From Ischnura elegans (Eukaryota; Arthropoda; Insecta; Odonata; Coenagrionidae): 64,000 bases of DNA. The notes beneath the pieces were generated by a model. That model had not been told where the DNA came from. It saw only the letters and a list, made by a program, of their open reading frames with translations, and did not search any database. This document shows, piece by piece, positions 1 to 64,000 of the stretch (position 1 is the stretch's first letter; each line of letters starts with the position of its first letter). The translations under genes were made by a program, and so were the position numbers. Location of the stretch: positions 65,303,585-65,367,584 of the forward strand of contig NC_060251.1 of assembly GCF_921293095.1 (NCBI RefSeq), written 5' to 3'.

Positions 1-60
1 GTTTTTAGAAGACTTCTCTTTTCTTCCATTCTCCTCAGCACTTCTTGAGATGTTGTTAGT
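1..60 (-). mobile_element. LINE ORF2 C-terminal fragment (window edge)
   Basis: On the minus strand this edge piece reads QEVLRRMEEKRSLLKT, a stretch typical of the post-RT C-terminal region of a common arthropod LINE family. The same family appears again at 1081-1330 and 60370-60620. The fragment is cut by the window start, so its real extent is unknown. Confidence 0.5.
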
Positions 61-242
61 AAGGTTAAATTGTTCAGTTGGATTAAATGAAAACGGAACA
101 GCTCTTCTGTTTATCTTTTACAGCTGAAGACCTTCACCTAGTTTGCCTTTGAGTTTTTCTCCTTTTCAGTTGTTAATGGCTTTAACTTACTGTTGGAGAT
201 GGTTTCGTATGGAGGCTGTCCAGCAATAATTTGTCTTTCTAT

Positions 243-942
243 CTATTATCCACCTCCCTCTGATTATATTACCATATTTAGTGGCATCATTGTCACCGCT
301 ACTAATTCTAATACATTACTAATAATTAGTGATGGGTTGATCTGATTCCTCGATTCTGTGCAAAGAATCAGAATCGAAAATGAGTATTTTTAATTGTGAA
401 ACATTAATTCCAATTCCAGGAGTACTTCAAACCACAAATTTAAATACAACTGTGCTTCAAACAGCCATTTGAATTCTTCGTTAAAACTTTTTGGGCTATA
501 TCGCCACGTCAATTTTTGGGTTGCCCCAACGTTTCCCGACCAGGTACTAGCATCGTTCGGGAAACGTTAAGGCATTTGAATTTTTGTACCACATAATCGT
601 AAAAACAAAACACATTTGAATCAGCGTAATGACTGTTTCTTCCATGACATAGTCCCGTAGTGCATTTAAAGATACATATGTTCAGTTCTGAAATTTAGCA
701 ATTATGTATTAATTGCATAGTCTTGATTTTAGTGATGCTTTTGTTAACTGATTTTTTCGCAGAGTAATAATATTAAGAGGTTGTCTTTTCTTGTCCTGGA
801 GTTAAGAGATATTTTGCTTGGAGCCTATGGCATCAGAATGGCCTATGGAATTGGTATTTGTAGAATTCGAATCAAAATGTCAGAACTGGAATCTGGACCT
901 ACATATTATCCACCTCTCTCTGATTATATTACCATGTTTAGT
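243..942. repeat. Pair of 40-bp direct repeats (243-282 and 903-942)
   Basis: A block beginning TATTATCCACCTC and continuing through CTCTGATTATATTACCAT occurs twice, 660 bp apart, with about two differences. The foldback fragment at 476-572 lies between the copies. A local duplication or two fragments of one repeat family would both explain it. Confidence 0.6.
476..572. mobile_element. Short foldback MITE, relative of the element at 31851-32080
   Basis: This 97-bp segment starts CTTCGTTAAAAC, like the longer element at 31851, and shares its arm sequence (TTTTGGGCTAT, GCCCCAACGTTTCCCGACC). It is bounded by an exact 10-bp direct repeat, CATTTGAATT (466-475 and 573-582), which looks like a target-site duplication. 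Only one arm and the start of the other remain, so it appears internally deleted. Confidence 0.65.
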
Positions 943-1080
943 GTGGGATGTTGCATCATCATCTGAACCGCTAGTCAGCAGTCCTAAGATAGGTTTGATG
1001 CTGCTTTCCTTCCAATTATCCAATCAGCTTTAGGGGGAAGATGGGACTTTCTAGTCCCAATCTCGCCCAATAAAGACATT

Positions 1081-1330
1081 TATTATCATCAGCTAATCTT
1101 TTCATGTTTTAGTACTTCTCCTCCTTCACACCCTTCATTATCTGTTCCATATATTTTACCTTTGGTCTTACTCTACTGTTATTGCCATGTACTTAACCCT
1201 CGATGATTTTATATCATTAGGCCATAATGCCACAAAAGATGGTCTATTGAATTGTTCCTCCTCCTTATTTTTTTGTGCTTCTCTTTTCAGGCATTCCATA
1301 TTGCTCACGTAGTCAATCCATTTAATTTTA
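1081..1330 (-). mobile_element. Degraded LINE C-terminal fragment
   Basis: Read on the minus strand, broken frames give KIKWIDYVSNMECL and further on EQIMKGVKEEKY and MKRLADDNK, in the order expected of the C-terminal tail of the LINE family also seen at the window start and at 60370-60620. The plus-strand text just left of it (CAGCAGTCCTAAGATAGG) is the usual 3' flank of this family. Many frame breaks. Confidence 0.5.
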
Positions 1331-1409
1331 ATTGTTCTCATGGAATATAGCTTACCTTGCTACATGTAATCAATAAACATCTTTGCTTTGCCTTCGTATG
1401 TTGCATGGG

Positions 1410-1500
1410 CAAGGATCTGGCCATATTGAAAAACCAGTTCCTGTAATGTAATCAAAGTTAAGCGATCTATGGTCCGGACTATGGCTGGGTGGATGTTTTG
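1410..1500 (+). pseudogene. 5S rRNA-like sequence (pseudogene or SINE3 head)
   Basis: The order of blocks matches arthropod 5S rRNA: TGGCCATATTGAA, CCAGTTCC, AATCAAAGTTAAGC, then GGTCCGG and GGCTGGGTGG. The GTTAAGC block is the pol III A-box region of 5S genes. The 5' and 3' stem strands are not preserved and there are small gaps, so it is not a working rRNA gene. A 5S-derived SINE head is the alternative. Recognition is by eye only. Confidence 0.45.
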
Positions 1501-1612
1501 CCCTGCTCTCTCAGAAACATGAATTGATGATTAAGCTTATGAGCACAATAAATTTTTACTGTAATCATTGGTGAACTCAGTCTCTGAGATTACCCGTAAG
1601 TGTCTAATTCGT

Positions 1613-1799
1613 TACAGTTGGGGCATGGTTCAGCTGCATTGACAAATTTTAAAACTGGTTATTTCTATGAAAGCTCTAACAATAACAGTTCCTGGGTATA
1701 TGAGTATCGTGTGCAAATTCCTCCTGGATATTCCACAGTGCAAGGGTCAAAAATTACTCTTGTTGTTTCAGATAGACATATCTTAAATGCCTCTTATTA
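1613..1799 (+). other. Unexplained open reading frame after a consensus splice acceptor
   Basis: TTCGTTACAG ends at 1618 and is followed by an open frame of about 60 codons ending in TAA, including SSWVYEYRVQIPPGYSTVQG. I do not recognise the peptide, and it does not fit the FNIP segment expected just upstream of the exon at 2031. No good GT donor ends it before the stop. It could be a terminal or retained exon of something else, or chance. Confidence 0.2.
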
Positions 1800-2030
1800 A
1801 GAATGTGTTTCAATGTATAGAAAGAGTAATTTAGTACATGTTGGAAAAAGTAAAAAAGCTCCACAGAAGTAGCCTCCTGAGAGAGGCAATTTGTTTTCCA
1901 GCAATCCACAAATTAACAAATAGAAATCTTATTATTTCTTTTGTGTATTATTTCGGGCTTATTATTTCCACAGTTCCATTCCATCCAGAATGTTATTTAC
2001 ATTGTGTGCCTTTATTCATTTCTGTTGCAG

Positions 2031-5000
2031 GGAAGTACAAGTGGTATCCTCAAGATCTTGCCTGGTTGATAGACCTGGTACCCTTGGTGTGCGGGTGGGC
2101 ATGTCTCAATTGGTAGCCAACATGCTCGAGTCACTGCTCATCCTTTGGCGCCTTCGAACCCCTCCTGAATACGTGAGTTGGCATTATTTTTCATCTCTTC
2201 AGTCTTGAAATTTAATATAAATAGTCACTGAACTGAAAATTAGGCTAAAGACATTTTTTTATCGTGGGTATTACATTTTCAAGTTTGTGCATGGAGTTGA
2301 GTGATGCCAGAGAAAATTTTCTGACATGAATCACTCACTCGTTAACTTGCTTGCTGGATTGTTAATGTTTGACTTTTAATTTTTGTTGCATTATGGGAGC
2401 ATCAAGAGTGTCAGAATTTCAATAATTACCTAGTTGCTGCACTGGAAGATTGGTGTAATGAGTGCTCACAGTGACTTAATATTCACATGCTGTATCTAAT
2501 GCTCTTCATATCCAAGTGTGATGGATGAAGACTTGATATGTATCAAAGGTCAATCTCATTTTTTATTTCTTTTTATTATTCCCATGATGTTTAAAAGAAG
2601 TGGAAGAGCTGTATTTGCTTGCATCATAAAATCAAATTAACGAATATAACATTGAGGGCCTGGAAAGTGCTGATCTTTGATAATTCTATGATTGGGTGAA
2701 GAATCTCCAGTTGCTTTCATTTCTGTACGTTTCTCATTTGAAAAGATATGAAGCAATCTTGATGACATTATGTTTTAGTCTTTGGTAATTACAACATACC
2801 ATTATAATGCAGTGGAACCATGATCTATCGTTTGACCTTCTGAAACTTCGAAGGTAGGCTTGAAAAGGTCAAAGGGGGAGAAAGAAGTAAGCGTGAAACA
2901 CATTTCTATTATTGTAGTGTAATTTGAGATTTTATTTTGAAGCAAATGATTTATGGCCTTCGTAAAGTGATCCCTGCACGAGCCATAGCGAGCACAGGGT
3001 GTCAGAGGCCTTTTGGCTGGTTTCGGTGAGGAGGAAAGTGTCAGAGGGGTCACCTAGGGTTGATGGGAGGAGGATAGCAGATTAGTATCTTACAGCACTG
3101 AACTTCTCCCAATGGTAGTTCCATCTCTTTGGGAAGATTCAGACTATGTGCCTGTAGTTATTAGCCATAAATGACACATTGTAAACATTTCGTCTCCTAT
3201 TCATCAAATGATGGATGTGGGAAACTTATACATCAGGACCGCAATCTTCAAACAATAAATGAGGGAAAACGATACTTGCGAGAACGATAGATGCAGGAAA
3301 AAATTACATTGTCTGTATGGGACTTTATTTGGGACCAGGAACAGTGAACTATGAATGCGGGAACGATAGATCAAGGTTCCACAGTCAGGGGCGCAGCTAA
3401 GAAGGAAGGCTAAGGTGGTTTTAGGGGCAACTAATACTTATGGGTGTGGGGGTACTGCATACCCACGAGGGTGAGCAATAGTTGAGGGCCCTTATTTTAT
3501 ATATTTATTATTCTTAAACATTTTCTGGAGGGGCCCTCCTCCAGAAAATGTTTAAGAATAATGGTTCAAAATGGCAAGTTATACGGGTTTCTGTGGTATA
3601 ATTGATTAATCTTATCACTATTCTATAAGTGATACTGATCCGAATATGTAAAATGGATTAAACTTAAAAAATTCTCTGAGCTCTGGGGGGGTTTTATCCC
3701 CCAAAACCCCCCCTCGCTGTGCCTCTGTCCACAGTATTCTGGCATCATTAAAGCCAGTTTTCAGTTTTAGTCCAGGTAGAACATGTTCAGCTGGCACCAG
3801 TTGGTGGAATTATTTTTTAGTACCCTTTTTTGCTCTCTTAGGCAGCACTTAATTGCTCATCCAGCATGCCTTATGTAGGACATGCTGCATCAGCACTATT
3901 AGGCACTTATTTTACACATCCATTGGCAGTTTGTGGGAGCATTTTTTGAAGGATGTCTCCCTTCATCTCATGGCAGTTGAATCGCATAACAATGAAATAC
4001 TTCCCCAATAGTGTCTTTTATGATATCTCTGCTATGCATGGGATAGTGGTGAAGGCCAAGGGTATCATCTTAGCAGATAATGGTTTTTTGCATCGTTATC
4101 TTTTCTTAAGCAAATGAACTTCTTGCTGCAGGCATATTTACGAAGGGTACCTATCTGATGACCACTTTTTCTTGTGGAATAGAACTAGTTGTATGATTAA
4201 TATTTGTGTTATTCTATGCATAGTTGCCATAAAAGTAAATAAAAATTTCCGAATTCCAGGAACTAAGTACACTAAAAGTTGTACATGATCATTTTTATTC
4301 ATATGCCATGCACGGCTTTAGAGCAGGTTTGAGGCTCTCAACCAGTTACGGCTCCACAGAAGTCCTCTCTCCCTCACATTGCTGTCCTTGATGGATCATG
4401 AGCCTTTGTACCAATGCTATGGGAATTCAGGGACCTGAATTTTTATGTAAATTTGAAAAAGTCAATTCTACCATTAAAACTATGTTTTATTCAAAGCTTG
4501 GAATCTGCATAGGATGCCTGTTTCCCATTGTCTTTTATTCAAACCTATCATTGCTTCTAGACTATCATAGTTACCCTTTCCCAGTTTCCAATCCATGTCA
4601 TTGCTTCTCTTGGAATTCATTGTTTCATACTGCTTAAATCATAAGATTGGTATATGGTATCCTTCTATTTCTCTGTTTCCCAAGGTAGTTCCTTCAGTTC
4701 CCTGCTGTTCCTTTTTTTGTCCAAAAGTATTTGGTCTTTTGGTATTTTTAGGGGGTTATTCCTCCAATTTTTCATTTGATCATATTTCTCACGTAATCCC
4801 TGTGCCGCAACGCATGGCCGATATACCAGGCTAGTGCATGGTTTTCGGCAAGTCCCTTTTTTTACCACGTCTTTTCTTACCTTATCTGTCCATTTGATTT
4901 TCACTATAACCAACAAGATAGAGCTTTTTGCCAGACTTGCCTTGATAAAATAATCAATAAAGACATAATTATTAATTTTCTTAATTATGATGTGGCACAG

Positions 5001-5891
5001 TATATGCTACCAATCATACAGTGGATATGGGGGCAGACAAACCTTTCCACCACAACAAGGTTTTAGCTTACAGGAAAAATATAATTGATTACATTGGCCA
5101 TATTTATTCTTATGCCAGGATTAAAGCATGTGTGACAAAAATCTTGGTAAATCAATATTATCCATTTTGAGATAGTGAGAGAGGGTTACTGTCGCATGCA
5201 GACAAGTGGTATGAAAATTATTGGAGAGTAAAAAAACTTATTTTTTTAATTGTATATAATTTTAATTGAAATTACCAACCAAAAATACATAAAACTGAAA
5301 AAGAAATATACTTTTGCAAACTAAGAGTTGTTTTTTGCTTGAATTTTATATTTTATTTACAGAATCTGCAGTATTAACTCAGACTGGCCAAATTTTGAGA
5401 TACACGTTGTTAGAACTTAGGTATCGATAAGCATTTTTTTTTTAAATTGTTGAGGTTAAATTGGTTAATATTGACAAAATATTTTTATGTTAATTGAAAT
5501 GAAATACATCAATGTAATAAGTTATAGCAAATTAAATAATGTACTATGCAAGAGCGGATACATCGGCCCGCCCCACGTTTCACCAGAGCGGCAAAAGATG
5601 ATATATTGGCCTTCCGCACCAAAAGGGTTAATGTAGACTTGAAATGTCATTTCCAAGTTTTTTGAATTTTTTTAATTATTGCAGTGTTTGCTTCACCTGG
5701 AGTCAAAACTGCGGGAAATTTGGCTTCGTAGCCATTCTTTGGCACAACTGCTGCTAACTACCGAATTCTGTAATATGGCACGCGTGACAACATCCCTGGA
5801 CCTTGAAGCTAATGATGTGCCCCTACTTCTCGCAGTTGCTTCCACTCACACACCTCAAGTAACCCTACGTTATGGGCTATCATTCCGGTGA
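2031..5891 (+). CDS. FNIP: Folliculin-interacting protein, C-terminal two exons (partial gene)
   Basis: FNIP proteins bind folliculin and AMPK, and act with FLCN in the lysosomal GTPase-activating complex for RagC/D in mTORC1 signalling. Two coding exons are visible: 2031-2172 (after TTTCTGTTGCAG, donor TAC|GTGAGT) and 5685-5891 (after TTAATTATTGCAG, stop TGA at 5889). The join is in phase 0 and gives TPPEYCLLHLESKLREIWLRS, then LEANDVPLLLAVASTHTPQV, the signature end of the C-terminal DENN module in FNIP1/2. The first exon begins with the third base of a codon, which would complete a Trp if the missing exon ends in TG, as the family (TDxWxVQ) predicts. About 115 C-terminal residues are present; the rest lies left of the window or was not found. 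The 3.5-kb intron holds a hAT MITE and a LINE fragment. Gene identity is firm; paralogue number is not inferable. Confidence 0.88.
3386..3727. mobile_element. hAT-type MITE with 8-bp target duplication and internal hairpin
   Basis: The ends are CAGGGGCGCAGC and, inverted, CAGAGGCACAGC. An exact 8-bp direct repeat TCCACAGT flanks it (3378-3385 and 3728-3735), the duplication length of hAT transposons. No transposase frame. Inside, 3508-3531 and 3538-3561 form a perfect 24-bp inverted repeat with a 6-base loop. It sits in the last FNIP intron. Confidence 0.8.
4560..4930 (-). mobile_element. Degraded LINE C-terminal fragment in FNIP intron
   Basis: The minus-strand frame reads VKIKWTDKVRKDVVKKGT followed by low-similarity text, resembling the WTD(R/K)VRNEEVL region of the LINE family seen at 1081-1330 and 60370-60620. 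The reading is short and divergent, so the family call is tentative. Confidence 0.35.
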
Positions 5892-7420
5892 ACTTTTTTT
5901 ATGTTTGGGATGTCGCAATAATTTTACGAGTAAAAATGGAAGAGATTCTTGTGGAAATCCTGTTCTATATTTCCATTGTTCTACTTGCAGAATAATTGGT
6001 ATCTTGTCAGTCAGATGCATGCTAGTGAAAATGTACCAAAGAATGTATCACTGCCAATTTTTTATAAGTGCAAGGAATGTATTTGACTTAGAAACTCATT
6101 GTTTATATGATGCATTTATTTGTGAATGGTTTACTGAAAGCTTTGGTTGGCTCTACTAATCAATTTTCCTTACACTACTTTTGCTGGATATTTTTTAGAA
6201 ACTCATCCGTCATTGTTAAGGACTTATTCGTAACTATTATTTTATTTTTGATATTGCCAAGTGAAATTGCTACATATAGTGGAGGATGATTTTAATATAT
6301 ATACTTGCGAGATTTGGGAGATTGCTCTTCTAAGCTTTAATGTTTTCAATACTGTGTATTGACAGTGGTAGAAACTTATATCCCTAACAAAATTTTTCTA
6401 AGACCAGACACTGGCATTCTTTGAGTTGCCATTTTGGCGTCATATTTTTTCTCATAAAATCTCTGCATCAGTTCCATTGATGAATATTTTATATTTGATT
6501 GAAATGTATTGTTATACTTCTTTTGTGAAACAATTGAATGAAATATTTTTGAATCATGCTTCATAAAATAGGTATGTATAAACAGGAAACTGACTTGCAG
6601 TGCCTAATTAGCTCTTTGAAAGCTGATATGAAAGAATTTGGTGATTTAATTGACAATGATGGCGTGTTAGCCACTCTTTGGTCATTAATTCTTCTCAAAG
6701 CCTCAAAAAACTGCGTACATTTATTGTGTATTATGAAAACTTTTTAGACTCAAACTTAATGATGGTATGAAATGAACATGAAACACTTGTATGCAAGTTG
6801 GTATCATTCAGTATTCCCAAGGGTAGGGCTTTATACCTTGCTCCTTGAGTGTTTTATAGTTACTGTCGATGAAAGTGTACATTCATGGTAGAACAGGTTT
6901 TGTTATGTCTGCCTGCAGATGTTGATGAATGCTCCTCTTTGTTAGGGTTGTGTTATGTTATTCAGACCTGGGTTTGTCTCCCTGTGAAATCCACTGTGTA
7001 TGGTTGTATAACTGTGTTTTTTACATGAGTGGTGATTGGTGGCATTGTGATAAATAATTATTTTTTTCCTTAAAATTGCAAGGGCATCTCTTCTTGTACA
7101 TTGGTCTGTGAAAACTTGAATCAGTATTTTATCAATTATTGGTCTTCTTAAGAAGCCACTTCCAGTTGACTAGTGTGTTAAATAGTGTTATGACTATTTA
7201 TTACCCTCATCTGAATTTTATTTTTGGGATGTGCAATATGGATGAGTGTGGTTTGTTAAGCGCAGCTTTTGTTATGAGTATGTGTATGTTCTTCATAATG
7301 TTGTTATTTATATAACTTATTCCACAAATATAAATACTTTTTGGAACAATCCTTATCTATTTAATTTGTATAAAATATAAACCATTGTCATACGAAAAAC
7401 TCCTGGTAGAACAATTGGTA
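5892..7420 (+). other. FNIP 3' UTR and downstream AT-rich DNA
   Basis: Only short chance frames are present. The proximal part must include the FNIP 3' UTR, but no single AATAAA can be chosen as the cleavage signal by eye. Nothing else recognised. Confidence 0.4.
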
Positions 7421-7424
7421 CCCT

Positions 7425-7650
7425 CACCAAGAACTTCGCCCCATCCTCCCTTCCAAAGACCCTGTCCCCCTATTCTCTGGCTCCTAAACCCCACTCACCA
7501 GGAACTTCCTCATCCTCCCCTCCAAAGACCCTGTCTCCCTATTCTCTGGCTCCCAAACCCCACCCACCAGGAACTTCGCCCCATCCTCCCCTCCAAATAC
7601 CCTGTCTCCCTATTCTCTGGCTCCCAAACCCCTCCCACCTGCCCCTTACC
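7425..7650. repeat. Minisatellite, about 3 copies of a 70-80 bp C-rich unit
   Basis: A unit containing CCAAAGACCCTGT, CCCTATTCTCTGGCTCC and CCACCAGGAACTTCGCC repeats almost exactly three times. The pyrimidine-rich strand leaves an open frame rich in Pro, Leu and Ser (7385-7663), which is a by-product of the repeat and not a gene. Confidence 0.85.
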
Positions 7651-8319
7651 CACTCTCCTATAGCAAAAGGACCTAGGTACCTACGTGAACTTGTATATGA
7701 TACACCTGAGAATGTTGTGCTAATAACGGAATGCGTGATGAGAAAATAACTATTTTGGAACTGTGCAATGTCTCACTTTATCAACATAAGACACGAGATT
7801 GTCTTTTAAATAGCATTTCATCCAAACACATGTTATTTGCATGAAATAGCATAGGGAAGCCATGTAGGTTGTTGCAAATTTTAAAACTACTGGTATAATT
7901 GGCTTTGACCATGTAGCTCCTGAATACAAGTCTTGGGTCATGTTAGCATGTTGCGTACCGGGGTTAGCTAATGTTTAGAATATAAATTTACCCAATCAAA
8001 CGTTATGATGCATCAATTCATTATGAATAACGAACAACAACTGAAAACGTACTTACGAATACATATTGTATGCTTTAAAATTGTTTAGGTTGATGCGCCT
8101 AAATGACGAGAATCTTCGTCATCCGTCCGGAAAAAAAATGACGAGAATTCTTGCCATCCGTACGCAACGTTTTAAAAAGCAATAGTGAGAGAGAAAAGAA
8201 TCAATATGTAGGCATAGTTAACTTTATGAGCCGTTATTGTAGGATTGATGCCCATTAATGTTCTTCATAAGGAGATGAGGAAACATTGTCGCATGACACT
8301 TTCTAAAAAAGCTTAATGG

Positions 8320-11300
8320 GTCGATTAATAATAATAATTTTATTCACCTGTTTGATCATACAATTAAGTAGACATAGGCTTTGTCAAAAAGAAATCACTT
8401 TAGAACATTTCAATCAATTAGAATCACATAATAGGTTTTACAAAAACAACGAATATACGTATAAGATACGGCAAGTTATCATAGTACGAACTAAAGGAAT
8501 ACATATTTCATAAAATTTACATTACATTCTTGTTGGTTAGAGTAAGAGCAAACTCATCTACAGTGTAGAACACTTCGCTTAGAAGTAGTTGTCTCAGCTT
8601 GATTTTGAATATTTTCAAGGAATTTATATTCCTTAAACTTCCAGGAAGAAGGTTATACAGTTTCACTCCTTTACGAAAAGGCCCTTCACTGCATCTTTTG
8701 GAGTTCCTATGTGAAACATGCAGTTTATCTCTAGATCGTGTTTCATACCTATGACACTCTTAATTTTTCACAAAAGTGTATATTCTTTTTAATAAATACC
8801 ATTAAATGTAGTATATGTATAAAGAGACGCTAAAGTTAAAATTCGAAGATTTGCAAAGTGGATTCGACAGGATTCTCTGTAAGGTAAATTTAGCATGATT
8901 CGAATCACTTTTTTTTAATTAAAAATGTCAGTGCTATGGCTACTGTCACCTCAAAAAATAACACCGTAGGAAATGAGGGACTGAAAATTGGCAAAGTACC
9001 CACATCTTAGAATGTTTAAGGAGGTACTGGTTCTAAGATGCCGTAATTGATATAATACTCGGGATAACTTAAATTTTAGCTCCTCAATGTGAAGGATCCA
9101 TATCATAGTTTTGTCCACAACTACACCAAGAAAAGGAACGTTATTTACAAAGGAAAGTTCAGAGTCCATTAGCTTTACATTTGGTTGATGAGGAGAATTA
9201 AAATTTGAGCAGACTGATTTGTTTAGGTTTACAGAAAGCATACTTCCCTGAAGCCAGTGTTGAAGATTGTGTGTCGTATTATTTAATTTTTTTGCTAGAT
9301 CATGATAGTTTTGTGCCTGTATTAAAATACTTGTATCATCAGCGTATTGTTTTAGACTGCAGACTTTTAACACCAGGCAGACTTTCTGGTGAGTCATTTA
9401 TGTACAAGTTAAATAATAAGGGTCCAAGGATTGAGCCTTGAGGGACACCATGTTTCACAGTTTTTATGCTTGATGAAAAAGTTTGAATTATGCTGGTATT
9501 GGAATCATAGTGAGAAATTTGGGTTATTTGTGTTCTGATGGTGAGGTATGATTTTATCCAGGTGTGTGCAAGTCCAGTGATACCATAGTGTGTTAAACGT
9601 TGAATTAGAAGGTCATGTGTTACTGTATCGAAAGCTTTTATAAGGTCAATATATAATCCCAAAGTCTGATTCCTGCAGTCAATATTGTTCAGAGTATCAT
9701 TTAAAAACTCATAAAGTGCATCTGTGGTTGACTTTTTATGCCTAAAGCCAAATTGGGAAGAGGTAATGGTTGCATTTTTATTTAAAAAATCAAGAAGACG
9801 TTTGCGCATGACCTTTTCAAAAATTTTAGAGAACCCTGAGAGAAGACTAATTGGTCTGTAGTTGTCTGCATCTTTTTTTCCCCTTTTTTAAAAAGTGGAT
9901 ATACTTTGCTCATTTTAAGTTGCTTGGGAAAAATGCCATCAGAGATTGATAAATTACTTAAGTAGGTAAGTACAGATGCTATTCAAGGAATTTAATACTT
10001 AATTATTTTATCTGGAATGTCATCATATTCAGACTATAATTTATTTTGGAGGGACTTGCCAATTTGAAGGATTTCCTGCGTGGTAACAGGGAGAATAAAC
10101 AGGGAATTGTAGTGATTGGAGATAGTTGACTGGATACGATTGGTTGCAGCTTCGTTAGTTTTGTTCAAGGTTTGGAGAATTTTGCCGGGTGTTTCAATGA
10201 AGTGGTTGTTAAAAATATCAGCCACCTTATTTGGGTTGGTTTCCACACCACTGCAATTGATTAATGAAAGGTTTTCTGGCTGTAATCTTGCCTTTTTATT
10301 GCTTTCCCTATTTATAATTGACCAAGTTGTTTTCATTATGTTCGATGAATTTTCTAAAAGTTTATTGTCGTACGATGATTTGCAAAACCGAACTCTTTTT
10401 TGAGAGTATCTAGAAAAAATTTTGTACAAAGTTTCGTTTTCACTATTTTTGCACCACTTGTATTGAGAAAATAACTCTCTTTTAAGTTTGCTAAGGAGGA
10501 TAATTTCAGGTGTTAGACAGCTATTCTTATTTGAGTTACAATTATTTTGTTTACATAATTTTTTTGGGGAAAGTAGTCTCAAAAATATATTGAAATTTAT
10601 TTAGAAAAACCTCTATTTTTGACTCGAAACAATCTGCTAAGTAGACATCTCTCCAGTTTACATTCTGTAGCATACAACCAAAAAGTCGCACTTGGCTGTC
10701 ACTGTAACACCTCTTATAGGTCCACCTATCCTGTGGCCTGTTGATTAATTCAGTTTATTTTTATGCTAATAGCCAAATGATAAGAGAAACCAGGGTCACA
10801 TAAGTTCATACAACAATTATTCTGAGGAATATTAGTTCTAATCTGATCTAAAACAGATTCTTTGTACTTTGATATCCTGGTTGGGGACATGATGTGGTGG
10901 GATAAGTTAAAACAGTTCATTAGATTGATAACTTTCCTAACTTTATAGCATTCTTCATTTGAAAAATCTATGTTAAAATCACCACACAATATCACAGATG
11001 CTTTATCTTTCAGAACTGTTTCAAGCAGTACCATCTGGCGAACGACATATACAGATTACAATAACATTGAAAGAAATTAATTTTACAATCGAAAATTCAA
11101 AATGTTTGTCTAAGGGAATAACATTTTTAACGTTAATTCCTTCGAAAAGAATGCCATTCCTGACTGATATACTCGTTCCACCATTTTTAAACCCAGTTCT
11201 GCAGGAGTAGCTTCCTACAGAAAAACCAAAACATACACAAAGTTTATCTCTTCGTACTTCAACCAATATTCCGTGAAACATAAAATGTTGACTTTGGCAA

Positions 11301-11500
11301 AGTCAGAAAGTCAGATGCTAACAAGACATTAAAATCATGGAGTTTATTTCACAGAGATTGGACATTTTGATAATAAATATTCAAATAAGTCGTCAAATCA
11401 CAAGCTATCCTTCCGGTTTCGTCATTTGTGAAAAGAATAATTGTCCGCACGAACATGTTTCGCCCAGAAGGAAGGCTCTATCAAAGTTTCACAATAATTA
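8320..11500 (-). mobile_element. Near full-length non-LTR retrotransposon (LINE, Jockey/CR1-like)
   Basis: Reading right to left: the start of the endonuclease domain (LNIYYQNVQSL near 11390, SVILCGDFNIDF near 10960), a linker (10034-10582), the reverse transcriptase (SSQFGFRHKKSTTDAL, HGVPQGSILGPLLF, then QYADDTS near 9350), and a C-terminal part ending with EGPFRKGVKLYNLLPGSLR near 8640. The 3' end at about 8320-8345 is an AATAAAATTATTATT tail, a microsatellite end shared with the LINE at 16700-18046. The coding region is interrupted: YADD lies in a different frame from the PQG block, and there are breaks between 9810 and 10030 and between 10580 and 10750. It is therefore inactive. The family call rests on domain order and motif style; a tree could place it in CR1, Jockey or a neighbour clade. 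Confidence 0.88.
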
Positions 11501-11649
11501 CTGTTTACAGAGACGCGGAAGGAAGCATAGTTAGCCCATAATTCATTTTGTTGATGAGACATTTGAACCTGCAAGACTCTGGTTACCTGCAAATTGGGAC
11601 GTGAATTGGACAGCGAAACATTGGGATCTCTGACTCTTTTTTGAAATGT

Positions 11650-13660
11650 GAGAATTGATATTTAGTTAGGACTCTGTACAGTGCAGCACATTATGCCAAT
11701 GGTGCTCTCCTCTTGTATACCTACGTTCTTCTTGCCCAGTAAAACAAAGAAAAAGATCATCTCCGAGGGGTGTTTTTAAAGTCAGACGTTCTTAGAAAAG
11801 CAAAGACAGGCGATCACATGTACAGTATTGTTATCATTGATGTTAGAAATGGTTTGAAACTTTCCAAAATCAATATTGCTGTGGGGGCAGCCCTTGATTT
11901 TTGTGATGCAAGAGTGAAAATCGAGGAGGATAAATTTAGGTTGGTACATATTTGAAGTGTTCAGTCTCCATTGTAAAGAAAATTGTTGAGAGAAGCTCAT
12001 TAAAGTATATATTTACCAAAGCAGTATCATGCCTGGATCCTAACAAAATTCTTAAAAAAGCTGAGCAGGGTAAGAGACAGATTCTTGGTCATGGTCTTGA
12101 TTTCTAATTTCTGCAATCACATGATCACTCTGCAGGAAGATTATGCTGGTAGCCATTTCAAAGGGGTTGTGTCCCAGGTGGATTAAGTACAGCACACAGG
12201 CTATATTAAACACAGATACTGGTCCCATTCTATGCGAGCCAACATAACAAATGTGAGGACTAAAAGAATGTACAGGCAGCTGTTAAAATTATCCTGCTGT
12301 TATCGTATATTACAAATCTTAGTTAAGATCCCTAAATGAGACAGTCATCGGTCTGAGAAGAGTTGGAAATGGATTTTTCATGTGAGAGGCAAGGAAACTG
12401 GAAGTTTATTTTATGTGTGGGTGGAGCAAGTGCCAAGAACATCCACACAGAGATGCGATAAACTGAGACAGAAATGACAAAGATTACAAAGAGAAGAGTA
12501 AAGGAACAAAATGAGTTAAATGCAGATAATCAAGCCCTATAAGAAAAACATGAAGATGAGGAGAAACAAATGAAGTTTTTACTTCAGTATAATTGACGGG
12601 TGCTACTTACCTGTATTATTGATTTCTGGTCATTTGATGTTAGACAGCAATATTTTCACAATAAGTTCCTTACCAATTTATTAGATATTTCAAGTTAAAG
12701 ACATGTTTCATTAAAATTTCTGTCTGAACGGTCTCATTTTTAAAAAATAATGCTTACAAAGTATTTTTTCATAAAAATTCTGCTATGATGAGAAGTGCGT
12801 TGATTTATGCTCCCATTTATCCTAATACATTTGGGTCCTCTTTCTCATTGAAACTATTGAATTGTAACCTACAGTTAGCAATTTCTCGTGATATTATGGC
12901 GACAAATCTCATGGAGAAAACTCCCAGGGAAATTAAGTAAAAAGTTTTCACCCTGTCAGGAGGCCTACGTGTACCTCAACCAAGTCCTTGGTCTTCAGAT
13001 GGTATAGGGCTGACCTCAACTTTTAGTTGATGTTGGAAATAGTTGTGATGATTCAATCCCTCATTATGTTTACTAACTTGAGATCAGTCAGGGTTAGTTC
13101 AGATGGTGAAAGAAGTGGTCTGGATGGGCCTATCTGTGAGTGGGCCGAGTCACCTCACTAAGCAAACCAATCTGAATTGTAAGCTTAGACTAGTAAGGTT
13201 TGAGTGGTAAAAACATTGCTCCACCTCAATTGCAACCTTTCTTCTTCATTATTAGCATATTAGGATTTTATTTTCCTTTCACAGGGGTGCATCTTTCCAC
13301 CAAGTTAGTCTACTAAGATATGTACACTACAAAATAAGGAAAACATGCGAGGCAATATGAAGTATTTACATTATGATCGATAAGTAAAATCCACGTTTAT
13401 CAACTCAGCACGCTTTCTCTTTTCAGTTCTGACTAGCATTTGGTTGGTAAACATAGAATCAATGTTTAAGTGCATACTAGGCTAAAATAAGAACACTCCT
13501 TTCCTTTAGTATGTATTTAACATAAGTCTTCAGGCAAAGCTCCATCCTGTAATGGTGTATGTACCACCCTGAAGCTAGTCATTCATATGCATCAATAGTT
13601 TATTCAGTGACTTGCAATATCCTAATATAGTGGAGTAGGATCATTTAGGCACACAAAAGT
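11650..13660. other. Intergenic DNA between LINE and MAD2; no gene recognised
   Basis: A short frame at 11770-11955 (VRNGLKLSKINIAVGAALDF) and scattered coding-like text up to about 12560 hint at an old pseudogene or transposon remnant, but I recognise no domain. The right part is AT-rich. The MAD2 transcript probably ends near a minus-strand AATAAA at 13675-13680. Confidence 0.3.
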
Positions 13661-14138
13661 TTTGCTAAGAACGTTTATTATTTAAAAATACGATAAAAAT
13701 CATCTACTTCACAACTACATAATAATTGCTTGAAAACCATTAAATCTTAAGGCTTAGTGTAAGGGACAAACATATGCAAATTAATATTATCTACAATAAA
13801 ATATGATGATAAAATGGTACCTTGACAATAATAAAGAACAAACTCCATTGGAGTTATAGCATGAAATCGATCATTTTCAAAATCACTTAGCTTTCAATTT
13901 ATATTAAGAGCAAACAATGGAATGATGAAAAAATTCATTAGAAATGGAAGTTCAAGATTTCATTCAGGAGTTAAAACACAAAATACTCACAGTAATCAAT
14001 CATGTGATTCTTAATTAAAGGAATGAAAATAATATCATATTCCACGTGGACCAAAATGCTTTTTCACGCTTCATATCTTAGAATTAAGAGAGGATAATGA
14101 TAAAATAAATATTTGGTACAAGAGAGGTGGGTAAGATG

Positions 14139-15827
14139 CTATGAGCCTTCAGCTTTGTAGCTAACAATTGTCTCCATCTTATGAAGAGAGGTGGAGAATG
14201 TGCGAAGTCTAACTTCTTGACTATTAGCTATTATGCATGGTTCAGTCTCGGACCACTCATCGGGAACTGCTATGTCATCCAAAGTGTATATCAACAAATC
14301 AAAAGAACCTGAAATGATAGAAAAAATATATAAATGGAGACTAAAAAGTTATCTTCCAAACTAACAATCCAAGAGGCATTTTCCAATCAGCCAGAAACCA
14401 CCAATACAACCAAATTGAGATAAAATTGCCAAAAATACCACATGGCAAAACAATCTTTGAAAATGACAACTTCCTACAAGATAATAATAGCCTGGCATTC
14501 TTTAAAAAACACATATCTTAACCATGGATTTCTCATCCTTCCCAGGAATAGGCTAAATATATACTGATCAACATGCTGATACTTCACACAATTTCCAATG
14601 AACCCAAGAATTTGCTGCTATAGTCAAAGGCCTTGACACGGCAGTAAATCAAACCACTTTATCAAATTATAAAGCTTTCCAATTTAAGTCAATTATGTAA
14701 AAATGAAGAGCAGCGATATGACTTCAAGAGAACATTGATGGAAGCTTCAAATTAAGCGAAAAAATGCAAACTGCCATCAATAAAGAAATTTCCATCAGAT
14801 AACTATAATTCCAACTGAATTACCGCTCCATATTCAGTAATGATGATTGCTAATGACTGGTAAAAATACTTACAAACGCAATCTAATAATGGTAAGAACG
14901 TGACAGAGGCTGTGATCTGTCGGATGACATCTTGTATCTCTTTCTGTATTTCCTTCATTGGTTTATTACCGACTTCAGGAGCTCTGAAAAGGGGCACAGA
15001 CCATTGTAATTCAAATTATCCATAGCTTATACAAAAAAAGGAAAAGGAAATTGAACGAAATTTTACCCGTCAGCCCCTTTTGTTCCTTCATACTTCACAC
15101 AGAAGTCCCATCTCTCCAACACCTCTTTTGTGTTAACGCTGGTAATCACCATCGTCAGCTTATTAACCTTCTTTTCCACCAGCCACTCTGTAGAGATCAT
15201 AAAAACATAGATGACACCATAGTTATCAAGTTGACATACAAAAACATCTTACAACAAGAAAACTCGATGTAAAAAAAATGAATAAAGTCACCTTTAATTT
15301 GATCTAATACGGCATCGAGGAACTTTTTGATTCCATCATCAGAGGATGTCAAGATAGTTAACCCATATTTGACAGCATGATTGAAGGTCTCTGATGGGTA
15401 GATTCCCCTCTGAAACAGTATGCTGTTGATTCCATAATCTGAAAGAAAATAAAAAAGTGATGCACACAATTAAGAGTATTTAATGGTATAACTAAGCAAA
15501 CGGACGTCAACCGGCAATGCATGTTCCGCTCAGTAAACACAATCGACACTCACGATTGACTTGCCAGTTAATACCAGCATTAAACACATATTAAAAAAGT
15601 AACTGAAAATGAGCAGCTGGAGTAGCTTCATATTTAGAATTGAGACTACATACAAATTCAACACAATAATTTGAAAGTTTTCACTCGAGGTCACGCCGGT
15701 CATGGTACAAATATTTTAAAACTTTCATGAGATACTAAAGAGAGTACCTACACAAATACTCCGCTACTATTTCGGCAGATCCTCGAAGTGTTATTTCGTT
15801 GCTCGTCTTTTGCTGCACACCCGACAT
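14139..15827 (-). CDS. mad2: Spindle assembly checkpoint protein MAD2 (MAD2L1), complete
   Basis: MAD2 is the HORMA-domain protein that binds MAD1 and CDC20 at unattached kinetochores and blocks the anaphase-promoting complex. Five exons with GT-AG junctions: 15752-15827 (ATG), 15292-15438, 15067-15187, 14874-14983, 14139-14308 (TAG). They total 624 nt, or 207 residues, against 205 in human. Phases agree at every join. Diagnostic segments are ITLRGSAEIVAEYL (residues 12-25), YGINSILFQRGIYPSETF, EVLERWDF, IRQITASVTFLPLLD, CSFDLLIYT and NSQEVRLRTFSTSLHK, covering the whole HORMA fold and its mobile C-terminal safety belt. Start codon: first ATG of the exon, giving the usual short N-terminus. 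Nothing is broken, and conservation is high throughout, so it is probably functional. A divergent transcript may start about 500 bp upstream. Confidence 0.97.
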
Positions 15828-16326
15828 TATTAATAATATGAATGTATTTAAGGCTCCGACTTGTTTCAAAATCTAACCCGATATGGCGGCAACTTCGTCT
15901 CCGGAAAACAAATAACTGCTTTTATTGAAAGTTAGAACAGATGTCGCCACATTTCAACTTTTCGTAATTTTAATTACTATGAAAATGAAATTGTCATAGA
16001 AATTATAAGAAATCCCCTTGATAGAATATATAAAAATTGAAATAGTCTTTCTTTATACAAAAATAAATAAATAGATTAATCTCTGTGGTTCAACGGCCGT
16101 CAGCTGCAGCGTGATTTAGTGCTTGGCGGTAAGGGCAACCATTTTGAATTTTGATAATATATTTGTAGATTAGTGTGCGATATTTGTAGGTGGTATATCG
16201 AAGTTAGTGAGGATAAAATTGTTGAATTGAAAAAATTTCCAAATTATTCATACTTTCTACAAGTTTTTATTTATATCTTCTCCGTCAGCTTGTAGACAAG
16301 AATTTTATTTCTGTTTTGGAATCGGA
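15828..16326. promoter_or_regulatory. Probable promoter region of MAD2, possibly bidirectional
   Basis: The interval between the MAD2 ATG and a divergent candidate first exon is 499 bp with no repeats recognised. Housekeeping cell-cycle genes often share head-to-head promoters, so a bidirectional promoter is plausible, but no TATA box or other core element stands out. Confidence 0.35.
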
Positions 16327-16396
16327 ATGGTGTTCAAATCTCAACTCATCAATGAAAACCTGAATTTCGAATTGACCTCTGAAGAGGTCATAGAAG
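16327..16396 (+). CDS. Candidate first coding exon, unknown gene
   Basis: An ATG opens a frame MVFKSQLINENLNFELTSEE, followed by VIE and a splice donor AAG|GTTAGTG. The 23 codons have a coding look and sit head-to-head with MAD2. I do not recognise the protein, and no in-phase second exon was found before the LINE at 16700. It may belong to a gene with a long first intron, or be chance. Confidence 0.3.
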
Positions 16397-16699
16397 GTTA
16401 GTGATTAAACTTTATACCTCAATCTATTTAATACAAATGAGGGCTAGTCATGACTTAATGTCTCTTCTTTCACTTATGTGTACTTCCATCTACCTAGTGC
16501 CTCATGGTGTTTGATCTCTTTAGACCTGTAAAAAGCTTCTAAATTCTTCTTCTGCACTATTTTTCCAAAAATATTTATTTTGAATGAGATATTGCATTTA
16601 ATTTGTCGATAGAATCCGCATCTGATGTTAGAAAACTGGATGAGTTTTTTTACAGTGTTCATAAACCTTAGTATTCTGCAACTAAGGTAACCAACATTC

Positions 16700-18046
16700 T
16701 GCAATATAAGGTAAATGCTCTTGGTATCTCTGGTCCAGTCCAGGATTGGATCATGTCATACCTAAGAGATAGGCATCAAACAGTATGCTATCAATGCAGT
16801 AGCACCAACTCAAGTATCAAATCGAGCCCCATGAAATCCACAAGGGGAGTGCCTCAAGGATCCCTCCTTGGCCCTATACTTTTCCTGCTCTACATCAACG
16901 ATCTCCCTACTCATTTGTCTCATTCTAAAATCACTCTCTATGCGGATGACACCTCGACCATCATTACTGCAAATAATGCTCAAAATATTGTTGACCGGAC
17001 TAGCCTCACAATCAATGAAATGCATCAATGGTGTAAAAGGAACAAACTGATAGTTAACAACCAGAAAACTGTCTTCCTCCAATTCCTACATAAAAACTCC
17101 TTCAAAAAGGATCTTATCCCTCACATAGACAAAATCTCACAATCCTCTGATGTTGACACCACAAAGTTCCTTGGACTTCAAATCTCCACCAATCTTGATT
17201 GGGCACCTCACGTACAGGTCATACTCAAAAAAATCTCCGTGGGTATATTTATGATTAGAAGGTTGTATCCGATTGTATCAATGGATAGGTACTTTAAAAA
17301 TGGTATACTTCGCGAAAATTCATTCCCATATCTCTTATGGCATTCTGTTTTGGGGAAACTCACCTGCAGCAAAAAGAGCCTTTTCAGCCCAAAAACAAGC
17401 CATTAAAGCTATGTACCATGTCCCTATTTGCACTCCCGGTAAAATCTTCTTTGCTAAATCTAAAATCCTCACCCTCCCTTCTTTATATATCCTTACATGT
17501 GCCTGTTTTGTCAAAGCTAACCCTTCCCATTTTCTTCAAAACTCTACCTACCATGATCACCTCACCCGTTCTAGAAATAACATCCATTCCAACCAATATT
17601 CCAGCTCTCTCTGCCTAAAAGGTCCCTACCACTCTGCCTCGATCCTATACAATAAAGTTCCCGATGAAATAAAAAATTGCAAATCACCTTCCGAATTCAA
17701 AAGGAGACTAAAAAGCCTCCTAGCTGAAAAATGCTATTACAGTATTAATGAATACCTGGAGGATGCATTATAAAGGAAATTTTCTAGATGGCAACTTGAA
17801 TGCCTATAATTTTCCATACTTTCTGTTAGTATGTTTATAACCCTCTCAGCTCTGTTTCTAATGTTTTGTACATATAGTGAAATGATTATCTTGAGAATTC
17901 CCAAGAACCTGGAAAATTTTCAATAATGTATGTATGTTGGTATCTCATATTCAATCATGTATGTATGCTGGTATCTCATATTGACTTTAGCCTTGCAGAT
18001 GTATAATTTGCCAATGGTGAAATAAATTTATTATTATTATTATTAT
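16700..18046 (+). mobile_element. 5'-truncated LINE (Jockey/CR1-like), RT and C-terminal part
   Basis: The copy starts inside the reverse transcriptase (VNALGISGPVQDWI), continues with TRGVPQGSLLGPILF and LYADDTSTII, and after one frameshift near 17270-17290 resumes as SHISYGILFWGNS, ending with PYHSASILYNKVPDEIKN and a stop at 17771-17773. The 3' end is a run of TTA/ATT units at about 18025-18046. The RT differs clearly from the LINE at 8320-11500 though the tail type is the same. A 31-bp unit (ATGTATGTATG.TGGTATCTC) is tandemly doubled at about 17920-17985. Dead on arrival: it lacks the endonuclease. Confidence 0.9.
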
Positions 18047-18354
18047 TAGTATCACCATGATGTAATCTATCTTGCATCTCTCTTTATACCCTAGACTCAT
18101 CCTTATGTACCTCCAACTTGCCTGAAGCACATGAATATGATAAATAATATGGAAAAGTTTGGTATTTTAGTGTGATACTTGAGTGTTCTGAGTGAATTTC
18201 ATATTCAAAAGGCTATTCTTTTATCAGGGCTGGAAGTAGGAGTTTTGTAAGAGGGGCAAAGATCAGTTTTCTGCTCCTCCTCCCCTGATCTCTCCATGCT
18301 CCCTCCCTCGCCCTCCTATAAGATGTTAATGTGTTGGTATAAGCTATTTTTTTT

Positions 18355-18512
18355 AGATATGAAGTGAAACACTTTGCACTTTCCACATAAAAATTTATTA
18401 CACTAGATTTGACATGTTTCGCTGCACTGCAGCATTATCAAGACTCGAAACATGTCGAATCTAGTGTAATAAAGTTTGATGTGGAAAGTGCAAAGTGTTT
18501 CACTTCATATCT
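18355..18512. mobile_element. Foldback made of Penelope-type terminal repeats, no body
   Basis: Two arms of about 68 bp (18355-18422 and 18446-18512) are inverted copies, outer end AGATATGAAGTGAAACAC and inner part GACATGTTTCG, around a 23-base loop GCTGCACTGCAGCATTATC. The text GCATTATCAAGACTCGAAAC is of the kind found at the termini of Penelope-like elements. The open frames across it (18409-18708 and its antisense) are by-products. Confidence 0.65.
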
Positions 18513-19755
18513 CATAATGGATCTCCACAAAGTATCTGCATTATCCATCCAATTCATATTTTTTTTAGATTTAGCAATTGAAACTATATACCTACTGTAT
18601 ATGCATATGTTTAATGTTTGGACAAAAGCTTCAGTCCCTCCCGAATTAAAGCACCCTGGGCGATTTAAATACCTAAGATTAAAGCACCATTTAGGAACGG
18701 AATTGTGAGGATGCATATGCTGCGTCATACACTCTTTAGGGATTAATGAGCCATGAAAGTTTGAGCTCAATGTCTTATCAGGGAAGACTATGGTCAATCA
18801 TTCTCCGTTCAAATATTTTTGTAGTAGTTGGTGACTCAGTTGGAGTAGTAGCGATTTGCTCAGCTGGGTCTGGGAAGCCCCAATTTTGACAAATTTTGCA
18901 GATGGACGCTGTTGGTCAAGGCAGATATCACTTTGACAAAATAAGACGAGAAAAAAAAAGTTTGAAGAATTCTGCAGAATAATCATGATGGAATCCCTAT
19001 TTTGCAGTGACAGCTGCATTGTGACAATTGAATTAGTCAGTTTAGATGGCATGGATTAGTGTGGTGGCTAACAATAGGGTGGTTTGGGAAAATTGATTTT
19101 TTTTCGGGGAAACCTGGCCCGTTGAAATATCATGGAACTAACTCAAATTGAAAAGTCTCAGAGCCAATTGAAAGTAAGGTAAAAAAATTTGAGACCTCTT
19201 GATCAACTTCTGACCCTCACTTAAAATATTTACTTAACATTTCTCATGTATTTTTTTTCTGGCTTGGGCTTTAACTGAATTCTTGCTGTCGCTAACTGTT
19301 TCCTGTTTTTGGTGAAGGGAAGCATGTATATTTAGACCAAAGCTAATATTTATAGAAATCGAGGCTAGAAAAATGTTTAGAATCTCAATATTTTCTTGTG
19401 GTTGCTTTTTATTTCTTCTTTTCTTATTGTTTCATTTGTGCATTCATTAGTGGCCTTCTAGTCCTTACCTTATTTTTCTAGCTAATAACTGATTGTCAGC
19501 TTCTTTTACTGAATTCATCATTAATCCTTTCACTTCAATTTGTTGAATTAGTCTGTAAATATAATTTCTCAACCTTGGGTTATAATTTATTTCTCAGTAC
19601 CAGAAAAAGTATTGGTTTTATTTGGACATTCAATAGGTTGGCGGAGGTATTGGAAACTTAGTGGAAGAGCTTCTAGAAGACTTTTTCTCAGCATGTTGGA
19701 GTACTAATACTGTTTAATATTTTATTCTTTTTTTGGCTATACTAGTTTGAATTCT
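18513..19755. other. Intergenic or 3'-flanking DNA
   Basis: No gene seen. A segment starting AATAGGGTGGTTTGGG near 19074 resembles the terminus of a DNA transposon also hinted at near 33660. A minus-strand AATAAA at 19721-19726, 30 bp beyond the allergen-like stop codon, is a likely poly(A) signal for that gene. Confidence 0.35.
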
Positions 19756-22700
19756 TTATGCAATTATCTTTAACGAATTAAAGGCGCTGTATAAAGCATT
19801 TGTTACAATATGCTGGTATTCATTATTGTACACTGTTGAGAATGTTGTCCCCAATATGCTTTCAATGCTGCTGAACGTCCAGCTAATCACCGGGTCGTAG
19901 TAGTTGGTATCGGAAGAGAATTGGCTGCAAAAGAAAGATAATATTTTATAGTAAGAGGTTTTTCAATGTAGCTGTGATTTTCCTCTTAAGCATGTGATTG
20001 CTCTCACCTCATGTTCTCTTGGGACAATCTGAAGTCATAAACTGTCATGTCACTATAACTGACAGTATATTTTATGTGAAAGGAGTAATCATCCACTTTG
20101 GAGTCAATAAATCCATGATGATTAGACTTCGCTATGTCTAACTCAAAGTGACTTCTTATCTGGAAAAAGAGAGAAGTTGGATTGTTTTTAGCTATTTCAT
20201 GCTAGGCTATTTCGTGATGCCAATTTGCCATTATATTTTAATCTATACTAGCGAAGAATTTGATATGGAGCGTAGTATGTATAGTGGACCGTTGTCAACA
20301 CTTGCCAGTGTCTCAAATTTGATAATTTTCCTTTTAAAATTGATTGTTTGAGGCGTAACTTGGTGAAAGCGATTCATAATTAACATTAAAAAGAAGAACT
20401 TTGTGCTTTCACATTAATGTTTATTCACGACCAAACTTGTGTGATCTATTGAAGATTTGTGTGTCTCAAAGTTATTTCAAATTTAACGGTGTATTTTATG
20501 AACATCCCAATGGATTGGCCATGGGCTCTCCTTTATCCCCTCTCCTGGCGGACATGTATATGGACTTTTTCGAAAGGAACCTGTTTTCCCCAATAATCCA
20601 CAGACCAAAAATGTACTATCCTGGCATCGATATGTAGACGATGTGTTTTGTATTTGGACTGGCTCAAAAAGACAACTACAAATGTTCCTATCTTTTTTTA
20701 ATTCTTTGGACCGCAATTTGAATTTCACTTATGAAATAGAAGATGATAACTCTTTCAACTTCCTAGATCTTAAAGTCACTAAGGTCAACAATCACCTCGA
20801 GTTCTCAGTCTTTCGGAAAAACTCCTATATGGACAAAGTGATCCACTCCAGTTCAAGACATTGTTTTTCTCAGAAGTTATCAGCATTTCACAGCATGGTA
20901 TTTGGTCGCTGCATATTCCGATGTCCCCTGCCAATTTCAATGAGGAATTTAACACAATTAAACTAATTTCTAAAAATAACGGATACAACGAACAGCTAAT
21001 TGATAGCTTATATCGTAAACAATTAAAATAACAAGCAGTGGAGAAATTTATGGATTCTGAATGCGACAAGAATCCACGGCCGAGTGGCGTAGAATCCTTT
21101 TTTTTTAAAGGACATCGGGCTGAAGATTTACAAAAAGGTGCCTAAGGATAAAATTAAAGTTGCGTTTTACAATAAATCCAACCTCAAGAACATTCTTTCC
21201 CTCACTAAAGATCCCATCCCAAGAGAAGAAAGGAGTGGGGTGTATAGATTAAAATGTGAATGCAACATGTTGTATGTATGTTGGGCAAACAAGAACAAGA
21301 AACAGGGACAATTTCAAGAACAGGTGAAAGAACACCAAGCCTGCCTGAGAAATAAAAAGACTACTTCACAATTTGCTATACATTTGTTAGATAACAATCA
21401 TCAAAGTGATTTTGATTTTGAAGTGCTTCATTATGAACCTAAAGGACCCAGATTAGACGCTTTGGAACAGATGGAAATTTTGCAGCATGTAAATTCCAAT
21501 GACAACATTGTACACGAATTTTTGTGTGACTCCCACTCCCTTCTTTTAAGCCTCCCACTCCTAAATTCCTGGGCTAATGATATGACAAACTATTCGACCT
21601 CTCTCTCACCTGAACCATGCCCCCTCCACCTGCCATGCCCTCCCTAAGGGAGCCTTCTCCCCCTTAACTTCTTTCATACCATATGACCAAGTTTTTTTCC
21701 CCCTCCCTCTTCTCTGTTGACCAATCCGTTCAACCTAGTTACCTTCCTCCCTACCCCTCCTAGCCTGGTATAAAAGGATGTGATGGACCTCTGAAGAGTT
21801 CACCTGATGATGACGTGTAACGTTGAAACCATGGTCGTGAATAAATATTAATGTAAAAGCACAAAGTTCTTCTTTTTAATGTTAATATTTCTTTTAATTA
21901 TTCTCTCATATGCAATTAATTGAGATTTCAGATATAGGAAAATTTTGAAGAGGGTTTACTCTGCTTTACCTGAAATTTTCAAGATTCAAGGGGATCATTA
22001 AAAATAGAAATAAAGGGAAGGATGTTGGATAAAAAAGAGAGCGAGATAAAGGAGAAAGGGGCTTTCAGGGATTGTCACTAGTCAGGGAAAACAGGGAATG
22101 GAAGGAAAGTTGGGTAATTTACGTGAGTCAGGTCAAATTTAGGGGATCTCATATTTGGTGTCAGGGAAAATGTAAAAATGCAATGAGAATTAAAATTACA
22201 GCTGTGCGGGTTGCTGGTGCTATTGGTAGACTGAGGCCTTGCATCTTTAACGCAGAATCATGCAGTAAATTTGCTTTTGGAATTACAGTAATTTGAAATA
22301 AAACCATTTATCTAGTTGCTGCATTCCATTTTTCTGTTTCTTTGAAATCTTGTAACAATTCGGTTTTATCGATAGAATGAAGAATGATGACCTAAAGCTA
22401 AATAGAAGAGGGAAATCAAATACAGTCTTTAAATTCAAGGATATTATGAATGGGGGAGAAGGAAATTCTGGTTTCTTTTTGATTCATGAATTTATAATTC
22501 TCTTTTTGGGGTGGATGAAAAATCAGAGAGGAAATGCTGAAGTTTTACGGGTGATGGGTGCATTTGAGATAGATAAAATATCAGATAGATTTTGCTTTGG
22601 CGGAAAAGTGTAAATGGGTATGAATCAAAAAGAAGAGGAGGATAAATAAGTGAATAATGAGTAATGAAAGGGAAATGAAAAAAATTGATCAAAAACTTTG

Positions 22701-25700
22701 AGTTTCACTGCATGAAAATGTATTGAACCCAGCTAAAAAAAGAATACGTTATACCTATGGGAAAAGCTGAAATCGGGGATATTCTCATCCGTAACTGGAG
22801 AAAAATGGTTTGAAACCTTTAGGAGGGAAAATCAAAAAAATGAAAGGTTTAACTGATGGAATGATTCACATGAAAAAATTAATGTTTAGCCAATATTTGA
22901 ACCTCGAAAAAGTCTGCATTAAAATTGGAGGGGGAATTAAGACCCAGATGGTGATATTGGTAATATTGCCACCAGAAAGGTAACCTTTGTATTTAAAACA
23001 GACAAATGAATCTGAGAAAATTAATGCTGAGTTTTCATCATTCAGAGGAAGCATTGGAGACAAACATCCCTACAAATATAATGAAAGCAATCAGAACCAG
23101 CTTATTGTTATGCTTTAGTGGTTGGCACGTAGCAATTTTGAATGTTTTTAGCTCTAAAAATGAGGCTTGCATGCAAATGGAAATGAGGATTGCATGAACA
23201 AGTTTTCCAGTGGCAATCGGTGTTACCTTTATCTGTGGAACATTCATCACGACTTCCACCTCCAAGAAATCTCCACTGCAGGTAAGTCCCATCCTCCAGT
23301 CTGTGTCAAATTTTGAGTGGTCGTACATGTTGGCATTATATGTTGTGAACGAGCCGGACCAAGTCACAGAATTTGGGTCCTAAGAAGGTGATTAAGAAAA
23401 AGACATTAGTCCCTTTTAGATGGTTTCAATTGCATTGTTGCTGGTCCCCCGAGGGAAATTCTGGGTCCTTGAGAAATCTTCATGTAGTCCGCAGTCTCCC
23501 CTTCCATCCACTAAAATTAACTTTTACCGCCAACTTGTCTAAATTATTTTATTCCTCATTCAACTGTAGCTCATACACATCAGAAGAGGAAATAGCTCAT
23601 TAGAGGATTGTTTTTTGAGAGTTTAAAGAAAAGGCTAGTGATGAGTCTGATGTGTAATGTAGCACTTTATGGTGCAGAAACATGGAAACTTAGGAAGGAC
23701 GACGAGAGAAGCCTGGAGGCGTTTGAGTTGTGGGTGTGGAGAAGAATAGAGGAGATGAATTGGACGGGTAGAAAGAGGAACGATGAAGTGTTAGACATGG
23801 TGGGTTGGGAGAGGCAGCCTGTAGATGAGATATGGAGGAGACAGAAGGTATGGATGGAGTGAATACTGAGTGGGGAGGGGATTTTGACAACAGTGTTAGA
23901 GTTTGGAATTTTGGCTAAACGAGGTAGATGAAGGAAGAGAATAGGACTTTTAGATATAATGAAAGGGTGTGGGCCTTATTGTGAATTGAAGAGGGAATCC
24001 TGTGAAGGGAGGGGTTACTGCCATAATACTTAGTAAATACTACACGTATACTTACCTTAATTGGTAGAATACTTAACTAAATTCTACAGTAGCTGGCTCA
24101 AGATTGTGGAATATTATTGTCAATATACTGGTAGAAATAAAGTTATTTCTTTTATATTTTCCTCTAAAGAAATCAACTGATTTCAATGCTAGAGCAGCAT
24201 TATTGAAGCTAAATGCTTCACATTTAGCAATAGCATTTTAATCGGTCATTGTTTGGTCTTTAATTTCTGTGGAAAATTACCAAAACTTTCTATTTTACTC
24301 TCAAATTAGAAATCTACCTCTCAAAGTATGCTAATTAATGTTAACTCAGAGAAAAATCTTTGGTAACAATATAATTTAAACTATGACAAAAAGGTTGTAT
24401 ACTATCAGAGGACTTTGATCTTTGCCTCCGGCCCAATAGCCTCTGTGAACCTGGATGGGGCTGCCTGAGTATTTCACCACCCTGTTATAGCATCAATGAG
24501 TTAGTTGTAACGGCATATTATTTATTTAGGGGGTGGGGGATGGAGGGGTCAGTCACTTTCCGTGGTTCCTTGGTGATATGCAATACATCTCAACAATAGC
24601 GTGTTTGAGGTCAGAAAGATAGATAAATGGCATTTAGATATTCATCAGTTATTTTTAAACATTCTTTGTTAAGCTGGTGAAATAAAAATTTCACAGGGAG
24701 AAACCTTAAAAATTACTTTCTTTCCAATTTTTCCAGAAATTCTAGGGGGAGGATGGGATGGCCGCCACCCTCCCTCCCTCAATCCTACACTGCCCATAGA
24801 CGTATGGGGGCAAAGCGTTTTTTCACGTTTGAACCGTACGTACCACGTGGTGCGGGTGTTTATCAACTACTGGTCTTGCGTAGTTGTGCGTCAGTAGAGA
24901 CCTTTAGCTACTGTCCACTTACTTATGCTTATCGTGAGAAGAAATCGGGTTTTTATTATTACGGGCTTCTATTATTAATTATTATTAAATATAGATACGT
25001 GATCTCAATTGCCGCTCACATCATGAGAAAGGTCGGTCGCCCTTTTTTTAAAAAATCCCTCATGGTTGCAATTTATAACCGATACAGAGGCGTATGTATT
25101 AAACGGCTGCAATGGCGTGATAGATCCTCGCATTATTTAGATAGCCGGAATTGCAAAAGTAATTCCTTTTCCACTGCTATGATGGCCTTTCATGTAACCA
25201 GTCAGATGAAAAAGGAAATTGATTATGTTCTTTCGAAAGGCTTTGGCGCATTTGGATCGAGGTGAGAAAGTTTTTTTTTCTCAGCCATCGTATCTCCTGG
25301 AGCTCTTGGGCTATGTTACTCGTGATTAATTTTCGTTTTGCGTCGCTCTTCCTCCGAGAAGCATAGGCGTTTTGATAACGTCTCTTATCTTTCATTTTCT
25401 CCTTCTCATTCGATAAATAAAAAATCATAACATTTATCAGTGTCTTTAGCGAATTTGTGTTGTCATGACATTGGCAACGGGAACCAAGGGCGGGACAGCG
25501 AAGGTTACGCTCCTGATGGCCGGGAACCAAGTCAGTGACTTTTACGCCCGTGCGTCTCAGGAGAGGATAGACCATGGCCTCCTTTAATACTATACTTTAA
25601 TACTAGTATTAAAGCTGGCCATGGATAGACTAAGGAAGGAAAAAAAAAAGAATAGGAGGTGCCGCCGATGAGAGCCCGACGATGCCTCCAGGAAGAGGAT

Positions 25701-28700
25701 TGTGGGATGGGAGGTAGGGGATTGGGACAAACCCGCGTTGCCATGGGGACAACGGGGCCCACTACTAGCGAAACCATTACTTAATTTACTATCAAAATTG
25801 GTAGATTTTTCTATGAGGAGAAAAATCCTGAGGGGAATCTTGCTATCCAATGTATTATCATGAAAGTTGGAATTCACTGCATTGGATTTTTTGTACAGGT
25901 AGGTAACCAAAAGTAATCGCTATTTATGTATGGAGAATAAATGAGAGACGTTCAGCCGTAACGCAAGAAAAAGATTAATAACACTTTTCACTGGACGAGT
26001 TCGTGTATTCATATAAAGAAGAGCGAGCAGCGATGAAATAAATACGTCAACCTCATAAATTTCACTTGTGTAACGGAAGATTAGACGAGTGGAAGTTAAG
26101 CAGTTGGCGGGGGTCATTTGTCGTTAATATCCTTGTTCAATTTCTCTACCTAAAGGCCGTTTTACACGGAGCACGGAATTGCGCAGGTTAGAGCTGCATT
26201 AATTTCTAAAATGGCGTGGAATTGCGCGAATGCATGAACGAAATTAGAACAGGGGCTATTTTGCCGTCTCGCATCCACGCATTCTCGCATGTGTTCTAGC
26301 AGTTCATCGCTTTACACGACGCAATTTTGATTGCGCCTTCGCACGTATGTCAGATTGCGCAAGAGATTGTCAATAGGAAGATCATTTCTAGATGACCCTC
26401 TCTTCCCAAAAGAATTGGGAGATTTTATTTTCTCAAAATTCACACATTCTGTAATTACCCTTGGTGGCAGTTCTTACCTGAGCCGAAATGGTATTGGCCG
26501 CATCAGGCATTGTTTTAGGGTCGTAACCATAATTTTGCATGTACCAACTGATGTAGTGAACAACTTGATCCGTGTAGCGGAACATCATGTCATGATACTG
26601 GGAGGCACAGTCTCTGAAAATGGAAGAGTTATTTTGGCAGCAAAACAATTTCATTCAATGGAGTAGTGTTACTTAACCCATGAATGAAAAAATATTCATC
26701 ACCGCTCTTCAATAACTCAAGAAATACTTTGACCATAAACTTAGATATTGCACATACTTGTGAGCAAGTAAATATGCTATTTAGATGTAAAATGTTAGAT
26801 ATATATCTTATAAATTAGGTATTCATCCTTGCGCAATTGTTTGACGCAGATAAATAAATGTGTGCCATGAATAAAACACAGTAGCGGATACGGAGAAAAC
26901 TCAAGGGGGGGTATCTTGTGTTACCTTTACTTTTATCGTAATAAAACATAATCAAGTCATATGCAGAACTTCAGAAATTTTTAATTATAGTGATTATACA
27001 CATATTAAAGACCATGCCATCATTTGATATAAAAAATTTACAATTGTGGTTATGCTATTTTTGGCAATACGGGTGGTCCCGCAAAGGGGGGGCGCGCGCC
27101 CCCTGCGCCCCCATCCGTATCCGCCACTGATAAAACAGCGTATTAGGTTCTGTTGAATACCACAAATATCTATCCGCATTCTTAAAAAAACGTCGCTACT
27201 CGTATTTTGGACAAAAATAAAAAAAATTAAACCGCATAGAGTAATTTATCCTCGTTCTGTAAAGATTTTTAGTCACGTTTAGATCGCCCAGAAAATTTGT
27301 TTTCGGAAATGTTGAGAATAATGAAAAAAATTAAGATTTGAAAGGAAAATACATCGGGTGAAATACGGTAAAGAATGAATATGACGTTATCTGTTCATAT
27401 GAATTGCAAAGGAATCGATTTTTTAGGGATTAATTTGCAAAATTAGTAAAGAAAAAATGCATATCACAGCTAGAATATGAATATTACTTTGACAAAGGAT
27501 TTATATAAGTGTTATCAAAGCGTGAGTGTAAAAATGAAAATAATTACGTACATTAAAATTAATAAAAAATAGAGATGCACTAAAAAGTACCTATAATGCA
27601 ATGCGTGGAGAGTATTTTTAATGATGCTTCCTCCTGGAGAGTAATCTTTAATACAAGCAGGCTCATAGCCTGAGGAGGGTCTTCGAGGGCTTCAGCCCCC
27701 CCGCGAAAGTATTGCCCTTGTAGCGACTGCCCGCCATACATCCTCTTAGAAAATAACTAGTCCTGGGGACTAATCCTATGACTTTTTCCAATCTATCGGA
27801 AGATTTTGACTGAAAAAAATCCTCTCAAAATCGCATAATGTTAACTATTACCGTCAGTGCCCTGAAGTAAAAACATTTTTTCGATTTATACATCAGCCGC
27901 CTTCGTAGACCAAGATATAGTGACTATAGCCGTATCGTAAATTTCAGTATTATTCAAAGGAAATTTATAGTTATTTAATGAAATTTATGATTTTCTGTTG
28001 CGTAGAAATTGACAATTACCGATTACGGCAACCCACATGCCACCCAAACACCCCCGGAAGCAAATTTCTGGCTCGAAGCCCTCGTACAAGTAACCGGCAA
28101 CTAGTGAGAAACTGGTTCGAAAGTCTCCTTTTTTACTACTTCTTCTTTTATTTGTAAATTTGAATCATTAGAATAAATTACCAAAAAAACTGATTAAAAT
28201 CTGAAGAGTTCACTGGTATAAAACTGGAGAAAGACCTGCCGCAAGGGGTTGGGGTAAGGAGAGGCAGGCTCAGGGGCCGAAGCCTAAACGTAAGAACGTG
28301 CACGGGTGTAAAATGCGTAGCAGGAGTTTACTTCTATGCTCACTTTAACTTCGGGCCGGTCCTGAGAAAGAAACATTCTTATTAATCACCTATTGATGAA
28401 AACTAATGTGTGAAGTGAATATATCACCTTTTTCTCTGGTCAACAGTAAAAAATGAACAGCGGCTAATGCAAAACTTCAACCAGCGTTTACTAATGCTCA
28501 CTGGTGTCTGACGAAAATTGACCCAAATCTGACGCATTTGACGGCTTATACTTTTCAGGTTTAAGTCATTATACTAGCCCTCTCTAGCTCTTTCTTTTGT
28601 TATGGCTGCTAACTCTATGTCGTTGGTGGTATGACTTTACCTTTATCACTCATGGTCACTTTAGCTAGCTTATGTACACATTTTTGATGCATTTTCAATG

Positions 28701-31243
28701 ACTAAAGTTACTGCTTTACTGTATTTACAACCCGAAGGTTGGATGTGATTGGTGAGGGAAGAGATCGCCACGGCTAAAAGGCGTTTGAATTTTCACTCAT
28801 CCATGGTAGGGAGATAAATTCCATTCCCTATGCTACCTCACTTAACGAGGATTTTAAGTGCGAGGTCGTCCGAAGGCTTTACCCTGGATTTGAACCTGGA
28901 CCCTCCGGCCAGATCCCAACCGCTGAGCCCAATAGGCTAGCACACTCCTCTCTTCCAGATTTACACGAGTAAAACTTTAGCATTTAGCTCATCAATTTTT
29001 TTTACCTAGGGCTGATTTGTTTTTCTGTTTCATCCTTCATTTTTGCTAGCCTTTCATGAGCAGCACCTGCCAACAAAGTGAAGGTAAACGATTAAACGAC
29101 TTAAAGAAATAATGACTTATATTTACCAATGCACGAATTTTTGCATTTCATTTTAGTCCCTCCTATCTTCAAATGTTCAAAACGGGATATCGTCATGTTG
29201 TCTCGAATTCGGACTGAGAGAAATTTATGTTATCTGCTTGAAAAGATGCAGCGCAAACATTTCGTACCGACATATTCAGCCAAATTCAGCTCTAATTTGC
29301 GGTAGTATTTTACATTCACTGTGGTGACTGAGGGCTTTGCCACAACTTTAGGAAGATGCTGTCGAGGAAAAAGTGTCAGTATCATGAATATTTTGAGGTC
29401 GTAATTTTATAATAAAATAAATTTACTAAAAAGAAAAGGACATTTAAAACTCAAAGGGAAGCTGCCCGATTCGTCGAAAACTGCTACGAGTGAGCAGGGA
29501 GCGTTCACAGCTTTCACTCAAATTTGGCTGGTAGTCGTTAGAGACTCGGAGGATACGAGCTAGGCGTAAGCCTGAATCACATGACTATTTTTTCCAGCTC
29601 CAGCGATGGCGTAAAAAAACGACCGTTTCTCGCGATCATTTTCCGCGATGGCTCGAGGGATGGGATTTCCATACCTTTTTCCATCACTCGACTCGTTCCT
29701 TTTTTCGCCGCTGAAGCCATCGCTAGCACCATCATTCAGCTAATCAGAACACACGGCTGCTAACAGGGATTATGACGCCACGCCTGGCTTTTGATTGGAT
29801 GACAGTTGTAATTACGGAAAGTGACAGAAAAAGCGAAGGAAAAAAGGACGGCGGGAATGACCATGTGAATCAGAAAATTATGGATGGAGCGATCTCTCTT
29901 CCGGTTCTAGAAAACTTATCGCTTGTGCTATAATTCTCAGGGACGGAAAAAATGATCGCGTGTTTCAGGCTTCAGATTCCTTGAGGTATTAATTACGGAT
30001 ATTTTTCCGAGCGACTCGGAACATCGACTTGGAACCTACCCTGTTACCTACTGGTCCAAAAAGAACGATAAAATAAGAGAGATATTTCATATTTTATCAA
30101 CATTAAACCATTGATAGTGGCGCAAAAAAGGGTTATCAGGGTTATGACGCGATCGTATAGGAAAAGCCACTCATTTCCTCTTTTCAAAGAATTAGATATC
30201 CTCCCATTAACGCATTTATTCATTTATAAAGTCCTTAGAGTTTTCTATAACCGTAGTGGTGAAAAGGCCAGACCACAAACTTATGATATCAGATCTTGGA
30301 GAAACTTCCATATACCTAGGCCGACGACTGAAATTTATCGACAGTCATACAATTACTTAGGGCCTAAATTGTTTAGTATGTTACCGAGTAATGTAGCAAA
30401 CTCGGAAAAAAGATGGGGATTTGCATCCGCTGTAAAAAAAATGGCTTATGAGGTGTGAGGAAGTAGAGTTTCTACTAAGAAAGGTGGCTTAAAAAGTTTA
30501 CAATAAAAGGTATATTGTATATTCTATGTATTTAATTATGCGTTTATATAAGAAAAATAGTTATCCTTGTGCAAATATTTGAAATACCATATTGTAATAA
30601 TGAATGCAATCGGCATGAGAACAAAAAACTGAATGCAAAGAAATTTTACTTCTAATGTGTGCTAGCACCAGATCTATGTAAAAAGTTTAAGATGGTAGCC
30701 CCATAACTATACAATCCTCTCGGAAGGAGCGCGTGACGTCACCAACTGATCAGTGAAAGGATTACGGCCTTCGATTTTTCAACGCGAACAGCTCGAGAAG
30801 TCGGCGACGAATAGAAATACGGATCTCGTTATTTTTTAAATCAATCACAACCGATAGAATTGCCAAATTAATGATGAAACTCATTGCTAACCAACCTCAT
30901 TCCATTTTTCGTTATCTATCAGCTTGATTGGTTAATCAGTTTATTGGATTCTTGTGATAAAATTAAATTAGTTAAAGGAGACTCTTAAATTTAGAAAATA
31001 TCAATTTTTTATTATAAATTTTTCAATCAATTTCAATTATGGATAGCGTGTGGTAGTAACTTATACATGCACTGCGTCCTTATTAGTGCTTATTAGCAGT
31101 ACCATGAAATGTAATCTACAAAACCTCGATATATGCTCAAAAGGTGTTACGATTGAATAGATAGTATCATAAAACTTGCCTTTGACCAAGCTGCTTGAAG
31201 TGAAGCAGATCAGGCCCAGCAGGACCAATGCCTTGAAATTCAT
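19756..31243 (-). CDS. Secreted group 7 allergen-like (BPI/SMP-type) lipid-binding protein
   Basis: Five exons join in phase: 31180-31243 (ATG and signal peptide NFKALVLLGLICFTSSSLVK), 26478-26611, 23227-23379, 20008-20159 and 19756-19924 (TAA), about 223 residues. Der p 7 has 215. After the signal peptide an amphipathic helix leads to YGYDPKTMPD, which parallels the DPMKVPD of mite group 7 allergens. Beta-rich segments follow (WRMGLTCSGDFLEVEVVM, DDYSFHIKYTVSYSDMTVYD), then a C-terminal helix pair (YYDPVISWTFSSIESILG, YNNEYQHIVTNAL). This is one half of a BPI-like lipid-binding fold; ligand and role are unknown. Exon 1 may use a GC donor (AAAG|GCAAGT) with acceptor AGAG|AC, or a weak GT four bases on with CAG|AGAC; both stay in frame. 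Introns hold a hAT MITE, a SINE, LINE tails and a Penelope element. No internal stops. Takeout/JHBP is the alternative family. Confidence 0.72.
20379..21886 (+). mobile_element. Penelope-like element with inverted terminal repeats
   Basis: The body encodes a Penelope-type reverse transcriptase (GLAMGSPLSPLLADMYM, then FNFLDLKVTKVNNHLEFSVF) followed by a GIY-YIG endonuclease region (RSGVYRLKCECNMLYV, HLLDNNHQSDFDFEV). The ends are inverted copies of about 55 bp (20379-20433 and 21832-21886), starting AACATTAAAAAGAAGAACTT. Just inside the right end is CCTGATGATGACGTGTAACG, a motif common at Penelope 3' ends. It is 5'-truncated within the RT and carries a few breaks. It lies in the third intron of the allergen-like gene, in the opposite orientation. 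Confidence 0.88.
21887..23226. other. Intron of the allergen-like gene, no feature recognised
   Basis: The plus strand is purine-rich between about 22000 and 22900 (runs of GGGGAGAAGG and GGAAATG). Short frames here have no recognisable content. Confidence 0.4.
23605..24160 (+). mobile_element. LINE 3' tail (copy 1 of 3)
   Basis: The frame 23608-23862 reads VALYGAETWKLRKDDER, FELWVWRRIEEMNWTGR and RNDEVLDMVGWERQ, the conserved C-terminal stretch after the RT of a widespread arthropod LINE. Beyond the stop at 23862, further frames give IGLLDIMKGCGPYCELKR, also part of this tail. Related tails lie at 51600-51840 and 54540-54700. Fragment only, in the second intron of the allergen-like gene. 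Confidence 0.75.
24161..26151. other. Intron of the allergen-like gene with unassigned GC-richer repeat-like DNA
   Basis: Between 24740 and 25780 the DNA is richer in GC and has several medium frames with no recognisable domain. An 18-bp perfect palindrome TTTAATACTAGTATTAAA lies near 25596-25613 inside a wider imperfect inverted repeat (GGCC...GGCCATGG). Probably old repeats; nothing can be named. Confidence 0.35.
26152..26361 (-). mobile_element. MITE, GGCCGTTTTACAC family (copy A, one end missing)
   Basis: It starts AAAGGCCGTTTTACACGG and carries the subterminal GCGCAGGTTAGAGCTGCATT and internal block CTATTTTGCCGTCTCGCATC of the family, in the orientation opposite to copies at 48906, 59732 and 59973. 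The other terminus is missing. Confidence 0.75.
26879..27129. mobile_element. hAT-type MITE, 251 bp, exact 8-bp target duplication
   Basis: Ends CAGTAGCGGATACGGA and, inverted, CAGTGGCGGATACGGA match at 15 of 16 positions. ATAAAACA flanks it exactly at 26871-26878 and 27130-27137. No coding capacity. It lies in the first intron of the allergen-like gene. Confidence 0.88.
27140..28715. other. Intron of the allergen-like gene, AT-rich, no feature recognised
   Basis: No domain-bearing frame. GAGGGCTTCAGCCCCCCC near 27686 and GGGCCGAAGCC near 28274 look like pieces of DNA-transposon ends, but no paired terminus was found. Confidence 0.35.
28720..28952 (-). mobile_element. tRNA-derived SINE
   Basis: On the minus strand a pol III A box TAGCCTATTGG (complement 28929-28939) is followed 33 bases on by a B box GGTTCAAATCC (complement 28886-28896), the spacing seen in tRNA genes. 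The cloverleaf is not preserved. The downstream body extends left to about 28720, judged from composition. It is in the first intron of the allergen-like gene. Confidence 0.65.
29568..29972. mobile_element. Non-autonomous DNA transposon with about 28-bp inverted ends
   Basis: The left end AAGCCTGAATCACATGAC and the inverted right end AAGCCTGAAACACGCGATC agree at most positions, both followed by ATTTTTTCC. The 405-bp interior is GC-richer than its surroundings and has no transposase. No clear target duplication, so the superfamily is open. Confidence 0.6.
30096..30600 (+). mobile_element. LINE C-terminal fragment
   Basis: Frame 30111-30458 reads VAQKRVIRVMTRSYRKSHSF, PLFKELDILPLTHLFIYKV and RQSYNYLGPKLFSMLPS, the region after the RT in CR1/Jockey-type LINEs, where the RVITRSxRxSHSxPLF motif is common. 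The frame is intact to its stop, so the copy may be fairly young. 5'-truncated; it lies in the first intron of the allergen-like gene. Confidence 0.78.
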
Positions 31244-31838
31244 TTTATACTCTTGTTCTCGTCACTAAAGAGGGCTGTTGACGACTGATGAACACCAAGA
31301 AAATTCGATTGCAAACATCAATTCGATTAGATCACATTTATCAAATAGTGATAAATGCCACTCCTTTTGTCCCATAACACTTTATCTCCAACAGAAATAA
31401 GATATTAAAAAAGATTCGGTACGGATGGAAGACTTGGAGCTAATTGTACTTCCATTGCGAACCAAATTTTGCGAATTAATCGCAGAACAGTGAAATTAAT
31501 TAAGGTATTAGCTGAAGATATATGTCCAGTTCCTCTGCGGAGCTGTAATCTGACATTGAGATCCAGTTCAATTAACCGATAAGATACTGCGAGAATTAAG
31601 GTTATTAGGCTACTCTTTTTGATGTGAAAATTTTATAGCTGTCTTTATCAGAAATGATGGTACGATCATTAAGGAACACATGCTATGATAAAGAATTTAA
31701 GCGATTTTTCCTAGATTATTCAATTTACTAACACAGCTGCGCAACAGTACAGAATTTAATTATTTAGAATTCGGAATTAATTTGTGGAAAAATATTCTGT
31801 CTCGTATTCTTTTCGATGCAATACACTGGATACGAATC
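31244..31838. promoter_or_regulatory. Upstream region of the allergen-like gene
   Basis: This AT-rich stretch precedes the signal-peptide exon of the minus-strand gene. TATAAAATG overlaps the ATG itself, too close to be a TATA box for that start. Nothing else recognisable. Confidence 0.3.
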
Positions 31839-31850
31839 GCATCTTGTTTT

Positions 31851-32080
31851 CTTCGTTAAAACGTTCTCGGGTACTCGTCATGTTAAATAAAAACTTTTGG
31901 GCTATGTCGCCGCGTCAAATTTTTGGGTGGCCCCAACGTTTCCCGACCGATGCTGGTCGCTTTAGAAATTCCCTTGCGAAAGAGATTCCCCTGAGAAAGC
32001 GACCGGCATAGGTCGAGAAACGTTGGGGCCACCCAAAAATTGACGCGGCGACATAGCCCAAAAGTTTTTATGTAACATGA
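31851..32080. mobile_element. Foldback (long inverted repeat) MITE with 11-bp target duplication
   Basis: Two arms of about 87 bp (31876-31963 and 31996-32082) are inverted copies with few mismatches, containing TTTTGGGCTATGTCGCCGCG and GGCCCCAACGTTTCCCGACC. The element starts CTTCGTTAAAAC as the short copy at 476 does. An 11-bp direct repeat CGCATCTTGTT stands at 31839-31849 and 32081-32091. Long inverted arms with a 9-11 bp duplication are the pattern of Mutator-like (MULE) elements. No coding sequence. Confidence 0.75.
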
Positions 32081-32091
32081 CGCATCTTGTT

Positions 32092-32750
32092 AATTTTACA
32101 ATTCTCGCTCGCTATGTGCGCAGTGCTTAATTTCGGCTGAAACAGTGTTCCGGTACCTCTCAGGGGTGTGGGTCATTATTAGGGTCGGGTCAAAAAATCC
32201 ATTGTTTTTTAAAATATTTGATCGGACATGATTCCTCATTGTAACTTTTATTACAAGTTTATTAAGGTCTGAAGTAATAGGGAGCGTTATATTTGAAAAT
32301 CGTATGGATTAAATGAGTGGGTATGCGTTCCGGTACCTTAAATTTTAGAAATTAAGATCCACTTGTGTCCACAGTGGTGGATTAGTGCGGGGTGCATCCG
32401 CTCCTTCCACTAATTTAGTGTTTTCTGGAAAGATATTAACCGATTTGCGAAAATTTAGGTTGAATTTGGAGATAAACCCCTGTAGAGAAAAACTGTCATT
32501 ATGCCCGTTTTAGCTATAAAGTATGATGAATTTCGAAATTCGAGATTATATTGACGAAGTTTATAGTCTATTGAAAGAATTTTATGATTTTACGATTGTA
32601 TATATGACTGATTTTCGGGATCGCGGATGCCCCCGCACTAATTTAGTGTTTTCTGGAAAGATTGAAAAGATTTTCATCTTTATAAATTTGATAGTTGATC
32701 GTAACATGAAATAATACAGGAAATACTTTCTCCCGTCAATGACTAGTGAA
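32092..32750. other. Repeat-rich intergenic DNA
   Basis: A 26-bp block ACTAATTTAGTGTTTTCTGG plus AAAGAT occurs at 32409-32434 and again at 32637-32662. GTTCCGGTACCT also occurs twice (near 32150 and 32330). CAGTGGTGGATTAGTGCGGG near 32372 resembles a hAT end, but no partner was found. Confidence 0.35.
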
Positions 32751-32755
32751 AGTCC

Positions 32756-33080
32756 AGCCCTGTCACAGTGCAGTTTGAGCCATAGTACAGTTCCAGTCAT
32801 GCTATCTAGCCCTGTCACAGTAGAGTTTGAGCCATAGTACAGTTCCAGTCATGTTACCCAGCCCAGTCACAGTCCAGTTTGAGCCATAGTACAGCTCCAG
32901 TCATGTTACCCAGCCCAGTCACAGTGCAGCCTGAGCTCTAGCACAGTTCCAGCACAGTGATTCAGCTCTGTTACAGTACAGTTCTTCTCAAATTCTAGCT
33001 GCCATAGTACAGTCTAGTACAGAAAAGTGTACTGTGACTGTGCTAAACACAGAGTTTAGTCCGGTTACAGTGCAGATTTA
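32756..33080. repeat. Tandem satellite, 52-bp unit, about 5-6 copies
   Basis: The block AGCCC(T/A)GTCACAG recurs at 32756, 32808, 32860, 32912 and, diverged, 32964, always 52 bp apart. Each unit also contains TTTGAGCCATAGTACAGTTC. Within it a shorter CAGT/ACAGT theme repeats. Copies decay towards the right, ending near 33080. Confidence 0.9.
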
Positions 33081-33109
33081 GTGCAGTCACAGCGCAGATT
33101 TTTTTGTAT

Positions 33110-33672
33110 GGGTAGGGTGTCTCTCAAATGAAATATTTTATTTCACCGGCTTAGCGATCAATGTTTAAAAATAATTGATGGGTATATAAAAACCACTTGT
33201 TTTCGCATAAGTATCAACCCTCAGACACAATTGCGCTGAGCGATATTTATGACCACTAAGGCGCCGCCATCCTTCCCTCAAACTAGGGCCTTATCCGCGC
33301 CTTTGTGTGCATTGTGTAATAGGGTTGGCCGAGAAATGACTTTTTTTCAGGATCCTGCGCGTGAAAGTTGCCAACATATATCAGGGTCTTCTGATCCGAA
33401 ATTTTTTCAAAATTGGATGTCAGCAACCTCTAAATTTACGATTCATTATGGGAATTATTTCCCTCCAGAGGGTCATTTGTATTCATCATGCTTTATTGCT
33501 ACAACGGGCTTAGTTAAATAGAGTGTTTTTCGATTGATTCTTGCCTCCAGATTCAGCCTGAATATCCGATTTTGAAAAAAATTCGGATGTGAGACCCTGA
33601 TATAAAGTGGCAACTTCCTCACACAGGGAAAATTTGATCCTGAAAAAATTCATTTTTCGGCCCACCCTATTG
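33110..33672. other. Possible DNA-transposon remnant with an orphan frame
   Basis: TAGGGTG at the left and CACCCTA at the right (GGGCCGAAAAATG inverted) could be the two ends of an element. A frame at 33249-33521 (FTIHYGNYFPPEGHLYSSCF) has no recognised domain. The left end matches weakly, so this is only a suggestion. Confidence 0.25.
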
Positions 33673-33736
33673 TATGCGTCTGGATCTCTGATGAATCTTT
33701 GTCAATGTTTGATGCGTTTTGATGAATATCCGTGCA

Positions 33737-36700
33737 GGGCTATTCAGTAACTCTTTACGCGGTCGCGAAGACGAAAGATTCCGTTTACGTGGTTACGCCG
33801 CGTAAACATTCGAAGCCGCGTAATTTGCTATTCAGTAGGCTTCACGAAAACATTTTCGTGCCTTCCCCTCCGCGGTAGTGGGGAAGTCGAAGATACCCGA
33901 AGTTTTCCTGCAATACGTCACTGCGAGCCAATCAGAGAAAATCGGCATGCAATTGTCCTCGACAAACAAAAATAGAGCGAGATTCAGCTGGTAAGTGCAA
34001 TGCTATTGAATCATATTGAATTATAACGTTGATTAATGAAAAGTATGTTGTACACTTTTAAATATAAGTGAGAGCTCAACGTGTATATTAATGTTGAAGG
34101 TGAGTGCGCTGGAAATATGTTTGCGATTAGCCACCTAAGATTACAGTGAGTAATTGGGATAAAAACTTGTAAATGAGAGGAATTTGGCGTTATTATGCAT
34201 TTGGTTATACCTTTGCTTTGATGGACCCATTTTAATGATAATACAAGTATTTGAATTGAAGTAGTCAGTTTCGTCATATCGTTTATCGCAGAATTGGCCG
34301 GATAATTAGTTATAGGCAATGAAAATAGTAATGTAAACAGTCCTCATGAGTGTGGTAAAATGTTTTGAAAATTATTATCAACCGCAAGCGATGTCCTAAG
34401 AATAGTTTGCTCAATTATTGGAAGACTGTAGATAAGAAAGGATAACTTTACGGGATAAGAGCTGGTAACAGGGCGCTAAGAAGACGGAAAATAAGGTGAA
34501 GAACTAAACCCCTCAAAATAGATAAAAATAAGAATCTATTTATAACGGACTGCCTATCATTACGTTGCAACCCTGACTTCAATGTTCACAATTTGTATCC
34601 TGGCATTAACATTTAAGAGTTATGGTACTGACGAAATGCGCCTCAACATTTGTCGCTAACGTATATAAGTACACCTAACTTTTTAGAATAGAAGTGACAT
34701 TGAGTTCATATTTTTATTGAATAAATTCAAATCTTCTTCATTTTGTAGTAGTTTCAATTTAAGAGATACCTTGGGAATTTTTAAATTATGTACAAAGTCA
34801 AGTGAAGGAGTTTCTACCTCATAATTTTGGATTCTTAAAAATCAATCACGCTATAATATTATATAGGTAGCAAATTTGCAGCATCTAAAGTCATCAGCAC
34901 ACCTAAAAATATCACTTTCTTACTACCGTTCCTAAGAAAAAGGAAGCACAGCCTGAATGGGTGGCAATTGATATAAACTGAGCTATAGTGATGCCTGTTC
35001 TACTTTTATCCTGAAGTACCTCACAATCAAGAAGGTTAAGAGACCCAAGCAGTGATAATTGTCAAAGGAAATTTCTGCCTAGTGAAAGAAATTATGTCTT
35101 ATGCAAGTAACAGAAAAATGCATGAAAAAATAATGGATGAAACATGACCCATTCGTAATATTTCTTTTCTCATTTTAGACCATTCTGATGAGGTTGGTGG
35201 CAACTACAGGGTATCCCTTCTACGAGGGATCCCATGATTAATTTTAAGGTGGAAAACCGTAGTTTGACCACCAACAAAAGCAATGGTAGTGTATCAATTG
35301 GTAATTTACCAATGCATTAGGTAACCTGTTAATAATCGCTTGTCTAATAGTTCTGGCCTTGTTTAATATGCCTCTTCCAAGAATTAGGGACTCTGCAAGA
35401 GCTGGGATCTCCATAATAATCAGCCTTGTCTGGGAAGGGAAAACCAGCCCCTACACACATATTATGAAGTACAACACAAGAGTTAACTATCAATCCTGAT
35501 TTTATTGGTGTACACTCCAGCACTCAATGTCTCAGCAATCATCTGAACCTAGAGTTAAGAACCCCCATGCACCTCTCAATAGACTTCATAATTTGCTTAT
35601 GGGCTTCAGTTTAATAAGTTTCAGGGGTACTTGGCCTGCCACATAGTATTTCTGTCTGGGGCCAGTGGTGGTGTGGGTTACCTAAGCCACCTATCATTCA
35701 TTACACTGTTTTCAATATATTCGGTGCTCAAGGATACAGATATAATATAAAAATTATTCTTTCTTTTCGATGCAAGGAGTTTACTTTAAAAAAATCAAGG
35801 TCACTTCCAATATATTATTAATATCATATAATGTATGCTAAATTATGTACCAGATGATTATTTTTCCAAATTTATACCAAACAACAAACACTGATATCCA
35901 CTCTCCCAAGTACATTTCATTTCCCTATGCATGGCTGATTGATTCCATATATGTATCGACATAACTGATAATCTGGAAAAATTGATGCTTGCAAATTACT
36001 GTTAAATAAAATAGGAATGACTTAGAAATGATACTCTCTTACTTTATTTCCTTTGAGCTTACCTGTAATTATTTAGTAACTATAAAGAATAACGAAATGC
36101 AACCGTTGTTCTGGAGGTGGTATCAGTTACCATCATGTGTCAAATTGTTTAAGAGCTTGTTTCACAAGCATGTTATTAATATGCTTCTGAGTGGGTTTTC
36201 ATAGCATATGGAATGAGAGTAGTTACAAGAGACTTAAGCTGTGGATGTAGAATGGGTTTCAAGATATAGCAAATATGAATCATTAAATTACAGGGGGTGG
36301 GGAGCTGTAATTTGGTAAAAGTTTGTAATATGAATAGAAGAGTGGCATTATCACCAAATTCTTTTCAATGCTACATTTCTAATCCCATACTAATGGAAAC
36401 AGCCTAGGTAAAGTTGATGAACATCCAGAGCAACATCTCCATTAATCGGTTACTTACATCATGCCATATTATAATGCAGGAAATTTAACGAAAGGAACTG
36501 GATCCTTTATTGTGAATGCATAAATACCTATTAACTGTGTTAGGCCCATTTGTAGGAATACCTCGACTATCACCAATTAATTTGAGAAGGACTGGCATGT
36601 AAGGTAATGATGATTTAGAAACACTCAAGAGAATAATTTTCAGAGTCAAGGTCTAATCCATGATAAATTATTGAAATAAATTACAATGTTGGTTTGATTA

Positions 36701-39294
36701 TTCTCCAGCAGTATAAATTTGTTGGAAAATGCTATGTAAACAGTAATGGGCTCATCACAATTTGTTCCAAAAATTCATGGGCATCTACATCAGCAGCAAT
36801 TCATGCTTAATTTTATATTACTCTACTCTGCTCATTTTCTATTGATGGGAATTATATATCTTTGGTCAATATGGGAGGAGAATTCTATGCTTCTGTAACC
36901 TCCTCAACTTCCCTTTTGACAGAGGGATGGCCAAGTCCCAAAGTCATTGTCACTACCAGTAGCTGCCATGCCCATAAAATTGCAGTGCACAATATATCTA
37001 GATTTAGGTAGGTATTCCATGTACAATTTTCACTAACTTATATGGGGATAGTGGTTGATGTGGTTTAGTAATTTACCTTCAAATGCATTCGTACCACAAG
37101 AGCTCTTTGAGCTGGAATCATGTGGGGACATAAAATATTTATTGGCTTCCAAGCTAAATCTTTATCCAATATTTTCCCTGAAATACTTCTTATGTTAATA
37201 CGAAAGGGTCATATACATTCATTAGTTCCCTCACACAAGACTGTCTCTTTCATCTCTCTCCTCCTCCTAAGTATTTCTAGGGCTCTCACACCAATAATTT
37301 TCAATCAGATTCGATCGTTACATAAATTAACGATACACATTCAAATGAAAATAGGTTAGCCTCACCTCACCTTATGAGAACATTAAAATTGTAATCTCAG
37401 AAACAATAAATTGTCTCAAAATGTTATATGGAACAATATATATCTATAGCACATTAAGAAGTAATTGGCTGTCTTATTTCATAGATTTACAATGAGTCAT
37501 TTCACATAAAAGCATAAATCCCTTAGCTAGGGTTCTGAGTGGCTAGAATGTGGGAGTCAATTCCTTTATACAATCATGATACTGCAGCAGGCACAAACAG
37601 GTATCTGGCTCTCAGACAATATCCACACTCAATACAAATAAGATGATTGACTTGCCTCAATTCTTTAATAGGGACCATCACACTAATGGCCATTGAATAA
37701 ATACTCTCGCGCTCTCTTCCATAATAATCATATTCATGCCATGGACTCATAGGCTTAATCGAAAGGAAACATCCTGTATGATAGATATCACAAAAACAAC
37801 ATATGTCCCCAATGTATATACTAACTATTTTGAACAAAACAAATCTCTTATATCAAGAAATACTTACAGTCATCTTTTGTCACAAGACAGATGACACTGA
37901 AAACAGTAGTATACTCAATAACGACTACTTGGTAAAATAATTTAAGTTGTACCCACTATGCTATGTACATAAATAACATGCCTACAAACGTCTATCTGTC
38001 ATACAAGCATCTACCTATCCACAGTTTAGACATGGTAACCTCCAGCCACAGCAGCTGCACATTTCATTTGCGAAAAGGACCTAATATAAACACACAAAAT
38101 CGATTCACCTATCAGTTATATCCTTTCAGTGTCAATATCTTGTATTTGATTAGTTAAAACAATAGCCATCACAACGTAGAGAAAAAAAATATACATCTAC
38201 CATACGGCAATAATTGTACATAATAATACATCGCCAGCCTGAGTAAAAATATTGATCAGCAGAGGAGCTGTCTTTCTGCTAGTTATGTCCCTCCAACTTC
38301 ATCATCCAAAAATATCTTATACAACTGTATATACAGACTGTAGAGCGCAGTATTCATTCATGTTATTTTAGCATTGATGTTGAACATGAGCCCTTTCAAA
38401 CCAGAAGAAACAAAATAATCTTATAATCATACTACGAGTTGTTTACCTTCTTGGTGGATATTAAAAGTAGCATTTGTACTTTATCCTAAGTTCTTGAATC
38501 CCGCTACATACTCCTTTTGCATATACACTAGTATTCATAGAGTAACACAGCATTCCGAAGTGGGAGAGCACTGACTAACGCCACAAAGATGAATCGCAGC
38601 AGCAAATTCATGAATGGAACACTTCCTAACTTTGTAACCGTCCCGGGGAAAAGTAGAACAAAGCATTTAAAATATCTACGCTCATACATCATCTACACTC
38701 ATAGTGAAACAGACGACGGGAAAATGTCTTGTAAACACGGCTTAAAAACAAGATGCGACGACACATTTTCAACTTAAGTATTCACTTTGATAAACGGTTG
38801 AAAATAAATAGAGTACTATTGAGATATGCAATTAAGCGGGCGATAACGATAAATATGAAAAATATAAAACATTTCCTCAATGACAAATAACAACACCTCC
38901 AACTCCAATAGGTATGTATTCCGAAAAGAGAATATGAGAAGCATATACAAGACAAGAATAATTAAAAATTCATGAAATTAAGAGTTAAATATGCAAAAAT
39001 ATTACTTGCACGAATTGAAATTACGTCCACAACTACAATGAACACCGCTGTTTACATGGCAAAGCAAATACATGACATATATTAACTGCATGTGGCCCCG
39101 TCGTATACCGCGGTCTGCTGTTTACGCGGCGGAAACTGAGTTTTCGTTGACAACTCTCGTCGCGTAAACTGAAGCACGAAACTTACGTGGCGGAATGTTC
39201 GAAATGGCTTACAGAATAGCAACAATGTGATTTTCGCGATCCCGTCACGAAATCTTTCGTCTTCGCGACCGCGTAAACAGTTAGTGAATAGCCC
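33737..39294 (-). mobile_element. PIF/Harbinger-type DNA transposon, 5.56 kb, degraded
   Basis: The terminal inverted repeats of about 45 bp match with three differences: GGGCTATTCAGTAACTCTTT at the left, GGGCTATTCACTAACTGTTT inverted at the right, then ACGCGGTCGCGAAGACGAAA in both. A subterminal GCTATTC motif recurs at both ends. The element is bounded by TGCA on each side (33733-33736 and 39295-39298). Its interior carries a HARBI1-like nuclease remnant on the minus strand (35440-35692). The rest is AT-rich without a clear Myb/SANT partner protein. It separates the allergen-like gene from the MIC19-like gene. Confidence 0.78.
35440..35692 (-). pseudogene. HARBI1-like Harbinger nuclease remnant
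   Basis: On the minus strand, with in-frame stops, the text reads RPSTPETY-TEAHKQIMKSI, then ERCMGVLNSRFR, LRH-VLECTPIKSGLIVNS and CVVLHNMCVG. This is the C-terminal part of the PIF/Harbinger DDE nuclease (YNxAHxxTRxxIERxFGVLK...VLHN). The catalytic region further N-terminal is too decayed to follow. It identifies the superfamily of the 5.56-kb element. No function is expected. Confidence 0.8.
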
Positions 39295-39479
39295 TGCAGC
39301 TCACGGTCTTAGGTTCAGCTGATTATACGGGTGAACCGTTGTCATCACATTATGAACGGCATTGTTACGGAAAATGTAAATAAAAATATCCCAGTCCTGC
39401 CATTTTTGATAACTTGCTCTGGCAGCGTTACTTTAGACAAAAACAAGCATCAAAATTTGAGAGTGTAATCCACGTTACA

Positions 39480-39941
39480 ATGGACATAGAAGATTTTATG
39501 AAACCTAAGGAAAGGAACGTAACAATTCATAACTCGGGCGAAGAAGCTGAAAAGCGAGGACTTAAATGCTCTGAAAATTTGTCACTATCTGACAATGTTC
39601 TCAAACGAATAAATGATTCGGCAAGTGGTAAGAAGATCGATGAAAATGCTGACATTAAGGAAGAAGAAGCTTATTGGAAAAAAAGGATGGATTGCTTAAC
39701 TGAATCACATAAAAAAATTGATCGGGAACATTGTCAGACGGCTAATGATTCGTGGATGGAAAGAACTCGTGCCTACGCTCCGCTAATGGACACGGAACTT
39801 TGCAAAAGACTGACGGATAAAATTACTGCTTGCTATAAAGAAAATCCTGAAACCCCTCTTGAGTGTGCCAAAGTGGTTGAAACATTCACATCATGCGTCA
39901 ATGCTGCTGGTATAGATGCTATCGATAAGATTCACCATTGA
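39480..39941 (+). CDS. MICOS subunit MIC19/MIC25-like twin-CX9C protein (CHCHD3/6 homologue), intronless
   Basis: MIC19 links MICOS to the outer-membrane SAM complex and is imported by the MIA40 pathway. The 153-residue product has the family N-terminal motif in degenerate form (RNVTIHNSGEE, compare RRVTF) and LSLSDNVLKRINDS (compare LSENVIDRMKES). A charged central helix follows, then a C-terminal CHCH domain: CKRLTDKITAC and CAKVVETFTSC, two exact CX9C motifs. ATG 39480 is the first in-frame Met after non-homologous text. The protein starts MDIEDF and so lacks the MG myristoylation signal of CHCHD3. It is one uninterrupted exon, and the frame is intact. The Harbinger right end lies 186 bp upstream. 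It may be an expressed retrocopy or a lineage-specific single-exon gene. Confidence 0.8.
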   Translation: MDIEDFMKPKERNVTIHNSGEEAEKRGLKCSENLSLSDNVLKRINDSASGKKIDENADIKEEEAYWKKRMDCLTESHKKIDREHCQTANDSWMERTRAYAPLMDTELCKRLTDKITACYKENPETPLECAKVVETFTSCVNAAGIDAIDKIHH

Positions 39942-42430
39942 CAGCATTGAACTCTATCAATTAAGGTTAGTGATTTTCAAATATGCTAATTCGATGGTGA
40001 CGTGAAAAATAATAATATTTCATCTGTTGCTGTATAAATTCCATGTTGAAATGATGATTTCCCTTCGAAATACGTTCTATTTCAGCTTATGTTAGGTTCT
40101 ATACTTTCGTATATATACGATAATATATAATATAATATATTATACGATAATATATTATCCTATTTTTGTAATTTCAAAGCGAATGTTTACAGTTAGACCT
40201 TGGGATTTTGATAAAAATGTTTTTGAGCGAAAGCGTAATCCATTAAACATGTTATATTCGTTGGGGTAATAATATTTCTGATAAATACAAAATAATTAAA
40301 TTTAGGATAGGGTAATGGAATATACAGTAGCAAGATTTAGACGAAAGAAAATCAAATAAAATAATTTCAAACTGACTTATGGCAGAATTATCCAGGAATA
40401 CGCAATTCTTGAACACTTTTAGCTCGTAAACAGCTATTTTCAGGGTCGGGGTGAAACTGGCCATCCTAGGAATGTGGAACGAAAAGGAAGAAAGGAAGCG
40501 CGCGAAATAGCCGATGCTGTAGCTGATGCATTTAGGGTTCCATTTGACCTGTTCTTTATTCGAGTTATTGGAAGATAATCAATCGCTAATCATTGGAATT
40601 TGTAACGCATAAGGCTGAGTGTATAATAAATGGAAAGCAGAAGAAAAAAATGTCCTCTCGCGAACATTGGCCAATCATTATCTAATGACGGAAGAAAATT
40701 TCTTTCCGAGTGGTAAGCGGACTTTAATTATTAGTATTTCCGACGCCTTCTATCTTAAAGCATCACTATCCTTTTCATTTCAACTGTTTGTAAATACTTA
40801 ACACTTTAATACGCCTAATAATCCATTAGTTTTTAAATAAAATACTAGCTACTTGGAAGGGCTATTATCATTCCTGTAATATCACTGTATATCTTTTCTG
40901 ATTCGTAGTCCTTTAAAGACGTGCGTCACGAGGAATTTAACTTAAGTGACACGACTCAGTTTTTGAGCAATTAGCAGTTACAATATTTGTTAATGGTATT
41001 TTTCATCTTATAAAATGCTTCAATGGCCAAAATTTTAAGTTTAAAGACCTAATGCCAAATTTTAATCATCGCGTTATGCGCAGCTATTTGATGGCTTTGA
41101 AATCGTTAATAATAGAAGAAATTCTATCTTTCCCCAGATGTTGCCTCAGTAAAATTTCGACTTGCCCCTCGCAAATATGCCCCCCGCATCACGATTTCCT
41201 ATTTTTAATTTTTTTTTGGCCTTCTAAACAATATTGTGGACTGCATCAGCATAAACAAGTTTCTTTGCAAGACTGCAGCAATTTTGGCAGCTTTTTTTTC
41301 AATTTCAGCTCTCTGTGCATCGTGTAATCGCACTTGAGCTGAAGGATTACACATATCCTGCACCTAGTATATGCATTCAGCCTAACCTCTTGTTCTGTTC
41401 ATATCCTGGTTGTATATGCACACTTCGTGTTCCCATTTTCTTTTCCTTCATGCTCACACAGTGGTAGCAAAATCAGTTAGCTGTTCCTAAGAAGATTCTT
41501 CTTAGTTAATGGGTCATTGCCCATTACTTGGCTGTGATAATCAGGCACATACTCTTTACATACGCATATTATGCTAATTAGTGGGAAATTACTGAGATTT
41601 CCATTGATAATGAGGCCAGGCAAATAACCCTCAATTCATTTGGCGTGCACCATTACTGAATAAATTAGAGTGTACCTGTGAAGTTGTTTCTATTTTAACT
41701 TCTGACAACTTGAAATTTTTTCAATGTGGAATATACAAAGTTTTATTTGTAGCTCTTTTACTTTGACTGAAAGTATTGTTTATTTCTTGATATAAAATGT
41801 AGTCATGAAATGGCTGCCTAGTGTCTTTACAGGAGATAAGATTTTGACTAGCCTGTTGAAATATTTCATATCCCATAAAAAAAGATATTTTCAAGTACCT
41901 GTATGTTTAATTTTCTATTCCCATTGATTGTAATAGATTTTATTCCATTATAGGGTCCTTGCAGTTTATATCTTACATCAAGGAAATAGCAAGGAAAAGA
42001 GGTATAATTACAATATTAGTGCAGTTATAGGCTACCTCAAATAAGCTTACACCTTGAAAAACATTTCACCGTGTGATATATATGGTAAAAAGCTGTAAAT
42101 AAATTTTTTGGCTCCCCCTGCAGTAGCATGGAAATTAAAATGAGTTAACTTTTGTAACTAGTGAGAATAGCTATCTAGGGACGTTGATGAAATAATGATG
42201 GTCGGAAGGCAATCGTATATATGATTCCATTTATGCCTCACTCATCAAATTGGAATCTCTGCAACTCTGGAAATTTTCAAGATCATTATGTGAACACATC
42301 ATAGCTACTTCTTCTGCCTCTATTTCTTTTCTTCTCTCTGTTACTTTCAACATTTTTATGTGTAATTGAATTCTCCTCCAATGACTGCATTACTGCTAAT
42401 TTATTCTACAATGAATAATTTTGATTAAGA
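39942..42430. other. Intergenic DNA downstream of the MIC19-like gene
   Basis: An AT-only tract of TATAATATATTATACGATAA units occupies about 40117-40160. Candidate AATAAA signals lie near 40625 and 40838. The remaining frames are short and unrecognised. Confidence 0.4.
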
Positions 42431-42700
42431 TTGGTGGTTTTTATTTACAAACCAGGTTCCATACTATATGACAACAGAGGATGCACTAAATTGTAAAAAA
42501 ATATTAACTCCACTTTATATAAATAAAGCACTATCTTGAGTTTGACTTACTTATATCTATATAAAAGAACTTTGTACACTTGAACTTCATCACTTATCTT
42601 CTCAAATAGTTAGGATCAAGATGATCCAAATGTTTTAGCTGTCATAATTATTTGGCTTTGCCCAGTCACAGTCAGTCTGTTTAATTAAGGCAGACACAAG

Positions 42701-45700
42701 TTATCTATGCTTCACTAAAACAACAGCTGAAACTACTTCCTCTGAATTGTTTTCTCGCCTCAATTGGCTACTTCCTGTCCCTGAAGGTCGGTTGTTTGAT
42801 GTCAGGGTAGTTCCACCAGTTGAAGGGTTACTTTTACTATTTTGCTCAGTCAGTACGAGATCTTCATCATCAGCTCGTGCATTGGCGGAGCTATAGTAGG
42901 AGCTATGATGATTAATTGGCTGGCTACTTCCCCCACGGGAAAGATCTGGTGCAGGGATATGATAAGCTCTGGCAGGTACCGCTCCTGCTGGTGCATTAAT
43001 TGGTGTCCACGATGAGGAATCATCGGATGATGAACTAAGGGAATCTGTCGGCGACGATGAACTGCTCAGAGATGGGGAGCTTGGGCTGTATTGGAAAGGG
43101 GCTTTCGTTGTGATGTGGATCTCCTCAGCTATACTTTTTGGTGGTGGGTCAGATGACTTAGATGATGCTGATGGCGATGCCACAGAGTAGCTTCCTCTGA
43201 CTCTCTGCTGGTGATAATAAGGGGTGGAGGCAGTATTATGATTTGCCCATGTTGAGTCAATGGCAGGCAGGTATGAGTAGGATGAGGATTGGCTGGATGA
43301 GCTTCCACGGACTTGGTGTGCTCCAGGCAAATGATGATATGGTGGTCCTGTTTCTGGTTTTTGGTAAACCCGCACTGGAGGCCTCACTCCTTTGTAAACA
43401 ATGACTGGTGGTTTGAATGGCTCTTTTATCCTCTGATATGAGTCTGCACCATAGAAGTTATCATTCTGTGGATTATAAACTTCAACTTTTGGGCTTGTCT
43501 CTTCATCATCCTCATCAGAATATGCCGGTCGCGGTGGAGTGGTGACGTACGGCTCTGATATGCTTGCACTTGGGGAGGCATCTGGTGGCCTACGGCTGTC
43601 ATGGCTTGCCGATATGTATGATGGCGTTGTTTGAGCTGTGGCTGAGGCTTCAGAATCATATTCATATCTTCCTGGAGTATACCCATGGTGATCTTTGATT
43701 GGACCAGAATTCTGATTCACTGTCAAGTCTGGGGAATGGGTTGAGTGGAATATCGCTTTGGTGATCTGTGGGTGGCTGCCGCCAATGGAATTTGAGGGTG
43801 GAGATGATGAATGAGAGGGGGCCTTAGGTGGTCCATAGGGACGTGTACCCTTCTGTAAATTAGGCCGGAAAAGCGGCTTACTAGTGGAGTCAGAGTGGTG
43901 GTTAGGTGGGCGTGAGCTGCTACTCGGCCGTGACTGGGATCCACTGTGTCCACCGCTGGGCTTTGAAGGGTGGTGGAAGGTGTATGGGTGCTTATGGCTG
44001 CTGGAGTGGGAAGGTGGATGCCTGCTGTGGTGAGGTGGGCTCTTAGTCTCGTGAACCTCGTATGGGCGATGGCTTGAAGGTGGGCGTGAGTAATGTGGTT
44101 CCTTGTGATGGTGATGGTGGTGGTGGCTAGTCTCTCTGTGGTGATGCGGGCTATCATGGTGGTAGTGGTGGTGGTGGTGGTGCCCATGATCCCTGTGCGG
44201 ACTCGAGTGGTACCGATAGGGGCTGCCATGTGATGATGGTCTGCTCTTAGGTGGTCCCTTGGAGTGTGGGCTGTTTCCTTTGGTGCTATGGTACTGAGAG
44301 CGAGGAGGACTGGGAGACCTGTGTTTGGAGGGGTAGTTGCGACTAGGTTGATTGGTTGATGGGTGAACAGTTTGAGGTGGGCCATAGGTTGATGCTTTAA
44401 TAGGGGGTGGTGGGTGCAGGGGTATCTTGCTTGGCTCTTCTCTGTATGGTGAGGTGGCAACCACTTCTTGTTCTTTTTGTGGCTCTTCTTCAGACTCGCC
44501 AGTAAACAAATGTGGTCCTACCATATGATAGTGGCTTGGCTTATTCTGCAGAGACTCAACTGGAATTGCATTGATATCTGGTGAATAGTTAGCATTTGCC
44601 TCTTGTTGTCCTTGAACCTGCTCATTGAGTATTTGCTGGGGTATGTAAATTTGCTGCTCGGCTTGCGGAGTTGGGTTGTAAATAGCCATTACTGGAACCT
44701 GAGGCTGCTCCAGTATGTAAGCATGTGTAATTTGTGGTATTTGAGCGATTTGTGGTAATTGTGTGATTTGGGGTATTTGCATGATTTCGGGTATTTGTGT
44801 GATTTGAGGTATTGAAATGATGGTTTCTGTCTTTGGTGGTGTCTTCTTTTTGGGTGTTGGAATTACATAAGGTTCTGAAGCAGGGCCTTGAGAGCCAGCT
44901 GCTAATAGTTGCTTAAATATTTCTTCATGTGAAGTTGCGGGACTTGAAGGGAAAATGAAGCCTTGAGCCACATTTTTCAAGCTTTCATCAAAGTCTTTTT
45001 GATTTGAGGAATCTGGTTGGGTTGCCTGTGCCTGGAGTATTGATTCAAGACCATGCTGATCATCATCACCAGGTGCAGTTGCTCCTCCATTAGTCACTGG
45101 ATAAATTATCATTGGGATGTTGCCATTTTGAACAGCATAAAACTTCAGTCCTTGAATTCTCTCCACACTTGCCTGCCAAAAAGGAATCAAAGAATTAGAA
45201 TGGTGGAATTTTGAAATCAGGTTGTCATAGACTTCTTGTTTATGGAGCTACAATTTTTAACCTTCGTACACATAATACATTAATTTATGCTGTTGGAATA
45301 ATCATTACATAATCATAATGATCAAAACTCATACAGTGAATATCTCTGGGTAGAAATAAATATTTTCATAAAGTTTAGCATCGTATTTATAATTGGTAAC
45401 AAAGATCATTCTTGAGTGCCATTATTCTGTCATTTCATTCCATAGCTATGTGCATCAAGTTTTTATTGAACCATATGGATGGTATCAGAGTGAAATATAT
45501 GTTGAATATAATATTTGTGTTTGATATCAGGTTTCTTTTATTTAATACATAATTAATATTTTTGAATTCTCCAATAAAGTATATTGAGAATAGTGGTATT
45601 TAGAACAGAGGTTCATTTGATGAGTAATTTTCAATTTTGTGAAATTTTATATACCTTTCTATTTAGTATGAATTATGATTCCAGTACCGATCCTTTTAGA

Positions 45701-46494
45701 AGTTAGTGAAAAATTTGAAAATGAACTTAATTCCATCGGAGTGAGTCATTCCGTTATTAAGGAAAGTTCTCAACCTGAGAAAAATAGTTGGAACTGAAGT
45801 AAATCATAGTTTAATCATGTAACTGAGAATACTTATCTTTATTTGAATAGTGATGTTTTAGGGCTAGTAAATTTTTATACTTTAAACTATCAGTGTAGGT
45901 AATAAAAAAACATACTCAAATTTTAGCGCTTCAATTTTTTATCTTAAAAATTGTGAAGATACCAGTATTGTATCCCTTGTTGCCATATCTAATTGAACAT
46001 GTGTTTTTGTAGTAAAATAGTTTCCACCCTGACTAATTCCATCAAATTTAATTCATATACATCATTTAATATAAAAGTTGTTACATATTATAACAACTTT
46101 ATCAAATGCTCATAGTGTGGTTATTCCTGTTCAAAAGATATTTTTTTCTGGTTCAAGAGCTTTAGGAGTTCTACTTATGAAGTATGAAATCCTGCCATAA
46201 GCTAGCTTAAGAAATAAATGAATTCAAACTCAACAATCGTATTTAAGGAAGAAGTTGATAATAGTTCATAATTTTGGCCAAAGGCATGCCTTGTTAGATT
46301 TTTAAACTTACGGCAGTATCTAAATCCTCAGGTACCATGTCAGCATCATTTGGAAATTGAACATGATCCTCACCACTTGTTGCCTCCACGTAGAAAGGTT
46401 TTGATGAGAATTGCCGGCTCTCAGCTTTATTCCCAAGAGCAAATGAAGCCAAATTTGTGGCTATGATTAAGCAGAGGAAGCCAATCTTCTCCAT
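42701..46494 (-). CDS. Secreted Pro/His/Ser-rich low-complexity protein, 884 aa
   Basis: Two exons: 46312-46494 (ATG, 61 codons, donor GCC|GTAAGT) and 42701-45172 (acceptor TTTTTGGCAG, stop TAA), joined in phase 0. The first 21 residues (MEKIGFLCLIIATNLASFALG) are a signal peptide. Next comes a short ordered-looking stretch (VERIQGLKFYAVQNGNIPMI), then IPQITQ/LPQIAQ hexad repeats (about residues 183-215), a very His- and Pro-rich block with runs of six to seven His (about 385-430), Ser/Pro-rich spacers, and PPVRVYQKPETGPPY-like motifs. I recognise no domain. Composition suggests an extracellular structural or cuticle-associated protein, and the His runs suggest metal binding, but this is inference. 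A minus-strand AATAAA at about 42437-42442 may end the transcript. Codon use keeps one frame open for 2.47 kb, so it is real coding sequence. Confidence 0.88.
45173..46311 (-). other. Intron of the Pro/His-rich secreted protein gene
   Basis: AT-rich, GT-AG bounded (GTAAGT at 46311, TTTTTGGCAG ending 45173), with no repeats or frames recognised. Confidence 0.75.
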
Positions 46495-47610
46495 CTGTAA
46501 AAAAGGAAATTACTTGTCGTTAATATATTGAAATAATTCTGAATCAACCACATACCATAATTAATACAATGCTCAGCTCACTCTTTGTTGACTCAAAATT
46601 ATGTATAAAAGTTTTGATTCAATTAAGTATTTATTGCCATATATTCAGTACTGGGCAGGTTCTGAAACTGAATGAGAAATAATGTTTAATTACGGGGGCC
46701 TTCATAATTTGTTATTCTTTTAAAGAAATATCTTTCCACTTAATTGGGAACGATGTACAGGTCAGATATGGAAATGCAGAAACAGTATTTTTCTTGTTTT
46801 CATAGTGGTATTGTGCTGTGAATTGTCGGTGCAAGTTTATGAAAAAGGAATATAAACAGCATGCACTCTCGATTTCCATTATTTTCATCTGTCAGCAATG
46901 ATGTAAAAATAATTTGAGTTGAACCCCTGCTTTATGGCAGGTTCATGTTACAATGATTTCACTGTAGATATGTACTTTAGACATTTTAAGGGATTTTGCA
47001 TACAGTGACTTCCTAATCTCAAAGCAAATTTTCAATGCTGTTTAAACACATTCTGAGTTATTCGACCTTCTATGGATACATATTATTGATGATTTTCATA
47101 GAATATATTAATTTATTAGGCTATTGGAGTTTTGGGTTTATGCTTAGGGATGATGATATTCACTTTAAATATTAATCTTACACAACTCGGTAGAAATGAA
47201 AATAATTGCTGCCACTGTAGACTGTTTGCAGAACACCTTTTCTGGTTATAACTTTATCTATTCCATCAGAGTGAGAACTTCTTACCATTGGACTATACTT
47301 TTTATGAAGCGTAAAGCCTGAATGGGCCATATTTTTTTAAGAGCTTTAAACGAGCCAGTTCTCCCAGATTGAATATTTCTTGCTTGATATTGGGCATCTC
47401 CCTGATTATCTTTCTTAACACTGCTAAGTCATGGCTAACAAACCCTGAAAGTTCAAAATTACAAAACTCAAGTGGCAACCTACATATACATAGCTACAGC
47501 TTTTAGGAATTTGCAATTTAAAATAGGCACAGGGGTTGGCATTCAATTGGAGGCTTAGGCTCCAATTAATTTCTCAGTTCATTTTATGGGACAGCAATAT
47601 CTATGCTATC
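46495..47610. other. Upstream flank of the Pro/His-rich gene
   Basis: AT-rich with no recognised gene, repeat or clear core promoter element. The 5' UTR of the minus-strand gene presumably lies in the first few hundred bases. Confidence 0.35.
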
Positions 47611-47613
47611 GGT

Positions 47614-47782
47614 GAATTCTCCTCGGGTTTTCAACCAGGTTAACTCAGTCGTGTAGGCCGACGATTCGGAAGATGACCCCCTTTTTCAATTAATAATTTT
47701 TTTGAAAATAGGATACAAGCCATCTTTTGAAACGTCTGATTATACTACTGAGTTAACCTGGTTGAAAACCCGAGAAGAATTC
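47614..47782. mobile_element. Foldback with 36-bp arms, Penelope-style termini
   Basis: Arms 47614-47649 and 47747-47782 (GAATTCTCCTCGGGTTTTCA..., ending GGTTAACTCAGT) are inverted copies with a single mismatch. The 97-base spacer has GCCGACGATTCGGAAGATGA and GAAACGTCTGATTATAC, text in the style of Penelope termini. No coding body. Confidence 0.6.
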
Positions 47783-48229
47783 ATCTATATAATTCACCTG
47801 GAGAAATTAAATTCATCTATGCTATTGGTTTTCTACCTGATGTCTTGCGTTTTGCAACTTTAAGTATTTAGTTAAAAATAGGTAATAAAAACAGCAATTG
47901 TTACACTCTTTGGTGAGAATTTCTGAAAAGCCCGATCTTAGTTTATTAGTAATGCGTTTTAGGGGTGTTCCGAGAACAGGGTCATTTGCTCCGCTCAATG
48001 TTCCTACATTAAAGGAGGACCCTATCTTTGCTAATCATCTTTGTGCATGCATGTTAGGGTGGGTTGAAAAAATAGTTTATAAAACCCTCCACCAGGGCTC
48101 AGACAATTTTTTAAGTTTAATCTATTTTATTTATTTGAATTAATATTACTTATAGAATAGTGTAAGGATTAATAAAATATCCCTCAGAAAGCCGTAAAAC
48201 TCACAATTTTGAACCATTTATCTTAGTTT

Positions 48230-48355
48230 TTTTTCTGGCGGAGGGCCCTCGCACCTCCCGATTACCCTGGCAGGTATGCCATACACCCAGACATCCCAGT
48301 ATTAGTTGCGCCTGGAACCTCCCCTAGCCTTAATTCCTGGCTGCGCCCCTGGCTC
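48230..48355. mobile_element. hAT-like terminus
   Basis: Inverted, this piece begins CAGGGGCGCAGCCAGGAATT, matching the CAGGGGCGCAGC end of the MITE at 3386-3727. The left end and a target duplication were not found. Confidence 0.45.
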
Positions 48356-48905
48356 AGAGTACATGTAGTGGATTCTCTACAAATACGCTTGTTTCTCAAA
48401 TTTGAAGTATTTACCTCAGGATTTTCTCCGATGTAAACTTTTTATGTTTAGAATGCAGGTAAATGTTGTGAAAGATCTACACAACATCTACACGTACATA
48501 CTACCCCACAATCCATTTCACTAGGCGTGTGGCGGGGGTATGAGGACACCAGCCGTTCACAAATGAAAGGGAAATGCTCTAACGAAATTACGCCTAACAT
48601 TTATTTAAGTCCTTTATTCTCCCGGGGAAAACAAATTCTCACACCTGACCGTTCCGTAAATTATCTCTCGTAATTTATCGTTTCTGTCGGACTTGAGATT
48701 TTCAGTATGAAAATTTCAGTACGATGATGTTAAGTTTCAATCGAGTAATACATCTTAAAAATAGACAAAATACGACGGGACGAGAGGGAGTGATCTGTAT
48801 TCGAAGCCGGTTGAATAACAATGGTAACAAATCCATCTCTATACGATTTACGAACATTAAAAACCGTATTGATATTTAAGCGCGTTGCTGCGATCGGCGG
48901 GAAGT

Positions 48906-49138
48906 CTGTTTTACACCGGGCACGTAATTGCACAATCTAACGTGTGAATGAAGGAGCTGTCAAAATTAAGTCGCGTAAAGCGGTGAATTGTTAGGACGCA
49001 AGCGAGATTGCATGGACGTAATATGGCAAAATAACCAATTTTAATTTCGTTCGTGGATTCGCGCGATTGAACGCCATAATGCGAAATTAATGCAGTTCTA
49101 ATCTGCGCAAATACGTGCCCCGTGTAAAACTCCTTTTA
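48906..49138 (+). mobile_element. MITE, GGCCGTTTTACAC family (copy B)
   Basis: It starts CTGTTTTACACCGGGCACGT, ends TGCCCCGTGTAAAACTCC, and has the family interior (AGCGGTGAATTG, ATATGGCAAAATA, TTAATGCAGTTCTAATCTGC). Both termini are slightly worn. Confidence 0.75.
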
Positions 49139-50339
49139 GTTCCCACTCATTCGCTACCTCTTAGAAATGCATCCACATTTGTTTCCACGGCGCAGCGGAC
49201 ACAATAAGGTCACCATCCTATGACCCTCATTACGGATCATTTGGTCAAAATTCTTCGCCCGCGCGGTGACCTCGGTCAAGGCCTTTCGCGGCGATGCGAA
49301 GCAGGAAATGTTCCCGATCGAGAGGGGTGCTGTGATATTCGCGTCTTCTGCGTCTGATTTTCGTTTGCGCTGGGAGCTGCGTCGCATTTTCAACACTTCA
49401 AAGTTTTTTCGTCCAACCACATTGAAGCATTGTGACTTAGAGTTGAATTCAGAATTATATTTGAGTCCGCCAACTTTCCGTCAACCGTTTCATTACAGCT
49501 ATCTTACCTATAACTAATGATATTTTGCTCAAATATACTGTAGCTCTTCGAAAATAACTGGGCTGGTCAATTAATTTAATAATGCCTTAATATGTTAATT
49601 AAAGTCAATAGTATGGTAGCTATGAATAGTAATGATTCATGTGAAGTTATAATGTAACCAATATAGTTTAATAAACAAATAAAATGAAGTAAATTAATTA
49701 ATAATTCTAATTAATTTTGTATTTACTCAAAGGATTTCTGAACGGAGTATTACCATATTTGATGTACTCGTGACTTAAATGGTAATGAGAGCTTATCAGT
49801 TCATCCCTTCATTCACTGCCAAAAAGGTCGCATCGCACGTCGTAACTGGTGGTGGGGACCGGTAGGATTTGCGCATCTGGGCCGCGTTCGCCACTGAAGT
49901 TGAGGTTATATCATCGCCCTATAACGCCACGGCCAAAAAAATCTTTCTGCAAGAGTAGAACGATAAAAGTAATCCTAAGTTGAATGATACACCTAAGGAG
50001 ACTGGACTATAAAAAAATATATATGTACATGTATAAAACGGCTAGATCAAGGCCATAGGGCTAGATACCAGTTCAGCGCCAGAAAGCACTCATTGCCCGA
50101 AGAACCCTAAAGGGGCAGGGGGTTCAAATCTCGGGTGATACTTCATACACCCTCAAACAGTAATCCTTGGAATTCGTGTGAACCAGGAAAAGAAACTAGC
50201 CTCCCTACGCTGAACATGTGATATTCATGAAATTTTTAAAATATCAAGGGGTGCCCTTATCGAAAAATGAGTCAATCTAATCTTGCATTGACTTAAGTCC
50301 TCCCCTGCTGTTATCAATCCATCATTGAAGTTAATGCTT
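49139..50339. other. Intergenic DNA, possible tRNA-derived SINE piece
   Basis: A GC-richer patch at about 49180-49390 has short opposed frames without recognisable content. Near 50107-50150 GGGGGTTCAAATCTCGGG resembles a pol III B box, so a SINE fragment may lie at about 50040-50180. No gene seen. Confidence 0.3.
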
Positions 50340-50638
50340 AGGTCTCTTGCACACACACCGATTTTGGACGGTTGGTAAAATATCGGCCGTCCACATTCCG
50401 ACAGTGAACAATGGGAGGGCATGAGAGCTTGCACACACACCGATCACGCGCCGGCTCCGAGAAAATGCCGGTTAGCTGCCGTCCATTGTCACTGTTGATC
50501 ACCAGCGCCGGCTCAGAAACATAGCAACTTTTCGTTTGACAGGTAAAAATCCGGCGTGTGTGCAAGCATCGCTTCGCCGGAAAAATATCGGCCGATATTT
50601 CATGGGCCGTCCAAAATCGATGTGTGTGAAAGGGGCCT
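50340..50638. mobile_element. MITE with inverted ends AGG..CCGATTTTGGACGG
   Basis: The left end AGGTCTCTTGCACACACACC and the inverted right end AGGCCCCTTTCACACACATC both run on into CGATTTTGGACGG and then a TATCGGCC block, over about 300 bp. The subterminal CTTGCACACACACCGAT is repeated near 50430. No transposase; target duplication not clear. Confidence 0.65.
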
Positions 50639-51364
50639 CACACTAATAGCCCTATTCGCTATGGATAGAGAGATGCGAGCCCAAAGGGCCGGAATCGCGT
50701 GAGTGAATTTGACCAACATTCCTGGTGTCTTAACCGGCGCCATCGCCTCTCGGTTGCGCTCTGCATTGGGGCCGGAGTTATGCTCAGAGCTGCTTATCAA
50801 AGCCCCTTCAGGAGTGAATATAAAGGTGTAGGCCCAGTGGGCTACCTGGGTCCGGGTGTAGTCTGGGGTGAGTTCTACCTTCACCCATCTAAACTGACCT
50901 TCGGGTCTAAATAATAAGTGAGTGAGCGAGAAGGGGTTAATGCAGGCCTTGTGACGTCTGCACTCCGGTTGATATTGAGACCAACTGCCTCAGTGGTGAA
51001 GCATACGAATTGGCGTATCTGCGTACGTTCATGATCTGAGGCTAAAACCGTCACCGATGATTTCCATTACCCTGCCCATCGCACAACCCCAGTGCACCAT
51101 CCGGGCTCGCCGCTGCAAGCGCGAGGCGCCGACCCATTTCGGGAGGAATGCAGGCGACTGAGACGCCGCCACACGAGGGAAGTGGGTGGGCGGAGGGGAC
51201 TGCAAGAGGACATGAGGAACTGGGGGGAAGGGGTCGCATTCGGTGGTTGCCAACAGCCCAAGGCGACGACGCAAATCGAATAATGCTGCTTCCAATCCAT
51301 CTCTGGTATGTTATGGCATTTGGAGGAGGCAACCGACAGCTAAGATCATTTTGCGCCATGACGG
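50639..51364. other. CpG-rich unassigned stretch
   Basis: This is much richer in GC and CpG than its surroundings, with several overlapping frames on both strands that cancel as shadows. GTAGGCCCAGTGGGCTACCT near 50830 may belong to a pol III-type repeat. No gene or named repeat. Confidence 0.3.
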
Positions 51365-51592
51365 AAGGGTTTGGAAGGAAAGGTGGAGAGATACCCGGCG
51401 AAGTTATTAGTCTGCTCTTAACGAAATGCGCCTAGGGGACTACGCCTCATCGTCCTATCCAACGGACGGAGTGTCCTGCATCAAGCGTTCAAGCAGGGAT
51501 CGGGCAGTCTCTGAAAATTCTCTGCCACCGCCGAGATTTGAACCCTAGCCCACGGTGAGGGAAGCCACCGCACCTACCCGATCCCCATCTAT
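51365..51592 (-). mobile_element. tRNA-derived SINE
   Basis: On the minus strand GGTAGGTGCGGTGG (A-box-like) precedes GGGTTCAAATCTC (B box, complement 51531-51543). The body continues with CGTAGTCCCCTAGGCGCATT and ends near CTCTCCACC at about 51380. It is different from the SINE at 28720-28952. Confidence 0.6.
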
Positions 51593-51599
51593 TCCTTGT

Positions 51600-51840
51600 T
51601 AATAATAACATTAGTAGATTTCTAATGTTTTGGAGGAAAGAATGTTAGGAAAGCGTGGGAGGAGAAGAAAGGGAATAGGATTTAAAGTTAGAATGAAATG
51701 AAACTAACTATTTTGAATAAAAAGGGAAGTCGAATTTGAGAGGGGTGAGAGGCGGAAGTGATTCGCGAAATCCTCCTTGTGAACCTAATTCAACCGTGGA
51801 ATGCTTTAGTAATATTTTTCTTAGACAACGTCTCAGGCCC
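51600..51840 (+). mobile_element. LINE 3' tail (copy 2 of 3)
   Basis: Text such as AGGAAAGCGTGGGAGGAGAA and GATTCGCGAAATCCTCCTTG, followed by CCTAATTCAACCGTGGAATG, parallels the tail at 54540-54700 (GATTCACAAAATGCTTCCTG, then CCTAACTTCACCACTGGAAT) and continues the 23605-24160 tail family. Non-coding remnant. Confidence 0.6.
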
Positions 51841-54400
51841 CCCTAGAAAATTAGAAAATGGCTGGAGTTTAAACAAGAATAAATTTTTATCCTAGTAATT
51901 TTCTAAGTATTTCTGGGAAATTATCTTTTAGTGGATATTATCTCTTGTTTTGCTCAAGAGCAAGAGTCTCGGAGGAGAACAGCAGGACTCAACTATTGCA
52001 GTACAGTAAAACAATAGGGAAATAGGAGATACCAAAAGAAAAATGTGCAGAAGGATAAAAAATTATATATCCAACCTTTGGGACAATGCTCCCCTCGAAT
52101 TACATCCGAACTCATTTGACTCTAGTATCTTCGATGGATACGAAAATGCTTGGCGAAAGTTTAACATCTCCTGTTTATCAGTAAATATACGAATTTATCG
52201 ATGCATGTGAATTTAAGGTCGGTTTATCATTCTTATCAGTTCATTATTTATCTTTATAATCCGTCTTTGTCGAAAGACTTCAATTTATCAATCCGAAATT
52301 ATGAGATTAGTGGGTGAATCTCCTAAAATTTTCCCTATTTAAATAATAATTTTAGGAGAGACTGGCACTTTTGTAATGATAACATTATTGAATTAATCGT
52401 CATAAATGTGATTTTAAAGATAGTGTCATAAATTGAAAACAGTAGAGGAAAGTTTAATTTTTGGTTAATATTATGTCATGATTTCTGGATATTATTTACC
52501 AGCAATTTATTACTTATCCCAGGTTATAATTTTTTAATAAGGGCTAATATTCTTCACGTCTTTTTACCCCTGCCATGTAGCTAAATTTAGAACCACGTAA
52601 TCGAAATAGCGAACTTATACCATCTATCGCCGTTTTCAGCTTCCTATGACATCGATTGCGATGGATTGCTGTTTCCGATCTAGGTAACTACGCAACTGTA
52701 TTCAACCTCAAGGGTTACAATCGAAACTTAAGCGAAAATCAAAAGAAATTCGGAAGAGTTTTGAGTTGATCATCTTCTTGTGTACTCCATGCTTTTAAAG
52801 AGGAAATTAGCTGTAGTTCATTTTATAATTTAACGAGAACGGATTGTGTGATTATACTGCAGCGTCAACAAGAGTCGATTTCATTTGAAATGAGGGATGT
52901 ATGGCAGTAATTATTATGTTAATGGTTTTGATATAGTTGCACTTAAATACCCGGAAATTAATAATGGAGATTTAGTATTTTGATGATAATATGAAGTAGT
53001 GCTGTGTTTGCGGATTTAGTATGTAGAACCACGAAATGGGAAATGAAAATTTACTTTGTTCGTACTCTCCTCACTGATAATTCATTCTCAGCCATGGTTT
53101 CGGCAGTATTTTTACATACTGTTGTCGACGTTGTATTTTCAAAACCAAGGTGGGGAATAAAGTAGTAGTGCTGAGTGAATTTTTATTTCCTCTGATTTAA
53201 GATATTAAAACCAGGCATATTGAAGCTTATATTCTGTCGAATGTAATATTTATGCTGTAAATCTTTTGTATTTGTTACTATTTTCTGATCGTATAAACTA
53301 GCTGATTTTTTCTGTAAAGTCTTTAGGACCTTGTTATTGTTAGGACCTCTTTTATTCATATATCCCGCGTTATGTAAACTGATTGAGGGATGTTTTAAGT
53401 GACCTCATTACCCATGCACCATCCACGATCGGATTTTCTATAAATATCAATCCGGGTGAGCATTAAATCGTCCGCAGCCTTGTTTTAGAGCCTCATTTAC
53501 GTGGAGTGGTCGTCTTGCGAGTCGAGGGGAAGAGAGACCGTAGGTAAGGAAGGTTGCCCGGCGACCTTGATATAGGCAAGGGTCTCCCGCCCCCTCTATC
53601 CATCTCGTCCCCCATTCCCTTTGGTGTTTGCACTGCTTGCCCATAGAGGGCCCCCCGCCCCACTTTGCTATCCATGCTATCATACCAATATTATTGCTAT
53701 CCATGATGGTAAACTTAATAATTTGGAATGCACTTCCGTTTAATTTACGTCTTTTTCAGTATATAACCACCGTCAATCATATGAATAAAGAATGCAAATA
53801 AGTTAAATGGATGATAATAATAAATGTTACAAATGCGACGACAAATGCTTTTATTAAAGGAGCATGAGGCGTACCTTAGAACTGTTTCGATTTTTCCTTT
53901 TTTTTTAACTTTCACGGGGAAGGTGATTTACTTTGTTCATTTTATCGTGTTAATTTTGTATATGCCTTAGTTTTATTTTTTTGCGTTTCACCAGGGCATG
54001 CGTTGAAATATGGCGGTTCTACAAGCCAATGGCCAGAGCAGCATATTGATTATTATTAATATCATTATAATTAGGGAACTAATACTATGAATGGCTCATT
54101 TGCATGATCATAAAGTTTTTTTTTTCAAATTCCCTCATCACTAGAAAAAAGCGTTTAAAGGGCTTGTAGGTGAAAATAATAATCATTGTGAATTTTTAAT
54201 TGGCTCATCGCAGAAAAAATATTTTAGCGCTGAATAAGTGATATGTAAAAGGAAGTAATAAGGCCACTGTGAAGTATGGGCGAATTTTTTATTATTTAAA
54301 AAATAATTATCATCACCTCTCTAATAACAGCACATTTGAGGCCTTTACATCAGGAGATTATAGCAATCAATAACGATGGACCATGGTTAGGGTCAATCTA
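51841..54400. other. Intergenic DNA
   Basis: AT-rich without a recognised gene. A GC-rich patch at about 53440-53660 carries overlapping frames (for example RRPLHVNEALKQGCGRF) that look like repeat by-products. Near 54410-54470 a minus-strand CGGATTTGACTCCCGCC may be a SINE B box. Confidence 0.3.
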
Positions 54401-54539
54401 TCTTGGCGGGAGTCAAATCCGGTTCTTTCGGTTTGGTAGGCGAGGTCTTTAAATCACCCTCACCGAGGTCGGCATATGACATTAGTTTTTTTTATTAATA
54501 GTGATAAATTTATTAGATTTTTAAAACATTGGCATTATA

Positions 54540-54700
54540 ATGGGATTTGGTTGGGGTGTTGGATCATATAGAATGAGAAAGAGTAGGCCTTGTTTTGAAT
54601 TGAAGAAGGAAGCCCAATTTGGGAGGGGAGAGAGAGGCTGGGGCGATTCACAAAATGCTTCCTGCAGACCTAACTTCACCACTGGAATATTTTAGTAACA
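54540..54700 (+). mobile_element. LINE 3' tail (copy 3 of 3)
   Basis: It reads RMRKSRPCFELKKEAQFGRG in one frame, matching the CxPYCELKRES region of the 23605-24160 copy, and shares the following non-coding text with 51600-51840. Confidence 0.6.
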
Positions 54701-55039
54701 ATTTTGTGTGGAATTTGTGCGAAAATTCCATAGAGAGAAAATAATGAAGACCGTGCTCGAGGCGAATGATTTCCTCTCTGAGCTCAATTTGTGCATTGCG
54801 GGTGACTCCGTAAAGTTATCATCACGTCTAGTCCCGGTATACTTAAATTCTGTGCGGAAAAGTGAGAAAATTTCTGTTAGACTTTTGATTGGCCCCCTTC
54901 ATTCTACAAGAATTAAATTCCTTATCACGTCACAGAAATTGCTGCCGTTGATTGGCTCGCTCAAAAAAAAAATAGCTTATATTATTAAATTTCGCACTCC
55001 AACGTTCTATGACATTAGTGTGTCGCGGGATCCTGTGAG

Positions 55040-55340
55040 AGGTTAATCGGCTCATTGGGTGCAGATTAAGAAGCGAGGCATTTTCAGGAGCCGCGTGTGC
55101 CAGTGATTACTGGGAGGCGCGTTTCTGATTCATAGGCGTCATTGATCTTGCCGTGCTGCATGCGATGCCGCTCATGCCAGACCGGTCGAGTGACACCGAT
55201 CGAAAGGAGGGGGCGGGGCTGCCGGTGGAGGTGTGGAAGTGACGTTACTCTGGAGATGGGACAGTTTCGTTTCTAAGAACGTCACAACGTGACTCTCAGC
55301 TGGCTCCCGTGCTCCAACTCCATGACGCAACCAAAACTTC
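55040..55340. promoter_or_regulatory. CpG-rich, promoter-like patch
   Basis: It contains a GC box (GGGGGCGGGGC near 55210), TGACGTTACT (CRE-like, near 55240) and many CpGs in an AT-rich setting. No first exon could be assigned to it on either strand, so promoter function is only a suggestion. Confidence 0.25.
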
Positions 55341-55504
55341 CGATGGTACTTTGACCTAATAACTCATATACTGTTTACATGATCTATTTCTACAGACAGC
55401 AGCGGATCTAGGATAGGGACAAGGGGGATCTCCTCTTATTTAATTATACCGGGACTAGCCGCGGTAATAACTTTTTACGGAGTCACGCGCAAAGCACAAA
55501 TAGT

Positions 55505-55677
55505 GCGAAAAATCCACAGAGGAAAAATCATTCGCCTTGACCGGGATTCGAGCCCGGATCCACAGGGGAGAATGACGCCTCGGTAGCTTAACTGGCTAAA
55601 GCACTCGGCCGGAAATCGAGGGATCCGGGTTCGAATCCCGGTCAAGGCGAATGATTTTTCCGCAGTGGATTTTTCGC
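55505..55677. repeat. Near-perfect 57-bp inverted repeat enclosing a tRNA-like sequence
   Basis: Arms 55505-55561 and 55621-55677 agree at 54 of 57 positions when inverted (outer GCGAAAAATCCAC, inner TTGACCGGGATTCGA). Each arm includes the T-arm and 3' acceptor half of the tRNA-like sequence at 55577-55649, so pol III B boxes point both ways. The 59-base centre holds the remaining tRNA 5' half. Confidence 0.85.
55577..55649 (+). tRNA. tRNA-like sequence, anticodon loop CC-GGA-AA (probable pseudo-tRNA)
   Basis: A 73-base cloverleaf can be drawn: acceptor GCCTCGG / TCAAGGC with one C-A mismatch and one G-T pair; D stem GCTT/AAGC; anticodon stem CTCGG/TCGAG with 7-base loop CCGGAAA; T arm CCGGG-TTCGAAT-CCCGG. 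The triplet in anticodon position is GGA (Ser), but the variable loop is short (GGATC) and position 33 is C rather than U, both unlike a working tRNA-Ser. Its 3' half is repeated inverted just upstream. I take it as a tRNA-derived repeat, not a translation tRNA. Confidence 0.5.
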
Positions 55678-55859
55678 AGGATCTCCTCTCCTGTATATAT
55701 TGGACAACTGAATAAAATTACCATTTAACTAGTGTAAATTGGATACCCAATGAGGGGGAGGGCTATAGCTCCCTTAGCTCCTCTCTGGATCCTCCACTGT
55801 GCACTGAATATCCCACGAGAAGCCTTTAGGGTGTTCTCTGGGCGTAACCAATCACCATC

Positions 55860-56100
55860 ATGCAGTAGGTATGCAACAGGATTCCCACATACACAAGACA
55901 CGGTTATAAAAAACAAACATAATAAAAAACAAATTCATGCAGGTGGTGTTAGCTCCCACCAGCATGCATTATGCAACAGGATCTCCACGTGCACACGAAA
56001 CGGTTGTAAAAAAACCCGCGTAATAATAAAAACAATTTATGCCCATTCATGTTGGTAGTGTGAGCTCCCACAAATGTGCATTGCTCCATGCAACCCGATA
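55860..56100. repeat. Imperfect tandem repeat, about 100-117 bp, 2-3 copies
   Basis: ATGCAACAGGATTCCCACAT (55871), ATGCAACAGGATCTCCACGT (55971) and ATGCAACCCGATACCACAAC (56088) begin successive units that also share CACGGTTATAAAAAA/CGGTTGTAAAAAA and TTAGCTCCCACC/GTGAGCTCCCAC. Confidence 0.75.
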
Positions 56101-56879
56101 CCACAACACAAATACAATGCCATTGAAAGCCAAATTGACCCGAAAGCCAAGCCATGCTCACCTATTCTGAGGTGTCTACCAACTGGGTATAACTTGAAAT
56201 TCGGGAATTCCATTCAGTCGGAAAAAAACGGAAAATTTAGGATTTTTTACTGGAAAATGCGTCACTTACTGTGTACACCCATTTATCGATTAACACTGGA
56301 GTGCTTCCAGAAAATTTAAATGCTAACAAGAGCAACAGCCGATGGCCAATTTCCCGTTGTACTCATATGTTAAGCTCAATTCGTTTTGCTTGCGATGGAT
56401 TCCGCTCACAGTAAGAGGATGTAATTGGCACAATTTTTTTAAAAGTTTCTTTAGAGGAATATTTTCATTCTATCCGACAAGTTCACCTCCTATGATAGTT
56501 CTATCATTTGGTGCAAAATTATTGTCAAATACTATTAAAAAATTCTTTTATTTTTTTGGGACATGGATTTATATGAAAGATAGTGAAATACCTACAGATT
56601 TAAATATTTATGTGAATGAGCTTGATATTCAGAGAAAGTTACCCTGTTTTTTCATCCTGACCTCTGGCGAATTTTGAAGGGGAGGGAAAAGGAAAGACTA
56701 TGAGATTTTTGTCGATGCTAATAATTATGATTATAATAGTAGAGGTTTAGAAACCGAGCGTTGTATACTGCTGACGCGTCGCCTCGACTTTACTCCCAAG
56801 TGGAAGCCCGATATAAGGAAAAAGGTATGAAATGAATGAAAAATTTCAAAAACTTTTTTTCAGAGGACCAGAAAGCCTT

Positions 56880-57275
56880 CCTTTAACACCTAAAAGAGAC
56901 CTACTGTAGGAAACTGAACATTAGCTCGTTACCAATATTAGCTCGTTTTATTTACATGGGGCAAAAATTATTTCATCTACTGCCCGCTAGAATTAAAAAA
57001 ATAAAACCACAAATGTCATGTTGAGACTTGCTAAAGACTGGCTCTTCTCGCAAGAAACAGTTGAAAATTTATTTTGATGTTATTTACATAAAACACTAAT
57101 GTATCATTTACTGCATTATTATGCTTATTGGCATACATTTTGTTACTTGATGGTGGCTCAATTCTGGTCCTATGACCTTCGAGAACACCTAAAGCTCCTT
57201 CTCTTTTTTCATTGTATTAAGATGTAAAAAACAAATGTAGGAGTAATAAATAATTATTATTGTTATTATTATATT
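56880..57275 (+). mobile_element. LINE 3' end fragment with ATT tail
   Basis: A broken frame gives MGQKLFHLLPARIKKIKP, the HGAKLFNLLP...I motif near the C-terminus of CR1/Jockey-type LINEs. It ends in AATAAATAATTATTATTGTT with further ATT units, the tail type of the LINEs at 8320 and 16700. Confidence 0.65.
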
Positions 57276-58659
57276 ATTTCGATAAATATAATTTATAAAT
57301 ATACGGTTTATTCGCATATGCAGTTCTTATAGTATGGACTGATAATTTTAGGAGTACCACGTGTGTGTTTACCTTTCCTCAATCTTTCATATCACCATCT
57401 TCTCTTCTGGGACTATCTCTTTGCACACACCTGAAGATTAGGCCAATTAAGTTTCTGAACGTGGACGAAAAACGATAGCCAAAATATCTTGATGAGGAAA
57501 CGAGAAAAAGATTCTCCAAGGTTTGGAATCCAGGTACAGATATTTGGCTTACGAACTTTGGTAGCGTAGTATCTGTAGATTGGCTAGGAAAGCCAATTGG
57601 CCGTGGTTCGATATTCCCTCTCAGTGAATTTACTCCCATAAATGTTAATGGTTATGTACCGATAAAGAAATTACATTTGGGAAGTGAACGTGATTGGACT
57701 GCTTAGAAAGTTTGAGGTTTGACTCTCAATAGCGTCGAAATATGAAAGACAATTTTAAATAAGATCGTAAGCTTTCCCGGAGAACAAGTTGAAGAAATTC
57801 TTCTCGGGTGCTTGAAATTCCCTTGGCTCTCGACGTCGACCCTTCCCACGGCCATTGAGATTTTAACCGGTAGAAAATCCGACGATAATTCCTTCAACCT
57901 AAAAGACTAATTCCTCTACCGAGTGTCCTGATTTATTGCGCATGGCTAGTTTTCATGGAATATCTAATCGTACTAACACCTGAGACATGTTCTCATATTT
58001 TTTTCTGATTAAGACTATCGAGAAAAACTAATTGCATAAATGAAATTTCAGATTGGTTAAGCCACATCTTGTTTACTTGATGTCTAACTTCCCGATAAGG
58101 AAGCTAGGTAATTTGATATCTCCAGCAATGCTTTGGTTTTGCGTTTACTCGCTCATATACCAAATGCCTAGTGCCCATTTCGTGTCAAACGAATAAACAA
58201 AAATGAGCTTGAGCAAGCTATTAGCGTATTAAGTCATCGCAAGTTGTCAATTATCTAATTGTTTAAACTCTTCTACTCTGTGTAACCCTTCTCTCTCCTT
58301 ACTTATTCTGCTGTATAGATATTTATACTCCTTTATACCCTCAGAAAAACTTCTCATCCTTTTGGTCAACCACTGAAAACGATCTTCGAGTTCATAGTAA
58401 TTGGCGTAAGAAAATATCCTGTGGACTGGGAGTGGAACTACGAACCTTTGCCTTTCCGCTTTGGCTGACACCCAGATCTTCGAACTTCGATAAAGGTGAG
58501 AATCATGGAACTTCGAGAGCATAACGAGGGGTTTACGCAGTGGAAAGGCAAAGGTCCGTGATTATATTCCCAGTTCAGCGGAATTTTTGCTCTTCCAAAT
58601 GTGATGAATGCATTAATTACAGTAAATTACCACTTAAAATCCAATCATTTCATAATTGA
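57276..58659. other. Intergenic DNA with an orphan minus-strand frame
   Basis: Frame 58522-58247 (minus) reads FSYANYYELEDRFQWLTKRM and KEYKYLYSRISKEREGLHRV; I recognise no family. Near 58443 and 58542 CCTTTGCCTTTCC occurs inverted, suggesting a repeat. Frame 57379-57639 (minus) is likewise unassigned. Confidence 0.3.
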
Positions 58660-58799
58660 AATAGTTAAAATAATTTTTTTATTCATAGTAATTAATCACA
58701 ATTACTGTGAATTACATCGCCGTTTACGTGGTAGGATTAAAATACATATCACTAGCTTGCGGTTGAGTAACTTAGTAATAGTATGGAAAGCTAAACTTT

Positions 58800-59136
58800 T
58801 TGTACGACGTATGTATGTCTGTCCGCTAAGCGTTTCCATACGACTGCTTGGATTGCTACCAAAGTTAGGTTCATCTCATGCTATCAAACCCAGTAGTGCT
58901 ACTTTCAGTTGCGTCCGACGCGCCCTTAGTTTCATTTTCTCATTACAGTTTTTTACGTCACATCGTACCACTTCGCCGGTGTGACATCCTGCCGAGTAGG
59001 CACACCCCTTTGACACACTCAATGGGGAAAACAAAATTCCTGCTTTGTGACCTTGAATTCCATGTTTCAAGTTTCCCTGGGTATTCAACTTCTCTGGGTA
59101 CTATCCCTCCCGAGCAGCACCGGGTGGTCTGCTAGT
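58800..59136 (+). mobile_element. Helitron-like 3' end
   Basis: The stretch starts with TATGTATGTCTGTCCGCTAA and ends with CCCGAGCAGCACCGGGTGGT followed by CTGCTAG|T, that is a GC-rich hairpin then CTAG before T, the usual Helitron 3' signature. The 5' terminus was not located and no Rep/helicase is present. Confidence 0.5.
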
Positions 59137-59219
59137 TTATTGATAAATGACACCAATTTTGTTTTTCGGTTTCATCTCCTACCTAAATTTTACGTAAGTA
59201 TTATGACGGTGGTTACGGT

Positions 59220-59660
59220 TAACAATAAATCGGCAAATTCATTCACCCCCGCCATGGTTCCTCCGTGCGCATCCAATCACATTCTACCCCGCTAACTGCA
59301 CTCGTCGCTGTTTTAATCCTCTTTTTCTCTCGCCTTCCCGTTCCATTCCCTTCCTCCAGCCCTTCCGTCGCCGAAATGAGACGATGGCGGCGAGACCCCT
59401 TAGCCACTCAATGCTCCCGCGCAGCAGGACGGGAAACAAAAAACGAGCGGGACCCCGTCGTGTGGTATAAGGGATTGCTTTGCCCTTCCGGCCCCCGTTG
59501 CATTGCGGGAAACCGAAAAAAAAGCAGCGGATCAAGAGCGATGCACTCACTCTCCTCCCCCAATTCTCAGCGGGACATGGAGGCGCGCCTCTTTTCGGCA
59601 CGGCGATATCCGCGTGCTCTACTTGCATCCTCGTTTTGACTCGCGATTTCGACCACTGTT
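59220..59660. promoter_or_regulatory. CpG-island-like patch
   Basis: High GC and CpG, with GTGGTATAAGGG (TATA-like, near 59461). Both strands carry overlapping Arg/Pro/Ser-rich frames expected of such composition. No gene could be tied to it. Confidence 0.25.
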
Positions 59661-59731
59661 GCCGCCTTTTGGACACACTCATCGTTGGTCAGCAATTACA
59701 GCCCATATTAGTTTGCTGGATGGAAATTTAA

Positions 59732-59943
59732 TAAGGCCGTTTTACATGGGGCACGTAATTGCGCAATCTGATGTATATACGAAGGCGCAATAAAAATTGC
59801 GTCGTGTGAAGGGGGAAATCGCTAGAATGCATGGATGCGAGATGGAAAAACATCCCCTGCTCTAATTCCGAGCTCGAATTCTCGCAATTTCAAAAATGTT
59901 TTCAGTGCTAACCTGCGTAATGACGTCTCGTGTAAAACGGCCA
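59732..59943 (+). mobile_element. MITE, GGCCGTTTTACAC family (copy C)
   Basis: Ends TAAGGCCGTTTTACATGGGG and, inverted, GTGGCCGTTTTACACGAGAC. Subterminal CACGTAATTGCGCAATCTGA and the interior agree with copies B and D. Same orientation as its neighbour D, 29 bp away. Confidence 0.85.
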
Positions 59944-59972
59944 CAAAAGTATGTTTGTTCACTACGGATTCT

Positions 59973-60210
59973 AAAGGCCGTTTTACACGGGGCATGTACT
60001 TGCAAAGTCTGACGTGTTCACGAAGGTGCAGTCAAAGTTTCGTCGTTTAAAGCTGTGAATTGCTAGAACACATGCGAGAATGCGTGGACGTGAGATGGCA
60101 AAATAGCCCCTGTTCTAATTTCGTTCCTGCATTCGCGCAATTCCGCGCCACTTTAGAAATTAATGCAGTTCTAACCTGCGCAATTCCATGCCCCGTGTAA
60201 AACGGCCTTT
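59973..60210 (+). mobile_element. MITE, GGCCGTTTTACAC family (copy D, best preserved)
   Basis: Ends AAAGGCCGTTTTACACGGGG and, inverted, AAAGGCCGTTTTACACGGGG are identical over at least 20 bp, giving a 238-bp element. No coding sequence. TA flanks (CTA/ TATA) suggest a short AT-rich target, but the exact duplication is ambiguous. Confidence 0.88.
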
Positions 60211-60283
60211 ATATCCATTTGGCTAACTTTTCTAATTAATACTTCCTGCTAATTTTCCCAATTTATTCCAATTTAATTTGAAT

Positions 60284-60902
60284 GAAAAAGAGAGTTGGCA
60301 ATTTTTCCACAAATTAATTTAATAATGTAAGTACGACGCGTTTCAACCGTCGGGTCAATTTCAAGTCGTCATCATCATCAATAGTCAACAATCCTAAGAT
60401 TGGTTTGACGCTACTCACCATTCCTCTATCCTATCCTCTAGCCTTTTCGTAGAAATTTCGTGTTTCTTCTCTTTTACATCCTTTATAACATGTGCTATGT
60501 AATTAATTCGGGGCCGCCCCTTGCCCCTCTACGATTGCATTCATCAGGCTATCATGCCTCATAATGTGGCCAACTAAGTTGTCCCGTCTTCTCATTATGG
60601 TTTTTAATAGACTTCTCTTTTATCCACATAATGTCGATATTTTGCTATTTTAAACTTAGTTTCATGAGCGGAAGCCGATTAGCGCTCTAAGATATTTTCG
60701 CTGAAGTTAGGACCAATATATTGACCTTGTAATGTTTCCAATGGGTATAAGATCAAAGAATTGAAAGAATAGAAGTAACTGAGGCCGGCGGCATGTGGTG
60801 GAATAACATCCTGATTTATTGAAAGAGAGGGATGGAAATTTTTCCACAAATTTATTTAATAGGTAATGTTCGACGCGTTTCAATCGTCAGGTAATTTTCA
60901 AG
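60284..60902. repeat. 82-bp direct repeats (60284-60365, 60821-60902), Penelope-style termini
   Basis: Both copies contain AATTTTTCCACAAATT, CGACGCGTTTCAA(C/T)CGTC and AATTTCAAG/AATTTTCAAG, with about 80 percent agreement. ACGCGTTTCAACCGTCGGGT is typical text of Penelope terminal repeats. The interior has no Penelope protein; instead a LINE fragment lies there. Confidence 0.65.
60370..60660 (-). mobile_element. LINE ORF2 C-terminal fragment
   Basis: On the minus strand MRRRDNLVGHIMRHDSLMNA followed by IVEG is read, the NLIGHxLRHDxLxxxxxEG motif of the LINE family at 1-60. It lies between the two 82-bp repeats. Confidence 0.7.
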
Positions 60903-63089
60903 AAATCAGTATGTCATTCCTCTGCTTCTTACCTGCCTAAATTCCCAAGAAAGAAATAATCTCTAAACTTGTTCGTGAAAAATACTCTCTTTTGCGTACT
61001 GTACTCCAATGAATTGGCTATTAGATCAGTCTGTAATTCGGCCGGGATTCCAGTCCTTCGGAAAATTTCATATAGTTAACGTGTTAACTAAACGATGCAA
61101 TAATGATAGAAATATTTTTTTGATGAAGTTACTGACCTTGAATTTTCTACAATAACAATAAAAATATGTATGTAACTCCATTGTAGATCCTATTTGCCGC
61201 TATGAATGAAAGGAATAAATCTTACGATGGCAGAAACCAATGTAGGGCCAGGGATAAATATTTTATGCTATAGGGGTAAATGTTTTATGAAAAAAATCAT
61301 TTCATTGTTGATTACACAGCTGTTTGTATTGAGTGGAGAGTCGCGTCAAACCGATCTTAGGATTTTTGACCAGTGATGAAGTGATCCACCTGCTTGCGAA
61401 AAACGTTCTCTATGCCCGAGACGCCATTTTTTCTCATCGTTCCCATGAATCCATACGTTCTATCCTTGCTGGCACTTTGACAGAGACGAGGATACCAAAT
61501 TCGCGTTGGCCTTTCGTAACCTATCTGCGAACGCGGTTTTCGCGGGGTTCCTCTTTCACCATACTTTTTGCAGAAATACTTTATGTGAGTATTTTGGCAA
61601 CGTGCGTTAATGGTTCTATTAACGCTCAGCTTGGCGTCTCCCATCTTGCGACTTTTGTCAGCCTCGGCCAATGATTTAGTCTAATTATGGAGACCCTATT
61701 AAGCTACGAGGTAGCTATGGTTCGCGACAATCCCCAGGATATAGAAAAAAATGTACACTATAAGTACGCTCTTTGCGGCGATGAGCGAGAGAGATGGGAA
61801 TCGTATTTTTAACCTGTTAAAGAAGAGGTCTTATCGATATAATTTGTCGCTCAAACAATGAACCGAATGAGTACGAGTAGTAGCCATCGTTTTTTATACA
61901 GCTTTTGGAATTCACATCTCCATTTAGGTGAAAGGTTAGCAGTGAAACATTTTCCGGATTTAAGATTTGTGGGGCATCACTGGGTCAAGAATGCTTTCCT
62001 CTGTCATGTCTGCGTTTACAGGTGTTTCCGTTATAACAAGTTTTCGACTTTTATTAGGAATGTATTATTCTTCGAATGAAGCAATAACGCGAAGATTTTA
62101 AGACAGGTTTATGGGTCATAAGAGGGCGAGGAAAACGTCTGATTCCACCGTCACTCCCAGGTTAAATTCCGATCTCGCTCATTCAAATTAATTTTGCTTC
62201 CAAAAATTTCTTGACATATCCTGCTGAGAAAAATATATCGCGTGTGAGCTAAATTATCGATATCTATTTTTTTATGTGAACTTGATAAAATATTTTAGCA
62301 TTTCTGGAAAAAGTATCAATTATTCAGTCTGCTGGTTTTCTTTATTTTGTAACGTAAACATACAGAGGCAGGGTTGTTGTAGGTGATGGACATCTGAAAA
62401 AAGTCAGGGAATTTGAAAATGGTGAGGATCACGTGGGAGATGTAAGGGAATATCGTCATTTGCATCAGGAAAAATTTCCATTATGACGCGCGAATTAATA
62501 GTCCCGCTACTGTCAGCTAGCTGACTGCTTCCATCTTTGAAATTGAACGATGCGTTATCTTTACCTTTGGAAATGCAAATTCAATTGGGTATTAAACCAT
62601 GTTTCATGTTCTTTTAGGAAAATTAAGATTCTTATGGCATTGTATTGAATTTCATTGTTTATACTTTATCGACAGATTATTGTTATGTTTAAATACTTGC
62701 AACCACTTCTAGAAGAATATTAAACCGCTCCGACGTCAGCTTCGCCTTGTCTCTTCCGCAGAAAATTTGACCGTGATACGATCTGATGATATCTGAGCAG
62801 TGTTTACATTGAAACTTGAATCGTGTGTTATGTTGGCCGTTATAGGGTGGCTTCCTATTATTTTATTATTGCCATTCGTTTAAACTGGGATTTCAAAAAC
62901 CAAATAATTTGTATATTATGAAAACCCTAATGGTGGGTAACGAATAGCTATCAATGCATTTCGTCTTCTTTGATGAAGGAAACTACCCTATTAGCCGAGC
63001 AGAGCGAAAATTTTATGCAATGATCGAAAATATAGTGTTGAAACGTCTGGGGAGATTAAGATTTTTTTAGAGGACAGGCTGGGAGTATA
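60903..63089. other. Intergenic DNA
   Basis: Opposed frames at 61333-61674 have no recognised domain; the plus-strand start (SRVKPILGFLTSD) echoes the 3' end of the LINE family above. Nothing else recognised. Confidence 0.35.
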
Positions 63090-63239
63090 AATTCGCGACT
63101 CTTGCGACAACCCTGCTGAGGATTGACTTACGTGAGACACAAAAATATTTCGTCTTAAGGCTCTGCCATAAAAATGACAGCTTTTACGATTGTCTCACGA
63201 AATTCAATCCTCAACAGGGTGTTACAAGATTCACGAATT
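63090..63239. repeat. Foldback with about 48-bp arms
   Basis: AATTCGCGACTCTTGCGACA at the left and, inverted, AATTCGTGAATCTTGTAACA at the right run on to TGAGGATTGA and GTGAGACA, about 80 percent matched, with a loop of about 55 bases. No coding sequence; possibly a MITE or another solo Penelope-type terminus. Confidence 0.55.
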
Positions 63240-64000
63240 CATATTCCAAAACTTTTCGCTAATGAAAACCTTTATTTCCCATGACGTTTTTGCTCACTCT
63301 TTTGGTTGCATTGCATTTTTGCTCGACTCGGCTAATCACGGCCAAAATAACGCATCATTCGTTTCATTGGAAAATCTGCTTCGATACCGTCAGCTCGTAT
63401 CGTGGTCAAATTTTATACGGCAGAAATATGGCGAAGCTGATCTCGGAGCGATATAGTTTTATTCTAGAATTTGTTGGAAGTAACAAAACATAACAATTAG
63501 CTGTCTCTTTTTGATGGAGCCTCTGCCTTCAGACAAAATATTTTTTTAAATTTTCTCTAATTAGCCATTGCGCATAGATAACTTTATCACGGTCTCTTTG
63601 CCGAAGTCAAAATTCCTCACCTATGTAAACGTTGTGCTGCTAGTCGCGTTTATTTTTTACCGAGTACGTACTTTGTTGGTAGTGTTGTACGCGGAACAGC
63701 AAGGTGATACTTGTGCGTATCATTTAATTATTTAGCAAATTTCAGCCTGTTAATATGGATATTTTTGTGTTTCTGTAATTTTCAATTTTAAGTCATATTT
63801 TAACTTATGCTTGAAAATAACGATGCAGTAAGTGTCTTCATTAAATAATTCGTAAAGTAAAAATTGTCGTTGTAAGTCATCCGTATATTATCTTCTGTCT
63901 CAGATCACCGATACCGAAATTTCGATCAGATTCCTGATACTAAGGGGAGAAGAATTTTGAGATATAACTCAATCATGAGAATAAATTCGCTGGAATAAAA
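63240..64000. other. Window end, nothing recognised
   Basis: Short frames only (63190-63456, 63281-63493) with no recognisable content. Confidence 0.4.

What the first reader, a model, noticed from the sequence alone, without database searches (positions are those of the whole stretch)
55505..55677. tRNA-like sequence built into an almost perfect palindrome
A 73-base tRNA-like sequence shares its 3' half with an inverted copy immediately upstream (54 of 57 positions). The transcript could fold either as a cloverleaf or as a long hairpin, and B boxes face both ways. This suggests a foldback element or SINE that arose by inverted duplication of a tRNA 3' half. It also seems to have landed inside a hAT-like element.
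Basis: partly seen in the sequence, partly recalled or inferred. Interest (0 to 1): 0.7.

Follow-up and report, generated by a model that had tools for sequence, protein, structure and literature searches.

The report
tRNA retroposon inserted from both ends
The tRNA-containing palindrome is one copy of an abundant non-coding jumping element in what appears to be a damselfly genome, and its mirror-image shape is best explained by a Penelope-type enzyme copying one tRNA-bearing RNA into both cut ends of the target DNA at once.

Summary
The palindrome is real (arms 55504-55561 and 55621-55678, 55 of 58 complementary) but is only part of the element. The insertion is 55437-55678, with an 11-bp target duplication (GGATCTCCTCT), inside a multicopy MITE. 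The element is a 324-bp non-coding unit with a tRNA-like gene; an A-box pattern has 2578 hits, some in tandem arrays.

Of 76 mapped insertions, 67 are head-to-head inverted (27 of 36 in sets not chosen by likeness to the window). Of the 67, 62 have one end at unit site A and the other at site B, 67 nt apart; none are A-A, one is B-B. Centres differ between copies, TSDs are about 12 bp, and the target motif is mirror-symmetric. Penelope-like elements (PLEs) here show the same polarity (16 of 16 close pairs), and two clean copies the same long/short ends.

Best reading: a PLE-mobilised, retrozyme-like element with a tRNA and no detected hammerhead, copied from multimeric or circular RNA by two-sided target priming. 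The inversion is remade at each insertion. Partner PLE and circularity are unproven.

The parts
55426..55436 (.). target-site duplication, left copy GGATCTCCTCT
   Evidence: direct repeat; the joined flanks match other genome copies across the junction while the own locus is split as query 1-45 and 35-163, an 11-nt overlap
55437..55561 (-). A arm: cDNA starting at site A (unit position 324) and running to unit position 200 inside the tRNA 3' half
   Evidence: blastn of the unit on the window: 55561-55435 = u200-326
55437..55503 (-). A-to-B tail (u324-u258), present on one side only
   Evidence: in the 62 A/B insertions of 76 one side carries it
55504..55561 (-). left palindrome arm (rc of unit u257-u200)
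   Evidence: 55 of 58 complementary
55559..55678 (+). B arm: cDNA starting at site B (u257) and running back to u138; the two arms overlap by 3 nt (55559-55561)
   Evidence: blastn of the unit: 55559-55678 = u138-257, 98.3%
55577..55649 (+). tRNA-like sequence (u156-228), candidate internal Pol III promoter
   Evidence: Rfam tRNA 55.0 bits; ARAGORN tRNA-Ser GGA 55576-55650; transcription not tested
55621..55678 (+). right palindrome arm, ending at site B ...TTTTTCGCA
55679..55689 (.). target-site duplication, right copy GGATCTCCTCT
   Evidence: empty-site query made of 55392-55436 plus 55690-55807 matches 39 other places across the junction
54712..54850 (+). second, decayed copy of the same element in the window, also B arm then A arm; approximate limits, arms read by eye
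   Evidence: unit u260-319 at 54787-54844, 90%; sequence read; relatives

Best explanation
This is one insertion of a non-autonomous, non-coding retroposon with a 324-nt unit (leader, tRNA-like gene, short body, two reverse-transcription start sites). Shown from sequence: most insertions consist of two cDNA copies of the same unit joined 5' to 5', one beginning at site A (u324) and the other at site B (u257), flanked by a TSD of about 12 bp. Inferred mechanism: a Penelope-like RT/GIY-YIG enzyme, probably a dimer, cuts both strands of an AT-rich target about 12 bp apart. The two target 3' ends prime on one RNA at the two start sites, and both RTs copy it towards its 5' end. The two cDNA ends are then joined. 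Because both copy the same RNA, the result is necessarily a head-to-head palindrome with the A-B tail on one side only. On a circular or multimeric RNA the RTs go round repeatedly and leave 324-bp tandem arrays. Inferred: the tRNA supplies a Pol III promoter (and possibly processing sites), lying upstream of the start sites as the hammerhead-like motif does in the PLEs.
For: Ends: 62 of 76 mapped insertions have one A and one B end, 1 is B-B, 0 are A-A. TSD median 12, range 9-17, in 57 of the 62 (the one of L083 was read by eye). Junctions vary among copies. Polarity: 21 of 21 mixed A-box clusters on C1 are minus then plus; 12 of 12 same-strand spacings are 324-325. Same template: among positions covered twice or more, 112 departures from consensus are concordant within the insertion, 13 of them rare (below 6%) (75 insertions). 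In the 25 A/B insertions not chosen by likeness to the window, the arm stops lie within 20 nt in 13 against a shuffle mean of 4.8 (P 0.0002). One array has arms of 2118 and 2025 nt with 1 mismatch. Mirror-image target motif: AA at -3,-2 in 19 of 53 (control mean 5.7) and TT at +2,+3 in 21 of 53 (control mean 6.6), both in 5. PLEs in the same genome: ORFs of 840 and 824 aa with RVT_1 and GIY-YIG; 16 of 16 close GIY-YIG pairs minus then plus among 149 listed matches; palindromic PLE copies L114 and L116 with 13-bp TSDs and one end about 34 nt longer. PMC11167929 (main text read, parts 1-3 of 4): a PLE starts RT at two adjacent internal RNA sites and cleaves and extends both target strands.
Against: No sequence similarity was found between the unit and six PLE loci of the two families examined, so the partner PLE is not identified. 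The A-B distance is 67 nt here against about 34 nt in PLE-1. L113 and L117 of the second PLE family gave no clean TSD. One insertion is B-B (L039), 4 have an unclear end, 8 are single-sided and 1 is complex; outside the set picked by likeness to the window, A/B insertions are 25 of 36. Arm stops do not coincide when all 62 are taken (13 within 20 nt, shuffle mean 17.3). Discordant variants outnumber concordant ones, 249 to 112; I read these as later mutations. TTTTT runs just after the tRNA should stop Pol III early. The tRNA alone does not fold as a cloverleaf by MFE and has an acceptor mismatch.
Confidence: 0.75

Rival explanations
1. The palindrome is inherited: a foldback or MITE-type DNA element, or a SINE whose master already carried the inverted half, copied as a unit.
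For: Many copies look alike around the palindrome, and whole palindromes have target duplications.
Against: The two ends are different sites, one side carries the 67-nt tail in either orientation, and the centre differs between copies. TSDs vary from 9 to 17 bp. Non-inverted and tandem copies exist.
Confidence: 0.05
2. Ordinary LINE-dependent tRNA SINE with frequent L1-style twin priming: first-strand synthesis at the RNA 3' end (A), opportunistic internal priming at B.
For: tRNA head, TSDs of 9-17 bp, 5' inversions; 4 of 8 single-sided copies end at A.
Against: Inversion is very common (67 of 76), B is a fixed site, 3 of 8 single-sided copies end at B, both target borders carry a mirror motif, and arms overlap and can run for several units. 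No poly(A) or LINE-type tail was recognised by eye. PLE copies here show the same geometry; no LINE was examined for it.
Confidence: 0.13
3. Self-priming: after one cDNA is made, the RT folds back on it or uses an antisense transcript (the explanation offered for head-to-head PLE copies in PMC3846280, passages read).
For: Gives palindromes with matching variants; arms overlap by 1 nt or more at 32 of 67 junctions.
Against: Fold-back copying from one start would not give a second fixed start at B, nor A arms longer than B arms in some copies and shorter in others. Both classes occur.
Confidence: 0.07

Closest known systems
Penelope-like elements (Poseidon/PAc of Anolis, PMC11167929; bdelloid Penelope, PMC3846280, passages)
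   Same: Two RT start sites giving an optional tail, both strands cut and extended in vitro, tandem copies (PMC11167929); head-to-head inversions with palindromic centre, tail on one end, 8-10 bp TSDs (PMC3846280).
   Different: This element is 324 bp, codes for no RT or nuclease, carries a tRNA-like gene, has no hammerhead core, its start sites are 67 nt apart rather than 30-40, and its TSDs are mostly 11-13 bp.
Metazoan non-LTR retrozymes (PMC7229834, PMC7761336, passages)
   Same: About 300-bp non-coding units, dimers to multimers in tandem, TSDs; PLEs proposed there as the mobiliser.
   Different: Retrozymes are defined by a type I hammerhead and shown circular RNA. Here there is no CTGANGA...GAAA core on either strand of the unit, and circular RNA was not tested.
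Schistosoma Sm-alpha (about 330-bp SINE-like satellite; unit length and Pol III promoter recalled; hammerhead cited in PMC6155905, passages)
   Same: Similar unit length and Pol III-type promoter (both recalled), repetitive.
   Different: Sm-alpha has an active hammerhead; its insertion geometry was not compared here.
tRNA-derived SINEs (recalled)
   Same: Internal tRNA-like promoter, high copy number, TSDs.
   Different: Second fixed start site, very frequent inversion, 324-bp tandem arrays, sequence u1-132 upstream of the tRNA.

Membership tests
Penelope-like element (as autonomous member) | Encodes RT plus GIY-YIG endonuclease | tested here: not met
   The unit is 324 bp, too short for either domain set; host PLE ORFs of 840 and 824 aa are separate loci
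Penelope-like element (insertion geometry) | Two alternative RT start sites, tail on one end, head-to-head inversion | tested here: met
   62 of 76 A/B; PLE copies L114 and L116 show the same
Penelope-like element (cis sequences) | Shares start-site sequence with an autonomous partner | tested here: inconclusive
   No match to the six PLE loci of two families examined; other PLE families not examined
Metazoan non-LTR retrozyme | 150-450 bp tandem unit with TSDs | tested here: met
   324-325 bp spacing in 12 of 12, TSD 9-17
Metazoan non-LTR retrozyme | Type I hammerhead ribozyme | tested here: not met
   No core motif on either strand of the unit and no Rfam ribozyme at E up to 5. Rfam also gave no hammerhead in the PLE loci at E up to 2, where the motif scan finds hammerhead-like cores, so Rfam alone would not settle it
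Metazoan non-LTR retrozyme | Circular RNA expressed | not testable with these tools
   No RNA reads held; indirect hints only
tRNA SINE | tRNA-derived internal promoter | tested here: met
   Sequence only: Rfam 55.0 bits, ARAGORN; transcription not tested
tRNA SINE | 3' end taken from a partner LINE or poly(A) | not tested
   LINE families of the genome were not surveyed
Foldback element / MITE | Symmetric terminal inverted repeats with TSD of fixed length | tested here: not met
   Ends differ (A against B), TSD 9-17 bp

The most novel reading that the evidence does not exclude
A ribozyme-less, retrozyme-like element in which a tRNA gene stands where PLEs carry their hammerhead. It spreads as a circular RNA by hijacking a Penelope RT, and its palindromes record two RTs copying one RNA circle from two fixed start sites.
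Probability: 0.45. Interest if true: 0.82.

Novelty: new variant of a known kind. Interest (0 to 1): 0.7.

Why it matters
How Penelope-like elements insert, and what mobilises the small ribozyme-bearing RNA circles of animals, are open questions; PLEs were proposed for the latter on shared hammerheads, tandem arrangement and co-occurrence (PMC7229834, passages). This family leaves a high-copy footprint (one A end, one B end, mirror-image target motif, same-template arms, rolling arms) that fits in vitro PLE behaviour. It could be counted across many copies and applied as a test to any retrozyme or PLE genome. It also offers a simple explanation for inverted, tailed PLE copies: two-sided priming on one RNA instead of self-priming on an antisense template.

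Tried and rejected
Rejected: an inherited foldback (centres vary), a genuine expressed tRNA gene only (multicopy mobile unit with TSDs), and a hAT or MITE identity for the element itself (asymmetric ends). Sought and not found: a known ribozyme in the unit (Rfam E up to 5; core-motif scan with a recalled core), sequence kinship with six PLE loci, a PDB relative of the PLE-1 ORF, clean ends for the second PLE family. A test that short insertions share a 5' end more than long ones was not significant (10 of 15 against 3 of 10, Fisher P 0.11). The excess of long arms stopping near site B (8 of 18; 0 of 110 shorter arms, of which only the 56 A arms pass B) and of stops at u130-136 (6 of 54) are post hoc. 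Duplicate loci L064 (=L043) and L107 (=L035) were dropped before counting; L118-L120 are not in the count of 76; L083 was also left out. The 40 sequences L009-L048 were picked by likeness to the window.

Papers: PMC11167929 main text parts 1-3 of 4; passages only of PMC7229834, PMC7761336, PMC3846280, PMC6155905, PMC8969392, PMC9975421, PMC3653858; the rest as search listings. Searches for print on this element; as far as their titles and abstract starts show, no listed paper describes it. Craig et al. 2021 and Cervera & de la Pena 2014 are not held.

Full report
OBSERVATION. The inverted repeat at 55504-55561 / 55621-55678 is real: 58-nt arms, 55 of 58 complementary. It folds at -118.3 kcal/mol against -54.1 for shuffles. 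The tRNA-like gene at 55577-55649 scores 55.0 bits in Rfam and is called by ARAGORN. Against a functional tRNA: an acceptor mismatch, an MFE fold of the 73-mer that is not a cloverleaf, and a Ser anticodon without a long variable arm (by eye).

HOST. The window lies in a 1,722,721,009-bp, 110-contig genome. The identification is by size and contig number only.

THE ELEMENT IS LARGER. Copies fetched from the genome show a further 67 nt on one side. In the window this is 55437-55503, so the insertion is 55437-55678. Its TSD is GGATCTCCTCT (55426-55436, 55679-55689). Joining the flanks and searching the genome gives 39 other places whose match crosses the junction (40 of 771 candidates scored), 25 of them starting within the first 16 query bases. 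The own locus is split with an 11-nt overlap. The insertion therefore lies in a multicopy MITE.

THE UNIT. An A-box pattern with up to 1 mismatch has 2578 hits (control 0). In the listed part on C1 (92 hits, 59 clusters), neighbouring same-strand hits are 324-325 bp apart in 12 of 12 cases; 35 clusters have one hit, 3 have one strand only, and 21 of 21 mixed clusters run minus then plus. I numbered the unit from AGTCCAGAG: tRNA u156-228, site B at u257 (...TTTTTCGCA), site A at u324 (...GGTATACTTTCATA). The array at C2:43032066-43036206 has a B arm of 2118 nt and an A arm of 2025 nt with one mismatch.

GEOMETRY OF INSERTIONS. Of 76 non-duplicate insertions, 67 are two-armed, 8 single-sided and 1 complex. 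Of the 67, 62 have one A and one B end, 1 is B-B, 0 are A-A and 4 have an unclear end. By set, A/B insertions are 37 of 40 (chosen by likeness to the window), 12 of 16 (A-box order on C1) and 13 of 20 (perfect tail matches). Of the 8 single-sided, 4 end at A, 3 at B, 1 elsewhere. Three later loci gave two A/B and one single-sided insertion. TSDs, found in 57 of the 62, have median 12 (range 9-17). The joining point differs between copies. Arms overlap by 1 nt or more at 32 of 67 junctions and filler is present at 27. In the window the A arm ends at u200, the B arm at u138, and they share 3 nt.

BOTH ARMS COPY ONE TEMPLATE. Positions covered twice or more within an insertion show 112 concordant and 249 discordant departures from consensus; 13 concordant ones are rare (below 6%). 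No shuffle was made for this count. In L105 three units share u132, u133 and u245 variants (3-7% overall) with no discordance. Among the 25 A/B insertions not chosen by likeness to the window, the arm stops coincide within 20 nt in 13 (shuffle mean 4.8, P 0.0002). In all 62 there is no excess (13 against 17.3), which I put down to the query fixing both positions in the first set. Arm lengths correlate in the 25 (rho 0.50, P 0.01).

TARGET. In 53 A/B insertions with a TSD, oriented with A to the right, A is enriched at -3 and -2 and T at +2 and +3. AA occurs in 19 of 53 (control mean 5.7), TT in 21 of 53 (control mean 6.6), both in 5. This mirror symmetry suggests one nuclease cutting both strands. 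Read by eye, the PLE-1 site of L116 fits both sides and that of L114 the right side only.

PENELOPE IN THE SAME GENOME. The GIY-YIG search scored 150 of 2199 candidates and lists 149 matches. Among these, 16 pairs lie within 6 kb and 16 of 16 run minus then plus; two of them look like one duplication. Two families have long ORFs (840 and 824 aa) with RVT_1 and GIY-YIG. L114 is a PLE palindrome (4522 bp, 99.8% self-inverted) with a 13-bp TSD and one end about 34 nt longer. L116 is the same with another 13-bp TSD. L113 and L117 of the second family were not clean. Both families carry hammerhead-like cores by motif (in L114 the core that begins at 6194 lies roughly 70 nt before the end point of the shorter form); the unit has none. 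Rfam found no hammerhead in the six PLE loci searched at E up to 2, so their cores rest on the motif alone.

LITERATURE. PMC11167929 reports a PLE that initiates at two adjacent internal RNA sites and cleaves and extends both target strands. PMC3846280 (passages) describes head-to-head inverted pLTRs, a 31-bp tail optionally on one of them, 8-10 bp TSDs, and palindromic centres explained by self-priming. PMC7229834 and PMC7761336 (passages) describe about 300-bp hammerhead retrozymes and name PLEs as the likely mobiliser.

MECHANISM. Shown: two fixed start sites, two arms, symmetric target motif, tandem units; strongly suggested: same template. Inferred: PLE enzyme, dimer action, one RNA per event. 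Circularity is suggested by multi-turn arms and by 8 of 18 long arms (300 nt or more) stopping at u240-272, against 0 of 110 shorter arms, of which the 56 A arms pass that stretch, a post hoc observation. A long tandem transcript remains possible. A 5' end near u133 (stops at u130-136 in 6 of 54 arms) would suit Pol III initiation but is also post hoc.

LIMITS. The partner PLE is not identified: no similarity between the unit and six PLE loci. LINE families were not surveyed.

Noticed in passing
54712-54850: A second, decayed copy of the same element lies about 600 bp upstream, again B arm then A arm, with an imperfect TSD read by eye.
   Followed up: partly
21138-21647: A 169-aa ORF that by eye resembles a PLE GIY-YIG region; Pfam gives no match at 0.01.
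   Followed up: partly
9339-9809 and 16753-17406: Reverse transcriptase fragments (RVT_1), probably LINE remains.
   Followed up: no
39414-39941: ORF with a weak DUF1690 match below the cut-off and a CHCH-like end by eye.
   Followed up: no
L114 1106-1537: A short insertion with 36-bp inverted ends sits in one arm of the PLE palindrome.
   Followed up: no
C9:105120875-105123946 and C9:105563519-105566590: Two inverted PLE pairs with identical 2862-bp spacing about 443 kb apart, which looks like a segmental duplication.
   Followed up: no
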